Assembly (NCBI RefSeq): GCF_030908545.1
Contig: NZ_CP133083.1
Location: forward strand, 1,860,001-1,924,000
Reading direction: 5' to 3'
Length of the DNA: 64,000 nucleotides
From: Nitrosomonas sp. sh817
GTDB lineage: Bacteria > Pseudomonadota > Gammaproteobacteria > Burkholderiales > Nitrosomonadaceae
The first letter of the stretch is position 1; every line of letters starts with the position of its first letter. A program made the position numbers and the translations under genes. This document shows positions 1 to 64,000 of the stretch, piece after piece. Under the pieces are notes generated by a model. It did not search any database, was not told where the DNA came from, and was given only the letters and a program-made list of their open reading frames with translations.

Positions 1-1649
1 AAATGAGTGACATAGGGTGCAGAAAAGCTCGTGCCAGAAATATCCTTGAGCAGAGTAGCGCCGATGAAGTTATGATTCGGAACCAGAACGCCAAGGCGAC
101 GATTATCTTTGCGAATCTGCTGCCCTTCTTGTCGCATCGGCGATGCCAAGTTCCCACCATGCGCAACCAGATCTGGTTTGATTGCACCCTTGATAGAAGG
201 GCCGTGGCGTGTAAATGGGGCGGGCTGATCCTCCGCTGCTGGGCTTAACGCATTGACATCCCTGTTTCCGTATCTCTGTTCGTCCAAATTTGCGGTGTGG
301 TTTGCCAACGCGCCGATGGTCAACACATTCAATGCTGGTGCCGGGTCAATAATGAATGAATCCGGGGCTAACAGGTATTCTGGATACTCTGCCCGCCAAT
401 CGGACTGAGGTATCGTTTCGGTACCGCGAAAGTTGCCAGCCGAGACAACAAACAGGATATCGTATTCGCGCGCCAGCCTGTCTAGCGTATAGGCAATCCC
501 CCGAATATGTCGGCCATCATAGGGAACGTTCTCGTTTCCAAGGGAAAGATTAAAAATCCTGCATCCCAATTCTCCCGCGAAATACGCGACAGCCTTTTCG
601 ATGGTCTGTTCGATAGTTTTCTCATCAAATACCGCTTCGTTCGTGTCGGCAGCTTTGGTCATAATCTTGCCGCTACACAGTACTAGCTCAGGCTTCCATT
701 GATCTGCGGCAAGGCACTCCTCGATATTTCCGTACAAGACAATCCCAGCCACAGCAGTACCGTGCCCGACTTCGTCTTCAGCGTCTTGGCCTGCTATGTA
801 ACTTTCGGCCTCACCGAATGCTGCTCGCAGCAGAGGGTGATTGCTGTTGATACCGCTGTCGAGGATACATACTTTTGCTGCACCAGATGGAGGTGAGCTG
901 ATCCCATCAATACGAGGCGTAACAGGTACATCCATTTGCTGGTAGGTAATTCCGGTGCGTGGCGGCAAGTCCACCAGACGAACATCTCTATGTTCCAAAA
1001 GATGCGCGGCTTGTTCTTTCGTTACATCAAGCCGATACAATAAAAGGCTATCCCGGTTAATCCGGTCAATCTGATAAATACCATGAGTTTTGATCCATTC
1101 CTCAAACCGATGCACGGTTGATGTCCGCTCCGGGCTATGCACACCACCCAACGGCCATAGCTCAACATCTAGCTTGAACGTGGCCGAATCAGGAATGCCA
1201 AAATGTTTGATCGCCCAGCTTTCCCTGTCTTCTCGACACCAATTGCCGATGCCATCAAGAGCAAGCAACAAATTCTGATAGCTTAGATCCTGACCTTCAG
1301 GAAGACCCAATCGGGCAAGATGATCGGCAAATTCAGCCAAGCCTTGTTCTGATGTGAAGACAATGCAAACAGTTTTGTCTTCCTGGCTGATGAACTCGAC
1401 ACCATGCTTATTGAGCTTACCGAGATCAAGGCTGCCGGAATAACTCAATTTGAGAACGAGATTTCCGTCTTCTGCTCCTGGCTGCGCTTTGGCAACTTGG
1501 GCTGCCCCGCGTAATGCCGTGCCTAGAAATCGTCCATGGGCTGCCGGATCAGGGCGAACAATTCCTTTAATACTTCTCTGCTTCGCTGTGCGTCGATCAT
1601 TGATAAGTGGCTCTTTCTCAATGCGAATATGCTCATAGACACCAGCCAT
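1..1649 (-). CDS. S8 (subtilisin-like) serine peptidase, 3' end beyond window
   Basis: The minus strand reads open from an ATG at 1649 to the window edge (549 codons, no stop), so the C-terminus is missing. The subtilase catalytic triad is intact: Asp264 in ILDSG, His296 in GHGT and Ser541 in GTSFSAP, with the oxyanion Asn406 in SAGN. There is no signal peptide, so the enzyme probably acts in the cytoplasm, unlike most secreted subtilases. Residues 1-250 form a long N-terminal region of unknown fold that may be a pro- or recognition domain. The start lies 18 bp after the stop of the AAA+ ATPase gene, so the two are very likely co-transcribed and work together. Membership of the S8 family is secure; the substrate is unknown. 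Confidence 0.9.
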   Translation of the reverse strand, partial: MAGVYEHIRIEKEPLINDRRTAKQRSIKGIVRPDPAAHGRFLGTALRGAAQVAKAQPGAEDGNLVLKLSYSGSLDLGKLNKHGVEFISQEDKTVCIVFTSEQGLAEFADHLARLGLPEGQDLSYQNLLLALDGIGNWCREDRESWAIKHFGIPDSATFKLDVELWPLGGVHSPERTSTVHRFEEWIKTHGIYQIDRINRDSLLLYRLDVTKEQAAHLLEHRDVRLVDLPPRTGITYQQMDVPVTPRIDGISSPPSGAAKVCILDSGINSNHPLLRAAFGEAESYIAGQDAEDEVGHGTAVAGIVLYGNIEECLAADQWKPELVLCSGKIMTKAADTNEAVFDEKTIEQTIEKAVAYFAGELGCRIFNLSLGNENVPYDGRHIRGIAYTLDRLAREYDILFVVSAGNFRGTETIPQSDWRAEYPEYLLAPDSFIIDPAPALNVLTIGALANHTANLDEQRYGNRDVNALSPAAEDQPAPFTRHGPSIKGAIKPDLVAHGGNLASPMRQEGQQIRKDNRRLGVLVPNHNFIGATLLKDISGTSFSAPYVTH

Positions 1650-1667
1650 GTATTCTCCCAGATTTGA

Positions 1668-2651
1668 TTAACGAGCAGACCGTGTTTCCCTTTCTTTTGC
1701 TTGAGACAAATCTTTCACGGTAAGGAATTCTTGATTGCGAAGAATCATGCGTTTTATAGCGCGCCGCACAATCCGCTCGATGTCTGCTGGGCTTAGCCCT
1801 TTAAACATCTTGGCCAACTCCGGCACAGCAACTTCAAACTCTCGTCTCACGCCTCGAAGTTTCAGTTGCAATATCTTGGGCAGCAATTCGGCAGAAGGTA
1901 AAGGGAATTTCAGTGTATCATCGAATCGCCGCCATACTGCGCTATCCAATATCTGTTCATGATTGGTGGCAGCGATTAGAAGGCTTTTCCCTCGATAGGC
2001 ATCCATCATTTGCAACACGGCATTGACTACACGCCGTAATTCGCCATGCTCACTATTGTCGGCACGCTCTTTACCCAAAGCATCAAACTCATCAAACAGG
2101 GCGACTACTGCATTCTGCTCGATGAAATCAAAGACCTTGCGCAAATTGGCTGCAGTCTCACCAAGATAGGATGAAACCAATGTGTCGATCCGCACAATAG
2201 CAAGAGGCAAGTCCAATTCATATGCGATTACTTCGGCTGCCATGGTCTTGCCACACCCAGGAGGGCCAAAGAAAAGCACCTTGGATGAAGGCTGCAATCC
2301 ATAAGTCCTAAGAATATCTGCTCGACGATGCTCTTCTAACACATCTTCTATGGCTGCAAGCGCCACCTTGGAGAGAACAAGCTCTTCCAGCGAACGCTGT
2401 GACTGCCGAATGTCCAGCAATGGCAATCCACGTTCCTTGTCTGTTGGCAAGCTTGGTAGCAGGCGCGAGAGCGAGCTTGAAGTAACAGGTTTTGATTCGC
2501 CGTATAGAATCTGCTCCAGATCGTTGGCAAGCAAGTGGTGCTGCTTCTGCCGTTCTTCTTCAATAATGGACTTCGATGCGGCCTTGAATGCCGCAATATC
2601 CCCGTCACTTCCTGCCCTAATTAGTTGCCGTAGCACTTTAGCGCTCGCCAT
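1668..2651 (-). CDS. AAA+ family ATPase, partner of the S8 peptidase
   Basis: This 327-residue protein has one classical AAA module. Walker A is GPPGCGKT at 129-136, Walker B ends in FDEFD with Asp187/Glu188, sensor 1 is AATN at 227-230, and an arginine pair at 241-242 is the likely Arg finger. The first 90 residues are helical and probably bind the partner or substrate. A strong ribosome binding site (GGGGGAGG) precedes the ATG at 2651. The gene is first in a tight pair with the subtilase gene that follows it. By analogy with other AAA/protease pairs it may unfold or gate substrates for the peptidase; that role is inferred from gene order. Confidence 0.88.
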   Translation of the reverse strand: MASAKVLRQLIRAGSDGDIAAFKAASKSIIEEERQKQHHLLANDLEQILYGESKPVTSSSLSRLLPSLPTDKERGLPLLDIRQSQRSLEELVLSKVALAAIEDVLEEHRRADILRTYGLQPSSKVLFFGPPGCGKTMAAEVIAYELDLPLAIVRIDTLVSSYLGETAANLRKVFDFIEQNAVVALFDEFDALGKERADNSEHGELRRVVNAVLQMMDAYRGKSLLIAATNHEQILDSAVWRRFDDTLKFPLPSAELLPKILQLKLRGVRREFEVAVPELAKMFKGLSPADIERIVRRAIKRMILRNQEFLTVKDLSQAKERETRSAR

Positions 2652-2724
2652 AATAATCCTCCCCCAAGTTTCGTAATTCTACTCTACTGACAGGCTCATT
2701 ACCTGAGTCTCATAGCCCCCAATT

Positions 2725-4005
2725 TTATAAGTTTTTGTTGTCTTCAAGAGCAGGAAATCCCAACCCCTCAATCTCCTGCAACGACTTCCCGGCAATGCCC
2801 TGCAAATCTCCATACATGCCGACCGTTGCCGTCATCACGCGTTCGATCTGTTCTTCGCGTTTGGCCCATTGTTTCATGATCGCTTTGCGTTCCTTATCGA
2901 GATCTTCCTGCATGGTGGAAAACGCTTCGACAATGGCTTCGACGCGTTGGCGGAAGCGCGGACCGGTGAGGTATTGGTAGACCATTTCGGTTTTGCTTTG
3001 CTGGCCTTCGGAAGATTGACGCGCCAGCGCGATCTCCAGCAACGATTGGCGCAGGATCATGGCGACCGGCAACGCGGCGCGCGGGTGAGTGACCCAGACG
3101 CCTTCGATCAATTCAAAGGTTTCTACGCCTTTCGGCAAGGTGTGGCTGACGATGACCGCCACTTCCGCTTTGGCGGCGCGTTGATCGTCGCGCAGTTTCA
3201 CCAGCCAGGCATCGCTCCAGTTTTTGGTGCGTTTGAATTCCCATAACAAGGTACCGCCAATTTGACCGCCCGACCCGATTACGCGATGCAATACGTCGCC
3301 GCCGAATTCGCCTTTCGGCACCGGTTCGATGGCATCAAACGGAAATTTCAGTCGCAGCAGATTTTCCAGTTCGAGCTCCTGCACTTCCCCTTGCAGTTGC
3401 TGCGAACCTTGCTCGGCGCGGCGTTTCAGGTCTTCGATCTGTTTCTGCATCGCAGCGATGGTTTGCTCCTTTTCCAGCACCTTGAGTTTTTGCTCGTCTT
3501 CGGCTTCCTTTCTGGCCAATTGCCGTGCTTCCGTCAATCCGTCCTGCACCCGCTTGGCGACCGTCAGTTCCAATTCGCGCTTGGCATCGTCGAGTTCGCG
3601 CTGTTTCTTGATCAATTCGGCTTGCGCCTGCTGCGCTTGCGCCAGTTTCTCGTCACGGGATTTGAGAACTTCGTGCAACTCGGCCAGTTCCCGCGCCTTG
3701 CTTTCCAGCTCGGCGGCGCTGGCCAGCTTCGCTTTGCGCGATTCTTCGGCGATCACCCGCGCGCGTTCCGCTTTCAACTGCTCTGTCACTTGGTTAGCCA
3801 CCTGATCGTCGAGCTTGCGCTTTTCCTCCGCCAGTTGTTTTTCCCGGTCGCGCATCGCCTGTTCGCGCTGGCTGATTTCACTATCCTTCTGCGCCAGCCG
3901 TTGCTCGAATTGCTGCCGGGTCGATTCGATCAAAGGCGCCGCCAGCGATTCGGTCAGCTTGATTTCGGTTTTACAGTTCGGGCAGATAATCGTCGGTTCA
4001 GTCAT
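2725..4005 (-). CDS. DUF2130 domain-containing coiled-coil protein
   Basis: The N-terminus carries a short zinc-ribbon-like CPNCKTEI motif. Residues of roughly 25-200 form a long charged coiled coil rich in Glu, Lys, Gln and Ala. The C-terminal half matches the DUF2130 family, with conserved stretches around LLWEFKRTKNW and VIVSHTLPKG. The fold of that domain is often compared with nuclease-like folds, but no function is established. The ATG at 4005 is chosen because AGGAAG lies just upstream and the protein then begins MTEPTIICPNC, as in homologues; an in-frame extension to 4086 lacks a good ribosome binding site. The gene stands alone and is divergent from the methyltransferase gene. Confidence 0.85.
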   Translation of the reverse strand: MTEPTIICPNCKTEIKLTESLAAPLIESTRQQFEQRLAQKDSEISQREQAMRDREKQLAEEKRKLDDQVANQVTEQLKAERARVIAEESRKAKLASAAELESKARELAELHEVLKSRDEKLAQAQQAQAELIKKQRELDDAKRELELTVAKRVQDGLTEARQLARKEAEDEQKLKVLEKEQTIAAMQKQIEDLKRRAEQGSQQLQGEVQELELENLLRLKFPFDAIEPVPKGEFGGDVLHRVIGSGGQIGGTLLWEFKRTKNWSDAWLVKLRDDQRAAKAEVAVIVSHTLPKGVETFELIEGVWVTHPRAALPVAMILRQSLLEIALARQSSEGQQSKTEMVYQYLTGPRFRQRVEAIVEAFSTMQEDLDKERKAIMKQWAKREEQIERVMTATVGMYGDLQGIAGKSLQEIEGLGFPALEDNKNL

Positions 4006-4187
4006 CACAATTCTTCCTATGAATGCGGCAACATTTGCCGGTCTTGCCGGCAATGCGCCTCTAAAAACCCGGCTTAGAAACGCCAAGTCCCGTCACTATT
4101 TGCTTGCAGCCGTCTGGCATGATCATTGCTGTCAGCTATGTCAGCAACTCATTATAAACCGGCAGTACGTAACCTTCAGGAACCGTT

Positions 4188-5150
4188 ATGAAAAATAAAT
4201 ATGAAAGTTTGGAACTCGGTCAATTCATTCCGCTGCATTATCATCACAATATGCTGAACGACACAGTCCGCATGCAAGGATTTAAGGATGCGATCGATTT
4301 ACTGGTCAAACCCGGCGCTACAGTGCTAGAGCTTGGCGGCGGCACCGGCGTGCAATCGTTCTTTGCCGCGCAAAAAGCGCGGAAGGTCTATTGCGTCGAA
4401 CGCAACCCGGAGCTTATCGGCGCGGCGCGCAGTCTGCTGGCGCAAAACCAAAACGGCGGCAAGGTCGAGATTATCCAAGCCGACGCCATGCATTACCTGC
4501 CGCCGGAACCGGTCGATGTGGTGATCTGTGAAATGCTGCACACCGGATTGTTGCGCGAAAAACAAATGCCGGTGATCGATTCGTTCAAGCAACGCTATCT
4601 GAAGAAATTTGGCGGAACGCTGCCGGTCTTTATACCGGAAGCCAGTATTCAAGCGATTCAACCGCTGGAGCATGACTTTCATTTCGCAGGCTTTTACGCG
4701 CCGACGATTCAATTCCAGAACCCCTATGTCATCCAGGAACGAAGCAAGGGCCTGGGAGACCCAGAGGTATTCCAATTGTTGGCGTATGCTGAATCCTATA
4801 GCCAGACCTGTCAATGGGATGGTGAAATTCTCATTACCGGAGACGGTCAACTGAACGCCTTGCGGCTCATCACCAAAAATTTACTGGCGATCAATGTGAC
4901 AACGTGCAGCACCATCGACTGGCACACGCAGTACATTGTACTTCCGCTGCCGGAATCCATCCAGGTTTCCAAAGGCGATCACATCGCCATCCGCTTCAGT
5001 TATCAAGGCGGCGCACCGCTCAATGCCTTGACGGATTCGCTGCAAATCCGCCGGATCAGCAAGCAAACGCCGGTATTGGAATTGGCGCTGGAAGCGATGA
5101 ATCAACCGGCGGAATCCCAAACGGCGGCCGTCCACGCACACCAAAACTGA
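4188..5150 (+). CDS. Class I SAM-dependent methyltransferase, PRMT-like
   Basis: The 320-residue protein has a class I methyltransferase core: motif I VLELGGGTG at 46-54, the acidic motif II residue Glu71 in CVERNP, and an ADA motif near 98-100. Residues 115-124 (E-MLHTGLLR-E) resemble the double-E loop of protein arginine methyltransferases. The C-terminal half is beta-rich, as in the PRMT barrel. An AGGAACC ribosome binding site precedes the ATG. The arginine specificity is an inference from the double-E spacing. The gene appears monocistronic and ends at a strong hairpin. Confidence 0.82.
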   Translation: MKNKYESLELGQFIPLHYHHNMLNDTVRMQGFKDAIDLLVKPGATVLELGGGTGVQSFFAAQKARKVYCVERNPELIGAARSLLAQNQNGGKVEIIQADAMHYLPPEPVDVVICEMLHTGLLREKQMPVIDSFKQRYLKKFGGTLPVFIPEASIQAIQPLEHDFHFAGFYAPTIQFQNPYVIQERSKGLGDPEVFQLLAYAESYSQTCQWDGEILITGDGQLNALRLITKNLLAINVTTCSTIDWHTQYIVLPLPESIQVSKGDHIAIRFSYQGGAPLNALTDSLQIRRISKQTPVLELALEAMNQPAESQTAAVHAHQN

Positions 5151-5161
5151 CTGTTGAACAA

Positions 5162-5195
5162 AAATAGTGTACACCCTGACCTGTGTACACTATTT
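5162..5195. terminator. Perfect 13-bp hairpin between convergent genes
   Basis: AAATAGTGTACAC at 5162-5174 is followed by an 8-nt loop and its exact reverse complement at 5183-5195. A/T runs flank both sides, so it can serve as a bidirectional terminator between the methyltransferase gene and the convergent toxin gene. Each arm also contains the palindrome GTGTACAC, so protein binding is a possible alternative. Confidence 0.7.
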
Positions 5196-5200
5196 GAATG

Positions 5201-5494
5201 TTAGAGCCTTCCCAGCCAATACTGAGGACGTCTGCGATGATGAGCAATAGCCAATATTTGAACGGTGCCGGAAACTTCACGATAAAGCACCATATAGGGA
5301 AACCGATTCATCCGAGCTCGCCGTATATCAGGTTCCCTTTCAATCGGATACCGACGCGGTGATTGACACACTAAAATCAGAGCTTTCTCAAATTCAACCA
5401 GATACAAAGCGCCAAGTCCGGGCCGTTTAGATTCAAAGTAACCAACCGACTCAAGATGTTCAGCTTCTGCGACTGGATGGAATATATAGCTCAC
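5201..5494 (-). CDS. RelE/ParE-family toxin
   Basis: This 97-residue basic protein has the RelE/ParE layout: an N-terminal helical hairpin (VAEAEHLESVGYFESKRPGL), a core strand around PYMVLYRE and a C-terminal strand ILAIAHHRRRPQYW. The family acts on ribosomes (RelE) or gyrase (ParE); the sequence resembles the ParE-like branch, but the target cannot be fixed from sequence. The start codon overlaps the antitoxin stop by 4 bp (ATGA), which implies translational coupling in one operon. Confidence 0.85.
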   Translation of the reverse strand: MSYIFHPVAEAEHLESVGYFESKRPGLGALYLVEFEKALILVCQSPRRYPIEREPDIRRARMNRFPYMVLYREVSGTVQILAIAHHRRRPQYWLGRL

Positions 5495-5715
5495 CGCAAG
5501 AGAGCCTGGGCTTTGCGCCTTACCTCGTCTGCTGATATGGGTTCGACGATACCTTCATCCAACTCTCTAGCCCGGCCTTGCACTGTATCCAACCAACTTT
5601 CGGCTATTTCACTTTCGGATGAGTTGTCCAAGCTGAGCAACAACTTCTGAGCCAATTTCGCTCTCTCTGTCTCAGGCAGACTAAGTGCTTCAGCTTCAAT
5701 TTGTGCCAATTTCAT
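5491..5715 (-). CDS. Addiction-module antitoxin
   Basis: The 74-residue protein MKLAQIEAEALSLPETERA... matches the small antitoxin family (addiction module protein) found upstream of RelE/ParE toxins. The start at 5715 is preceded by GCAGGAG at good spacing; an upstream in-frame extension to 5853 has no ribosome binding site and unrelated sequence. The C-terminus probably wraps the toxin. The order antitoxin-toxin with a 4-bp overlap is typical. Autoregulation is expected for the family, but no clear operator repeat is seen upstream. Confidence 0.85.
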   Translation of the reverse strand: MKLAQIEAEALSLPETERAKLAQKLLLSLDNSSESEIAESWLDTVQGRARELDEGIVEPISADEVRRKAQALLR

Positions 5716-5971
5716 GCAAAGTACTCCTGCTAAACTATTAATTTGAGGTTCATCATAGCAAATTCTATTTGATCCAGCACGGCGAGCAGATTCGATCATC
5801 AACAACAATGTTTCACGCGATCCAATCAACCATCTTACCGGAAAACATTGCAATTACCCGTAACAGCGATCGCAGCTATCGCCCGGATTAACTCCCTGCA
5901 AAGCCCAATAACCGTTAAGATCATCAAAACCGGTTTAGCATCAGCAAAAACCATCCATTGAAAAACAACAA

Positions 5972-7264
5972 ATGAATAAAGAAACTGAAATGATCCAACA
6001 CGATTTGAAATTATTCGGCATGGAAGCGGCAAAAGGCCGCTGGGTGTTTGTGGCGATCGGATTATTGATCAATGTGTGCCTGGGATCGATTTATGCCTTC
6101 AGCGTTTTCCGCAAGCCGTTGGAAGCTTTGTGGGGGATTTCGTCGAGCCAGAGCGGATATCCGTTCATGGTGTTTCTGGCGGTATTTGCGGTTACGATGC
6201 CGCTGGCGGGTAATTTGATCGAGCGCTGGGGGCCGCGAATGACAGCCACACTGGGCGGCTTACTGGCGGGAAGCGGATGGATCGCGGCGAGTTTTTCCGG
6301 AGATATCACCACCTTGACGCTGTTGTACGGCGTTATCGGCGGCGCTGGGGTCGGCATTGTGTACGGTTGCCCGATTGCGGTGGTGGCAAAATGGTTTCCA
6401 CGCCACAGCGGGCTGGCGATCGGATTGACCGTCATGGGTTTCGGTGTGTCGGCATTGGCCGTCGCGCCATTGATGAAAGCGATGATTCTGCAACCGGATA
6501 TTGGCATCCTGCATACCTTTCTGTACTTGGGAATCGCATTTACGATTGTCACGGCATTGCTGGCGCAGCTATTGCGTTTTCCGCCTGCCGGGTGGCTACT
6601 CGCCGCACCCAATACCCCTGCTGCTGAAGCCGCCGCACCGTCCGCCATCAATCTTGACCGGCAAGCCATGTTAAAAACTACCCTCTTCTATGCGCTCTGG
6701 GCAACATACACCATCGGCTGCCTGGCCGGATTAATGGCGATTGGTATCGCATCACCGGTTGGCACCGAAGTGGCGCAACTGGACGCGCCCACCGCAGCGC
6801 TTGCGGTATCGTTGTTTGCGGTATTCAACGGGCTGGGACGGCCGCTGTTCGGCGCTTTAACCGACCGGCTGGGTCCGAAACAGGCTGCGATGGTTTCATT
6901 CGCGATGATCATGGGCGCATCGTTGCTGCTGTTCTTTTTCGGGCAAGACAATGCCATGCTGTATCTGTTGGCGTTCTGCGTACTGTGGATGTGCCTGGGC
7001 GGATGGCTGGCGCTGGCGCCCACCGCGACCGGCATTTTCTTCGGCAAACGCTATTACGCGCAAAACTACGGATTGATGTTCACCGCCTACGGCGCCGGTG
7101 CCATCCTCGGAACATTACTGTCCGGCAGCATCAAGGACATCACCGGTAGCTACTTGCATGCATTTCCGGTTGTCGCCGGACTGGCGGCGCTTGGATTGTT
7201 GATCGCCGCAATCGGATTGAACCCTGTAAAAGCCGGTCAAGCGCGCCCGGAAAGCGCTGAATAA
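5972..7264 (+). CDS. OFA-type MFS transporter (oxalate/formate antiporter family)
   Basis: The 430-residue protein has twelve predicted membrane helices in two sets of six, with a longer loop near residue 215 (AAPNTPAAEAAAPSA). The opening segment around LINVCLGSIYAFSVFRKPLE and the loop GNLIERWGPR are characteristic of the oxalate/formate antiporter branch of the major facilitator superfamily. The natural substrate is uncertain: many members move small carboxylates other than oxalate. The start is ambiguous between 5972 and an in-frame ATG at 5990, as neither has a strong ribosome binding site. The gene stands alone between the TA module and a repeat-rich gap. Confidence 0.82.
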   Translation: MNKETEMIQHDLKLFGMEAAKGRWVFVAIGLLINVCLGSIYAFSVFRKPLEALWGISSSQSGYPFMVFLAVFAVTMPLAGNLIERWGPRMTATLGGLLAGSGWIAASFSGDITTLTLLYGVIGGAGVGIVYGCPIAVVAKWFPRHSGLAIGLTVMGFGVSALAVAPLMKAMILQPDIGILHTFLYLGIAFTIVTALLAQLLRFPPAGWLLAAPNTPAAEAAAPSAINLDRQAMLKTTLFYALWATYTIGCLAGLMAIGIASPVGTEVAQLDAPTAALAVSLFAVFNGLGRPLFGALTDRLGPKQAAMVSFAMIMGASLLLFFFGQDNAMLYLLAFCVLWMCLGGWLALAPTATGIFFGKRYYAQNYGLMFTAYGAGAILGTLLSGSIKDITGSYLHAFPVVAGLAALGLLIAAIGLNPVKAGQARPESAE

Positions 7265-7656
7265 TTATCTGCATAAGCGATAAAATCAACAATCACTGTG
7301 CGTATCCATTGCCAACCGGCAATCGGCATCCATCACCCAGCACGCAAATGTTCCCGCCATGAGCAATATCAGAGCCTTTTACCATCGCACATAACAGAAG
7401 CAAGCCGCGAATCAAGAATTATTTCAGCACTCTCCGCCTAATCCCCTCTTGCTCACCCGTGCAATACCCATCTCCGTCAGATCGATATCGCGGCTAAGAT
7501 CAGCATTACGCAATCCCATATCACTCTCGTTTGTACGCTTACGACACGTACGCTAGGTCTTTAAGCCCGCTCGGCTCGCTTGTGTAATGGGGTTAATTTG
7601 CCGGATAGCAATAAAATGAAATTTGTGACTTGCATTATACAAGTTTGTGGTTTAGT
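7265..7656. other. Intergenic stretch without a convincing gene
   Basis: No open frame here has both a ribosome binding site and recognisable protein sequence. A short minus-strand frame of about 30 codons near 7420-7520 could be a relic but is too short to identify. An imperfect repeat, ACTTG-N7-CAAGT, lies at 7628-7644, just before the stronger operator-like palindrome. Confidence 0.5.
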
Positions 7657-7679
7657 ATAACTTGCATGTTGCAAGTTAT
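7657..7679. promoter_or_regulatory. Operator-like palindrome
   Basis: ATAACTTGCA at 7657-7666, a 3-nt spacer and TGCAAGTTAT at 7670-7679 form a perfect 10-bp inverted repeat. A weaker copy of the half-site (ACTTG/CAAGT) lies 30 bp upstream. The pair sits 28 bp before a small reading frame with a good ribosome binding site, as expected for an autoregulatory operator. Which regulator binds is unknown. Confidence 0.5.
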
Positions 7680-7706
7680 CTTTATATTCATTGCGAGGAA
7701 AACGAT

Positions 7707-7943
7707 ATGTTCAAACTTCATCAACTTAAACGTCCCTGGGGAGTTCCACATTCAAGAAATGCACTCGCTTCCGGGTTGTTACTAAACTACCACCCACTGA
7801 AAGTAGGTGGGTTAGCGCAGCTTGGGTGCAGACGACTAAAGTCGTCTACCCGCACCAAGCTAAACGCGCATGAATCAACACATTTAAAGTCAAAGTCACC
7901 GTCTAAAGACGGTGGTTTTTACCAAATTTATGGAAATAAATAG
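7707..7943 (+). pseudogene. Small reading frame probably cut by a hairpin element
   Basis: An ATG at 7707 follows GAGGAAAACGAT, a good ribosome binding site, and opens with MFKLHQLKRPWGVPHS. About 25 codons later the frame runs into the hairpin element at 7781-7924, so the remaining codons are element sequence and not original coding sequence. I read this as the 5' end of a short gene disrupted by the insertion, under the palindrome at 7657. The original product is not recognisable. It could also be a chance frame. Confidence 0.35.
7781..7924 (+). repeat. Transposase-less IS200/IS605-type hairpin element
   Basis: Three hairpins lie in series: CCACCCAC/GTAGGTGG at 7790-7810 (one mismatch), AGACGAC-TAAA-GTCGTCT at 7830-7847 (inside a longer GCTTGG/CCAAGC stem), and ACCGTC-TAAA-GACGGT at 7898-7913, ending GGTGGTTTTTACC. 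The same order and spacer style (TAAA or TGAAA loops, and the end GGTGGTTTTAACC) flank the IS200-type transposase gene at 54.8-55.4 kb. The left borders also agree: TAAACTACCACC here and TAAACAACCACC there. It is therefore probably a non-autonomous relative moved by a related TnpA in trans. It carries no gene. Confidence 0.65.
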
Positions 7944-8086
7944 CATTGCAGCCCCCGTCGAATCGACGCTAAAAAATTATGAATTAACAATAAGAAATTG
8001 ATTGGTTCATGTAGATCTTGTCATGAATCAATATTTTCAAAAACTTACGAAAATTTAACTAAATACGATTTACGGAGAGAAAAAAA

Positions 8087-8341
8087 ATGAAACTAAAACT
8101 TTATGCACTGTTGGGCGCAATTTCCGCAGCAGTTTTCTTGCCGGCTTGCACATCCCTGCCTCAAGCGCTTGAAGGTTACATTAAAGCCGGTAAAAGCCAT
8201 GTCTATTGGATTGATCCGGCGACAGGCAAGAAACACTATATCTATAGGATTAATCAAGAAACCAGCAAACAAGGTGGATACTTGATTCCAGGAGCGGCAT
8301 CGCAAAAAGCAACAGCACTAAAAACCGGTCAAGCGCATTAA
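8087..8341 (+). CDS. Small predicted lipoprotein, unknown function
   Basis: The 84-residue product begins with a lipoprotein signal peptide, MKLKLYALLGAISAAVFLPAC, with the lipobox LPAC and the acyl-modified Cys at 21. The mature part is about 64 residues, with two Tyr-rich motifs (YWIDPATGKKHYIYR) and no recognisable domain. GGAGAG precedes the ATG. It lies between two mobile repeats and is not clearly in an operon. Confidence 0.7.
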   Translation: MKLKLYALLGAISAAVFLPACTSLPQALEGYIKAGKSHVYWIDPATGKKHYIYRINQETSKQGGYLIPGAASQKATALKTGQAH

Positions 8342-8389
8342 AATACGCCCGTCAATTTGCGACTTTGCCCATTCTCGCGCTTGCTGCTG

Positions 8390-8533
8390 GGGAGCGCTGA
8401 TTAATTCGCCGAGCTGGATGACAGGTAAAGCGGATGGAGCGCAGGAAGCGAGACATATCGAAATGATAGGCGAGCTTCTGAGCACTACCCAACGCAGCCA
8501 ATCGCTCGCGCAGTCAATTAATCCGCGTTTCCC
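8390..8533. repeat. MITE-like inverted-repeat element, copy 1
   Basis: The left end GGGAGCGCTGATTAATT and the right end AATTAATCCGCGTTTCCC are near-perfect inverted repeats bounding 144 bp. The interior aligns with the copy at 20691-20826 (shared GCGAGACATATC-like and ATAGGCGAG segments). No coding frame is inside. It is intergenic between two small envelope-protein genes. Confidence 0.75.
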
Positions 8534-8603
8534 TAACTATTCATTTCGTTTTAAATCTCACCGTGATAACCTTTAACAAGGGATGATCAGGGAAAGCAAT
8601 CAA

Positions 8604-8996
8604 ATGGATAAATTGGGACTTCCGATTGTTTTAATGGCGGCTTTATGGGGTGCTGTTAATACGACATTGAGTTTTTTTCAATTCATCAACGCTAGACGCG
8701 ACATGATGTTTGAATTGATCGATAAGTGCGGTTATTGCCCTGAGCAATCGCTCGGTCCGGTAGAAATTTATCTGACCAATCTCTTGCCGCTTGCGGTCGG
8801 AAACATCATTTTTCTCTACTTGATTAGTTATGTCATTTTATCCATTCCACGGCACATGAAGATTGGAAATGATGAAGAGGCCAAGCGGCTAAAGACAGCC
8901 TGCAATTACATTGCGGTATTGCCTATTTTTGGCGCACTCGCTTTTTGTGGGGGCGCCGTATTCGATTTGGTAATGCTGATTCGCGCTTTGAAATGA
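8604..8996 (+). CDS. Small integral membrane protein, unknown function
   Basis: The protein of about 130 residues has three hydrophobic segments: near the N-terminus (LGLPIVLMAALWGAVNTTLS), in the middle (NLLPLAVGNIIFLYLISYVI) and at the C-terminus (IAVLPIFGALAFCGGAVFDL). A CGYC motif lies in the first loop. I prefer the ATG at 8604 because AGGGA lies about ten bases upstream; an ATG at 8583 is in frame but its Shine-Dalgarno would touch the start codon. The stop overlaps the next start by 4 bp, so it is coupled to the lipoprotein hydrolase gene. Confidence 0.65.
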   Translation: MDKLGLPIVLMAALWGAVNTTLSFFQFINARRDMMFELIDKCGYCPEQSLGPVEIYLTNLLPLAVGNIIFLYLISYVILSIPRHMKIGNDEEAKRLKTACNYIAVLPIFGALAFCGGAVFDLVMLIRALK

Positions 8997-9943
8997 AGAA
9001 AAATCTCCTGCTTACACTCGCACTGCTACTGACGGTTTCAACTTTCGGCGGCTGTGCTGTCATGGATAAAAACATTCCCGGCTGGACACAATACCGGAAC
9101 CTGGACAAAACCAACGCACTGGAACTGGCATCCCGGAGCACCGGCGCCGGTGAACCGGTATTGCTGATCCATGGTTTTGGCGCGAGCAGTTATAGCTGGC
9201 GGCATATCGTCGAACCGCTGGCGCAAAAAAACCGGGTCATCACCATCGACTTGAAAGGCTTCGGCGATTCACCCAAGCCGCGCGATGATGCCTATTCCGT
9301 ATACGATCAGGCCAGACTGATCCGGAACTTTATTCTCGAAAACGATTTGCAGAATCTTCACATCATCGGCCATTCCTATGGCGGCGGCGTGGCATTGGCG
9401 GCATCGATTTATCTGTCGGCATCGAATCCGGGATTGCAGAAAGGCTTGGTGCTCATCGACAGCATCGCCTATCCGCAGGAACTGCCCGGTTTCGTCAAAA
9501 TACTGGCCACCCCGGTATTGGGGCCGTTGCTAACTTACGCCTTGCCCAATGCTTTTCAGGTGAGAAATCTGCTGCAGAAAGTGTATTTTAATGATGACTT
9601 AATTCCACAAGAAGCCATCGACCACTATGCCGCCGATCTCGGCAAACCGGATGCCAAATACGCGCTACTCACATCGGTGCGGCAAATGCTGCCGATCGAT
9701 TTGCAGCAATTTTCGGACAACTACACCAGCCTCACCATTCCCACGCTGATTATCTGGAGCCGGGAAGATGAAATCGTGCCTCTGGCGGTTGGCAAACGCT
9801 TACATGAAAATCTGCCGAATTCAAAACTCGTCATCATGAGCGACGTCGGTCACGCTGTGCAAGAAGAAAAGCCATCGCTGCTGTTACCGCACTTGCATAA
9901 TTTCCTGGAAACGGTATCGCATCGCACGGCAATTAACCCTTAA
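8993..9943 (+). CDS. Alpha/beta hydrolase, predicted lipoprotein
   Basis: The start at 8993 gives a clean lipoprotein signal, with a TFGGC lipobox and Cys21. The hydrolase fold is clear: oxyanion HG at 60-61, nucleophile elbow GHSYG with Ser128, an acid in the segment WSREDEIVP and the general base His in GHAVQEEKP. The fold is that of esterases, epoxide hydrolases and dehalogenases; substrate not predictable. The start overlaps the preceding membrane-protein stop (ATGA), suggesting a two-gene envelope operon. A longer reading from 8945 would destroy the signal peptide. Confidence 0.85.
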   Translation: MKKNLLLTLALLLTVSTFGGCAVMDKNIPGWTQYRNLDKTNALELASRSTGAGEPVLLIHGFGASSYSWRHIVEPLAQKNRVITIDLKGFGDSPKPRDDAYSVYDQARLIRNFILENDLQNLHIIGHSYGGGVALAASIYLSASNPGLQKGLVLIDSIAYPQELPGFVKILATPVLGPLLTYALPNAFQVRNLLQKVYFNDDLIPQEAIDHYAADLGKPDAKYALLTSVRQMLPIDLQQFSDNYTSLTIPTLIIWSREDEIVPLAVGKRLHENLPNSKLVIMSDVGHAVQEEKPSLLLPHLHNFLETVSHRTAINP

Positions 9944-10004
9944 TACGATACCGATATCCATCCGGCCAGCATCATTAACATCCACCGCAGGGAGAACTTC
10001 CATC

Positions 10005-12215
10005 ATGAGAAATTTCAGAATCTTAACCATGAACATCCAAGCGCAGGCTTGGCCTGCAGGCCCTCACAGCGACGCCGAATGGCGCGCGAAAGCGGCGGTC
10101 AAAGCACTCGATCCCGGTAATTTTGCGTTTGACGAGCATCCCGATGTAGTGGTGTTCAACGAGGCGGACAATGAAGATGCGAAAGAGATTTTGAGGGATG
10201 GGTTGAAGCATCTGTATCCGCATCACATTGTGTCGTTCGACGGCGGCAGCGGCGATCTGAACGACGGCGGGCTGGCGATATTCAGCAAATTCGAGTTCTT
10301 CGTGTTGCCGCCTTCGGACAAAAACTTTTCCGGTAACCTCAGCCGGTTTTATCCCTACGACAGCGCCGGTATTCCCGGCTTTTTTTTCCCGATGAGCGCC
10401 AATGATGATGGCTTGGCGGAAAAAGGCGTGGCCATCGTGCAAATCAGCACCGGCTTACACTTTGAAGCCGTGACCATCGCCTTGACACACTTGCAGGCGT
10501 TTTACGAAGAAGTCGGCGAACACCACACCATCCGCTTGCGGCAATTGAAAGTCATCGAAGGCGCGTTGATCGACCTCATTGGCGCGCCCGAAGACAACGC
10601 CAACTGGGATAAAGTCATCGTGCTGGGCGATTTGAACATCCGCGGCGATACACCGCCCTATTCCACCGACGGATACGGCGAATGGACCAACGTGTTTATC
10701 AACAACGGCGGCCCGTACAACAATGCCTCTCAAGGTATCAACGTCAGGCAAAACCAGCTGATTTTCACCGGGCAACTGATCGACGGCTGGCGCACGTTCA
10801 TGACGCCGCCGGGCGCTTTCATGGAAGCCGATCCCGGCTTGACCAACACCAATCTGAAGGAAGGCGAGCATTTGCCGGCGGGATTGAAAGAGCGGCTGGA
10901 TTACATCTGCTTTCCGAAGCAACGCACCGATGCCGTGGGCGAAACGCCTCGCCGCCTGGTCGCGCAGCACATGCGCATTCTGCCATCGAATTTCTCCGCG
11001 CTGGATATGGCATTCGAACGAATCCAAAGCGACCACAAAGGTATTCTGGCGCAAGTGCATTGGCAGTTTCCGTACAACACCCCGAATCAAGCCAAACGGC
11101 AGGGCGACTTCGCGCATTTTCAAGCGCCGAATTCACCGGTCAAAGTCAACATCGCCAATGACCTGAAGATCCCTTCTCCCGGCGTGTTCCAGTGGATTTA
11201 TATCCGCGAACCGGGTACCTACACCTTCACTTACTCGCCCAATCTGGAAGCCGCGTTTTATTATGAAAACGCTATGTCCACAAAAGTGGACCCGTTCAAT
11301 CAAGTCAAATGGGCGGAATTAGGACTCGACCTCGATTGGTTAAACGGTCTGCAACACGAATTCCAGCTTTCCGAAACGGGCGATCAGGTCGATGTGCATA
11401 AACCGATGTTCATCCGCCTGAAAGCCACTGAAAGAGACGATCAATTCACTGGCAATATCGCTTTTTCCTTTATCAAGCACACTGGCGAGAACCGTTTCCT
11501 CGCCATTGGCTTATTACCGAACGACGATCCCAAAGATCCGCGCCTGCCGGTGGGTCAGAAAAACGGCAAAAACGACGAATGCTGGTTCCGCGCGCCGCTG
11601 GCCGAGCAATTGTTGAGCGGCAATCCTTACCGGGTGGAGTTTTACATCCAAAACGATTTCAGCCGGAAAATCCAGCTCAGTTTGTTCGAAGGCATCGCCG
11701 CACCCGCGCCTTTTGAGCGAGTATCGAACGAAGACGCGCTCACGCTGATCGGCTATGACCGCGCCGCCGACATCAAGGATATTTACATGCTGCTGGAACG
11801 CAGCCAGATAACGGACTATGAATTCCTGGCGGGCTATCGCTACAGTATTTCCTACCTGAATCACCTGGAAATCTACAGCATCGAAGACCAAAGCGGCCTC
11901 GGCGCGGACGAAATTCACCTCACCATGACCGCCGACGACATGGCCGCCAACTTCCTCGACTTCACTGACGAAGACTTCGACGACGACGAACGGCGCATGC
12001 TCAATTCTTATTACCCTAAAAATACTGCATTTAGCGACCGGCTCAACATCACCGTGTTCGAACTCGACGGCGGCGATGACGACGACGGCCCGTTCACCGC
12101 CACGATTCCCGCATTGAAGAATGGTGAAAACAGCCGGGAATCATCGCTCATCATCGAAGCGGAAGGCGCAGAGTATCAGATCAGCTACAAGCTGAGCCGG
12201 AATCCGAACCGGTGA
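10005..12215 (+). CDS. Large endonuclease/exonuclease/phosphatase-fold protein
   Basis: Residues 1 to about 350 form an EEP (DNase I / sphingomyelinase) domain: Asn10, Glu53 in FNEAD, His162 in THLQ, the GDLN motif with Asp209 and Asn211, and a terminal SDHKG with Asp343/His344. All metal and catalytic positions are kept. The remaining 390 residues are beta-rich, contain a very acidic stretch near 645-690 (DEDFDDDERR, DGGDDDDGP) and match no family I recognise; they could be Ca-binding beta domains. No classical signal peptide is seen at the N-terminus. Substrate (nucleic acid, lipid or inositol phosphate) is open. An AGGGAG ribosome binding site precedes the ATG. Confidence 0.78.
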   Translation: MRNFRILTMNIQAQAWPAGPHSDAEWRAKAAVKALDPGNFAFDEHPDVVVFNEADNEDAKEILRDGLKHLYPHHIVSFDGGSGDLNDGGLAIFSKFEFFVLPPSDKNFSGNLSRFYPYDSAGIPGFFFPMSANDDGLAEKGVAIVQISTGLHFEAVTIALTHLQAFYEEVGEHHTIRLRQLKVIEGALIDLIGAPEDNANWDKVIVLGDLNIRGDTPPYSTDGYGEWTNVFINNGGPYNNASQGINVRQNQLIFTGQLIDGWRTFMTPPGAFMEADPGLTNTNLKEGEHLPAGLKERLDYICFPKQRTDAVGETPRRLVAQHMRILPSNFSALDMAFERIQSDHKGILAQVHWQFPYNTPNQAKRQGDFAHFQAPNSPVKVNIANDLKIPSPGVFQWIYIREPGTYTFTYSPNLEAAFYYENAMSTKVDPFNQVKWAELGLDLDWLNGLQHEFQLSETGDQVDVHKPMFIRLKATERDDQFTGNIAFSFIKHTGENRFLAIGLLPNDDPKDPRLPVGQKNGKNDECWFRAPLAEQLLSGNPYRVEFYIQNDFSRKIQLSLFEGIAAPAPFERVSNEDALTLIGYDRAADIKDIYMLLERSQITDYEFLAGYRYSISYLNHLEIYSIEDQSGLGADEIHLTMTADDMAANFLDFTDEDFDDDERRMLNSYYPKNTAFSDRLNITVFELDGGDDDDGPFTATIPALKNGENSRESSLIIEAEGAEYQISYKLSRNPNR

Positions 12216-12442
12216 AGTTGCGCTAGATTGATCGTTTTGGCAGTTTGTTTTCGGCTAGTGGGGCGAATGACCGAAGGGCGATCCGTCAAATCGGAACCAG
12301 CGGTAACCGATTATGCAATGCCATCATCACGCTCATTCGGCGGGATCATACGAGAGAACATTTTTATTTGACGGAACGCTTTCAGCTTCCGCCTTACGCG
12401 GATTACGTAGGCTATGTTTTACTGACCCATATAGATTGCAAC

Positions 12443-12610
12443 TTATTTCTTGCGAAGGAGTTTAAAAACAAACACAGCCACTCCGATCACAATTGGAGCC
12501 GCAACTTCAATAATCTTCTTAATCTCATGAGATTTACTGGAGGCGCAAGCAGGGCAATACTCGACCTCTCCTGCTTGAAGCTCTCTTTCGCAGCTCTTAC
12601 ACTTTTGCAT
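12443..12610 (-). CDS. Zinc-ribbon protein with C-terminal membrane anchor
   Basis: The 55-residue product starts MQKCKSCERELQ and has two CxxC knuckles (CKSC and CPAC), which make a zinc ribbon, followed by one hydrophobic helix (VAAPIVIGVAVFVFKLL) and a basic tail. The start at 12610 overlaps the 3' end of the upstream gene by 14 bp, so the two are translated together. Function is unknown. An extended start at 12655 would add residues within the upstream gene and is less likely. Confidence 0.6.
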   Translation of the reverse strand: MQKCKSCERELQAGEVEYCPACASSKSHEIKKIIEVAAPIVIGVAVFVFKLLRKK

Positions 12611-13559
12611 AGCCTTCCCCCATAATTTCTGATGGCTTAATTTCAATTGCAACAATATCTTCTTTAGGATGAATCAAGTTAGCGATTTGATTGGAATCAA
12701 AGGATTTTCGATATTCAATGAACTGTTTCCAGCTTTTTTCGGGGAATGAGCCATTAACCTTGGGTGCCAACCTAGACCGCATATAGGCCACTTCTACACC
12801 AGCCTTTTCTATTTTAGAAAAACCTTCATCGACCAACTTTAAAGCAACATTCCGCTCTTCTAGGAACAAATGGCATCGAGCCATAATTTGCAGAGCATTT
12901 AGGCAGGCTGAAAAAGATTCCGCTGCAGTTCGATGTTTCTCCTGGGCCTCTTTAGATTTATCGCCAATCCAATTATCAAAAAACGATAGATTTTCTTCTG
13001 GAAGATCGGCGATCTGCCTTGCCAGTGCACTTACTGTTTTCTCAAAACCACACGTCAATACTGTTATGGCATTCAAAGCTAATTGCTCTCTATTCTCTGA
13101 ATTTTGCATGCCACATGCTTGCCAGAATAGAGATCTCCCAGCTTCAATTTCAGCAAGGCGGTCCCCATGGAGTTCTCTGAAAATTTTAGATACTTGCTCC
13201 TCAATTCGATTTAACTGCATAGCTATGCTGACCATAAGAACCTGAGTCCCCGCAGCCTTTACTGCTTTTAGCATGGAAGGCCCAATCTCTTGAAACTTAG
13301 CATGCTCAACAATCTTTCCATCCTTATAGAAAACGCCGCCCAAGTTTCCCTTGGCATCCTTGTATAGTTTCGCTCCTTCCGGTTTCAATACGAGATCGTA
13401 AACCGTATCTTGATTAAGATTGGAAACGACCTCGGGAAAACCTGTTATGCAGCGAAGCTCCGATATTAACGCACTCCTTTTATTAGAAAGCTCTTTCTTC
13501 TCGCCATCTGTGAGACTGACCATTTGCGAAAAACTGATTGGAATTATTCCTTTGTTCAT
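12597..13559 (-). CDS. Unknown 320-residue helical protein
   Basis: I do not recognise the family. After about 110 residues of mixed structure (a GGVFYKDGKIVEH beta segment), the protein is mostly amphipathic helix. A weakly hydrophobic stretch at about 105-118 (GTQVLMVSIAMQL) is followed by a charged helix, LHGDRLAEIEAGRSLFW. GAGGATTCGAG precedes the ATG at 13559. It overlaps the membrane-anchored zinc-ribbon gene, so the pair forms a compact cassette. Composition is more AT-rich than the neighbouring EEP and GST genes, which fits acquisition by transfer. Confidence 0.65.
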   Translation of the reverse strand: MNKGIIPISFSQMVSLTDGEKKELSNKRSALISELRCITGFPEVVSNLNQDTVYDLVLKPEGAKLYKDAKGNLGGVFYKDGKIVEHAKFQEIGPSMLKAVKAAGTQVLMVSIAMQLNRIEEQVSKIFRELHGDRLAEIEAGRSLFWQACGMQNSENREQLALNAITVLTCGFEKTVSALARQIADLPEENLSFFDNWIGDKSKEAQEKHRTAAESFSACLNALQIMARCHLFLEERNVALKLVDEGFSKIEKAGVEVAYMRSRLAPKVNGSFPEKSWKQFIEYRKSFDSNQIANLIHPKEDIVAIEIKPSEIMGEGYAKV

Positions 13560-13813
13560 AACTCGAATCCTCGATACCCATTCACCTCAAAAAGCCAACC
13601 CTCATAAATATAACAACAATTAGACGCCCTAAATGAATTGATATTTTACATCAAGCGTAATAGCTAATCCTGTAGCAGGATTTCCATCTCATTATTTTTA
13701 TAGAGTTGCCGCTGATTTAATTTTCATTGTTTGAAGGTATTAAATCCCTCCCCCAAAATTCCATACCAGCGAAGCATACCCGCCAACTACTGTTTCGTGC
13801 AATTAATCACAAA
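13560..13813. other. AT-rich intergenic sequence
   Basis: No gene is visible. The stretch separates the minus-strand unknown cassette from the plus-strand GST gene and must hold both promoters, but I cannot place -35/-10 boxes with confidence. Confidence 0.4.
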
Positions 13814-13871
13814 ATCGTGGATTAACGCTCACCATAACAACCCCGCTAAAATGCAATAATGAATCCACGAT
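13814..13871. promoter_or_regulatory. Spaced inverted repeat upstream of GST gene
   Basis: ATCGTGGATT at 13814-13823 is exactly repeated in inverted form (AATCCACGAT) at 13862-13871, 38 bp before the GST start. The 38-nt separation suits either looped operator binding or a large hairpin in the leader. No regulator is next to it. Confidence 0.4.
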
Positions 13872-13908
13872 GCAATTACAAGCATTAGGAAGGCTCAAAA
13901 GTGAAAAC

Positions 13909-14544
13909 ATGATTACTTTATATGGCATTGAATGGTCACGGGCGAAATATGGTTTGTTCACGCTGGCGGAGCTTGGCCTGGATTTCCAGCATGTCCGGAT
14001 CAACCCATTCGAGAAAGAAAAGTACGCGCCTGAGTATTTAAAGCTGAACCCGCTGGCGCAGGTACCCACGCTGATCGATGGCGATCTGGTGCTGACCGAA
14101 GCGATGGCGATTAATTTTTATCTGGCGAGAAAATACGGTGCCGGGAAGCTGTGGGCAGATCGGCTGGAGGATGAAGCGCAGATCTACAAATGGAGTCTTT
14201 TCGCCGTCACTCAAATGGAAACCGCCTGCGTGGATCTGATTCTACACCGCAAGGTTTTGGATGCGAAAGTTAGAAATCCGGATATCGTCCAGGCGGCTGA
14301 GAAGAAACTGAAAAAACCGCTTGAAGTCTTGAACAACCATCTCGCCGGTAAAGATTTTCTGGTGGCTGGAAAATTTACCGTCGCGGATATCAATATGGCG
14401 GGTGTTTTGTCCTATGCGCTGGGCGGCGAATTGGATTTTTCGCCCTATCACCATGTGGCGCGGTATTTGGATGCGATTTTATCGAGACCGGCATGCAGGA
14501 AAGCGCGAATTGCTCCTTCCGGCAAATCCAAATCCATAAGATAG
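13909..14544 (+). CDS. Glutathione S-transferase family protein
   Basis: From the ATG at 13909 the protein begins MITLYGIEWSRAKYGLFTLAEL, a typical GST thioredoxin-fold domain with the PLAQVPTLIDGDLVLTEAMAI motif (cis-Pro and the glutathione-binding Glu-Ala). The helical C-terminal domain includes AGKFTVADINMAGVL, the conserved N-capping box. Length (211 residues) is normal. The last codons, including the TAG stop, run into the fragment of the MITE-like repeat at 14541-14608, so the native C-terminus may have been trimmed and replaced. An upstream start at 13870 is possible but adds a non-conserved leader. Confidence 0.83.
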   Translation: MITLYGIEWSRAKYGLFTLAELGLDFQHVRINPFEKEKYAPEYLKLNPLAQVPTLIDGDLVLTEAMAINFYLARKYGAGKLWADRLEDEAQIYKWSLFAVTQMETACVDLILHRKVLDAKVRNPDIVQAAEKKLKKPLEVLNNHLAGKDFLVAGKFTVADINMAGVLSYALGGELDFSPYHHVARYLDAILSRPACRKARIAPSGKSKSIR

Positions 14545-14608
14545 GCGAAGGCGCGAGTACCGCGCAACGAAGTGATTCGCTCGTGCAGTCAATTAATCAG
14601 CGTTTCCC
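14541..14608. repeat. MITE-like element, right-end fragment
   Basis: The segment from ATAGGCGA to the terminal AATTAATCAGCGTTTCCC aligns with the right half of the copy at 20691-20826 (shared GCGAGTACCGCGCAAC). The left half and left inverted repeat are missing. The fragment begins one base before the stop codon of the GST gene and provides that stop. Confidence 0.7.
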
Positions 14609-14620
14609 TAAATCCGCGCA

Positions 14621-15475
14621 TCATTGATGGGCATGCAATACCCGGTACAGCTTCCTTGCTTCTTCTTCCTTCAGCGTGTCATCAATTTCACGCAGAACGC
14701 TTTGCAGGTCGACTGGTTTTTCAATACGCTCGAAGTGCCCAGTCAAAACACTGTCCGGATGGAGTTGCCCGCTTTGGTAGAGTGACCATATCTCCATGCC
14801 GTAACTCGTCGTGAGCAATTCAGGCGCAAATTGGCCGAAATAAACCGCCAAGTTCTCGACATCGCGTAGCAGCATTTTGCACGCTTGGTTATTGGCAGAT
14901 GCGTCGATCGCTTGCGGCAAATCGATGATCACAGGCCCGCTGCTGTCGACCAGCACGTTATATTCGGACAGATCGCCGTGAATAATCCCCGCGCAAAGCA
15001 TGCGAACCACCTGCGTTATTAGTGCGCGGTGATATTCACGCGCTAACTCGGCAGTCAGCACCAGTTCGTTGAGCCGCGGGGCTGCGTGGCCATTGCTGTC
15101 AGTGACCAGATCCATCAACAATACACCTTCATGAAAATGATGCGGTTTGGGCACACGCACCCCCGCGGCAGCGAGCCGGTACAGCGCATCCACCTCGGCA
15201 CTCTGCCAGGATTCTTCCTGGGCTTTGCGTCCGTAGCGGGTGCCTTTCTCCATAGCGCGTGCGCGACGGCTGTTTTTTACCTTGCGGCCTTCGGTGTAAT
15301 CCGTGCTCTGGCGAAAACTGCGCTTGTTGGCCTCTTTGTAAACTTTCGCGCAACGTATCTCTTCTCCACAGCGAACCACAAAAACCGAAGCTTCCTTACC
15401 GCTCATTAATTGCCGGATCACTTCATCGACAAAGCCATCCTGGATCAGGGGTTCAATTCGTTTCGGGGTTTTCAT
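14621..15475 (-). CDS. RIO-family serine protein kinase
   Basis: The 284-residue protein has the RIO kinase hallmarks: a nucleotide loop SGKEASVF at 25-32, the phosphate-binding Lys44 in CAKVYK, the catalytic loop HGDLSEYN with Asp168 and Asn173, and a metal-binding Asp185 in IIDLPQ. It corresponds to the bacterial RIO1-like kinases, whose substrates are not settled. The C-terminal 60 residues are an added helical tail. It is monocistronic; its 3' end lies 12 bp from the repeat fragment. Confidence 0.88.
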   Translation of the reverse strand: MKTPKRIEPLIQDGFVDEVIRQLMSGKEASVFVVRCGEEIRCAKVYKEANKRSFRQSTDYTEGRKVKNSRRARAMEKGTRYGRKAQEESWQSAEVDALYRLAAAGVRVPKPHHFHEGVLLMDLVTDSNGHAAPRLNELVLTAELAREYHRALITQVVRMLCAGIIHGDLSEYNVLVDSSGPVIIDLPQAIDASANNQACKMLLRDVENLAVYFGQFAPELLTTSYGMEIWSLYQSGQLHPDSVLTGHFERIEKPVDLQSVLREIDDTLKEEEARKLYRVLHAHQ

Positions 15476-15784
15476 GATGTAAATACGATGCGTATATTTT
15501 GATGGTCATTTTAGGGAATCGCTGAAGAACTATCCGCTGTGTTAAAACCGGATTTGAAGACGCTGCCCGGAATACTTGATTGTACATTGTACCGGTTCGC
15601 CGGTCTTTCAATAGCGGTAAAATTCTTTATTCGCGGCCTGAGCCTGGAATTCTCGATGCATTTATCTCATGGATGGCTGGCGCTCCTCGGGTTATGAATC
15701 GTCATGATGGCTCAACCCGGCCAAGCTCAAATAATCGGCGACAATGCAGTTTTTGATATTCTTCATCGAACCCTTGCGAAATAA
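15476..15784. other. Intergenic sequence, no intact gene
   Basis: No supported gene. A TAGGGAATCGCTGA at 15512-15525 resembles one terminal repeat of the local MITE-like family but has no partner, so it may be a solo relic. Confidence 0.4.
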
Positions 15785-15907
15785 CTGCCGGATACTTTCC
15801 GTCATGCCAATTTGGGGCTGCAAACCGATGACGATATGGCGATTGCGCGGGAAAATTTACGCGACGCGCTGAACCGGATTCAGCGCTTCGAACCGGTTCA
15901 GCCATAA
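15785..15907 (+). pseudogene. Possible C-terminal remnant of a lost gene
   Basis: Forty codons ending in TAA read as LPDTFRHANLGLQTDDDMAI followed by a helical, charged end (ARENLRDALNRIQRFEPVQP). The residue choice is protein-like, but the frame has a stop directly upstream and no start, so it looks like the tail of a decayed gene. The family cannot be named. Confidence 0.3.
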
Positions 15908-15922
15908 CTTGTTCACCCAGGC

Positions 15923-16636
15923 TTAAGCGAACACCTCACCCCAAAAATTCTCAACCGACCGGTACGCGCGGTTCGCCGCGATTTCATTATAAACCGTGCC
16001 GAAACCCGGATTGTTGGCTTTCGGATTGGTAAAAGCATGCATGGTGCCGCCGTAGACATGCACCTGCCAATCAACGTTGCCCCGGGTCATTTCGGTTTCG
16101 AATGCGAGTACTTGCTCCGGCGGCACCATGGGGTCGTCGTGGCCGTGAAGGCATAATACTTTGGCGGTGATGATTTCGTTGGGCACATCGCCCGGCGCGA
16201 AAATGCCGTGGATGCTGACCACGCCTTTGACGTCCGCTCCGGAGCGCGCCAGTTCCAGCACGCATAGGCCGCCGAAGCAATAACCCATCGCCGCGACTTT
16301 GGTCGCGTCGACTTGAGGCAATTGCCGCACGGCTTGCACGGCAGCGTTGATGCGGCGGCGCAGCAGCGCGCGGTCTTGCGCGAACGGCGCCATCAATGCG
16401 CCATTTCTATCCGCATCGCCATCGGCGCCGAATATGCCTTTGCCGTACATATCCAAAGCAAACCCCACATACCCCATGTCCGCGACGCGTTCCGCGCCTT
16501 TGCACGCAAACTCGCGCCGCCCGCTCCAGTCGTGCGACACCAGCACCGCAGGCTTCGGTGTGCCGGTGTCGTGATACGCCAGATAACCTTCCAGAATCGT
16601 GCTGCCGTCGTGATAATCGATTGTTTGAGTAATCAT
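15923..16636 (-). CDS. Dienelactone hydrolase family protein
   Basis: The 237-residue protein has the dienelactone hydrolase triad: Cys120 in the nucleophile elbow GYCFGG, an Asp at 167-168 in GHDDPMVPP and His200 in GGTMHAF. The length is standard. The start at 16636 follows AAAGGTGA at good spacing; an upstream extension to 16672 adds a poor leader. The family hydrolyses cyclic or carboxylic esters, and the true substrate here is unknown. It is divergent from the GlcG-like gene, with 82 bp between. Confidence 0.85.
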   Translation of the reverse strand: MITQTIDYHDGSTILEGYLAYHDTGTPKPAVLVSHDWSGRREFACKGAERVADMGYVGFALDMYGKGIFGADGDADRNGALMAPFAQDRALLRRRINAAVQAVRQLPQVDATKVAAMGYCFGGLCVLELARSGADVKGVVSIHGIFAPGDVPNEIITAKVLCLHGHDDPMVPPEQVLAFETEMTRGNVDWQVHVYGGTMHAFTNPKANNPGFGTVYNEIAANRAYRSVENFWGEVFA

Positions 16637-16718
16637 GTTGTCACCTTTTGTTGTTAGCCGTGATAATCTCACCGTGTAGCTATTATTTTGATTTCATGAA
16701 ACCAAAGGAGTCATACCC

Positions 16719-17240
16719 ATGAACTATTCACGCAAATCAGTTACTAGCGCAGTTGCGGCGCTATCGCTATGGGCATTGTCCGGTCACGTTTCCGCGCAGG
16801 ATTTCCCCACGCAAAAAGTGCTGCCGCTGGAATTATCAACCCAGGCGGCGATGGCGGCAATCAAAAAATGCCACGACGACGGTTTCAAAGTCAGCGTGGC
16901 GATTGTCGACCAATCCGGTTTACTCAAGGTGCAATTGAAAGCCGACGGCGCCGGTCCGCACACGCTCGATAGCAGCCGCCGTAAAGCCTACACCGCCAAC
17001 AGCTTGCGCGATTCGACGCATAAATACGCGGTATTGGTCGCGCAAAAGCCGGAATTGCAAAGCCTGACGCGCTTGAATGAAAACATTTTGCTGCTGGGCG
17101 GCGGTTTTCCGGTCAAGATCGGCGGTGAAGTGGTCGGTGGTATCGGCGTCGGCGGCGCGCCCGGCATCGAGTTTGACGAAGTCTGCGCCAGCGCGGCGTT
17201 GAAGGTTCTGAAAGCCGACGATACCTTCGAGCGCAAGTGA
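16719..17240 (+). CDS. GlcG/HbpS-family (heme-binding-like) exported protein
   Basis: A signal peptide (about residues 1-26, ending VSAQ) precedes a single GlcG/HbpS domain with the motifs VAIVDQSGLLKVQLKADGAG and GGGFPVKIGGEVVGGIGVGG. Relatives bind heme or small molecules, and the activity varies in the family. AAAGGAG precedes the start. Its stop codon directly abuts the stop of the convergent holB gene, with no base between. Confidence 0.85.
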   Translation: MNYSRKSVTSAVAALSLWALSGHVSAQDFPTQKVLPLELSTQAAMAAIKKCHDDGFKVSVAIVDQSGLLKVQLKADGAGPHTLDSSRRKAYTANSLRDSTHKYAVLVAQKPELQSLTRLNENILLLGGGFPVKIGGEVVGGIGVGGAPGIEFDEVCASAALKVLKADDTFERK

Positions 17241-18275
17241 TTAAGACTGCTGCATCATCGCAGCGTAGGCGATAAACAAATCTTCCAGAAACAGGCGCGG
17301 ATTCAACGGATGATGCGCCAATTTCTGCTTATTGTTCAATTCCCGGGCAAAAGCCCCGCACACGAGCGGGTCCAGTTGATTGCTGAGCGCTTGAATCACC
17401 GGCAGTTGTTTCAAAAAATAGCGCACTTGCCCGGTGGTGCGATAACTGATCAAGTCATAACACCATTTTTGCAACCAATTGACGACCACCGGCAAGCTGC
17501 TTTGCTGTAACGCTTCCGCCAATTGCAACGGATCGAGCCGCTTGGGATCGGCAACCTGGCGGATGAACTGCTCGAGCGATTGCGCGTCGCCGCCTTTCGC
17601 AAGCTGCAGCGCGGATAACGGCGCGTAACCGGCGGCAGCGAGGCACTCCTCGGGATCGTTAATACCCTGCTGCCGCAGCCAGGCGACCGATGCCGCCACA
17701 TCCGGCTGCGGCATTGCCAACTGCTGGCAGCGGCTGCGGATAGTCGGCAGCAAATGCTGCGGCTGGTGCGTCACCAAAATGAACAACAGCCCCGGCGGCG
17801 GTTCCTCGAGTTTTTTCAGCAATGCATTGGCAGCAGCGGTATTCATCGCTTCCGCCGGATAAATCAGGACGATCTTGAAACCGCTTTGATGGCCGGTCAG
17901 ATAGACGAAATCGTTGAGTTTACGGATTTGTTCGACACCAATTTGCTGACTGGCGCTTTTCTTAGCGGTTGCTCCGGACTTTTCGTCGCTTTCTTCTTTC
18001 TCCGCAGACTCATTCGCGGCGGCGAATGCTTCCGGCACCACTTGATAAAAATTCGGATGACCTTCCTGTTCGAACCAGCCGCAACTCGCGCACTGGCCGC
18101 ACGCTTGCTGACCGGCTGCCGGTGCGCTGCACAATAACGATTTGGCCAGTTGACGGGCAAAATCGTACTTGCCGGTGCCTTTTTTGCCCTTAAATAGCAG
18201 CGCATGCCCCCAGAACCGGCGGCTGTGCAGCAGTTGCCGCCAAAATACCTGCTGCCAGGGATAAAGTTCACGCAT
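17241..18275 (-). CDS. holB: DNA polymerase III subunit delta'
   Basis: This 344-residue clamp-loader subunit starts MRELYPWQQVFWRQL. It has a Walker-like GKKGTGK at 30-36 and four cysteines (49, 59, 62, 65) of the structural zinc site. The Arg-finger segment TIRSRCQQL and the SRC motif are present. Delta' opens the beta clamp together with delta, gamma and tau. It holds an extended Glu/Ser/Lys-rich insert near 88-110. The start overlaps the 3' end of tmk by 8 bp, the common tmk-holB arrangement. Confidence 0.92.
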   Translation of the reverse strand: MRELYPWQQVFWRQLLHSRRFWGHALLFKGKKGTGKYDFARQLAKSLLCSAPAAGQQACGQCASCGWFEQEGHPNFYQVVPEAFAAANESAEKEESDEKSGATAKKSASQQIGVEQIRKLNDFVYLTGHQSGFKIVLIYPAEAMNTAAANALLKKLEEPPPGLLFILVTHQPQHLLPTIRSRCQQLAMPQPDVAASVAWLRQQGINDPEECLAAAGYAPLSALQLAKGGDAQSLEQFIRQVADPKRLDPLQLAEALQQSSLPVVVNWLQKWCYDLISYRTTGQVRYFLKQLPVIQALSNQLDPLVCGAFARELNNKQKLAHHPLNPRLFLEDLFIAYAAMMQQS

Positions 18276-18894
18276 CGTGCAACAACCGCTGAACAGTTTG
18301 CTCGACCGCCGCTTTGACTTCCGTCAGCGGCTGACTGCTGTCGATGATTTGAATGCGATTGGGAAATTGCCGCACCCGGTCGAGGTAAGCGTTTCGCACG
18401 CGTTGAAAGAAACCGGCTTGTTCCTGCTCGAAACGGTCGGCATCCTTGACTTGACGGACTCGCTGCTGCCCGATTTCCACCGGCACATCGAAATACAGCG
18501 TCAAATCGGGCTGCAATCCGCCCTGCACCCAATGTTCCAGAATGCCGAGCTTGGCTTGATCCAATCCCCGCCCGCCGCCTTGATACGCAAAACTGGCATC
18601 GGTGAAACGGTCGGAAATCACCCATTGGCCTTGTTGCAGCGCGGGCAGAATCACTTTATCCAAATGCTCGCGCCGCGCGGCGAACATCAGCAATGCTTCG
18701 GTCTCGGCGTGCATAGTCATCGATTTATCCAGCAGCAATGCGCGAACCCGCTCGCCCAGCGTCGTGCCGCCCGGTTCGCGTGTCACCACCGGCTGCAATC
18801 CGGCTTGCTGCAACAGTTCGACGATCCACGCCAGTTGCGTCGATTTGCCCGCGCCGTCGATACCTTCGAGCGTGATGAATTTGCCTGATTTCAT
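18268..18894 (-). CDS. tmk: Thymidylate kinase
   Basis: The 208-residue enzyme phosphorylates dTMP to dTDP. The P-loop is EGIDGAGKST at 10-19, the DR(Y/F) substrate motif appears as SDRFTDASFAYQGGGRG, and TREPGGT is present. The gene is first in the tmk-holB pair. Confidence 0.95.
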   Translation of the reverse strand: MKSGKFITLEGIDGAGKSTQLAWIVELLQQAGLQPVVTREPGGTTLGERVRALLLDKSMTMHAETEALLMFAARREHLDKVILPALQQGQWVISDRFTDASFAYQGGGRGLDQAKLGILEHWVQGGLQPDLTLYFDVPVEIGQQRVRQVKDADRFEQEQAGFFQRVRNAYLDRVRQFPNRIQIIDSSQPLTEVKAAVEQTVQRLLHDA

Positions 18895-18963
18895 GTTTTT
18901 CCGGTTTTCAAGTGCAGTTGCAGTCAGTTACCATGTGCGACCGTTTATTTTACTGATTTTAAC

Positions 18964-19521
18964 ATGCGCCTGGACGTCACCGGTTTGCTCGATGCTGCCG
19001 AATTTATCGCTTCGCCCAACTGCGACGAACGTCCGCCGGGCGTGGACATCAACTTATTGGTAATCCACAACATCAGCCTGCCGCCGGATGAATTCGGCGG
19101 CGACGGTGTAATCGAACTGTTCACCAACCGTATCGACCCGGCCGCGCATCCTTATTATCAATCGCTACAGGGTTTGAAAGTATCCGCGCATTTTTTCATC
19201 CGCCGCGACGGCACCCTGATTCAATTCGTACCGTGCAGCCAACGCGCCTGGCACGCTGGTGTTTCGAGCTGGCAAGGCCGCGAACGCTGCAACGATTTCT
19301 CGATCGGCATCGAACTCGAAGGCAGCGACACCACGCCGTTTACCGATGCGCAATATGAAGTCTTGACCGCTTTGACTCAGTGTTTGTGCGAGCAGTATCC
19401 GATTCAGAGTATCGCCGGACACTCGGATATCGCCCCCGGACGCAAAACCGACCCGGGGCCTTGGTTTGATTGGGGGAGGTTAAACCTTTGTGTGAGTAAA
19501 TATCTGGATTCTACTGAGTGA
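18964..19521 (+). CDS. ampD: 1,6-anhydro-N-acetylmuramyl-L-alanine amidase
   Basis: The 185-residue cytoplasmic amidase has the AmpD zinc ligands: His35 in VIHNIS, His153 in [11 protein letters not shown] and Asp163 in [10 protein letters not shown]. It recycles murein by cleaving the peptide from anhydromuropeptides. Length and domain are normal. It is divergent from tmk; the 69-bp gap should hold both promoters. Confidence 0.93.
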
Positions 19522-19609
19522 GAGTAGATTTTATTTTCTTACGGCACAACTTAGCGTAATATCATCTCACTTCAGGTTATTAAGCCTTTATCGCAACGAA
19601 GGAGCAGAA

Positions 19610-20659
19610 ATGACAAACATTGCAGATGCCCTTGGCAAAGAAAGCGACTTACTGCTGAATCATATTTGCCACACCATTCCCAAGAATAATCTGGAACTGC
19701 CCGGTGCCGATTTCATTGACCGGGTAATGAGTCTCAGCAACCGGAAATCCGGGGTATTGCGTAATCTTCAGGCGCTCTATGATCATGGCCGGCTGACCGG
19801 CACCGGGTACTTATCCTTGCTTCCGGTCGATCAAGGTGTTGAACATTCGGCGGGCGCCTCCTTTGCGCCAAACCCCATGTTTTTTGATCCCAAAAATATT
19901 GTGGAACTCGCGATCGAAGGCGGCTGCAATGGCGTTGCATCGACATTAGGTGTATTGGGGATCATATCGCGCCAATACGCCCATAAAATTCCGATGATCT
20001 TGAAAATCAACCATAACGAGCTGCTCACTTACCCGAATAAATTCGACCAAACGCTCTTTGCCAGTATCGACCAAGCTTTTGATATGGGTGCTTGCGCCGT
20101 AGGTGCTACGGTCTTTTTCGGATCTGATGAATCCCGCCGCCAAATTCTGGAAGTCTCGGAAGCTTTCGAGCACGCGCACAACTTAGGAATGGTCACCATT
20201 TTATGGGCTTATACTCGTAACCCGGCATTTAAAACCGCTGAAAAAGATTTTCATGTCAGCGCCGACCTGACGGGGCAAGCGAATCATCTGGCGGTCACTA
20301 TCGGCGCCGATATCGTGAAACAAAAAATGGCAACGAACAACGGCGGCTATACTGCACTTAAATTCGGGAAAACCAGCCCTAAAGTCTATAGCGAGCTTAC
20401 AACGGAACACCCCATTGATTTAGTCCGTTACCAAGTTGCTAATTGCTTCATGGGGCGAATCGGCATGATCAATTCCGGCGGCGAGTCAGGCAGCGATGAC
20501 TTACATCAGGCAATCAGAACCGCGGTGATTAACAAACGCGCTGGCGGCATGGGGTTAATTTCCGGGCGGAAAGCCTTTCAGAAACCATTTGCGGAGGGTG
20601 TCAAACTGCTCCATGCCATTCAGGATGTATACTTATCCGATGAAGTAACAATCGCCTGA
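19610..20659 (+). CDS. fbaB: Class I (DhnA-type) fructose-bisphosphate aldolase
   Basis: The 349-residue protein belongs to the archaeal/bacterial class I aldolase group: [20 protein letters not shown] in the first barrel strand, KINHNELL, and the strand [14 protein letters not shown], which probably holds the Schiff-base Lys. No metal-binding class II motif is present. It cleaves fructose 1,6-bisphosphate in glycolysis or runs in the reverse direction in gluconeogenesis. GAAGGAG precedes the ATG. The gene stands alone. Confidence 0.88.
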
Positions 20660-20690
20660 AGTTGCTGCACCGGCAACCGAGGCGGTTCTG

Positions 20691-20826
20691 GGGAAGCGCT
20701 GATTAATTCAGCGAACGGGATGAAGCACGAGACGCAGCAATCGAGACATATCAACACGATAGGCGAGAATGCGAGTACCGCGCAACAAAACGATTCGCTT
20801 GCGCGGTCAATTAATCAGCGTTTCCC
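20691..20826. repeat. MITE-like inverted-repeat element, copy 3
   Basis: It is bounded by GGGAAGCGCTGATTAATT on the left and AATTAATCAGCGTTTCCC on the right (136 bp), so the termini pair at 17 of 18 positions. The interior matches copy 1 and the fragment at 14541. The right flank is TA in all three copies. It lies between the 3' ends of fbaB and the Sel1-repeat gene. Confidence 0.75.
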
Positions 20827-20860
20827 TAGTTAATTCCTTAATTCTTATCAGATAAATAAA

Positions 20861-21541
20861 TTACTTTCCAGCCGCTTTAATTGCTTCCAAATTAGCCCGG
20901 GCTTCTTCATTGCCCTGGGCTGCAGCTTTCTCAAACCATTCAATGGCTTTATCGACATTCCGTTCCACACCTTCCCCGATGAAATACATCGCTCCCAAAT
21001 TATTTTGGGCATCGACATGACCCTGCGCAGCGGCTTTCCGGAATAGTTCGACCGCTTGTTCAAGATCTTGCGGCACACCTTCACCATTGACGTACATCAA
21101 CCCTAAATTGAATTGCGCATCGGCATAACCCTGTTCAGCAGCCCGGTAAAACCATCCCGCCGCCAGCTCCGGATCATTATTCATAATCTGACCGCTTGCA
21201 GTTTTAGATACCGCCTCACCGGTGTAATACATGACGCCTAGATTCGTTTGCGCAACCGGATCCCCGGCTTTTGCATTTTCCGTCAGCGTCTTAAACTTTT
21301 CTTCAGCCACACTGACATCGTCGATACCGTGCGGCATGATTTGCTGTTTCAATTCCGATTTTTCTTCCTCGGATAATCCTTCACTCATAAAAGACGGAAT
21401 TTCACCCAGTTTGGTAACTTCACTCTGCGGCATCGATTGCTCACCGGCTTCCTGCTTATCATTCTTCGATGATTCACCGCAACCTGCAATTACCGTAATT
21501 ACTGCTACCAGCAATAAAACAAACAAAAATCTCATGTGCAT
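20861..21541 (-). CDS. Sel1-like repeat lipoprotein
   Basis: A lipoprotein signal (FVLLLVAVITVIAGC) is followed by a low-complexity linker and three to four Sel1-like repeats of 36 residues (for example AAEQGYADAQFNLGLMYVNG and AAAQGHVDAQNNLGAMYFIG). These repeats form a solenoid for protein contacts. The start may be 21541 or 21535, both near an AAAGGAAAGA ribosome binding site. The next gene upstream on this strand is another exported repeat protein, the ankyrin gene, 75 bp away, so the two may form an operon. Confidence 0.82.
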   Translation of the reverse strand: MHMRFLFVLLLVAVITVIAGCGESSKNDKQEAGEQSMPQSEVTKLGEIPSFMSEGLSEEEKSELKQQIMPHGIDDVSVAEEKFKTLTENAKAGDPVAQTNLGVMYYTGEAVSKTASGQIMNNDPELAAGWFYRAAEQGYADAQFNLGLMYVNGEGVPQDLEQAVELFRKAAAQGHVDAQNNLGAMYFIGEGVERNVDKAIEWFEKAAAQGNEEARANLEAIKAAGK

Positions 21542-21616
21542 TCTTTCCTTTATGATTTCAGACATATACTGTGCCGCTTGCCAATTTCCAAAATTTTATT
21601 AATAACTAATTAATTA

Positions 21617-22366
21617 TTATCTTGCGCCCGCTTTTTTCAGCAATTCCGAAATTTCCCGATGGCCATAGCGGCTGGCAAGTGACAGCGCCGTTACGCCGTT
21701 GTTAGCTTTCAGATTAAGATCCGCTTTCGCTGCCACGAGTGCGTAAGTTGCGCCAAGACTACCATGTTGCGCAGCCATCATTAACGCCGTAGCACCGTTT
21801 TCCAGTTGATAATTGACATTCGCGTTTGCATCAACCAATGTTTGTATGGTTTGTTTGTGACCTTCTTGCGCAGCCAGCAGCAGCGCCGTCATCCCGTCGT
21901 TTCTTCTGGCATTGACATCAACTTTTGCTTCCAGCAACAAACCGATCACTTTTCTCCGGTCTTTCTCCGCAGCCAGTATTATTGCCGTGCTGCCATCATC
22001 GGATACGGCATGGGCGTCGGCCCCAGCTGTTAATAACTGTTGCACTATTTGCTCACGGCCATCTCGCGCCGCTTGCAGCAGCGGCGTGTAACCTTCATCG
22101 GCCCGGCTGTCGATATCAACACCCAGCTGTAAGAAATGCCCGACGATCTCAGCATTTCCTCTTTTAACCGCGAGATGAAGCGCTTGATTGAGTTGTTCCT
22201 TATCAAAACTCTTGGATTCTAATATCGTTTTTACTCGAGAAAAATTCGATTTATCAACCGCTTGGATAAACTCAGTTTCCGCATTTTGCGACCAGGCGTT
22301 CCCCGCTGCAATCAAAACCATTAATACCGGCCAGCGCAACAATTTGTAATTTAACAACTTCAACAT
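21617..22366 (-). CDS. Exported ankyrin-repeat protein
   Basis: From the ATG at 22366 (AAAGGG at good spacing) the protein has a signal peptide ending near AWSQ and then about six ankyrin repeats of 33 residues (such as DEGYTPLLQAARDGREQIVQ and NDGMTALLLAAQEGHKQTIQ). It probably binds a protein partner in the periplasm. The upstream in-frame extension to 22453 is rejected because it would bury the signal peptide. Confidence 0.83.
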   Translation of the reverse strand: MLKLLNYKLLRWPVLMVLIAAGNAWSQNAETEFIQAVDKSNFSRVKTILESKSFDKEQLNQALHLAVKRGNAEIVGHFLQLGVDIDSRADEGYTPLLQAARDGREQIVQQLLTAGADAHAVSDDGSTAIILAAEKDRRKVIGLLLEAKVDVNARRNDGMTALLLAAQEGHKQTIQTLVDANANVNYQLENGATALMMAAQHGSLGATYALVAAKADLNLKANNGVTALSLASRYGHREISELLKKAGAR

Positions 22367-22706
22367 GCAATACCCTTTCAGCTTTTGAAACAATAAATGT
22401 CTTGCAAACAATACCTCAATGAATTTATGCAACAATGTTACGAAAGTTAGCACTCCGGATTCATGATTGAGTCGCAGAATTATACAATCTTAATGACATT
22501 ACCGTCTCATGAATCGTCCGGCAATACGATAGGTCTCGATTCCAACAATAATAGCTCTATGTTATCCTTGCAACTTATACGATAAGCTTGTTTGCAGATA
22601 TTATTCACACGATGTTGATAAGCAGTTTCCTTGATTTCTCCGGATGGCACCTTCTGACGTTTGTATGTCGTTTATACGTTGTTAATTTTTTCAAAAGCGC
22701 AAACTC
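22367..22706. other. Divergent promoter region
   Basis: The gap separates the minus-strand ankyrin gene from the plus-strand ubiH gene. It is AT-rich and carries no open frame of interest. Promoters for both directions should be here, but no box pair stands out. Confidence 0.4.
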
Positions 22707-23879
22707 ATGATCGCTGATCATTACGATGTCGTTATTATTGGCGGTGGTCCGGTGGGCATGGCTTTGTCGTTGGCGCTTCGGCAAACAAATGTCTCCAGTA
22801 TCCTACTCGAAGCGCGCGGTATCCCTGAGAACGATGAAGATCCGAGGCCTTTGGCATTATCATACGGAAGTCAATTGATACTGGAAAAACTCGGTGTATG
22901 GCGCAACCTGTCACGAATCACGGCGATTAAAACAATTCATATATCCAATCGCGGTGTTTTCGGCGAAACGGTATTAACATCTGACGACGCCGATGTTCCT
23001 GCGCTTGGCTTCGTCGTAAATTATCATGATCTCTTTTGCGCGATGCATCAGCACTTGATAGAAAATGATTCCGATTATATTGCAGGAGCAGCGGTTACCC
23101 GGCTTGAAACCACTAAAAACCAAGGCAAAGTTTTTTTTACCTATCAAGATCAGGAAAGGACCATTCACGCAAAACTTGTTGTTCTCGCAGATGGCGGTCA
23201 ATTGGCAAAACAAATTCCTGATTTTACCTACACAGTCCATGATTATCAGCAGTGGGCCATTGTAGCGAATATTCAAGCTGCTCAAAAGCAAGCGGGGATC
23301 GCTTACGAACGCTTCACATCCGATGGGCCGGTTGCCATGCTCCCCAACGCTGATAATTTCGCTTTGGTATGGACGGTCTCACCGTCAGCGGTCAAAGAAA
23401 TCATTGCCCAGGACGAGCAAACTTTTTTAACCAATTTACATCAGCATTTTGGCGACAGGCTCGGAAAACTAGTTCATGCAGGAAAACGCTCGGCGTTTCC
23501 GCTATCACTAAAATACGCGACCACAACAACTGCGCAAAGAGCCGTTTTGATCGGTAATGCGGCACAAACCCTTCATCCTGTGGCAGGACAAGGATTTAAC
23601 TTGGGCTTGCGTGATGCTTATGAATTAGCCAGAGAAATCATTAACGCGCCGAGCCAGTCGCTGGATATCGGCTCATCCGCTATGTTAAGTAAATATCGTC
23701 AGAACAGAAAAATAGATAGCGGCGCCAGCCGCATCTTCACGGATTCTCTAATCAAGATTTTCTCAAATAATAACAAACTATTACAGCAAGCATGCGGCCT
23801 AGGACTCAGCACTCTGGACTGCATCCCTTCGCTTAAACATTTCGTGGCTCGTCGAATGATATTTGGGGTGCGTGGCTAA
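22707..23879 (+). CDS. ubiH: UbiH-type 2-octaprenyl-6-methoxyphenol hydroxylase
   Basis: The 390-residue flavoprotein has the FAD dinucleotide motif GGGPVGMA at 12-19 and the second FAD segment GNAAQTLHPVAGQGFNLG, whose GNAAQ form is typical of UbiH. It hydroxylates the ubiquinone ring precursor at the membrane face in the aerobic ubiquinone pathway. Assignment between UbiH, UbiF and UbiI paralogues is from this motif and is likely, not certain. The dusB-fis-purH group follows 144 bp downstream. Confidence 0.82.
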   Translation: MIADHYDVVIIGGGPVGMALSLALRQTNVSSILLEARGIPENDEDPRPLALSYGSQLILEKLGVWRNLSRITAIKTIHISNRGVFGETVLTSDDADVPALGFVVNYHDLFCAMHQHLIENDSDYIAGAAVTRLETTKNQGKVFFTYQDQERTIHAKLVVLADGGQLAKQIPDFTYTVHDYQQWAIVANIQAAQKQAGIAYERFTSDGPVAMLPNADNFALVWTVSPSAVKEIIAQDEQTFLTNLHQHFGDRLGKLVHAGKRSAFPLSLKYATTTTAQRAVLIGNAAQTLHPVAGQGFNLGLRDAYELAREIINAPSQSLDIGSSAMLSKYRQNRKIDSGASRIFTDSLIKIFSNNNKLLQQACGLGLSTLDCIPSLKHFVARRMIFGVRG

Positions 23880-24023
23880 CTTGATATCCAGCCTCCACCT
23901 GCCGTTTTGGCAAAAACTGTAATTGAAGCGGCAATAAAATACAGTCTTCAACAATTCAAACTGTTTTCAGAGATAATTAAATACTAATCATAATGTTACA
24001 ATCTTTTTCGATATAACTTTCTT

Positions 24024-25028
24024 ATGCAGATTGGTCCTCACTTATTGAAAAATAAACTGATTGTCGCTCCCATGGCGGGTGTGACCGATCGCCCTTTCAG
24101 GCAGCTATGCAAGAAAATGGGAGCAGGTATGGCCGTATCGGAGATGGTTTCCAGCAACTCGTTACTCTGGGGTTCGGCAAAAACACAACGGCGCGCCAAT
24201 CACGATGGTGAAGTATCCCCTATTTCAGTTCAGATTGCGGGCGCTGACCCGCAGATGCTGGCAACCGCGGCTCGATATAATGTCGACAACGGTGCGCAAA
24301 TTATTGATATCAATATGGGTTGCCCCGCAAAAAAAATATGTAATGTAATGGCGGGATCTGCACTATTACAAGATGAAAAATTGGTGGGACGCATTCTGGA
24401 TTCCGTCGTGAACGCTGTTGACGTGCCGGTAACACTTAAAATACGCACCGGCTGGGATAAACAGCACAAAAATGCATTATCCGTTGCCCGCATTGCCGAA
24501 AGTTCCGGTGTGCAAGCACTGGCAATTCATGGCCGTACCCGTGCTTGCGCTTATACCGGCACTGCCGAGTACGACACTATCGCAGCGGTTAAAGCAGCCA
24601 TTAGTATCCCGGTTATCGCAAACGGCGACATTACCACCCCCGAAAAGGCAGAAGAAATACTGGCGTATACAAAAGCTGATGCAGTGATGATTGGCCGCGC
24701 CGCACAAGGCAGGCCTTGGATATTTCGTGAGATTGACCACTATCTTGCAACCGGGCAAAAGTTACCGCCCCCTGAAGTGGCCGAGATACATGAAGTGCTA
24801 ATTAAACACTTGTACGACCTTTACGAATTCTACGGTGAGTATTCGGGGGTTCGCATCGCCCGGAAACATATATCGTGGTATACCAAAGGATTGATGGGCT
24901 CCGCACATTTCCGTCAATCGATGAACCAATTGCAAACGAGTAATCAGCAAATCTCGGAAACCAATGGATTTTTCTCGAAATTGGCTGAGACCGGGCACAG
25001 ATTGAGATACATCAAAGAGGAGGAGTGA
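24024..25028 (+). CDS. dusB: tRNA-dihydrouridine synthase B
   Basis: The 334-residue flavoenzyme reduces uridine in the tRNA D-loop. The FMN segment APMAGVTDRPFRQLCKKMG and the catalytic Cys in NMGCPAKKICN are clear, as is the HGRTRACAYTG motif. It lies directly upstream of fis with a 7-bp gap, the classical dusB-fis operon. Confidence 0.94.
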   Translation: MQIGPHLLKNKLIVAPMAGVTDRPFRQLCKKMGAGMAVSEMVSSNSLLWGSAKTQRRANHDGEVSPISVQIAGADPQMLATAARYNVDNGAQIIDINMGCPAKKICNVMAGSALLQDEKLVGRILDSVVNAVDVPVTLKIRTGWDKQHKNALSVARIAESSGVQALAIHGRTRACAYTGTAEYDTIAAVKAAISIPVIANGDITTPEKAEEILAYTKADAVMIGRAAQGRPWIFREIDHYLATGQKLPPPEVAEIHEVLIKHLYDLYEFYGEYSGVRIARKHISWYTKGLMGSAHFRQSMNQLQTSNQQISETNGFFSKLAETGHRLRYIKEEE

Positions 25029-25035
25029 CCAGTTA

Positions 25036-25278
25036 ATGAATGCAATCAAAGAAAATGAAATTGCATCTTGTATACGTAAGGCCATTGCTAGTTATCTCAG
25101 AGATCTCGATGGTGAGAAACCTGGACATCTCTATAACATGGTCATTCACAGTGTTGAAAAACCGTTGATTGAAATCGCGATGCAACATACTGAGGGAAAC
25201 CAAACACGGGCCGCTGAATTACTAGGAATCAATCGTAATACGCTACGTCAAAAAATGAAACAATATCAAATTAAATGA
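25036..25278 (+). CDS. fis: DNA-binding protein Fis
   Basis: The 80-residue protein is shorter than the enteric Fis (98) because the N-terminal beta-hairpin arm is reduced. The C-terminal helix-turn-helix [19 protein letters not shown] is canonical. Fis is a nucleoid protein and global regulator. Its stop overlaps the purH start by 4 bp (ATGA). Confidence 0.93.
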
Positions 25279-26834
25279 CTATAAAATATGCACTTATCAG
25301 CGTCTCAGACAAAACCGGACTGATCCCGCTCGCGCAGCAGCTGATCGCTCATGATATTACACTGCTGTCTACCGGCGGCACAGCAAAAATGTTGCTTGAG
25401 GCCGGATTGCGTGTGCTTGAAGTCAGCCAATATACAGAGTTTCCGGAAATGCTGGATGGCCGGGTCAAAACACTGCATCCTAAAATTCATGCCGGGATTC
25501 TAGCGCGGTTTGATATTCCGGAACACCAAGAAACACTTCAAGCAAGGTCGATTCCCAATATCGATTTGGTTGTGGTCAATCTTTATCCTTTTAAACAAGC
25601 AACCTCGAAGCCCGGTTGCACCCTGGAAGAAGCCATTGAGAATATTGATATCGGCGGTCCTACTATGGTGCGCGCTGCTGCAAAAAATTATCAAAAAGTA
25701 ACTATCGTAACCGACCCGCAGGACTATTCCTTGTTATGCCGGGAATTGGAAGCCAACCAAGGTTCGACCAGTCTCGCAACGCGTTTCATGCTGGCACAGA
25801 AAGCCTTCACTCACACAGCCTCTTACGATAGCGCCATCAGTAACTATCTAACCGCTTTGGATAGTAACCATCACCGCAAAGACTTTCCTGACTCTCTGAA
25901 TTTAAACTTCAGGGTCGCTCAGCATCTGCGTTATGGTGAGAATCCTCACCAAAAAGCAGCATTTTACCGCGACGAAGCAATGACCCCGGGCAGTCTGGCC
26001 AATTACCGTCAATTGCAAGGAAAAGAATTATCCTATAACAATATCGCTGATACCGACGCGGCATGGGAATGTGTGAAGACTTTTGATAAAACGGCATGTG
26101 TGATTGTAAAACACGCCAATCCGTGCGGAATAGCCATCGCCGAAACTGCATTGCGCGCCTATCAGCTTGCTTTCGCCACAGACCCGGTATCCGCCTTTGG
26201 GGGCATTATCGCGTTTAACAGAATGATCGATGCCGTCACCGCTGAAGCCATTTTAAAACAATTTGTCGAAGTGATTATCGCGCCCGAGATATCACCGGAG
26301 GCGCAACAAATCCTAGCGCAAAAGAACAACATCCGACTGCTGATAGTGCCGCTCCATGCTGGACATCATAATTACGATTTAAAGAAGGTCGGCGGCGGCC
26401 TGCTGGTTCAAACGCCGGATACCCACAACATCGCTGCATCCGATCTGCGTATCGTTACCAAAATTAAACCTTCTCAGCAGCAATTGGACGATCTATTGTT
26501 TGCGTGGCGTGCCGCGAAGTTTGTTAAATCAAATGCCATTGTTTTTTGCCGCGATGGCCAAACCATCGGCATCGGTGCAGGCCAAATGAGTCGCGTTGAT
26601 AGTGCTCGCATCGCAGCAATCAAAGCACAACAGGTCGGGCTCTCACTCTCAGGATCCGTCGTTGCATCGGATGCGTTTTTCCCGTTTCGGGATGGTCTCG
26701 ATGTTGTGATTAACTCCGGCGCCACAGCAATTATTCAACCAGGCGGCAGTATCCGCGACGATGAGGTCATCGCCGCTGCCGATGAACACGGCGTCACAAT
26801 GGTTCTCACCGGCATTCGGCATTTTAGACATTAG
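25275..26834 (+). CDS. purH: Bifunctional AICAR formyltransferase / IMP cyclohydrolase
   Basis: The 519-residue enzyme completes the last two steps of IMP synthesis. The N-terminal IMP cyclohydrolase (MGS-like) domain contains STGGTAKML and [13 protein letters not shown]. The C-terminal transformylase has the motif [11 protein letters not shown], with the Lys-His pair needed for catalysis. Its start is coupled to fis by the 4-bp overlap. Confidence 0.95.
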
Positions 26835-26848
26835 TTAACATTAAGCTC

Positions 26849-28159
26849 ATGAAATTATTAGTTATTGGCAATGGTGGCAGAGAACACGCGTTAGCGTGGA
26901 AGCTCAGCTTATCTCCACGGGTTCACAAAGTTTTTGTTGCTCCGGGAAATGCCGGCACCAGGTTGGAGCAAGGACTCGAGAACCTCCCAATAACTTCGTT
27001 TCCCGAGTTAATCGAATTCGCGAAAAAAGAACAAATTGCGTTAACAATAGTAGGGCCGGAAATCCCGCTAGCCGCTGGAATCGTTGATGAGTTCCGGGCC
27101 GCCGGTTTAAAAATTTTTGGCCCGACACAACAAGCGGCGCAGCTTGAAACATCAAAGACCTTTGCAAAAGACTTCATGATGCGGCATCACATTCCAACGG
27201 CTGCCTACTGTAGTTTTAATCAACCGGATCTTGCACATGCTTACATTGATCAGCATGGCGCGCCGTTGGTTATAAAGGCTGACGGCTTGGCGGCGGGAAA
27301 AGGCGTGATCATAGCCGATACCAATGAACAAGCCCATGCTGCGGTTAATGCACTCCTCGTTGAGAATAATCTTGGCGCTGCCGGTAACGAGATTATTATT
27401 GAGGAATATATTGAAGGAACGGAAGTCAGCTTTATCGTCATCACCGACGGCGTTCACATTCTACCTTTAGCAACCAGCCAGGATCATAAACGTCTTTTAG
27501 ACGGAAACCTTGGACCCAATACGGGTGGCATGGGCGCCTATTCACCCACGCCTTTTGTAACACCGAGCTTGCATGCCCAGATCATGCGCAATATCATCGA
27601 TCCGGTAATCAATGGAATGAGTAAGGAGGGCGTTGGCTATACCGGCTTTCTATATGCGGGACTAATGATTACCCCGGAAAATCAAGTTAAAGTATTAGAG
27701 TTTAATTGCCGCCTGGGTGATCCCGAGACTCAACCAATCCTGCTACGTTTAAGAAGTGATCTGGTAACGCTAATTGAGCATGCTGTTAATGGCACATTGG
27801 ACAAAGCCGCTATCGAATGGGATCGCCGCACCGCGCTTGGAATTGTCATGGCTGCCGCAGGTTACCCAGAAAACCCGAGAAAGAATGATGCCATCACCGG
27901 TCTAAGGGAGTTAATTACAGCGCAAGAACAGACTGATGACTTTCATATCTTTCAGGCCGGAACTGCCTTGGGAGGGCAAAGCGGTGATGAAATTGTTACG
28001 GCCGGCGGCCGCGTATTATGTGTGACGGCGTTAGGGGAAAATATTAAACTTGCCCAACAATCCGCTTATAAACTTATTGAAAAGATCCACTTTGACGGCT
28101 CCCAAGCCCGCCATGATATCGGATACCAAGGAATTAACTATCAACGGAAAAGCATTTAA
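26849..28159 (+). CDS. purD: Phosphoribosylamine-glycine ligase
   Basis: The 436-residue ATP-grasp enzyme makes glycinamide ribonucleotide, step two of purine synthesis. The N-terminal GNGGREHALAWKL, the ATP-grasp core KADGLAAGKGV and GGMGAYSPTP are intact. It is 14 bp behind purH and surely in the same transcript. It converges on flgL with a 16-bp gap. Confidence 0.95.
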   Translation: MKLLVIGNGGREHALAWKLSLSPRVHKVFVAPGNAGTRLEQGLENLPITSFPELIEFAKKEQIALTIVGPEIPLAAGIVDEFRAAGLKIFGPTQQAAQLETSKTFAKDFMMRHHIPTAAYCSFNQPDLAHAYIDQHGAPLVIKADGLAAGKGVIIADTNEQAHAAVNALLVENNLGAAGNEIIIEEYIEGTEVSFIVITDGVHILPLATSQDHKRLLDGNLGPNTGGMGAYSPTPFVTPSLHAQIMRNIIDPVINGMSKEGVGYTGFLYAGLMITPENQVKVLEFNCRLGDPETQPILLRLRSDLVTLIEHAVNGTLDKAAIEWDRRTALGIVMAAAGYPENPRKNDAITGLRELITAQEQTDDFHIFQAGTALGGQSGDEIVTAGGRVLCVTALGENIKLAQQSAYKLIEKIHFDGSQARHDIGYQGINYQRKSI

Positions 28160-28175
28160 ATAAAATGCTGCATTG

Positions 28176-29384
28176 TTAAATGTAGTTAAACAGCGATAAA
28201 CCCGATACCTTAACATAGGATTGTTGCGCTGCTTCCAAATAAAGTTGCTGTCTTTTCAGATCCGATATAGCCTTTGCAAAATCCACATCCTGCAGACTCG
28301 ATAGTAATTGCTCAAACTGAATATTTTGATCATCGCCAACACTCTCGAGTGTTTCGATTTCTTGCAATCGAGCACCAATTGATGCTTGCTTGGCAAGTAC
28401 ATGCTCCAAACTATTATTAACATTTTGCAGTACTGAGTTCAGACTATTTGACAGCCGTGTTCCTCCGGGCTGACCGCTTGCCGGTGTTTCAAGCGCTGTA
28501 ATCAAATCGCTCACCGTATTAAAAATACTGTGATTCTGACTTGGCGATACTGTAAATTTATCGCCATTAGCTGGATTACCCTTGACACTTAACTGCATGC
28601 CATCAAAGCTAATGACGCCGTTACTTGAATAAGGATTTCCTGATGAAACAGTCGCGGAAGTTGTGATATTCACAATATCATAAGTCGTCACACCGGCAGA
28701 TACATTAAAAGTTATTTCGTAATCATCGCCAGTCAGGCTTGCTGGAGTTATTACCGAACCCACATCAATAACGCCAGTACCGGTATTTAAAGAATCGGCG
28801 GCGGTTGAAAAAACACCATTACCATTCTTAATACGCTCAAAAATATCTGTCCCGGAATCACTAACAGCAAGCTGGCGTGCAGAGCCGACTTGATTCAATC
28901 GCTGCCCTTGGTCTCCCGCGTATGTAACAGTGAGTCCGGTCTGGACAAAGGGTTTCGTATGTGCTTGATATCCTGAAAATAGATACTGCCCCTTTTCATC
29001 CGTTGTGTTTGACAAACCAACGAGAGATTCAAGATGGCTGCGTAATTCCGTCGCCAGAATTTTGCGCTCATTATCGGTTAACGATGAATTCCCGGCATAG
29101 ACCGCTGTACTGTGAAGGTCCTGCAACAATGTCGTGACTTTTCTCAATACATTTTCTTCTAATGACAATGACGAATTAGCGCTGGTGCGATTAACGGAAT
29201 ATTGCTCATTAAGTGATGCCGATTGCGCGATATTTAATACTTGAGCGGCTGAAATAGGATCATCAGAGGGTGTCAGAATTCTTCTGCCAGTGGAAAGCTG
29301 TTGTTGTGTTTTAATCAGCTTCTCCTGCTGCTGAAGCATCATGTTAGTACCGCTTTCATACATCGTATTAGTACTGATACGCAT
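28176..29384 (-). CDS. flgL: Flagellar hook-filament junction protein FlgL (HAP3)
   Basis: The 402-residue protein begins MRISTNTMYESGTNMML and ends with a flagellin-like coiled coil (DLKRQQLYLEAAQQSYVKVS). Both ends match the flagellin/HAP3 D0-D1 domains. FlgL joins the hook to the filament together with FlgK. The ATG at 29384 follows GGAAGGCGG; an extension to 29399 has no support. It is the last gene of the flgB-L operon. Confidence 0.93.
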   Translation of the reverse strand: MRISTNTMYESGTNMMLQQQEKLIKTQQQLSTGRRILTPSDDPISAAQVLNIAQSASLNEQYSVNRTSANSSLSLEENVLRKVTTLLQDLHSTAVYAGNSSLTDNERKILATELRSHLESLVGLSNTTDEKGQYLFSGYQAHTKPFVQTGLTVTYAGDQGQRLNQVGSARQLAVSDSGTDIFERIKNGNGVFSTAADSLNTGTGVIDVGSVITPASLTGDDYEITFNVSAGVTTYDIVNITTSATVSSGNPYSSNGVISFDGMQLSVKGNPANGDKFTVSPSQNHSIFNTVSDLITALETPASGQPGGTRLSNSLNSVLQNVNNSLEHVLAKQASIGARLQEIETLESVGDDQNIQFEQLLSSLQDVDFAKAISDLKRQQLYLEAAQQSYVKVSGLSLFNYI

Positions 29385-29407
29385 TTTTCCGCCTTCCACT
29401 TAAAAAT

Positions 29408-31312
29408 TTAACCAAATCGAAGGATCGAATCAAACAAAGTTTTACTCAATTCAATGACTTTGCTCGAAGCTTGGTAAACTTGCTGAAATCGCAGCAGGTT
29501 TGCGGCTTCTTCATCCAAATTAACACCTGATATCGACTGAATGGAATTTTGTGTCTGTGTCAATAAATTGGCCTGTGCTTTACTCGTAACTTCCAATTCA
29601 CGCGTTTTATTACCTATCTCGCTGACTAATTGCCCATAGGCAGATTGGTAAGTTGCTGTACCATTCTGAATAGTATTAGTGGATTGCAATGCCCCTAGTT
29701 GCAGGATATTGCGATTATCTGAAACGCCACTGTTATTTGGTGTTATTGTAAAAACATCTCCCACCGCTGGACTTCCGCTAATTTGGAAGGTAAAGCCATT
29801 AAAACTGATGTCAGTACCAGAAGAATACGCTTGACCAGTCACCGGTAGTCCAGTACCAATACCTGCTACATCAAAGGTACCCGGTGGAGTTCCAGTAAAT
29901 GTTATTGTGAGCGGTTGCTGGAGATTAGTATCCAGCGGTAATGGATTGACCGATCCAGCACTAATTGTTCCAGTACCAGTATTCGTCAAAGCAGCACTGG
30001 TACGATTAGGGGCAGCCGCTGCAATTTTAGTGGTATCGGTAATATTGACCGCAATATCTTTGGCGCCATTGACGGTGGGTTGTATCTGAAATCTTTCATT
30101 TGCTTGCATCGAAGCAAAGGATACAGTTATCCCATCAAGTGTTATTGGAAATACATTCGAAGGAGTCGTAGAAGTATTATCCGATAATCTCGTCAATGTG
30201 TAATTTGTACCATCATAAGAAAATTGGTAATTGCTGGTCGTTAAAGCGCTATAGTCGGTTATCTGCGAGGTGATATTCGAAGCAATATTATTGGTTGATG
30301 CAGAAATTACTTTGGGAGATGGTAAATTAAAAAACGCTTCTCCCATATCGCCATTGAGATCCATCCCTAACTGATGCTGTGCATTGAATGTTTGTGCCAA
30401 ATTGATTGCAATTCTCCCCAGCGCATTATGCGCATTATCAAGGGACTCGTTACGAAAAGCCAAAAGTCCGCCCAAAGTTCCGCCAGAAATCTGTTTCTCC
30501 GGTAGCTGAATGACGCTTGAGCCATTCATCAGCCCGATTGTTAATTTCTCAGGAGCATCGGGAGATTTCATTGCTTGGAGCGATAATGTTTGAGCACCCA
30601 CGACCAGCGCCTGACCTGATCCGACATAAACATTTACTGTGCCGTCGGTTTGCCGGACTGTATCGGTATTAATTATTTTATTTAATTGATTGATAAGATC
30701 ATCCCGCTGGTCCAGCATATCATTAGCTGGGTGTCCGCCGGCGGCGCCCTCCGCCCAAATTATTTGTTGATTAATCTGGGAAATCTGCCCGGCTAAGGAA
30801 TTGATCTCTGCAACCGCACTGGTTATCTGCGTATTGACGCCATCTTTGATTTGCGTGATGCGTTGATCCATGCTGTGAAAACGCGAGACAAGCGCTTCAG
30901 CATTGCTTAGCATTGATTGCCGCGAAGGTATGACCGATGAATTGGTAGCAACATCCTGTATGGCAGTGAAAAATTTTTGCAGCGTTGGAGAAAGCCCGGA
31001 TGTGGATTCAGCTAACATATTATCCAATTGCTTTATTTCATTATAATTGCTATCCAGCGCTTGACTCTGCGATTGGATTTGCAATGACTGACTAACCAGA
31101 AACTGATTAAAAATGCGATGAACAGTGGCTGCGCTGACACCACGCCCGACAAAACCAGCACCAGTAGATTGAGAAGTATTCGTAGTTAATATCAGTTTCT
31201 GCCGATTAAAACCGGGCGTGTTAGCATTGCTGATATTATGACTCGTCGTCAATAACTGATTTTGTGACGTCAATAGTCCAGAATATCCAACATCAAGAAT
31301 ACTGTTTCCCAT
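29408..31312 (-). CDS. flgK: Flagellar hook-associated protein FlgK (HAP1)
   Basis: The 634-residue protein has the rod/hook family N-terminus (ILDVGYSGLLTSQNQLLTTS with SNANTPGFNRQ) and the C-terminal hook motif NLDEEAANLLRFQQVYQAS. The variable middle is about 300 residues, with Gly/Thr/Asn-rich beta domains. FlgK is the first junction protein on the hook tip. Confidence 0.94.
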   Translation of the reverse strand: MGNSILDVGYSGLLTSQNQLLTTSHNISNANTPGFNRQKLILTTNTSQSTGAGFVGRGVSAATVHRIFNQFLVSQSLQIQSQSQALDSNYNEIKQLDNMLAESTSGLSPTLQKFFTAIQDVATNSSVIPSRQSMLSNAEALVSRFHSMDQRITQIKDGVNTQITSAVAEINSLAGQISQINQQIIWAEGAAGGHPANDMLDQRDDLINQLNKIINTDTVRQTDGTVNVYVGSGQALVVGAQTLSLQAMKSPDAPEKLTIGLMNGSSVIQLPEKQISGGTLGGLLAFRNESLDNAHNALGRIAINLAQTFNAQHQLGMDLNGDMGEAFFNLPSPKVISASTNNIASNITSQITDYSALTTSNYQFSYDGTNYTLTRLSDNTSTTPSNVFPITLDGITVSFASMQANERFQIQPTVNGAKDIAVNITDTTKIAAAAPNRTSAALTNTGTGTISAGSVNPLPLDTNLQQPLTITFTGTPPGTFDVAGIGTGLPVTGQAYSSGTDISFNGFTFQISGSPAVGDVFTITPNNSGVSDNRNILQLGALQSTNTIQNGTATYQSAYGQLVSEIGNKTRELEVTSKAQANLLTQTQNSIQSISGVNLDEEAANLLRFQQVYQASSKVIELSKTLFDSILRFG

Positions 31313-31391
31313 AATTTATAACTAGTTCTTTAAATTAATTAATATGGAGATGATATCGGCAAAATCATAAAAGAATTAAAAATTTCGTCTG

Positions 31392-32396
31392 TTAAATGAA
31401 TTCCCGATTTTGTAATCTTTCGCTATTAAGTATCCGAAGCAATTTCTCGGCATATTGAGGATCTGTCGCATAACCTGCACGTTGCAGGCCGTTTGCAAAT
31501 GACGCTGGATCTGTTGATTGCAAGACTTTTGCATAACGTGGGTTATCGGCTAGTAATCTCGCGTAGTCATGAAACCCTTCGGCATATGAGTTATAAGCGC
31601 GAAATTTTTCGACAGTCTTTTGTGGCACACCATTAATATATTCAGTGGTCATTGTCTCCACTACGTCCCCCTTCCAATTCGCCCCGGCTTTGATTCCGAA
31701 TAAATTATAGCTAGGACTGTTATCAGCATGTCGTATCTCATGCTTACCCCAGCCGCTCTCAAGCGCAGCTTGTGCTAGCATGAAATGAGGAGGAATTCCT
31801 GTCGATTGGGCGGCAGTTTTTGCATGGGGGAGAAGCATTTCAATAAAATTAGCAGAGGAATTTGGTAAACCACCCGATTGTCGATCTCTTTTGACAGGAT
31901 TAACAAAAATTTCATTTGTATGATTTATGTTATCTACCGATGTCATCGATTTCATCGAACTTGGGGCGCCCGGCCATAACTCTTCTGATTTGTCATTCGA
32001 ATGCCCGCTCTTTGTCAGTGCCGATTGATGAATAGTTTGAAGGGATGACAAAATCGCATCCGTTTGGCTTATCGACTGAACTGGAACCGAATCTGCACTC
32101 CTGGCCAATTGTTTGACCATGATATTGGCAATACCGATCCCTCGCGTCGACAATTGCTGTGCAAGTTGCTGGTCATACATCTGCGTAAAGAATTGCGTCT
32201 GCCGGCTCTCAAACAATCCATCTTTTGGAGTAGCCTCACGCATACTTTTAAGAAGCATATTCATAAATAAAGCTTCAAATTGTTGCGCAGCCTTGTGTAA
32301 AGCCTGGTCCGGGTCCCGCTTGACCAAGCCATGTAAATCATCAAGGCCTTTGGTGTCGATCGCAAGTTTACTTGAGAGATCCGGTGAAATAATCAT
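31392..32396 (-). CDS. flgJ: Flagellar rod assembly protein / muramidase FlgJ
   Basis: The 334-residue protein has the N-terminal rod-capping domain (AAQQFEALFMNMLLKSMREA) and a C-terminal glucosaminidase domain (LAQAALESGWGKHEI with the catalytic Glu). It caps the growing rod and cuts peptidoglycan so that the rod can cross. Both domains are present, as in the beta/gamma-proteobacterial dual form. Confidence 0.93.
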   Translation of the reverse strand: MIISPDLSSKLAIDTKGLDDLHGLVKRDPDQALHKAAQQFEALFMNMLLKSMREATPKDGLFESRQTQFFTQMYDQQLAQQLSTRGIGIANIMVKQLARSADSVPVQSISQTDAILSSLQTIHQSALTKSGHSNDKSEELWPGAPSSMKSMTSVDNINHTNEIFVNPVKRDRQSGGLPNSSANFIEMLLPHAKTAAQSTGIPPHFMLAQAALESGWGKHEIRHADNSPSYNLFGIKAGANWKGDVVETMTTEYINGVPQKTVEKFRAYNSYAEGFHDYARLLADNPRYAKVLQSTDPASFANGLQRAGYATDPQYAEKLLRILNSERLQNREFI

Positions 32397-32414
32397 AAGA
32401 AACCAATCGGTAAG

Positions 32415-33524
32415 TTAAATAATTTCCAAATCGGCACGGAGGGAACCCGCGGCTTTTAATGCTTGCAAGATAGACAAAAGATCTTGCGTGGTTGCGCCGA
32501 TTGCCGTTAGAGCTTTCACAACTTCACCCAAATCCGCGCCATTTGGAAGCAACATTAAATTTCCCTCGTCCGTGCGAATCTCAACCTGAGAGCGCTGAGT
32601 GACAACTGTTTCTCCCCGTTGCGCAAACGGCCCGGGCTGGCTGATAACTGGTTCTGTATTAATAATAATCGATAAATTCCCATGTGCGATTGCACTCGTT
32701 TCAAGGGTTACGGACTGATTCATCACCACCGAACCGGTTCTGGAATTAACAATGACCTTTGCTGGTGCCTTCGCCGGAATCACATCGATACTTTCAATCT
32801 GAGAAATAAAATTGATTCGCTGACTATTGTCAGCCGGGGCCTTTACTTGTATGACACGCCCATCGACTGCAGCTGCCGCTGTTGGATATAATTTGTTGAT
32901 AGCTTCAACGATACGATTCACTGTAGAGAAATCCGTTGCATTCAATTCCAGATTGATAAAATCTCCTTGTCCAACCGATGTTTGTATTTCTCGCTCAACG
33001 ATTCCACCACCTGAAATCCTACCCACACTGAGATGATTGACCTGGACGCTGCTTCCTCCAGCCGCGGCTCCGATACCCCCTACTAAAACACTTCCTTGCG
33101 CCATCGCGTATACCTGATTATCTGCCCCCTTCAATGGCGTCATCAGCAATGTTCCTCCGCGCAGGCTTTTCGCATTGCCCATCGAAGATACCGTCACATC
33201 GATCTGCTGCCCAGGTTTTGCAAAAGCCGGTAATGTCGCTGTCACCATAACTGCTGCCACATTCCGTAACTGCAAATTTGTTCCGGGAGGTAAATTAATA
33301 CCAAGCTGACCCAGCATGCTAATCACACTTTGAACGGTAAAGGGCGTTTGCGTTGTCATGTCACCGCTGCCATCCAAACCGACAACCAGACCGTATCCAA
33401 TTAACTGGTTGTTACGAACCCCTTGGATGGACGCCAGATCCTTAATGCGATCAGCGCTACTGATACTTGGCAGCAATAAACCGATCGTCAAGATCCAAAC
33501 GAAGACTTTATTAACTCTTCTCAT
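32415..33524 (-). CDS. flgI: Flagellar P-ring protein FlgI
   Basis: A signal peptide ending near SSADRIKDLA and the motif GVRNNQLIGYGLVVGLDGSGD identify FlgI, the periplasmic P-ring subunit. The C-terminus is the conserved end (LQALKAAGSLRADLEII). The ATG at 33524 is preferred over a TTG two codons upstream. Confidence 0.94.
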   Translation of the reverse strand: MRRVNKVFVWILTIGLLLPSISSADRIKDLASIQGVRNNQLIGYGLVVGLDGSGDMTTQTPFTVQSVISMLGQLGINLPPGTNLQLRNVAAVMVTATLPAFAKPGQQIDVTVSSMGNAKSLRGGTLLMTPLKGADNQVYAMAQGSVLVGGIGAAAGGSSVQVNHLSVGRISGGGIVEREIQTSVGQGDFINLELNATDFSTVNRIVEAINKLYPTAAAAVDGRVIQVKAPADNSQRINFISQIESIDVIPAKAPAKVIVNSRTGSVVMNQSVTLETSAIAHGNLSIIINTEPVISQPGPFAQRGETVVTQRSQVEIRTDEGNLMLLPNGADLGEVVKALTAIGATTQDLLSILQALKAAGSLRADLEII

Positions 33525-33563
33525 AATCAAATTTCGCTCAAGTCGATAAGCATTCGTACGAGA

Positions 33564-34298
33564 TTAGAATGGCGATACATTAAGAAAGAAACGCGACAAC
33601 CAGCCCATCGTTTGAGCCTCATCGATATACCCATTACCGCGATACTCAATGCGCGCATCCGCAATCTGGGTTGAAGAAATGGTATTCGCCATGATATGAA
33701 TCGGGTTGACTACTCCGGAGAGTCTTATAAATTCTTGTCCTTGGTTAATACCGATTTGCTTTTCTCCACTTACTACGAGATTTCCGTTCGGCAATGCTTC
33801 GATGACTGTGACCGTAATCGTGCCTTTGAAATCATTTTTACTCGAACTTTCACCACCACCATCAAATTTATTGTTATTTTTTGCTTCCATCGTTGCATGT
33901 TTCGTCAATAGCTTCAACGGAACTCCTAGCAAACTCGGAACTGAAAAATCTATGCTGCCCGAACGATCAACATTGCTTCCGGAACTTTTGCTGGCATTGG
34001 TTCTTTCATTCAATGTAACAATGATCGTATCGCCAACACCGCGCGCTCTCCTATCTTCAAATAACGGTGTATAACGAACCCCACCTGTGGTGCTATTGAT
34101 CGCTTGAAGAATTGATCCATTCGGTTGGGTAACTGCCAAACTTTGATGAAATGGACGCAATGTATTGGGTTGATGAGTAGAAGTTGCCGGCGTCATAGCG
34201 CAACCTGATAGCAATATGATGGCTATTAGCAATACAAAAGAACCGTTACGAGCTACCACTTGAATACACTTATCCATCATGATCGTTAACCCCATCAT
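33564..34298 (-). CDS. flgH: Flagellar L-ring lipoprotein FlgH
   Basis: The lipobox LLSGC and the motifs [19 protein letters not shown] and [17 protein letters not shown] identify FlgH, the outer-membrane L-ring subunit. The start overlaps the flgG stop by 4 bp (ATGA). An internal ATG eight codons later would shorten the long pre-signal region and may be the true start. Confidence 0.92.
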
Positions 34299-35083
34299 AA
34301 CTGAGCTAGTCTTTGCAGCATCTGATCCGATGTTTCTACCGACTTTGAATTCAGCTCGTAGGCACGCTGTGTTTGGATCATATTGACCAGTTCTTCTACA
34401 ACATTGACATTTGATGTTTCGACATAATTCTGATCCAATACGCCTAACCCATTGGTTCCAGGTGCATTCTGGTTCGGTGTGCCGCTAGATGCGGTTTCCA
34501 AATACAAATTTTCTCCGACCCTTTGTAAACCAGACGGATTAATGAAACTCGCTAACTGGAAATTTCCCAATTGAATCTGTTGTGTCCCGGTACCGCCAGG
34601 AACCGTGGCTGATACCGTCCCGTCTCGCGCGATTGTGATACCCAAAGCATTAGGAGGAACAACGATAGCCGGTTGAACCGGATACCCGCTGGAAGTAACA
34701 AGCTGCCCATTGAGATCAAGTTGAAAGGCTCCGTCCCGGGTATAAGCCGTTGTACCGTCAGGCATCAGAACTTGGAAAAAACCAACGCCTCGGATTGCAA
34801 CATCTCTTTGATTATCTGTATGTTGCGGCACACCCTGGGTAAAAATGGTTTCTGTCGCTACCGGCTTGACGCCGGTACCAATCTGCAAACCTGATGGCAA
34901 TTGTGTCTGCTGTGACGATTGCGCGCCTGGTTGCCGTATCGTCTGATACAGCAAATCTTCAAATACTGCGCGAGATCGTTTAAAACCGTTGGTACTGACG
35001 TTGGCCAAATTATTGGCAATTACATCCAGCTTGGTTTGTTGCGCTTCCAACCCGGTTTTAGAAATCCATAACGAACGTATCAT
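34295..35083 (-). CDS. flgG: Flagellar distal rod protein FlgG
   Basis: The 262-residue protein starts [20 protein letters not shown] with the rod signature [20 protein letters not shown]. The C-terminal [20 protein letters not shown] is canonical. FlgG forms the distal rod. The length is exactly as expected. Confidence 0.95.
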
Positions 35084-35109
35084 TGATGATAAACCTCAAT
35101 TTTATTGAC

Positions 35110-35856
35110 TTAAACTCTTACCAACATAATCTGGCTTGCCTGCTGCGCATTCTTCTCTGCGTTATCAAGCATCTTCATCTGCATATCGAACTGCCGTGCT
35201 AAAGCGATCATACTCACCATCTCGTTGACAACATTCACGTTACTCCCCTCCAGTGTACCGTCGATCAAACGGACTCTCGCTTCAGCTGGCGCTTCTTTGC
35301 CATCTTTAAGGCGAAATAATCCATCGTTCCCTTTGACAAGATCGCCATCCGCCGGGTCAACCAACTTAATGCGTCCAACCGTCGCAACGGTATTCGGTAG
35401 TGCGTTCAATGGTACTGTTGATACTGTCCCATCCACACCTATCGTGATGCGTGAATCCGGTGGAACTGTAATAAAACCACCGGTCGCTCCTTTTACTTTT
35501 AAACCATTGTGCGTTAATAACAAGCCATTGGGACTCACCTGCAAGCTGCCATTCCTCGTATAGGCCTCTTCGCCATTATCGAGTTGCACGGTAATCCAAC
35601 CGGAACCACGAACTGCAACATCGAGATCACGCCCAGTTGTCTCCAGCGGTCCCGATGCGAAATCGGCGCCCGTCGTCGTATCCACCACAAAAGCACGTGT
35701 TGGCAAGCCATCACCAAATATGGGTACCGCCCGGAAAGCGTTTGTTTCAGAGCGAAACCCTGTTGTCGAAGCATTCGCGAGGTTATGAGCCACCGTCGCT
35801 TGTTGATTCAGCGTATGGTTAGCGCCAGTCATTGAGGTATAAATTAGCCGATCCAT
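35110..35856 (-). CDS. flgF: Flagellar proximal rod protein FlgF
   Basis: The 248-residue rod protein begins MDRLIYTSMTGANHTLNQQA and has the rod motif HNLANASTTGFRSE. The C-terminal segment EGSNVNVVNEMVSMIALARQ matches the family. It forms part of the proximal rod, next to FlgG in both gene order and structure. Confidence 0.94.
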   Translation of the reverse strand: MDRLIYTSMTGANHTLNQQATVAHNLANASTTGFRSETNAFRAVPIFGDGLPTRAFVVDTTTGADFASGPLETTGRDLDVAVRGSGWITVQLDNGEEAYTRNGSLQVSPNGLLLTHNGLKVKGATGGFITVPPDSRITIGVDGTVSTVPLNALPNTVATVGRIKLVDPADGDLVKGNDGLFRLKDGKEAPAEARVRLIDGTLEGSNVNVVNEMVSMIALARQFDMQMKMLDNAEKNAQQASQIMLVRV

Positions 35857-35905
35857 TTTTTATGCAACTCCAAGTGATTCTGATGTTTGCATCACAAAAT
35901 CAACA

Positions 35906-37171
35906 CTAAATCTGAGTAATGGTTTGAATAATCTGATCTTGTGTTTCAATTTGTTTAGCACTGGCCTGATACATGCGCTGTGCTGAAATCATTTTTACTA
36001 GCTCGGCTGTAAGATCAACGTTAGATTCTTCGATGGCATTCGATTGCAAGGATCCTAAATTTCCGGTTTTTGGCACACCTACCAGAGGTTCACCGGATGC
36101 TGGTGATTCAGCCCAATGACCATCTCCAATCGGCACCAGCCCTTGAGGATTGACAAAGTTTGCCAGAACGATTTGAGCCAGTGTTTTGGTTTGGCCGCTA
36201 CTATAATTGCCCAGAATGATACCATCGGCACTGATGGTAAAGCCTGACATACGACCGGACGTATAACCATCTTGCGTTAATGCATTAACGCCAAAAGGAG
36301 AACCGAATTGCGTCGCCGTAGTGAGGTCCAGCGTGATGGTCTGTGGCGATACGCCGCCGAAAAGTGGATCAATTGCACTGAAGTCGATTTCAACATCCAA
36401 CTTATCAGTGATATTTTGAAGAACACCTTCGCCATCAAACTCCATTGACTGAGAAGGATTTCCATCAATGGTAACGCCTACGGGCAAACCAGCGGTGGTG
36501 ACTTCTCCATCGACAGTTGCATAGGCGGTCCAGGTATTCGCTACTGTATCGGATTTCTTGAAAAATAAAGATAGAACATGGGAATTACCGAGACTATCAA
36601 TGACGGTACCGGAAGTGGTACTTTCATAGGTTTTTGGATCGGTCGCACTAAAGGCGGTTGCAACTCCGGTCTTACGAGCATCCAAATTAAATCCAACATC
36701 GAACGCGGTGGTTGCTTGCGGCGCCAAATCGGCAGTGCTGAATTTTAAGTTTGTCGGAATACTCCCAGCTTGAATATCGCCGTTCTCATCTGCCATATAA
36801 CCGGTTAGATTGGCGCCGGAGGCATCTACAATAAAGCCCGAATCATCGATATGGAATTGTCCGTTTCTGCTGTAGCTGATCGCTCCATTATCGCTCATCC
36901 GGAAAAACCCCTGACTTTGAATCGCAATATCCAACGGGTTACTGGTTGGCGTGATGTTTCCTTGGCCGAATTGCTGAGCGATTGAAGATATCTTTGCACC
37001 GATACCGATTTGCGCATTGTCGGTTCCCTCCATCGAATTCGCAAAAATGTCGGAAAATTGTGCAATGGATTGCTTAAACCCTGCGGTGTTCGCATTGGCA
37101 ATATTATTGCCGATCACATCCAAATTCGTCGATGCCGCATTCAGTCCGCTTAAACCGTGTTGAAAGCCCAT
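35906..37171 (-). CDS. flgE: Flagellar hook protein FlgE
   Basis: The 421-residue hook subunit starts MGFQHGLSGLNAASTNLDVI with NNIANANTAGFKQSIAQFSD. The C-terminus NAIEESNVDLTAELVKMISA is standard. The central D1-D2 domains are intact in length. Confidence 0.95.
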   Translation of the reverse strand: MGFQHGLSGLNAASTNLDVIGNNIANANTAGFKQSIAQFSDIFANSMEGTDNAQIGIGAKISSIAQQFGQGNITPTSNPLDIAIQSQGFFRMSDNGAISYSRNGQFHIDDSGFIVDASGANLTGYMADENGDIQAGSIPTNLKFSTADLAPQATTAFDVGFNLDARKTGVATAFSATDPKTYESTTSGTVIDSLGNSHVLSLFFKKSDTVANTWTAYATVDGEVTTAGLPVGVTIDGNPSQSMEFDGEGVLQNITDKLDVEIDFSAIDPLFGGVSPQTITLDLTTATQFGSPFGVNALTQDGYTSGRMSGFTISADGIILGNYSSGQTKTLAQIVLANFVNPQGLVPIGDGHWAESPASGEPLVGVPKTGNLGSLQSNAIEESNVDLTAELVKMISAQRMYQASAKQIETQDQIIQTITQI

Positions 37172-37183
37172 TGTATTCTCCTA

Positions 37184-37852
37184 TCAAAATACCTGTTTAA
37201 TGTTTGCCAAGCTAACCATTCCCAATTCATCCCCCATATCCAGAAGGGTGTCATCTTTGCCAGGCGTCACACTTTGCACGAGCCCGAATGCAAGCGTATC
37301 GACTTTAACGTCCTTGCCACCCTGCTTTGCGGTCACCGCAAAGGTGTAATCGCCATCCGCCGCCTTCGAGCCGCTATCGGTCATACCGTCCCATGCGATC
37401 GTACTGATTCCTGATGGCTGTACACCCAATTCCATTTTGCGAACCGCGATTCCTGCGCTATCGAGAATCGTTACATTGAGTTGATCAACCGCTTGTTCCA
37501 AATTGACGCCAGCAATCGCGCCATCTTTGTCCAACGTGATTAATTTGCCGGGAACAAATGCATGATGGCCAATCATCCCCAATGCTTCGACAGATCGATT
37601 CTCTTCCGAACTTGAAACCAATTTCTGCAAGGTGGAATTCAATTTATCAATACCCGAGACTGTGCTGATTTGTGCTATTTGACTGGTTACTTCGGCATTA
37701 TCAAGCGGCTTCAAGGGATCTTGATTCTTCATCTGGGTAACTAAAAGCTTTAAAAACCGATCTTGCGGATTCTCGGCATCTTTTTTATTCGTAATTCCTG
37801 TCGTTACACCCGATGCAATTGTTTGCAAGTTAACTGGCTGAACTGATTCCAT
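37184..37852 (-). CDS. flgD: Flagellar hook cap / assembly protein FlgD
   Basis: The 222-residue hook scaffold has the FlgD motif DRFLKLLVTQMKNQDPLKPL and a C-terminal FlgD Ig-like/Tudor-like region (TIAWDGMTDSGSKAADGDYT). It caps the growing hook and leaves before the filament forms. Confidence 0.94.
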   Translation of the reverse strand: MESVQPVNLQTIASGVTTGITNKKDAENPQDRFLKLLVTQMKNQDPLKPLDNAEVTSQIAQISTVSGIDKLNSTLQKLVSSSEENRSVEALGMIGHHAFVPGKLITLDKDGAIAGVNLEQAVDQLNVTILDSAGIAVRKMELGVQPSGISTIAWDGMTDSGSKAADGDYTFAVTAKQGGKDVKVDTLAFGLVQSVTPGKDDTLLDMGDELGMVSLANIKQVF

Positions 37853-37863
37853 TACCTTCTCCT

Positions 37864-38268
37864 TTATTGACCAATCGTCAATGTTTTCTGCAGCAATGAT
37901 TTAGTTGTATTCATCATGTCGACACTATTCTGATATGAACGCGATGCCGACATCATATTCACCATTTCATCGACAACATTGACATTCGGCATTGTTACAT
38001 AGCCACTTTTATCGGCCATCGGATGTTTTGGGTCGAAAATTTGGCGCATTGGTGATGCGTCATGAACAATCCCTGCCACTTTAACGCCGCTGGCACCGTT
38101 TCCGTCCGACGGTAATGTACTGAATACCACCTGACGTCCGCGATATGGCTCTCCAGTGGAACTGGTCACACTGTCGGCATTGGAAAGATTACTGGCAACG
38201 ACATTTAACCGTTGTGATTGTGCCGACATGGCCGAACTTGCAATACCGAATACATTAAATAAAGACAT
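37864..38268 (-). CDS. flgC: Flagellar proximal rod protein FlgC
   Basis: The 134-residue rod subunit starts MSLFNVFGIASSAMSAQSQR and ends with MVNMMSASRSYQNSVDMMNT. It lies 3 bp from flgB and belongs to the same transcript. Confidence 0.95.
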   Translation of the reverse strand: MSLFNVFGIASSAMSAQSQRLNVVASNLSNADSVTSSTGEPYRGRQVVFSTLPSDGNGASGVKVAGIVHDASPMRQIFDPKHPMADKSGYVTMPNVNVVDEMVNMMSASRSYQNSVDMMNTTKSLLQKTLTIGQ

Positions 38269-38271
38269 TTT

Positions 38272-38685
38272 CTATCTCTCCTGCATTGCTGAAACCAAGT
38301 TTCTAAATTCGTTGTTTAGAAATGTAATACTCGCATCATATTTGATCGCGTTATCTGCAAATCTAGTCCGTTCCATATCCATATCGACGGTATTTCCGTC
38401 CGCACTCGGTTGCAATGGAACCCGGTACAAGATGTTGTCACCCAAGATTCCAGATGCACCTGAATTTATGTGCATTGAAGATGTCGTATTTAGAGCTAAC
38501 TTACCTTGCAAATTAGAAGTTGCCGCCAATTTCTGGTTAAGTAAATTGGCAAAATCAATATCTTTTGCTTTAAAATTTGGGGTATCGGCATTTGCTACAT
38601 TGCTTGAAAGCAATTCTTGCCGTGCGACTCGCAAGCTCAAGGCTTGATGATGGTAATTTAGCTCTTTGTCAAGTTTGTTGATCAT
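38272..38685 (-). CDS. flgB: Flagellar proximal rod protein FlgB
   Basis: The 137-residue protein is the first gene of the flgBCDEFGHIJKL operon. The motif SSNVANADTPNFKAKDIDFA is the rod signature. Its promoter lies in the short gap to the divergent flgA. Confidence 0.95.
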   Translation of the reverse strand: MINKLDKELNYHHQALSLRVARQELLSSNVANADTPNFKAKDIDFANLLNQKLAATSNLQGKLALNTTSSMHINSGASGILGDNILYRVPLQPSADGNTVDMDMERTRFADNAIKYDASITFLNNEFRNLVSAMQER

Positions 38686-38726
38686 GTTCTGATTAACCTA
38701 GCAGTTTATTTTTTCCATTCTTCTGT

Positions 38727-38744
38727 TAGCATTTAATATGCCAA
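38727..38744 (-). promoter_or_regulatory. Sigma-54-like -24/-12 promoter for the flgB operon
   Basis: On the minus strand, 38744 to 38727 reads TTGGCATATTAAATGCTA. It keeps the invariant GG and GC of sigma-54 promoters with exactly ten bases between, and the flanks fit TTGGCA-N-TGC. The -12 end is about 42 bases before the flgB ATG. Many betaproteobacteria run early flagellar genes through FlhDC and sigma-70, so this needs a transcript start to confirm. Confidence 0.45.
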
Positions 38745-38765
38745 CTATCATAAATGCTGTAATTG

Positions 38766-39629
38766 ATGAATCATTCTCTGATTAAAACAAGAAATGGATG
38801 TTATCCTTTGAATATGCTTTCTCGACCGGCAACGAAAAACAGTTCCCGGTTGCTGGCAGAAACGGCAATATTTTCCGATTGCGGCAAAAAAGAACAGATC
38901 ATCAAAACAATCAGACCACGCTTGGTATTATTGCAATGCTTTCTACTACTCACTGTTTTCTCAGTTCAGACCTTTGCAGCCCCTCACAACAAGCGAGGCC
39001 AGCACCAAGATATTTCTCTTATCAGAAATACAGTTGAACATTTCTTATATAGCAACACTGCGAACTTACCCGGACAGGTAATCGTGAATGTCGGCCAAAT
39101 CGACCGGCAACTTGTTTTACCGCAGTGCTCGAACCTAGAACCTTTTATTCCTGCGGGTGGCCGCTTATGGGGAAAAACTTCGATTGGTATCCGTTGTGAC
39201 AATCAGCCGGATTCCTGGACTATTTATGTTCAAGCGGAAGTAAATGTTATGACAGATGTTCTTCATATCGCCCGCCCTGTTTCGAATGGACAAACACTTT
39301 CTTATGAAGATATTGCCCTGCAGAATGTTAATCTCGTTCAGATGCCTGAAGGGATTCTTACCGATGCCGCTCAAGTAGTTGGTAAAGTAGCAACCAGCAA
39401 TCTCTCTGCAGGACAACCGATTCGTCCGCAGATGCTTCGCGCACCCTTTGTCATATTGCGTGGACAAACCGTCAATCTTGTTGTTCAAGGCCGCGGCTTC
39501 AGCATTCGTTCAGAAGGTCAAGCATTAACCGATGCCGCCGAAGGACAAGTGGTGCAGGTCCGGAATAAATCAGGAAAAATTATTCGCGGCCTGGCGCGCA
39601 TCAATTCAATTGTTGAAATACAACCATAG
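38766..39629 (+). CDS. flgA: Flagellar P-ring chaperone FlgA
   Basis: The C-terminal two thirds is the SAF-domain FlgA chaperone (ARPVSNGQTLSYEDIALQNV, LSAGQPIRPQML, and the final KSGKIIRGLARI). FlgA helps the periplasmic P-ring assemble. A hydrophobic signal segment (RLVLLQCFLLLTVFSVQTFA) lies about 50 residues from the first ATG, so the true start may be downstream, for example at 38814. No strong ribosome binding site separates the options. It is divergent from the flgB operon. Confidence 0.88.
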   Translation: MNHSLIKTRNGCYPLNMLSRPATKNSSRLLAETAIFSDCGKKEQIIKTIRPRLVLLQCFLLLTVFSVQTFAAPHNKRGQHQDISLIRNTVEHFLYSNTANLPGQVIVNVGQIDRQLVLPQCSNLEPFIPAGGRLWGKTSIGIRCDNQPDSWTIYVQAEVNVMTDVLHIARPVSNGQTLSYEDIALQNVNLVQMPEGILTDAAQVVGKVATSNLSAGQPIRPQMLRAPFVILRGQTVNLVVQGRGFSIRSEGQALTDAAEGQVVQVRNKSGKIIRGLARINSIVEIQP

Positions 39630-39746
39630 AAATATCGAGGCCGGTTTTTCGGGGCATCTGAAATTTGCAACACAAGTCGGTATTTACAAAGTTTAAACGA
39701 TTTATAATAAACCTCAGCTTCAACTTATTTAATATTTTCTTCTACA

Positions 39747-40043
39747 GTGGCTAATTCTGATCAAATTACAATTGAGACAAAAAAAATTCTCGCAGAGGTA
39801 CTAGGTTTGAATGAACGAGTAAACTCGATAGAACAAGACACTATCTTGCTCGGCAATATTCCTGAACTAGATTCTGTTGCTGTCGTAGCAATTTTACTCG
39901 AGATAGAAAAAAGATTTTCAATGACGATAAAAGATGATGAAATCAGTGCAAGAACATTCGAAACATTCGGAAATTTGGTTGATTTTATTTCAAAAAACAG
40001 TATAAAAACAGAATGTTGCCATCAAGACAACTTAGTTTCGTGA
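39747..40043 (+). CDS. Acyl-carrier-protein-like protein
   Basis: The 98-residue acidic protein has an ACP fold with the 4'-phosphopantetheine site ELDSVAVVAIL, where Ser43 is the attachment residue. The best start is a GTG at 39747, with no clear ribosome binding site. It is not the fatty-acid AcpP, whose site reads DSLD. No ligase, ketosynthase or exosortase gene is adjacent, so its partner is unknown. Confidence 0.72.
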   Translation: MANSDQITIETKKILAEVLGLNERVNSIEQDTILLGNIPELDSVAVVAILLEIEKRFSMTIKDDEISARTFETFGNLVDFISKNSIKTECCHQDNLVS

Positions 40044-40121
40044 TTTTCCACTTCCATGGTTCTGATCTTTTCCTGAAAATTCAACAAACATGTACTATTA
40101 AAACTCAATAAGGTGAATACA

Positions 40122-40496
40122 GTGAAACTTCATCCAGCCAATTTTGCTCATCAATATATTTTTACCGGATATGGCGAAGGATATGTTTTAATAAACCAGA
40201 TTCGATACAAGCAGAGTTTGATCGTTTTACCCAATCAATTAATTGAAAATTGGCCAGTTTTATCGATAGCAGAATTGCAATTTCATCATTTTGATGCGTT
40301 AATAACTCTATCACCGGAAATAATTCTTCTTGGTACCGGTCCCAAGCACATTTTTCCAAACCAATCTTTGCTCTCTCAGATAACCAAAACTGGAATTGGA
40401 ATCGAAATAATGGATACCGGAGCCGCTTGCCGCACTTTTAACATTCTTGCTGAAGAAGGGCGCCATATCGCTGCCGCTGTATTAGTGCAGTTATGA
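40122..40496 (+). CDS. Mth938-like (DUF498) domain protein
   Basis: The 124-residue product matches the Mth938/NDUFAF3-like family: a small alpha/beta fold with LSPEIILLGTGPKHIFP and a MDTGAACRTFNIL strand-helix. Function in bacteria is not settled; mitochondrial relatives help complex I assembly. The GTG at 40122 follows AAGGTGA at good spacing; a GTG at 40113 is also in frame. Confidence 0.78.
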   Translation: MKLHPANFAHQYIFTGYGEGYVLINQIRYKQSLIVLPNQLIENWPVLSIAELQFHHFDALITLSPEIILLGTGPKHIFPNQSLLSQITKTGIGIEIMDTGAACRTFNILAEEGRHIAAAVLVQL

Positions 40497-40692
40497 TGGT
40501 GATGCTAATTGGCCCAGATTTTATGGTAAGACACTGAATAAAATGGAATGAAAATGTTGCGACATCTATATTCCATGACACATTAGATCAAAAAGAAATG
40601 GCCATAACTACCAGGATTGTGATAAATTCATGACTCGGCAAGTCAAGTAAAAAATATGGCTTCCTTAATAACGTTAATTATAGGAGTTAAGT

Positions 40693-40920
40693 ATGAATAA
40701 ATTTATTATTGCTGCAATTAGCTTAGTCTTTTTGTTTGGATCGTCAGTAACCATGGCTAGTGGAAATAAAGAATCTAAAATGCCGCCGATGTCTGCACAA
40801 GATATTCTGAACCAATGGTCTTGCGAAGGCAAAAAAGATGGCGAGAAAATTAGAGATCGTACCGACGGTGAAATGATTACCTGTCCGGCCAAAGTAAAAC
40901 AACCCAATTTTGGTAAGTAA
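40693..40920 (+). CDS. Small exported protein, unknown function
   Basis: The 75-residue product has a signal peptide (MNKFIIAAISLVFLFGSSVT, cleavage near MASG) and a mature part of about 50 residues with two cysteines (WSCEGKKDG and ITCPAK), which could form a disulfide. TAGGAG precedes the ATG. No family is recognised. Confidence 0.68.
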   Translation: MNKFIIAAISLVFLFGSSVTMASGNKESKMPPMSAQDILNQWSCEGKKDGEKIRDRTDGEMITCPAKVKQPNFGK

Positions 40921-40927
40921 TAATCCG

Positions 40928-40943
40928 GTTACTCGCGAGTAAC
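40928..40943. terminator. Palindromic stem GTTACTCGCGAGTAAC
   Basis: A perfect 16-bp palindrome lies 8 bp after the stop of the small exported protein. It could be a weak terminator, but it lacks a T run, and a protein-binding site is an alternative. Confidence 0.35.
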
Positions 40944-40952
40944 TGACCATTC

Positions 40953-41044
40953 AATAGGCCAAGCTGAATTCTCAAGATTTTCTGTCACTGGATCCTTAGT
41001 CTTCTAAGCAGATCAAAAGTAAATTGTTAACTGCTTGGCCTATT
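40953..41044. repeat. 92-bp inverted-repeat unit
   Basis: AATAGGCCAAGC at 40953-40964 is exactly inverted at 41033-41044. The 68-bp interior has no gene. It could be a short mobile unit or a long leader hairpin. No second copy is seen in the window. The rest of the gap to 41231 is AT-rich and unremarkable. Confidence 0.45.
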
Positions 41045-41231
41045 CTCTGAAATTCCACACAAAATTACCTTCACATTTCAGTCTCTTTGTTTCGATCTTT
41101 TCTGTGGTTTCTGAAACAGATATTGCCAATTGGTTTTTGCAACAATATTGTTATAGTAAAGCTTTTGTCAGGCCCTAATAGGCTTTTATATCAATAAAAA
41201 TCAGCGCGATTTACTATAGGAAAGAAAAAGC

Positions 41232-42059
41232 ATGAAGCGGAAAATCGTTTTATTTTGTTTTTTATTTCTTTTAACAGATTATGTCTCAGCCCAACAAAGT
41301 GATCCAGGCATCAAATCGCACGCGGCTTTAGTGGTAAATATGCAAACGGGCCAAATTGTTTATGATAAAAATGCTGATAAAGTAATGCCGATAGCTTCAA
41401 TCACCAAGTTAATGACTGCGATGGTCATACTGGATGCGCGCTTACCAGCTGATGAAGTTATCACCATAGAAAAAGCAGACATCGATAAACTTAAAAACAC
41501 TTCCTCACGATTACCCGTTGGCAGTAGCTATGCACGTCACGAACTCCTCAGATTAGCTTTGATGTCATCAGAAAACCGAGCCGCTGCAGCGCTGGCCAGA
41601 ACTTATCCAGGCGGGGCTCAAGCTTTCATCAACGCTATGAATAGCAAGGCAAAAAAAATCGGAATGTTGAATAGCCGCTTTGTTGACCCTACCGGATTGA
41701 GTAGCGACAATGCGGCAACGGCTCGTGATCTGTCCAACCTTGTTGCTGCATCCCACAACTATCTGACGATCCGGAAATTCTCCACCACCCCGCAACACGT
41801 CGTAACCCCCTTAGAAAGGCACAAACAGTTACAATTTGTCAATTCCAATAGCTTGGTACGCGGCCAGAATTGGGAAATCGATGTTTCGAAAACCGGTTAT
41901 TTAAGCGAAGCCGGCCGTTGCTTAGTCATGCAAGCAAAGATTGCTGATCAGCCGGTCGTCATTGTATTGCTCAATTCATGGGGAAAGAATACGCGTATCG
42001 GTGATGCCAATCGCGTTAAAAAATGGCTCGAGAATCATCAACGACGCAAACAAGCCTAA
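41232..42059 (+). CDS. pbpG: D-alanyl-D-alanine endopeptidase (PBP7 type)
   Basis: The 275-residue protein has a signal peptide ending VSAQ and the three penicillin-binding motifs: SITK (Ser56, Lys59), SEN and KTG. It resembles the low-molecular-weight PBP7 that cuts peptide cross-links in murein. The absence of the extra C-terminal amphipathic anchor of PBP5 supports this choice. Confidence 0.88.
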   Translation: MKRKIVLFCFLFLLTDYVSAQQSDPGIKSHAALVVNMQTGQIVYDKNADKVMPIASITKLMTAMVILDARLPADEVITIEKADIDKLKNTSSRLPVGSSYARHELLRLALMSSENRAAAALARTYPGGAQAFINAMNSKAKKIGMLNSRFVDPTGLSSDNAATARDLSNLVAASHNYLTIRKFSTTPQHVVTPLERHKQLQFVNSNSLVRGQNWEIDVSKTGYLSEAGRCLVMQAKIADQPVVIVLLNSWGKNTRIGDANRVKKWLENHQRRKQA

Positions 42060-42070
42060 GTCTTTCCGAT

Positions 42071-43585
42071 TTAAGACAATTGATAAATCTCACTGTATTT
42101 TGTCTTGAGATAGGTAATAAAATAATCAGGATTTAAGTGCGCACCCGTCACATTCTTTATTAACTCCTGTGGAGAATAGAGCTTGCCATGGCAATGGATT
42201 TTCTCATTCAGCCACTGCTTGATCGGCTTAAAATTACCCAATGCAATATTTTGTTCCGTATCGGGTTGTTCTTGGACTAATTTTTGATAAAACTGACAGG
42301 CATACAATGCTCCCAATGTATAGGAAGGAAAATAACCGAATGCACCCCCGCTCCAATGAGAATCTTGCAACACCCCTAATGTATCAGTCGGCGGTGTAAT
42401 CCCAAGGTATTTTTGCATGGATTCATTCCATATTCCCGGCAAATCATCAACCGATAGAGTGTCATCGAATAGACCTCGCTCAATTTCATACCGTAAAATA
42501 ACATGCAACGGGTATGTAACCTCATCCGCTTCCACCCTGATAAAACCGGGCGTGCAATTGTTAATTGCACGATAAAATTCCTCCAAGCTGACCGCTCGCA
42601 GATTATCAGGGAAAGTTTCACGAAAATCTTTGAAGTAATGACTACAAAAAGATTTACTCTGTGCGATCATGCGTTCCCAGAATAACGATTGCGATTCATG
42701 AATGCCCATCGTAGATGACTCCGTAACCGGCAGATCCCCCAATTGATGCGGGCGGCCTTGCTCATACAAAGCATGACCTGTCTCATGGATGATGGAATAT
42801 AACGATTCAATGAAATTGCTCTCACTGTAGCGCGTTGTAATCCGCACATCCGTGGGGTGGCTGCCGCCACAAAAAGGATGAACTGAAACATCCATACGGC
42901 CCCGGTCAAAATCAAAACCGATATCCCGGCTCAACTTACGTGCAAGGAATTCCTGCTTTTCCGTGGCGAATGTACCTCGCAAAAAGGTTGTATCAGGATG
43001 ATACGAATGGCTCTGAATGGCGTTGATCAGCGGTATCAGCTCCTGCTTTAAGCGCTCAAAAACCGGTGTGATCATAGCCATCGTTGTTCCGCGTTCGAAT
43101 AAATCAATATTCGCATCGTACGGCTGCAAATTTGGCAAAACACACTGCGCCCACTCGATTTTGAGTTTTAAAAAACGCTTAAGCACTGGAGCAAAATCAG
43201 AAAATTTATTATGTTGCCGCGCCGCTACCCAGATAACTTGGCCGCGCGAGCTCAATTCGGCGATTTCCTGTACCAAGCGCTTCGGTATCCGGATTTCCAT
43301 TTCATAATTGCGCAACGCTTCTTGTATATTACATTGTTCTATTGCTCCCCAAGCGCCCGCTTTACTGGTTTCCTGCAGTTCCTTCAAGCAATCTCCTAAT
43401 GCCGGATCAGTCGCACGCTCGTGAATAACCCCGGCCAGTGCCGCTATTTGTTTAGCGCGCGACTCGCTGGCGCCGGCCGGCATCATGACTTCCTGATCCC
43501 AGCCAAGGTTGCTCATCACGCCATTTAGATGCGCAATTTCTTCCAGTCTTTGAACTAAATTTATATAGTGCTGATTCATAATCAT
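42071..43585 (-). CDS. M32-family metallocarboxypeptidase
   Basis: The 504-residue protein is an M32 (Taq-type) carboxypeptidase with the HEXXH zinc motif in IIHETGHALYEQGRP and the glutamate motif GIHESQSLFWERM. The enzymes remove C-terminal residues in the cytoplasm. The start at 43585 (MIMNQHYIN) follows AAAGAG at suitable spacing; extension to 43630 is not needed for the fold. It converges with pbpG. Confidence 0.9.
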   Translation of the reverse strand: MIMNQHYINLVQRLEEIAHLNGVMSNLGWDQEVMMPAGASESRAKQIAALAGVIHERATDPALGDCLKELQETSKAGAWGAIEQCNIQEALRNYEMEIRIPKRLVQEIAELSSRGQVIWVAARQHNKFSDFAPVLKRFLKLKIEWAQCVLPNLQPYDANIDLFERGTTMAMITPVFERLKQELIPLINAIQSHSYHPDTTFLRGTFATEKQEFLARKLSRDIGFDFDRGRMDVSVHPFCGGSHPTDVRITTRYSESNFIESLYSIIHETGHALYEQGRPHQLGDLPVTESSTMGIHESQSLFWERMIAQSKSFCSHYFKDFRETFPDNLRAVSLEEFYRAINNCTPGFIRVEADEVTYPLHVILRYEIERGLFDDTLSVDDLPGIWNESMQKYLGITPPTDTLGVLQDSHWSGGAFGYFPSYTLGALYACQFYQKLVQEQPDTEQNIALGNFKPIKQWLNEKIHCHGKLYSPQELIKNVTGAHLNPDYFITYLKTKYSEIYQLS

Positions 43586-43693
43586 TGATCGCTCTTTTCT
43601 TGACGAATTCAATGCCATCCCTGTCTTCAAAAGATAGCGCTAAAATTACAAGGCCGGTATTATTACAGTTTAATCGTAAACTTTCTTGCCGCT

Positions 43694-44137
43694 ATGCTCT
43701 GGATAAAATCATTTCATATTATTTTCATGGTAACTTGGTTTGCTGGGCTATTTTATTTGCCTCGCCTGTTTGTGTATCACGCGATGTGCGACGATCAGCC
43801 TGGCAAAGAGCGTTTCAAGATAATGGAGAGAAAATTATTTTATGGCATCATGACGCCGGGCGCAGTTCTCACAGTCGTTTTTGGCGTATGGCTGTGGCTA
43901 GGCTACGGTTTCTCCGGCAGTTGGCTCTACGCTAAGCTGGCATTAGTTATCGTGCTACTGGTTTATCACTATTACTGTGGAAAATTCGTCTCAGCCTTTA
44001 AAAATGATAAGAACAGCCACGGCCATATTTTTTATCGCTGGTTTAATGAATTTCCCGTGCTGATTTTATTCGCTGTTGTAATTTTAGTCGTGGTCAAACC
44101 CGACTTAGTCCCCCTAATCTCTGGTTATTTCCAATGA
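43694..44137 (+). CDS. hemJ: Protoporphyrinogen IX oxidase HemJ
   Basis: The 147-residue membrane protein has four predicted helices and the family signature around FHIIFMVTWFAGLFYLPRLF, with conserved His residues that bind heme. HemJ oxidises protoporphyrinogen to protoporphyrin in heme synthesis. Ammonia oxidisers have a high heme demand, so the gene is expected. It is monocistronic. Confidence 0.9.
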   Translation: MLWIKSFHIIFMVTWFAGLFYLPRLFVYHAMCDDQPGKERFKIMERKLFYGIMTPGAVLTVVFGVWLWLGYGFSGSWLYAKLALVIVLLVYHYYCGKFVSAFKNDKNSHGHIFYRWFNEFPVLILFAVVILVVVKPDLVPLISGYFQ

Positions 44138-44321
44138 AATTGGATAGCACGGACATTAAGTATTACTTATATGCATATAAATTTTGCAAAATGCATGTGA
44201 ATTCCTTCAATCTTTATAACGATTGATGTCACCACTATTTGTTCTGTTTTGGACAAGCACATCATAAAAGAGTAAAATCCCGGGCTTTTGCATTGGGTAA
44301 TTTTATTGTCTGGAGAAACTT

Positions 44322-44591
44322 ATGTCTGTCACAATCGAACAAAAAGCAAAGATAGTGCAAGACTATCAAAGAGCCGAAGGGGACACAGGTTCGCCTGAAG
44401 TTCAAATTGCGCTTTTAACAACACGAATCAATGATTTGATCGGTCACTTCAAAACTCATGTGAAAGATCATCACTCCCGTCGCGGTCTTCTTCGAATGGT
44501 GAGTCGTCGTCGCAAGCTCCTTGATTATTTGAAACACCGAAATAATGATGCGTATCAAAAATTGATCGAACGTCTTGGTTTACGTAAATAA
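44322..44591 (+). CDS. rpsO: Ribosomal protein S15
   Basis: The 89-residue protein is canonical S15 ([40 protein letters not shown]). It binds 16S rRNA in the small subunit. The rpsO-pnp order is the common one. Confidence 0.97.
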
Positions 44592-44605
44592 AAATTACGC
44601 GATGA

Positions 44606-44635
44606 CATTGACATCAATGCGAAGTTTTTATTTTT
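44606..44635 (+). terminator. Possible rpsO attenuator/terminator
   Basis: A short stem, CATTGACATCAATG, at 44606-44619 is followed by a T-rich tract. The position between rpsO and pnp matches a known site of partial termination and RNase III processing in enteric bacteria. The stem is short, so the call is weak. Confidence 0.35.
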
Positions 44636-44715
44636 CATAGAAATTTCGCACATCACATTTTCAATGTGTTATTCGAGACTGAAAATATTGATCAAAAGGA
44701 AAAAGGGATTGTTAA

Positions 44716-46854
44716 TTGAAGCCTATTAAGAAGAGCATTACCTACGGACGACATCAACTAACACTAGAAACTGGAGAAATTGCAAGACAAGCGCATGGTG
44801 CCGTAATGGTCACAATGGACGATACAGTAGTTCTTGTTACCGTTGTTGGCGCCAAGAGCACCAAACCAGGGCAGGATTTTTTTCCGCTTACTGTTGATTA
44901 TCAAGAAAAATCATACGCTGCAGGTAGAATACCCGGTAGTTTCTTCAAGCGGGAAGGCCGCCCTTCAGAAAAGGAAACGCTAACTTCCCGCCTCATTGAT
45001 CGCCCTATCCGCCCACTTTTCCCGGAAGGCTTTTATAACGAGGTACAAATTGTCGCAACGGTAATGTCTGCGGACAATGAAATTGATCCGGACATCCCCT
45101 CGATTATCGGTACTTCTGCAGCGCTGATATTATCGGGCATACCTTTTGATGGACCGCTGGGTGCAGCCAGGGTCGGTTATATCAATAATGAATATGTTTT
45201 AAACCCAACCACTTCCGAGCTAAAAGACACGCAATTAAATTTGGTGGTAGCTGGAACTCAACAGGCTGTTCTAATGGTTGAATCCGAGGCCATGGAATTA
45301 TCGGAAGAAGTGATGCTTGGCGCAGTGACTTTCGGTCATGAACAAATGCAAACTGTAATCACTGCAATCAATGAATTTGCCGATGAAGCCGGGGTAACTG
45401 CATGGGATTGGTCACCCCCTGAAAAAGATGTCGCATTTGAAGAAAAAATTGCCGGCTTGGCGGAAGCCGAGTTACGGCAGGCCTACAAAATTAAGCAAAA
45501 ACAAGCACGGACTGAAGCCATCGCAGCCATTAGTCAACGTGTGTCCGCAGAGCTTGGCATCAATTCTGAAGAAGACATCGATTTACAAAAATTCTCAGAA
45601 GCGTTTTTTTCATTAGAATCCAAAATAGTACGGAATCAAATTTTGGATGGCGAACCACGAATCGATGGTCGCGGCACCAGAACCGTCAGACCGATAACGA
45701 TCCGTAATGGTGTACTGCCGCGCACCCACGGCTCCGCATTATTCACCCGGGGTGAAACTCAAGCGTTGGCTGTTGCAACATTGGGCACGGCAAGAGATGA
45801 GCAAAAAATTGATTCGCTGCAAGGAGATTATAATGAGCGATTTATGCTGCATTATAATATGCCGCCTTATGCAACCGGCGAAATCGGCCGTGTCGGCACG
45901 CCTAAGCGCCGTGAAATTGGACATGGCCGCCTTGCAAAACGCGCCCTTGCCGCTGTTTTACCTTCACCCGAAGAATTCGGTTATTCCTTGCGTGTAGTAT
46001 CTGAAATAACTGAATCCAATGGTTCCAGCTCCATGGCGTCGGTTTGTGGCGGCTGTCTCGCATTGATGGACGCCGGTGTGCCATTGAAAGCACATGTTGC
46101 CGGTATTGCCATGGGTCTGATCAAAGATGGAAACCGCTTCGCGGTACTTACCGATATCCTGGGTGACGAAGATCATTTGGGCGACATGGACTTTAAAGTC
46201 GCCGGTACCGAAAAAGGTATTACCGCATTGCAAATGGATATCAAAATTCAAGGCATTACCAAGGAAATCATGCATGCCGCGCTGATACAAGCGCACGAAG
46301 GCCGGATGCACATCCTTCAAATCATGAAACAAGCCATGCCATCGACGCGTGAAGACATCTCTGTTCACGCACCACGGATTATCAAACTCAAAATTAATCC
46401 GGAAAAAATTCGTGATGTAATCGGAAAAGGTGGCGCAGTCATACGCACACTCACAGAAGAAACAGGCACAACAATTGACATCACCGATGATGGTCAAGTG
46501 ACCATTGCTTGCGTCAGTGCTGAAGGCGGGGAGCTTGCCAAGAAACGCATTGAAGACATTACTGCAGAAGTCGAAGTGGGTAAAATTTACGATGGTGTAG
46601 TTCTCAAATTGCTCGATTTTGGGGCAATTGTCAGTGTTCTTCCCGGAAAAGACGGCTTATTGCATATCTCGCAAATTGCAAACGAACGCGTCAATAACGT
46701 GAATGATCATCTGGCGGAAGGCCAGCAGGTGCGCGTCAAGGTACTTGAGGCTGACGATAAAGGAAGGTTGCGCCTGAGCATGAAAGCTGTACTGCCAGAT
46801 GGGGGCAGTACAAATACTGATAATTCTAACCCTTCAACAGAAGAAGAATCTTAA
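44716..46854 (+). CDS. pnp: Polyribonucleotide nucleotidyltransferase
   Basis: The 712-residue enzyme has two RNase PH domains, a KH domain ([20 protein letters not shown]) and an S1 domain ([16 protein letters not shown]). It degrades RNA 3' to 5' with phosphate. The best start is TTG at 44716, because the protein then begins [11 protein letters not shown] as in relatives and AAAGGG lies upstream. Confidence 0.95.
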
Positions 46855-46863
46855 ATCTCGAAG

Positions 46864-46894
46864 ATCCCCTGGAAGTCCAATACATACAGGGGAT
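46864..46894 (+). terminator. Stem-loop after pnp
   Basis: ATCCCCTG at 46864-46871 pairs with CAGGGGAT at 46887-46894, just after the pnp stop. There is no T run, so it may be a 3'-end stabiliser and not an intrinsic terminator. Confidence 0.5.
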
Positions 46895-46973
46895 AATCTA
46901 CACAACTAATAAATAAGCAGTCAGACTGAATCTCTGCGATTTCAAATTTCTAGTTGCTAAATTGTCACTTGAT

Positions 46974-47399
46974 CTATTTTGCAATTTGCCTTTCACGCAT
47001 CTCGTCCAGCGTTTTGCAATCAATACATAAAGTTGCTGTTGGTCTCGCTTCAAGCCGTTTCAATCCGATCTCAACACCGCAACTTTCACAATAGCCATAA
47101 TCGCCAGAATCAATTTTGGCGATAATTTCATCAATCTTCTTAATAAGTTTCCGTTCGCGATCGCGGTTTCGCAATTCAAGTGTCATATCAGATTCCTGGC
47201 TGGCGCGATCGTTAGGATCAGCAAAAACCGTTGCCTCGTCTTGCATCGTGTGAACTGCGCGATCGATATCCTGGCTTAACTCAATTTTCATACCTTCCAG
47301 TATCTTGCGAAAATGCATCAATTGGCCAGGACTCATGTAATCCTCGCCTGCTTTTGGTTCATAGGGAGTTACATCTTTGCTATGTAGCTCTTGTGGCAT
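46974..47399 (-). CDS. dksA: RNA polymerase-binding transcription factor DksA
   Basis: The 141-residue protein has the coiled-coil tip motif DPNDRASQE (acidic pair plus Ala) and the four-cysteine zinc finger CESCGVEIGLKR...CIDC. It works with ppGpp to retune rRNA and amino-acid promoters. It converges on pnp. Confidence 0.94.
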   Translation of the reverse strand: MPQELHSKDVTPYEPKAGEDYMSPGQLMHFRKILEGMKIELSQDIDRAVHTMQDEATVFADPNDRASQESDMTLELRNRDRERKLIKKIDEIIAKIDSGDYGYCESCGVEIGLKRLEARPTATLCIDCKTLDEMRERQIAK

Positions 47400-47669
47400 C
47401 TATAAGGCTCCTAATTAATTCCGAATCCCGCTCGTTCGTGTATAAATTTGTACTATTACCAGAAAATGCATTTTACAACAAGATATTTTACCAGCTTATT
47501 ACCGATTCGAATTCACAATAGCATGAGACTCTACAAATCTTTCTCGTTTGTTAACAACATCTATTGAGAGCAATGGAACACGAGTTTAATGAAAAATAAA
47601 AACTGCGCTGTGATATGCCACGAAGAAATTGACGTTTCAAAGCTAAGAAGGTATAGTGTCGCCTTTTCC

Positions 47670-47745
47670 GGGGTGTAGCGTAGCCTGGTAGCGCGCCTGG
47701 TTTGGGACCAGGATGTCGGGAGTTCAAATCTCTCCACCCCGACCA
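47670..47745 (+). tRNA. tRNA-Pro (anticodon TGG)
   Basis: The acceptor stem CGGGGTG/CACCCCG, the anticodon stem CCTGG/CCAGG with loop TTTGGGA (anticodon TGG), the T arm GGAGTTCAAATCTCTCC and an encoded 3' CCA are all present. Confidence 0.96.
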
Positions 47746-47781
47746 ATTTCAGCTCTAATATTTAACGGTAAGCCCGACTTG

Positions 47782-47858
47782 GTGCCCGTAGCTCAATCGG
47801 ATAGAGCACCAGCCTTCTAAGCTGGGGGTTACAGGTTCGATTCCTGTCGGGCACGCCA
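47782..47858 (+). tRNA. tRNA-Arg (anticodon TCT)
   Basis: The acceptor stem GTGCCCG/CGGGCAC and the anticodon stem CCAGC/GCTGG with loop CTTCTAA give anticodon TCT. The T loop is TTCGATT, and the 3' CCA is encoded. Confidence 0.96.
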
Positions 47859-47914
47859 TGAATATTTCTTTAGCGGAACAATAGAACGCATCGCTTTGGT
47901 CTCATTGGTCTTAT

Positions 47915-47991
47915 GGTGGCTGTAGCTCAGTTGGTAGAGTCCCGGATTGTGATTCCGGTTGTCGTGGGTTCGAGTCCCATCAGCCACCCCA
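47915..47991 (+). tRNA. tRNA-His (anticodon GTG)
   Basis: The acceptor stem GTGGCTG/CAGCCAC has an extra G at 47915 opposite C73, the hallmark of tRNA-His. The anticodon loop TTGTGAT holds GTG. The T loop TTCGAGT and an encoded CCA follow. Confidence 0.96.
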
Positions 47992-48170
47992 TCTGCTGAC
48001 AGCGGTTTCGGGCCATACATCAGCAAATCAATTCAAATTCCTCAAGCTTCTCAATCGCATTCAGCCTAGACGTGACTTTGTTTGCTCAAAAATATATAGT
48101 ATTCGCAAACGCATATTCACACGTTGATTCGCATCACAGCATTTCTCTCTGGAATTAGGAAATTTTATCG

Positions 48171-51071
48171 ATGAATCACAATTTATTCGGCAGTTTGCAA
48201 GAATTATCTATTGCACCTGGCAACACAGCAACTTATTACTCGCTTCCAATGTTGGAACAAAATGGCGTTGGCGTCATATCCCGCTTACCGGTATCGATCC
48301 GCATCATACTCGAATCGGTATTACGCAATTACGACAACAAGAAAATTACCGAAATCCATATTCGTCAATTAGCCAATTGGAAACCGAATGCTGCGAGAAC
48401 CGATGAAATACCATTTGTCGTATCGCGCATCGTTTTACAAGATTTTACCGGCGTACCTTTATTAGTCGATCTGGCGGCCATGCGCAGCGCTGCCGTCAAA
48501 TTAGGAAAAAATCCTAAGCTGATCGAACCATTGGTCCCCGTTGATCTGGTAGTCGATCATTCCATTCAAGTTGACCACTACGGCACGAGTGATGCGATTC
48601 AGCGCAATATGGAAATAGAATTTTCCCGGAATAACGAACGCTATCAATTTATCAAATGGGGTATGCAAGCCTTCGATACGTTTAAAGTCATCCCTCCCGG
48701 GATCGGTATCGTGCATCAAGTCAATCTCGAATATCTTGCCCGCGGCGTGCACCGCAAAGATGGATTGATTTATCCTGATACGCTGGTTGGCACCGATTCT
48801 CATACCACCATGATTAACGGCATCGGCGTTGTCGGCTGGGGTGTCGGAGGCATCGAAGCAGAAGCCGGCATGTTGGGGCAGCCGGTTTACTTTCTAACGC
48901 CGGATGTCGTGGGTGTGAATCTCACCGGTCAGTTGCGTGAAGGTGTCACTGCAACCGACTTGGTACTGACGATCACGGAAATGCTGCGCCAAGCGAATGT
49001 TGTCGGCAAATTCGTCGAATTTTTTGGCGACGGAACAGCTTCGCTCTCCCTGCCGGATCGCGCAACAATCGCCAATATGGCACCGGAATATGGTGCCACG
49101 ATGGGTTTTTTCCCGGTTGATGATGTAACCATAGATTATTTCAGAGGCACCGGACGCAGCACTGACGAAATCGCCGCATTCCAGGCTTATTTTAACGCAC
49201 AGGGATTATTTGGAATTCCGCGCAAAGGCGACATCGACTATAGCAGCGAATTGACACTGGATCTGGGATCGATCGTCCCCTCCCTGGCCGGCCCTAAACG
49301 ACCGCAGGATCGGATTGAACTCGCAGCCATTAAAGCCAAATTCACAGAACTCTTCACCAAGCCGGTTAAAGAAAGCGGCTATGGCAAACAGCAAGATGAA
49401 ATCAATCAACGCTATCCAGTGCGCAATCGCCACACCCAGGATTCCGGTGAATCCATCCAGCTCAATTCCAGCAACCCTGACGAAAAGCGTTCGGGAGCCT
49501 CGGAAGCCGCCAGTGTACCGGGTGTTGGAAGCGTCGAGCGTCGCATGGTCTCCCGCCACATTGCGGAAATGAGCAGCAACCGGCCTAGCATAAATTCCAC
49601 CGACCACTGCGATACTGAAATCTACAATTCTTCCATCGAACTGGGCCATGGCGATGTGCTGATTGCGGCAATCACTTCCTGCACCAATACATCCAATCCC
49701 AGCGTGTTACTGGCCGCCGGATTACTTGCTAAAAAAGCGGTTGATAAAGGCTTATCGGTCAAACAACACATCAAGACATCATTAGCGCCCGGATCGCGCG
49801 TAGTTACCGATTATTTAACCGTTACCGGATTGCTGCCTTATCTGGAACAGTTAGGTTTTAATCTGGTCGGTTACGGATGCACCACCTGCATCGGCAATGC
49901 TGGACCTTTGGCCGAACCGATCGAAGAAGCCGTCGTTAAGAACGATTTGGTATGTGCCGCAGTGTTATCCGGCAACCGCAATTTCGAAGCCCGCATCCAT
50001 TCGAATATCCGGGCCAACTTCCTGGCGTCGCCACCGCTGGTTGTCGCTTATGCCATTGCCGGCACCATTCTGAAAGATCTGACCACCGAACCGCTGGGCA
50101 TCGGCAAAAACAATCAGCCTGTCTGGCTAAAAGACATTTGGCCGAGTAGCGCGGAAATTCACGCCTTGATGAAATATGCCACCAACGCCGATACATTCCG
50201 CAGCTTGTACAGCCACCTCACCAAGGATCATGAACTGTGGAATCGCGTCACATCGGTAACCGGACAAACTTACAACTGGCCGCCTTCGACTTATATTGCC
50301 GAGCCGCCGTTTTTCCAGGGCTTCTCGCTGCAACCGGTCGCGTCCAGCAGCAATGACATTCGCGGTGCTCATGCCTTAGGCGTTTTCGGTGACTCCGTAA
50401 CGACCGATCACATCAGTCCGGCCGGTTCGATCAAGGAAACCTCCCCGGCTGGCCGCTATCTGCTGGAATACCATGTCGCCAAAGCGGACTTCAATAGCTA
50501 CGGCGCTCGCCGCGGCCACCATGAAGTGATGATGCGCGGCACCTTCGCCAACGTTCGCATCAAAAATTTGATGATTCCCGGCAGCGAAGGCGGTATCACG
50601 CTCTATCAAGGCACAACCGGCACTCCACCGGAACAAATGAGCATTTACGACGCTGCAATGAAATACCAGGCAAACGATATTCCGACTGTGGTTTTCGGCG
50701 GTAAAGAGTACGGCACCGGTTCCAGCCGCGATTGGGCTGCAAAAGGCACGCAATTATTAGGCGTCAAAGCCGTCATCGCCACCAGCTTCGAACGCATTCA
50801 TCGCAGCAATTTGATTGGCATGGGTGTCCTGCCGCTGCAATTCAAGGAAAACGACAGCATTGAGACACTCGGCATCAAAGGTAATGAGCAATTTGACATA
50901 TTGGGACTCGACAACATCCAACCGCAACAGGATGTCACGCTGGTTATCCGCCGCAAAGACGGCAGCACGCAACCGGTTCAGTTATTGTGCCGCATTGATA
51001 CCGCCATTGAAGTCGATTATTTTAAACACGGCGGCATTCTGCCTTATGTGTTGAGGGAATTGATGGCGTAA
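48171..51071 (+). CDS. acnA: Aconitate hydratase A with an internal insertion
   Basis: The 966-residue TCA-cycle enzyme converts citrate to isocitrate. The three [4Fe-4S] cysteines are present: Cys504 in [11 protein letters not shown], and Cys570/Cys573 in [11 protein letters not shown]. The protein is about 75 residues longer than the enteric AcnA (891). The excess lies at about 397-487, a polar Ser/Asn/Glu-rich stretch (for example [20 protein letters not shown]) between domain 2 and the first iron-sulfur motif, so it is probably a surface loop. All other blocks align. Confidence 0.94.
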
Positions 51072-51094
51072 GCTTTTGCCTGCAATAGAATTTC

Positions 51095-51131
51095 AGGGTC
51101 TCGGCAAGCTGGCGGTGCTAAGACCCTTTTT
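51095..51131. terminator. Intrinsic terminator between acnA and guaA
   Basis: AGGGTCT at 51095-51101 pairs with AGACCCT at 51121-51127, followed by a T run. It lies between the convergent acnA and guaA genes and can serve acnA. Confidence 0.75.
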
Positions 51132-51137
51132 ATTGCG

Positions 51138-52700
51138 TTATTCCCACTCAATCGTTGCCGGCGGCTTACCGGAGATATCGTAAACCACGCGATTGATTCC
51201 GCGGATTTCGTTGATGATGCGGTTGGAAACTTTGCTTAACAGTGAATAGGGCAGTTCCGCCCAATTGGCGGTCATGAAATCCTGGGTTTGCACCGCCCTC
51301 AAAGCGATGACATACTCATATGTGCGCCCATCCCCCATCACACCGACCGATTTCACCGGCAAAAATACCGCGAATGCTTGCGAAGTTTTTTCATACCAGC
51401 CGGAACGCTGCAGTTCCTCGATAAAAATCTGATCGGCATGGCGCAACAATTCAGCGTACTCGAATTTCACTTCGCCCAAGATGCGCACCCCCAATCCGGG
51501 CCCCGGGAACGGGTGGCGGAAAACCATCTCGCGCGGCAAGCCAAGCACCAATCCTAATTCGCGCACTTCATCCTTGAATAATTCACGCAGCGGCTCGAGT
51601 AATTTCAGGTGCAATGTTTCCGGCAGACCGCCGACGTTATGATGCGACTTGATCGTGTGCGCTTTTTTGGTCTTGCCGCCTGCGGATTCGATCACGTCGG
51701 GATATATCGTGCCTTGCGCAAGCCATTTCGCATCGCTGATTTTTGCCGACTCGCGCTGAAAAACTTCGACAAATTCCCGCCCGATAATCTTGCGCTTCAT
51801 CTCCGGATCGCTAATGCCTTTGAGATTCAAGAAGAAATCATAACTGGCATCAACATGAATGACTTTAACCGCGAGATTGTTGGCGAAGGTTTCCATCACC
51901 TGCTTCGCTTCGTTGGCGCGCAACAAACCGTTGTCGACGAATACGCACGTCAATTGATCGCCGATGGCGCGATGAATCAACGCCGCTGCAACCGATGAAT
52001 CCACACCGCCGGATAAACCCAGAATTACTTGATCGCTCCCAACCATCGCACGAATTTTTCCGATCGCTTCCGCAACATAATCCGGCATGTTCCAATCGCG
52101 ACCCAAGCCGCAAATGTCGTGCACAAAACGCTCGATTATAGCCTTGCCTTGCAACGTATGCGTCACTTCGGGATGGAACTGGATGCCGCAAAACCGGCGC
52201 CGGTCATCGGCCATTGCCGCTATCGGGGTAGCGGCGTTAAACGCCATGACATCAAACCCGGCCGGCAAAGAAACCACCGAATCGCCGTGACTCATCCACA
52301 CTTCCAGAATGCCTTCGCCGTCCTGATTGGTGCGGTCTCGAATATCCCGGAAGAGCGCGCCGGACGCCGTCGTTTGCAATTCGGCATAACCAAATTCGCG
52401 CACCCGGGCGCTTTCAACCGTGCCCCCCAATTGCGCGGCCATTGTTTGCATGCCGTAACAAATGCCCAGCACCGGCACTCCGAGTTCAAAGACAATTTGC
52501 GGCGCTCGCGGTGTTTCCTCTTCGAAGACTGATGCAGGACCGCCGGATAGGATAATGCCTTGCGGCGCGAAAGCTTTAATCCACTCGGGATCGGTATCAT
52601 ACGGATGCAGTTCGCAATACACATTGGTTTCGCGTACCCGGCGGGCAATCAGCTGCGTGTACTGGGAGCCGAAATCCAGAATTAGGATTTTCTGATGCAT
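51138..52700 (-). CDS. guaA: GMP synthase (glutamine-hydrolysing)
   Basis: The 520-residue enzyme turns XMP into GMP. The glutaminase domain has the catalytic Cys in [15 protein letters not shown] and His/Glu in QFHPEVTHT. The synthetase has the PP-loop [11 protein letters not shown] and the C-terminal dimer domain ending KPPATIEWE. It lies 12 bp behind guaB in one operon. Confidence 0.96.
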
Positions 52701-52712
52701 GATGTTCAGTGA

Positions 52713-54266
<1,554 letters not shown>

Positions 54267-54346
54267 CTATGATTAAATGTGCAAATTCTTTAAGTTGCAT
54301 AAATGCAATACCGATGTACCCGGATTATTCATTTTTGGAGCGTGCA

Positions 54347-54793
54347 ATGAAAGTTTTCGCGTGGTTAGGATTTATAATATTGTTAAATGCCTCGACCGCC
54401 AGCGCGCAAATTTATAAATGGATCGATGAACACGGCAAAACGCAATATACCGACCGGCCGCCGCCGCCCGACGTGAAAGCTGAAGGTAAACGTTTGAATA
54501 TCAAATCTTCACCGGTTGCCGGCGGGCATGGCCCAACCAAAGATGTATCCGATCAAAGAGAAGAATTTGACAAGCGCCGGCAAGAGCGGCGGGAAGAAGA
54601 CGCCAAGCTGCAAGCCAAGTCTGAAGAAAACAAAAAGAAGTGCATTGAAGCCCAAACGCAACTCAGAATGTACGCGGATTCCCCCCGTTTGACGATCCCC
54701 GATGGCGCCGGCGGCGTTGTTTATGTCGATGATGATCTGCGGCAAAGAAAAATTGACGATGCCAACAAAGCAATCAAAAAGTATTGTAACTAA
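54347..54793 (+). CDS. DUF4124-domain exported protein
   Basis: From the ATG at 54347 (GGAG just upstream) the protein has a signal peptide ending TASAQ and the DUF4124 opening IYKWIDEHGKTQYTDRPPPP. The rest is a charged helical coiled region. The family is common in proteobacterial envelopes and has no assigned role. The TAA stop belongs to the left border of the IS200-type element, so the original C-terminus may have been longer. Confidence 0.8.
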   Translation: MKVFAWLGFIILLNASTASAQIYKWIDEHGKTQYTDRPPPPDVKAEGKRLNIKSSPVAGGHGPTKDVSDQREEFDKRRQERREEDAKLQAKSEENKKKCIEAQTQLRMYADSPRLTIPDGAGGVVYVDDDLRQRKIDDANKAIKKYCN

Positions 54794-55367
54794 ACAACCA
54801 CCGGCTAAAGCCGGTGGGTTTGAGTTACGGACTGAAAGTCCGGATACGCGTCGACTAAACGACGCGTCTTATTCCGGCTCCATTTTAAAATTGTCGTTTG
54901 GATTTGGCTCAAAATGATGCTCCAAGTATTGTTTGATCATCTCTTCTGTCATCTGACCTACTGTCACGCAGAAATACCCTCGCGCCCAAAAATGCCTTCC
55001 CCAGTACCGCTTCTTCAAGTGAGGAAATTCTTCAAACAGATAGCTCGATGTTCGTCCTTTTAGCCGCCTCATGATCTCACTCGGAGCCATCTCCGGCGGA
55101 CAACTCACCAGAATATGCACATGATCCTTACTTACTACACCCTGTACAATTCTCATTTCAAATGCTTCACACGTCTGACGAACCAACTCTCGTACTCGTT
55201 CTGCTACTTCTCCCTTCAGAATCTTATATCTATACTTCGTTACCCATACAAAATGATATTCAATCTGATAAACCGTATGACTTCCATATCTATAATCCAT
55301 GCCACACCTCCTGTGTGGCATATTCTCGCAGCTAAAGCTGACCGGCTGAAGCCGGTGGTTTTAACCT
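54791..55367 (-). mobile_element. IS200/IS605-family insertion sequence (tnpA only)
   Basis: The element spans about 577 bp. Three hairpins form the left end: CCACCGGC/GCCGGTGG at 54798-54817, CGGACT/AGTCCG at 54828-54842 and ACGCGTCG/CGACGCGT at 54846-54867. The right end holds ACCGGC/GCCGGT at 55341-55356, then GGTTTTAACC. No terminal inverted repeats or target duplication are seen, as expected for this single-strand transposition family. The left border, after AAC, is TAAACAACC. Exact borders are uncertain by a few bases. No tnpB is present. Confidence 0.82.
54869..55300 (-). CDS. tnpA: IS200-type Y1 transposase TnpA
   Basis: The 143-residue HUH transposase has the HUH motif in KDHVHILVS (HVH) and the nucleophile Tyr in EEMIKQYLEHH. 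YQIEYHFVWVTKYR is the family opening. It cuts and joins single-stranded DNA at the hairpin ends of the element. The start at 55300 follows AGGAGG at ideal spacing; the extension to 55321 is the leader. All catalytic residues are intact, so it may be active. Confidence 0.92.
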   Translation of the reverse strand: MDYRYGSHTVYQIEYHFVWVTKYRYKILKGEVAERVRELVRQTCEAFEMRIVQGVVSKDHVHILVSCPPEMAPSEIMRRLKGRTSSYLFEEFPHLKKRYWGRHFWARGYFCVTVGQMTEEMIKQYLEHHFEPNPNDNFKMEPE

Positions 55368-55401
55368 TATGATGGACAATAAACCGGTAACAACTGACTA
55401 G

Positions 55402-56856
55402 ATGACCGCTCCCACCGGCAAATTGCTATTGGCCGCAATCCTTTTACTCACGGGCCTCGGTGCCGGAACAGCGCTTTCCGATCCTGACAATACCCGCATC
55501 GCAACCGATACACGAAGCGCTTCCGCGCAAAATCCCGCCAGACCGGGAATGATGTGGCAGATATTACCCGGTGAAGATATTCGAGAAACCGCCCGGCTGG
55601 TTTATCCGCAAAACCCCGCAGCCCGCGACAACCTGATTCGCGCCATCATCCAGACCAATCCGCAGCATTTTCCCGGCGGCGGTTATCAGTTTCTGGCTGC
55701 CGGTGCCATCATTCACTTTCCGGATTTAAGAACCATTGGCGCTTATGCGAAAACCGCAAAACAATCGCACAAAGCGCCCGCCGTGAAAAAAACACCGCAG
55801 AGCCAGCCGCAAATCACGCCGCCCGCAAAGCTTGCCAGATCAGGCAATGACCCGCAGGTCACGCGATTGATTGCGCAACTCGATCATGAAGCCGGAACGG
55901 AATCGCTCGAACTGAACACGTTAATTCAGCAGATAGGATTACTGGAAACTCGATTAAACGAATTCCAAACCCTGCTGGAAGCAAAAAACCAGCACACCGG
56001 CAAACCACCGGCAGTCACGACACCCGTGACAATGCACGACAAAAGCTCTGAACCCGTTCAGGAAACCGCAGTAACAACCCATGAAAATGCGCCGCCGCTC
56101 GAACAATCCAGCCCACCGCCGGAAAATGTAGCGCCTCAAACTGAAAGTGAATTGCTAGCGGAAACGGTACCGCCCGCAGCGGAACCGGTCATTGCGACGG
56201 AAGCCGAGCAACAGCAAAGCATCGCGCAGGAAGCCATTGCACCACTTCAACAAGCCGGCAGCGCGCAGCCTGCACCGGATATCAGCACGGATGAAGCTCC
56301 CGACACTTCTTTGGAAGATCTGATTTCCGCGGATAACATCTTACTCATTGGAATCCTGCTGACCATGCTGATTGTTCTCATCATGTTGCGAAGTTACCGC
56401 AAAATCAAGGAAAGGCACGCGCATGCTTCGGATATCGTTACCATCCTCGATACCGATGAGCGCCGGCGTTATGAAGCGCTTTTTCTGCGTCAGGACGAAA
56501 ATGCCGGACAAGCACCGGAAAACCCGCCCGCTCCGGATGATCAGATCATAGCGGAAGCACGCGCCTTAATCGCGCAGGATAAAACCGACGAAGCCGTTCA
56601 GACGCTGCAAAAACAATTGGCAACCAACCAGCAGAATATTCCAGGCTGGCTGCTATTATTTGAATTGCTCTATAAAGCCAACAATAAGCGGGATTTCAAG
56701 AAAAACGCGCGCCGCTTCAAACGCCTCAACCAATATCCAGATATCTGGATGCAAATCCAAAGCTTGGGTAACAAACTGGAACCCAGCGAACCGCTTTATT
56801 TTGACGAGCAAAAACGTAAGGAAAAGTTTTTCTCGGACGCATCGGCGGCTGAATAA
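55402..56856 (+). CDS. FimV/HubP-like pole-organising protein, short form
   Basis: A signal peptide (about 1-26) precedes a FimV-type LysM-like domain (MWQILPGEDIRETARLVYPQ, then a helix-rich part to about 115), a coiled coil (NTLIQQIGLLETRLNEFQTL), a Pro/Glu-rich linker, one membrane helix (NILLIGILLTMLIVLIMLRS, about 312-331) and a cytoplasmic TPR-like part. FimV-like proteins organise cell poles, type IV pili and flagella. The protein is short (484 residues) next to typical FimV. The ATG is 35 bp from the insertion sequence and has no good ribosome binding site, so the insertion may have altered expression. Confidence 0.75.
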   Translation: MTAPTGKLLLAAILLLTGLGAGTALSDPDNTRIATDTRSASAQNPARPGMMWQILPGEDIRETARLVYPQNPAARDNLIRAIIQTNPQHFPGGGYQFLAAGAIIHFPDLRTIGAYAKTAKQSHKAPAVKKTPQSQPQITPPAKLARSGNDPQVTRLIAQLDHEAGTESLELNTLIQQIGLLETRLNEFQTLLEAKNQHTGKPPAVTTPVTMHDKSSEPVQETAVTTHENAPPLEQSSPPPENVAPQTESELLAETVPPAAEPVIATEAEQQQSIAQEAIAPLQQAGSAQPAPDISTDEAPDTSLEDLISADNILLIGILLTMLIVLIMLRSYRKIKERHAHASDIVTILDTDERRRYEALFLRQDENAGQAPENPPAPDDQIIAEARALIAQDKTDEAVQTLQKQLATNQQNIPGWLLLFELLYKANNKRDFKKNARRFKRLNQYPDIWMQIQSLGNKLEPSEPLYFDEQKRKEKFFSDASAAE

Positions 56857-56889
56857 AACATCCCATCAATCAGTGCATCGAAGCTTGCG

Positions 56890-57963
56890 CTATTGCAATG
56901 AAAGACTCTCCAGCGCTTTCTGGTGATTCCACTTGCCGTGAAATAACAGCCCTTTCTTGCCCGGCGTGCGGTCGCTGGTCCAAGTGATGTAATTGCCGTC
57001 CGGCGTGAAAACCGGCAAACCGTCGAAGCCGTCTTTGTCGGTCACGCGCACCGGCTCTTTGGTGCCGTCGGTATCGACGATGTACAGTTCAAAATTGCGA
57101 TGACCGTGCAAATTGGTAGCGAAAATGACGTATTTGCCGGATGGATGATAAAACGGCGCCCAGGACATCACGTTCAAGCGGGTAACCTGCTTCTGATCGC
57201 TGCCGTCGATATTCATCGTGAAAATTTCCGCTTCCCGTCCGCTGTCCGAGAAACGCCGCCATACGATGCGTTTGCCGTCGGGGCTAAAAAATGGACCACC
57301 GTCGTAACTTTTAGTGTGCGTCAATCGCTTCACGTTGGAACCATCCGCGTCCATGATGTAAATATCGATCATCGAAGCCGGGTTGGCTTTGAACAGCGCT
57401 TGTTCTTCTTCGGATAATTCACCGTTGTACGCGCGGCGATTGGAAGCAAACGCGATCAATTTACCGTCCGGCGACCATGAGGCTTCTGCATCGTAACCCA
57501 GCGTATTGGTTAGATTCCGCATGTTTTTGCCATCGAAACCGGTCTCAAAAATATCGTAATACTCATCGTAATCCCACGCATACGACTTCTGCTCCCCCGC
57601 TTTGCGCCGTTCGATTTCCTCGATCATTTTAGCTTTGGCCTGCGCATCGTCGTGGGTCGAGGAAAACAGCACTTTTTCCTGCGCCGGATGCACCCACGCG
57701 CACGTGGTCTTACCGCTGCCCGGCGATACCTGCGTCACCGCGCCGGATTCGATGTTTTTCAGGAAAATCTGGTAAAACGGATTGTCGTCCGCCACTTCCG
57801 CCTGATAAATCATCCACTTCGAATCCGCCCGGTAATACGCCTCCCCCGCGCGTTTTTCCTTGACGGAGAGCTGATGTTCATCGGTAATGAAATCACTGGC
57901 AGATGCATTTCCGATGCCAGCAGCCAAATATGCAAGCAACAACGCTGATGAGAATAATTTCAT
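56890..57963 (-). CDS. Exported PD40 (TolB-like) beta-propeller protein
   Basis: From the ATG at 57963 the protein has a signal peptide ending NASASD, then six or so PD40/WD-like repeats (for example WSPDGKLIAFASNR, FSPDGKRIVWRRF, FTPDGNYITWTSD) that form a propeller in the periplasm. It resembles the TolB propeller, but it has no TolB N-terminal domain. Near genes include an M1/M28 peptidase, and such propellers often sit with exported peptidases, so a role in protein or peptide handling is plausible. Confidence 0.82.
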   Translation of the reverse strand: MKLFSSALLLAYLAAGIGNASASDFITDEHQLSVKEKRAGEAYYRADSKWMIYQAEVADDNPFYQIFLKNIESGAVTQVSPGSGKTTCAWVHPAQEKVLFSSTHDDAQAKAKMIEEIERRKAGEQKSYAWDYDEYYDIFETGFDGKNMRNLTNTLGYDAEASWSPDGKLIAFASNRRAYNGELSEEEQALFKANPASMIDIYIMDADGSNVKRLTHTKSYDGGPFFSPDGKRIVWRRFSDSGREAEIFTMNIDGSDQKQVTRLNVMSWAPFYHPSGKYVIFATNLHGHRNFELYIVDTDGTKEPVRVTDKDGFDGLPVFTPDGNYITWTSDRTPGKKGLLFHGKWNHQKALESLSLQ

Positions 57964-58028
57964 TACTAAATTACCAAAACAAAATTTCACCGGCATTCCC
58001 AATCTAAAAAATTACCTGAAAATTAAAT

Positions 58029-61000
58029 CTAAATATTAAACAAATATTCAAGAATCTGCACACCACTCATACCACCAAAGGGAATTAGCAGTGCAGTTAA
58101 TGCTGCTTGATGTCCCAAACTTGCATAAACACCTTGATTTTCCTGCCGTATCAGAGAAACCAGTCGATCGATCTGTATCGTATTATTATTTGATTGAATT
58201 TTTTTTGCTTCATATTGATCCATCAAATCCATGCGGAATTTCTCAGCCGCTACACGCAAATGATAAGTTACTATTATTACGTAAACAATCGATACAATCA
58301 GAATAATAATCAATGACCATGGCATTCCAAACTGATCAAATATCTTACTTCGTCCTATTAAAATAAAAAAAATCATACCAAGCGGCAAATAAATTAACCG
58401 GCTAATACATTTGGCATGATCAACGATTAACTGAAATTGCAAGTATCGATGCAACAAGTGATGAGGAACACCGGTACGAACTTCTGCTAGTTGCATAGCT
58501 TCGTTGCTCCATAGTTGATCTCGGGAATCATCTTGTTTTTCTGTGCGCATCTCCTCAATCATTTTTTTACATGAAATTGTTTCGAAAGCAGTCCAAAAGA
58601 CTAGCACAAAAAGGCAAAACATTTGAATCACAAAAAGCCATGTATGTACGGAATTCACGATTGCTCCGCGATAAGGGAAATTGAGTGCTTCTTCAAACAT
58701 ATCAGTCTTTCCGGCTAAGACAAAATAAGACAATATGGTAAAGCAGAGCGAAACAATACCAATCCCACGCCACATTTTTTTTTGATAAGTATCACTGAAG
58801 TAGCTCACCCAAAATTCCACACGTACAACACTAGCCAGATTCTTACTATTTTGCTTATTACATTCACGTAGCCAATTAAAAAATGTGATGAAGAGCAAGA
58901 TGATAGTAATCAATCCAAAATAGCGAATGAATAGATTAGGCCAAACACTCACGCCTTCCAGCCAGTAGACCGGTTCTGAAATATCCGCATCTTGGTAAGC
59001 TTCAATAATGGTAAAAGGCAGCAAAATAAAACCTAATACTAATACAGTGGTAATGGAAATTACCAGCATTCCATTATTAAATGACCGTACAGGCGATAAC
59101 CCCACCCATTTCAATAATAAAAAGTGATATAGAAAAACAATAACAATAGCAGTTACAATCAGTTGGAGAATTTTATCCGCTATTATTGTCGTTCTTTCCC
59201 GTTCCCAAGAATGTTTTGACTCTATTGATGAATGCTTGTAATTCCTCCAGATTCTATCTGAATCGATCAGATTATTTTCGCGATCATCGTACTGGTCTAG
59301 CAATTCCACAACGCACTTTCTTTTTTCACTTTGCTGTTCAGCTCTTCTAGTATCAAGATTTATGCATTCAACCCAATCTTTAAGATAGTTAACCGACAAC
59401 GAATCAAGATGGATTGCACGCGTTTTCCCGATTTCGAAGACTTGAGGATTGGATACTATTGGCCGACCAGAACGATCAAGAAATTCTTTTTTAATCGCGG
59501 GTTTCTTACATTCTTCAACTTCTTTACACACCGCTGACCATGTCGCATAGTACAACGCAGTTTGGAAGCTGTCCCGAAAAGGCATGCTATTTCCCTGTAA
59601 CTCATGATCAAGCTTAAAGTCAAAATTGGAAGCGACCACCAGATTCCTAGTCCATTTCTGCTGATCCTTGTGGAGATAACGTGCGTCCAAATCGGTAGTG
59701 AACAAAATTTTGTTCGTGAATTTTTCGCGCAAAGCTTGCAAAACAATCAGCTTATCGTATACGTCGGAACCTATTACGCCGATCGCTTTAACGCCGTTTT
59801 TTGCAAAATTCGGATCATCATCAAGCGCAGCAATGGATTCTGTTAGCCGACGCAAGTAGTCATATTGATTTCGTCCTTCTGCATGCTCGGGAGGCGCATC
59901 ATCCCACTGCGTGACTGGATTATTATTAAAATTGACATCGGTGTTCTTTTTAATTTGGTACGAATCGGATGAAAGCTTTCCATCAATGCCGCGTAAATAT
60001 GAAAAACTGGTTATGAGATTGTCATTTTTAACTGTAGCATCTTTATCTTTGTCTATATTCTTGCCCCGTTTATTGCCACAATGTTTCCAGAAATCATTAT
60101 TCCTCATTTGATTAACCAGAGTACGTGAATAAAAGGTATCTAGCTCCGCTATGAGCACAATCCCATCGTTGCAATCCGGTTTACTACTGTTTGTGACAAA
60201 ATCAGTAATTGTTGTAGTTTTATTAACCCCTCTTTGATAAAGCTCCCAAAAAATTGCTGTTGCCAACTTATCATCAGTTCCAATGAATCGATAAATCTTT
60301 CTTACAGCTAAAGCTTCTTTAAGCGCTTCCTCCTTATCGTATCTGTTACAATACCAGTACTTTCTCCCTCCATTTTCGGGAGTGCTACCATCTTGGCATT
60401 CTTGATACCTTAGTCTATCAACAATACTTGCATCTGGAACGGTTGCGTTATAAATGTATGTTTCAAAAAAACTTCCGCCAGAAAACAGATTTGTACTCAC
60501 TGTCGTACTTTGTTGGGATTCTTGAATATCTGGAACGCGGAGGAGTTCCATAAGTAAATCAGTATTACTAGGTCCAATTAATTTAAAAGAAAATGGTGCT
60601 CTATTAATATTTTCTGCCGACTTCCAGGTATGATCTAATTGCTTAGCTAAACATTGAACAAATGTTGCATATTCAAGCTCAGTTAGCTTGATCATATGTT
60701 CATTAAGCCAGAGTATTAAAACATTGGAAGCCAAATCTGCAGTAGAAAACCACTCGTACGGTATTTCCACAGGATTTTCCAGGCTGCACCAATCCTTTAA
60801 TATTTCTGGTTTATACCGAAATAATTTTATGTGGTTCGATTGTTCCGGATAATATTGTTCCGTATCAAGTGCAGAAACCACCGCGAATCGAGCTCGCCGT
60901 CGCATTTCTGCCATTTCTGAGTATGAACTACCAGGAATACTAATTGCAGCGACAATTACTTTCTTTCGAGCATCCAGTTCATTCAACAGATTGTCAGCCA

Positions 61001-61229
61001 ACAGAAACGATGTGTCACTGTTTCTCTCACCAAATTTGAACTTATCCAGAGGATCCTGCCATAACCGAATTTCTGTAAAACTATTATCTTTCCAATCTTT
61101 GGCAACATCTGTATTCTCTGGACGAGCGCTACTTAAAGGAAGAAATATTTGACCTGATGCTGTTAAGACGAGTAAAACCAGCGCAACTACGTTAATCGGT
61201 AAATTGCTAAGTAAATTGTGCTGATTCAA
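58029..61229 (-). CDS. 1066-residue multi-pass membrane protein, unknown function
   Basis: I do not recognise a named family. One helix at about 11-33 anchors a large region (35-680) with alpha/beta, Rossmann-like strands (KVIVAAISIPG near 90-100, GIVLIAELDTF near 356-366, KAIGVIGSDVYDKLIVLQAL near 481-500 followed by KILFTTDLDARYL). These resemble type I periplasmic-binding-like lobes. Seven further helices lie at about 689-707, 720-741, 767-785, 820-840, 862-882, 944-959 and 971-989, and a short hydrophobic end. The first region should be periplasmic. The gene is markedly more AT-rich than its neighbours, which suggests transfer. No partner is fused; the PD40 gene follows 65 bp downstream. 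Confidence 0.8.
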   Translation of the reverse strand: MNQHNLLSNLPINVVALVLLVLTASGQIFLPLSSARPENTDVAKDWKDNSFTEIRLWQDPLDKFKFGERNSDTSFLLADNLLNELDARKKVIVAAISIPGSSYSEMAEMRRRARFAVVSALDTEQYYPEQSNHIKLFRYKPEILKDWCSLENPVEIPYEWFSTADLASNVLILWLNEHMIKLTELEYATFVQCLAKQLDHTWKSAENINRAPFSFKLIGPSNTDLLMELLRVPDIQESQQSTTVSTNLFSGGSFFETYIYNATVPDASIVDRLRYQECQDGSTPENGGRKYWYCNRYDKEEALKEALAVRKIYRFIGTDDKLATAIFWELYQRGVNKTTTITDFVTNSSKPDCNDGIVLIAELDTFYSRTLVNQMRNNDFWKHCGNKRGKNIDKDKDATVKNDNLITSFSYLRGIDGKLSSDSYQIKKNTDVNFNNNPVTQWDDAPPEHAEGRNQYDYLRRLTESIAALDDDPNFAKNGVKAIGVIGSDVYDKLIVLQALREKFTNKILFTTDLDARYLHKDQQKWTRNLVVASNFDFKLDHELQGNSMPFRDSFQTALYYATWSAVCKEVEECKKPAIKKEFLDRSGRPIVSNPQVFEIGKTRAIHLDSLSVNYLKDWVECINLDTRRAEQQSEKRKCVVELLDQYDDRENNLIDSDRIWRNYKHSSIESKHSWERERTTIIADKILQLIVTAIVIVFLYHFLLLKWVGLSPVRSFNNGMLVISITTVLVLGFILLPFTIIEAYQDADISEPVYWLEGVSVWPNLFIRYFGLITIILLFITFFNWLRECNKQNSKNLASVVRVEFWVSYFSDTYQKKMWRGIGIVSLCFTILSYFVLAGKTDMFEEALNFPYRGAIVNSVHTWLFVIQMFCLFVLVFWTAFETISCKKMIEEMRTEKQDDSRDQLWSNEAMQLAEVRTGVPHHLLHRYLQFQLIVDHAKCISRLIYLPLGMIFFILIGRSKIFDQFGMPWSLIIILIVSIVYVIIVTYHLRVAAEKFRMDLMDQYEAKKIQSNNNTIQIDRLVSLIRQENQGVYASLGHQAALTALLIPFGGMSGVQILEYLFNI

Positions 61230-61518
61230 GTTAATGCTCCTTTTGATGACGATAGTTTATTTGATACAACTTTTTACAAGTTAAAATTTCTTCTAGTCAA
61301 ATGAAGCTTGATACTGATCTTGTATGTAACATAATTTAAAAAATAGCTGATTAAATTTAAGTAACAAAATCTTAACTCAATCTCTTATCAACTATATCCC
61401 TTATTACTTATAAATTGAGCATAAGTATTCAATTTATTATAGTTACAACATCTGTACATTCCTGTGAGAAAAACCACATGACTAAACCACTTCATAAAAA
61501 TTTTCAATGGTCAATCGG
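61230..61518. other. AT-rich intergenic region
   Basis: This 289-bp gap is strongly AT-rich and has no gene. It separates the divergent unknown membrane protein and the M1/M28 peptidase and should carry both promoters; no box pair is assigned. Confidence 0.4.
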
Positions 61519-64000
61519 ATGAACTTAGCATTTCCAGAAAAGGTTTCTCTTGCATATGTTTTGATTTGGTTTTTAGCTATTTTTAGCTTGCTTCCACATA
61601 AAAATACATTTGCCTACAACACCTCCACCTTCCACCACACCATGCAAATCCAGTTGTCACCGGATAGCTCTGAAATCCGCGTCAAGGATCGGATTCAAAT
61701 TCCTGAGCAGGTACATAATGTTGGCGAACCGGTAAAACTGGCTTTTTATTTGCATGCCGCGCTAACGGTTACCGGCGTGCAGGATGCGACACTCGAAGTG
61801 GATGACGAAGAGATTGCACTGAAATCCCGTCCGATTTCGGTGCGGCAATACGCGGTCACGCTGCCGCCCGGCCAGAAAGCATTCACGCTGCAATACGGCG
61901 GTCAGATCCATCATGCAGTGCAAGGCCCGGGGCAGGAATATTCGCGCAGTTTCGGCTCGACGCCGGGCGTGATTTCGCCGGAAGGCGTGTTTCTGGCGAG
62001 CGCCAGCGCGTGGTATCCGCAATTTGGCGATGCGCTGGTGTCGTTCCAGTTGGATATTCAGGTGCCTGCCGGTTGGGATGTAGTCAGTCAGGGATCGCTC
62101 GTGCGCGAAAACGGAACCAGTGAAGCACAGCATATCGTTTGGGAGGAAAAACAGCCGCAGGACGATATCTACTTGATCGCGGCGAAATTCCATCGGTATA
62201 CGCAATCCGCCGGAGCGGTGAAAGCACTGGTGTATCTGCGCAGCGCCGATCAACCGCTGGCGCAGCGGTACCTAGACGCCACCGCGCAGTACATCGCGAT
62301 GTACAACAAGCTGATCGGCCCCTACCCGTACAGCAAGTTCGCGCTAGTCGAAAATTTCTGGGAAACCGGTTACGGCATGCCGTCGTTCACGCTGCTCGGC
62401 TCCAAGGTGATCCGCCTGCCGTTCATTTTGCATTCGTCGTACCCGCATGAAATTTTGCACAACTACTGGGGCAACGGCGTGTTCGTCGATTATACCAAGG
62501 GCAATTGGGCGGAAGGCTTGACCGCGTATCTCGCCGACCATCTGATCAATGAGCAGCGCGGCAAAGGCGAGGAATACCGCCGCGACGTGCTGCAAAAATA
62601 CGCGGATTTCGTTGGCAAGGAGAAGGATTTCCCGATTATCCGCTTCGTCTCGCGCCACAGCGCCAGTTCGGAAGCGGTCGGTTACGGCAAGACGATGATG
62701 TTTTTCCACATGCTGCGGCTGGAACTGGGCGACGAAGCCTTCACCAAAACGCTGCGGCGCTTCTATCAGCAATTCAAATTCCAGCAAGCGACGTTTGCCG
62801 ATTTGCTCGCCACGTTCAACGCCGTCACCGACAAGGATCTGACACAACGCTTCGAGCAATGGGTGCAGCGCACCGGTGCGCCGGATCTTGTCTTGCGGAA
62901 CGCCGAGACCGAACCGCACGGCGATGGTTATAAACTCACGCTGACCGTCGAGCAAACCCAAGCGGGTGAACCGTATCGCTTGCAAATACCATTAGCCATC
63001 ACAGTGCACGGCGAAGATATGGTCGTCGAATCGCGCATCGGCCTCGAACAGAAAATACAAACGTTCGAACTGGAATTCGCCAACCGCCCGGTGCGCATCG
63101 ATCTTGATCCGCATTTCGACGTGTTCCGCCGCCCGGACAGCCGCGAGATTCCCTCGGCGCTATCGCAAGGCTTCGGTGCGGAAAAACCGCTGCTGATCTT
63201 ACCGGCACGGGAGCAGAAAGCCGTGCTGGAAGCGTACCGCGCGTTGGCGGCCAATTGGCAGAAAACCCAATCGAGCCCGCTGGAAATCGTCACCGATGAT
63301 CAATTAAAAAAGCTCCCCGATAATCGTACCGTCTGGATTCTCGGTTGGCAAAACCGGTTTGCGAACAACATCTTGAAAAACCTTGCCGAGCGCGATGTTT
63401 CGTATCAATCCGGCCAATTACAACTCAATCATAAACGCTACCCGCAAAACGGTCATGCGATTGTGTTAAGCGCACGGCAATCCGCCAATCCCGATAAAAC
63501 CTTGCTGTGGGTCGCCGCCGACACGCCGCAAGCAGTCACCGAACTCGCCAACAAACTGCCGCATTACCGCAAATACAGTTATTTGGTGTTCAAAGGCGGT
63601 GAACTGACCAATATCGACAAAGGCCAATGGCCGGTTTTGCAGTCACCACTATCGCAGCCGGTGTCACAAAAAGACGGATTTACGATTGATGCCGCCCATG
63701 CGGCGCATGCCGGCATCACTAAGCCGCGCCGGGCATTGGCGGAACTGCCGCCGGTATTTTCCGAAAGCCGCATGATGGACGATATCAATCACTTGGCGCA
63801 CGAATCGTACAAAGGCCGCGAGCTCGGCACGCCGGAACTGGACGAAGCCGCGACTTATATCGCCAAGCAATTTCAGCAAATCGGCCTGCTGCCGGGCGGC
63901 GACAGCGGCAGTTTTTTCCAGACCTGGCAACAGGATGTCGGATTGCCGAAAGGCAACATCACCTTGCGTAACGTCGTCGGCATTCTACCCGGCACCAACC
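61519..64000 (+). CDS. M1-M28 fusion metallopeptidase, 3' end beyond window
   Basis: An open frame runs from the ATG at 61519 to the edge (827 codons). A hydrophobic N-terminal segment ([18 protein letters not shown]) suggests export. The M1-like part has the zinc motif HEILH (His310, Glu311, His314) and the third ligand Glu332 in NWAEGLTAY; the usual GxMEN motif is replaced by TGYGMPSF. From about residue 747 an M28-type domain begins ([20 protein letters not shown], then [18 protein letters not shown]). The fusion of two aminopeptidase-type domains suggests peptide processing outside the cytoplasm. The C-terminus is missing. Confidence 0.85.

Follow-up and report, generated by a model that had tools for sequence, protein, structure and literature searches.

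The locus analyzed here raises the question of what kind of protein is encoded by a large, AT-rich gene of Nitrosomonas sp. sh817 that lies between a peptidase gene and a beta-propeller gene. Within the window (the whole stretch of 64,000 nucleotides that was analyzed), the frame of 1066 residues given in a preliminary description is present and complete (Table 1). Compared with the closest fetched copy (L055, 84% identical), the gene has a dN of 0.085 and a dS of 0.502; it is therefore maintained by selection, and its product is a maintained protein. The same description had remarked on a base composition unlike that of the flanking genes, and this is borne out: GC is 0.381, against 0.515 in the propeller gene, 0.551 in the part of the peptidase gene inside the window, and 0.478 in the whole window, with 0.256 in the 277 bases upstream of the receptor gene. 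Receptor GC lies below that of the gene's own flanks in 39 of the 60 loci where these exceed 6 kb; the difference averages 0.018 (p 0.005), and low GC is only a slight trait of the receptor family. The absence of any transporter or kinase with this plan also held by sequence, as the whole protein recovered no family above the cut-off from Pfam, NCBIfam, or PDB sequences. From predicted structures and family conservation, we propose that the product is probably an inner-membrane ligand-gated ion channel, encoded by an accessory gene, in which a likely periplasmic type I binding-protein domain is joined through an extra helix to a membrane domain modeled with the 7TMIC fold of insect odorant and gustatory receptors.

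Table 1. Features of the receptor gene, its predicted product, and the flanking genes (window coordinates).
Feature	Residues	Position	Strand	Basis
Receptor gene		58029..61229	(-)	Complete open frame, 1066 aa; TTG start at 61229, stop at 58029
Ribosome-binding site AGGAG (within AAGGAG)		61237..61241	(-)	Seven bases upstream of TTG; read in sequence
N-terminal signal anchor	12-26	61152..61196	(-)	Model helix and hydrophobic stretch in sequence
Type I periplasmic binding protein (Venus flytrap) domain	88-620	59370..60968	(-)	Predicted-model fold matches
TM0, flytrap-to-membrane linker helix	674-708	59106..59210	(-)	Hydropathy peak 687-705; both models; outside the 7TMIC match
7TMIC-like membrane block S1-S7b	716-1065	58035..59084	(-)	VIA and Foldseek matches of model
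First periplasmic loop, candidate coupling surface	743-765	58935..59003	(-)	11 of 23 columns above 2 bits
S7a, predicted cytosolic helix	1017-1029	58143..58181	(-)	Models and family profile
S7b, predicted pore helix	1042-1065	58035..58106	(-)	Column counts, conservation, models
PD40 beta-propeller gene (flanking, not part of receptor)		56890..58002	(-)	Pfam
M1-type peptidase gene (flanking, not part of receptor)		61507..63999	(+)	Pfam; runs off the window

The single N-terminal anchor noted earlier reappears as a model helix, and the region described as Rossmann-like takes, in the models, a two-lobe Rossmann fold of the type I binding-protein kind. This fold is common to periplasmic binding proteins such as LivK, AmiC, and UrtA and to the amino-terminal domains of ionotropic glutamate receptors; the fold-match rows include GluK5 (3om1) and an NMDA receptor (6e7t). 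The receptor domain differs from the LivK/AmiC/UrtA type in being membrane-tethered and fused to a membrane block, and at approximately 530 residues, compared to about 335-395 in the matched chains, it must contain long insertions. None of 54 family members matches a Pfam binding-protein profile at E<=1. Conserved flytrap positions among 53 loci and the window include G219, P220, S/T223, and A262-T263, which may resemble the ligand-binding Ser/Thr motifs between the lobes of LivJ/K. The flytrap model also resembles ABC transporter substrate-binding proteins, and tethered binding proteins are known in transport; the protein could thus be imagined as a single-chain uptake system, its solute-binding domain passing ligand to a membrane permease. 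We consider this highly improbable, as the 21 best VIA rows for the membrane block hold no transporter, and no ATPase or permease family recurs alongside the receptor (ABC_tran matches 2 of 116 neighboring proteins).

Where the preliminary description counted seven C-terminal helices, family-averaged hydropathy gives eight membrane segments, at residues 687-705 (TM0), 720-738, 766-784, 823-841, 863-881, 941-959, 973-991, and 1042-1060; the block itself holds seven (S1-S6 and S7b), with TM0 as an extra helix in front. In the models, the helices at 856-896, 927-959, and 971-1012 are long and project into the cytosol, and S7 is split into S7a and S7b. An N-terminal anchor followed by a periplasmic flytrap would direct TM0 inward and S1 outward and leave the end of S7b outside, as in insect receptors. 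The predicted cytosolic N-terminus of the block that follows from the signal anchor, flytrap, and TM0 is partly consistent with loop charges. The TM0-S1 and S2-S3 loops, the first periplasmic loop, and the S6 tail have net charges in accord with the positive-inside rule; those of the S4-S5 loop, at -0.66, and of the second periplasmic loop, at +0.06, are of no help. On this predicted topology, the cytosolic loops measure 38, 59, and 50 residues between hydrophobic cores, compared to 27, 21, and 13 for the extracellular loops.

The structure prediction and Foldseek search that had been suggested as a check returned, for the membrane block, greatest likeness to the 7TMIC fold, a fold the earlier account had not named. 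Insect odorant and gustatory receptor (OR/GR) structures occupy Foldseek rows 1-12 and, among the leading 21 rows of VIA, rows 1-11 and 19, and the VIA matches span about model positions 60-399, corresponding to residues 716-1055. The predicted fold is shared with Gr43a, BmGr9, Orco, and MhOR5 over S1-S7b, including long S2, S4, S5, and S6 helices that extend into the cytosol, a split S7, and, by the predicted topology, a C-terminus outside. According to the BmGr9 study, S1 and S3 only span the membrane, S2, S4, S5, S6, and S7a reach the cytosol, and S7b lies in the pore (PMC11100771); the predicted structure of the window receptor repeats this pattern. The two groups differ in that the window receptor is bacterial and has TM0, as an additional helix, and a periplasmic flytrap ahead of the block, and in that insect receptors bind ligand in an S1-S6 pocket, whereas here ligand would be expected in the flytrap.

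Structural alignments to the insect receptors nonetheless show only 6-14% identity, and there is no sequence-search signal. Profiles and members of each half recovered no insect-receptor or binding-protein family from Pfam or PDB sequences (in one search, among the best 25 of 101 families), and hhalign of the membrane block against fruit-fly Orco gave a probability of 0.3%, compared to 0.1% for an NnrS membrane-protein control. The criteria for the 7TMIC superfamily applied here derive from section 5 of PMC9998090 and include a TM-align score of approximately 0.5 or more against Orco; Foldseek's own alignment score, from a different program, was 0.33-0.34. The likeness to insect receptors could instead reflect convergence or an artifact of modeling, the protein being another type of sensor with a private eight-helix membrane domain; we regard this as quite unlikely.

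Further points of comparison come from S7b and from other receptors with extra domains. The family consensus of S7b is PFGGxGGxxLxEYL, with PFGGxGG conserved; near its end, E, D, or Q occurs in 94% of the family and is followed by Y or F, also in 94%. The insect gustatory receptor signature TYhhhhhQF is absent from S7b, and the terminal [EDQ][YF], by eye, may recall its QF pair. Class C G-protein-coupled receptors hold a flytrap outside and a seven-helix block in the membrane. The window receptor shares that outline, but its predicted helix topology is opposite; the sole GPCR noticed among 50 Foldseek rows (6z4v) stands at rank 44 with probability 0.05, and this identity was rejected. Trypanosome GRL1, with MORN repeats, and GrlHz, with WD40, likewise fuse an N-terminal domain to one of 7TMIC type, but their extra domains are cytoplasmic or protein-binding in the sections of PMC9998090 that describe them, whereas that of the window receptor is a predicted periplasmic ligand-binding fold. 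In BFVD, the membrane block returned only weak matches, among them three uncharacterized giant-virus proteins (A0A1V0SCD1, A0A5K0UB49, and A0A3G4ZRZ0; probability 0.69-0.82), possibly viral proteins of 7TMIC fold.

The distribution of conserved positions offers a candidate path for the signal. The periplasmic loops have a mean of 2.05 bits, with 26 of their 56 columns exceeding 2 bits, and S7b, with a mean of 2.09 and 14 of 26 such columns, belongs to the most conserved stretches. S1-S6, at 1.49, and the cytosolic parts, at 1.41, both fall below, although the difference between periplasmic loops and helices has a p of 0.066, above the 5% level. In the first periplasmic loop, the conserved residues are E752, P753, G759, S761, W763, and P764. 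What was observed directly is the open frame, a two-domain plan kept across the family, the hydrophobic segments, this distribution of conserved positions, and the fold matches that two predicted structures gave; the working we propose from them is a model. The N-terminal anchor would place the flytrap in the periplasm, where a small molecule might bind between its lobes. Lobe closure would be felt by the conserved periplasmic loops and transmitted through them and TM0, shifting S5 and S7b. Four subunits, joined by a cytosolic anchor bundle, could then open a central cation pore, altering membrane potential or ion content.

It is also possible, if unlikely, that the protein has a 7TMIC fold without being a channel, and acts as a ligand-sensing scaffold that signals to a partner through its cytosolic helix bundle. 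W807, Y810, and W907 in the cytosolic parts are highly conserved, and proteins of the same fold, such as PHTF, are without clear function according to PMC9998090. Response regulators and histidine kinases also lie near some copies, and the corresponding clusters 6 and 8, each identified from one member, occur in 8 and 7 loci. However, lineages do not share a recurrent partner: even the most frequent Pfam family reaches only 4 of 116 neighbors, and a two-component-system partner was dropped as a candidate because each of its two Pfam families matches only 3 of 116. The prominence of S7b, the pore helix of insect receptors, among the conserved stretches also argues against a scaffold.

The receptor family appears, from sequence searches, to number in the hundreds of proteins, spread over at least five bacterial phyla. 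A protein search at E<=0.001 found 210 relatives and listed 120 of them, 70 of which form the homologue set (A1); in a scan that took one genome for each species, 257 of 296 pattern matches were relatives, and the best 80 were kept. The locus sets comprise the window with 71 of the 80 named loci (A2; nine were dropped for a frame below 900 aa or a preferred overlapping frame) or with 53 of 70 usable loci (A3), and the neighbor set (A4) covers 116 of 214 neighboring proteins, from the first part of the list. Among 211 collected proteins, a set gathered with queries from the receptor family that would miss a distant membrane block fused otherwise, flytrap and membrane block occur together in 185, the flytrap without a detected block in 26, and the block alone in none. 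All but one of the 26 flytrap-only proteins stop no more than 137 residues beyond the flytrap match (range of all 26: 1-194), the exception being P0140, with 194 further residues. One apparent stand-alone block, P0121 (496 aa, encoded on a contig of 1,888 bases), was the sole protein from a block-profile search among shorter proteins, in which the 8,000 candidates with the most words in common were scored; it starts inside the flytrap and thus looks like a cut fragment.

The best 80 of the 257 loci belong to Pseudomonadota, Nitrospirota, Nitrospinota, Desulfobacterales, and planctomycete organisms, phyla that we presume from the organism names. They include 29 ammonia oxidizers, 16 from nitrite-oxidizer lineages, 10 methanotrophs, 2 anammox organisms, and 23 others (8 of them Variovorax), in a list whose ranking follows similarity to a protein from a nitrifier and which is hence biased towards nitrifiers. 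Even so biased, the frequency of the receptor in ammonia, nitrite, and methane oxidizers hints at a sensory input in these drivers of the nitrogen and carbon cycles. If the proposed function is correct, the family would be a class of ligand-gated channel new to bacteria. Its ligand-binding domain would be soluble and separable, and its ligands and gating would therefore be open to direct study.

The receptor may also bear on the origin of insect chemoreceptors. A structural screen found no 7TMIC in the prokaryotic proteomes it covered, according to PMC9998090, while a later review speaks of eukaryote-to-prokaryote transfer of 7TMICs (PMC11526382); prokaryotic members thus appear to be known already, and the membrane fold to be of a known kind. 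The literature covered, on prokaryotic insect-chemoreceptor homologues, 7TMICs, and binding-protein links and exclusive of Himmel, Moi and Benton 2023 (Curr Biol), showed no fusion of a 7TMIC-type block with a type I binding protein. A bacterial family fused to a ligand-binding domain wherever the block is found provides material to test transfer against bacterial origin. We suggest tentatively, as a real possibility rather than the expected outcome, that bacteria, chiefly nitrifiers and methanotrophs, use a flytrap-gated channel whose pore belongs to the superfamily of insect smell and taste receptors, that this architecture is ancient in bacteria, and that insect-type receptors descended from, or share an ancestor with, a binding-protein-driven channel.

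The preliminary description had proposed a protein that senses a ligand outside and acts at the membrane, as in defense or signaling. The sensing part is supported by the models, in which a ligand-binding fold outside is coupled to a membrane domain; the defense part gains no support. A defense effector that senses infection and opens the membrane might explain the patchy presence of the receptor at a fixed site and its strong divergence relative to its neighbor, and some copies do adjoin genes matching defense models, the neighborhood check having been proposed at the outset. PADLOC, applied to the 116 neighbors, gives 73 families matching at least one protein at E<=1e-10, a number with no background rate to set against it; the 25 families listed include type II methyltransferases, DpdF, and a type IIG enzyme. 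However, the commonest of them reaches only 3 of 116 neighbors, and no defense family recurs near the copies. The protein's sole PADLOC match, a weak one to a CARF-TM model (residues 637-735, E 0.0035), could also speak for defense; it covers the linker after the flytrap and the first membrane helices. With a predicted sensor of periplasmic small-molecule fold, and peptidase and propeller genes as neighbors at the window site, we consider a defense role very improbable. Other copies adjoin housekeeping genes—HSP90, a tRNA synthetase, and DNA polymerase III alpha, the last by eye from its N-terminus—and neighbor gene clusters are mostly lineage-specific. In five Nitrospira loci (L086, L087, L119, L121, and L130), the receptor has DNA polymerase III alpha, recognized by its N-terminus, on one side and a short gene run that includes NnrS on the other.

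Within the genus, the receptor is an accessory sensory gene, which some strains carry and others lack at one site beside a nearly universal propeller gene. The propeller gene is present in 54 of 61 genomes of the genus; a receptor match at E<=1e-5 was found in 18 of 37 same-genus genomes (three with a short piece only) and in 1 of 24 others of the order, and across the phylum 6 of 398 genomes match at E<=1e-20, including the window's own and one congener. Among 30 fetched propeller loci, the propeller is adjoined by the receptor in 10 (window included), by the peptidase instead in 12, and by neither within approximately 1.5 kb in 8. The receptor lies between peptidase and propeller in 7 of 19 loci (window, L037-L054), one with an intervening transposase gene. 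At the nine other propeller-receptor loci (within L136-L164), propellers are 84-90% identical to that of the window, but receptors, over the C-terminal part in reach, are only 29-36% identical by local alignment, so that receptors at this one site would seem to have been replaced, as alleles, or to be diverging far faster than their neighbor. Whole receptors at the peptidase-propeller site are about 33-43% identical to the window's, with one at 84%. Two loci of this kind occur in genome bin G016, where one receptor is 84% and the other 33% identical to the window's, a contrast that may also reflect mixed strains.

The genome of the window holds three copies: that in the window, a split copy at G000:C1:1712180-1716735 (L037:6184-10751), and a third at C1:727008-730211. 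The split copy and one in G020 (L039:7238-11227) are interrupted near the N-terminal end by DDE_3 transposase genes of one cluster, presumably of IS630 type. An IS200-like Y1 transposase gene lies in the window itself at 54869-55321 (Pfam PF01797, E 9.4e-47). The cluster of the flanking peptidase has a median length of 1,128 aa, and the last residues of the M1-type peptidase inside the window may begin another peptidase domain, one of the M28 type.
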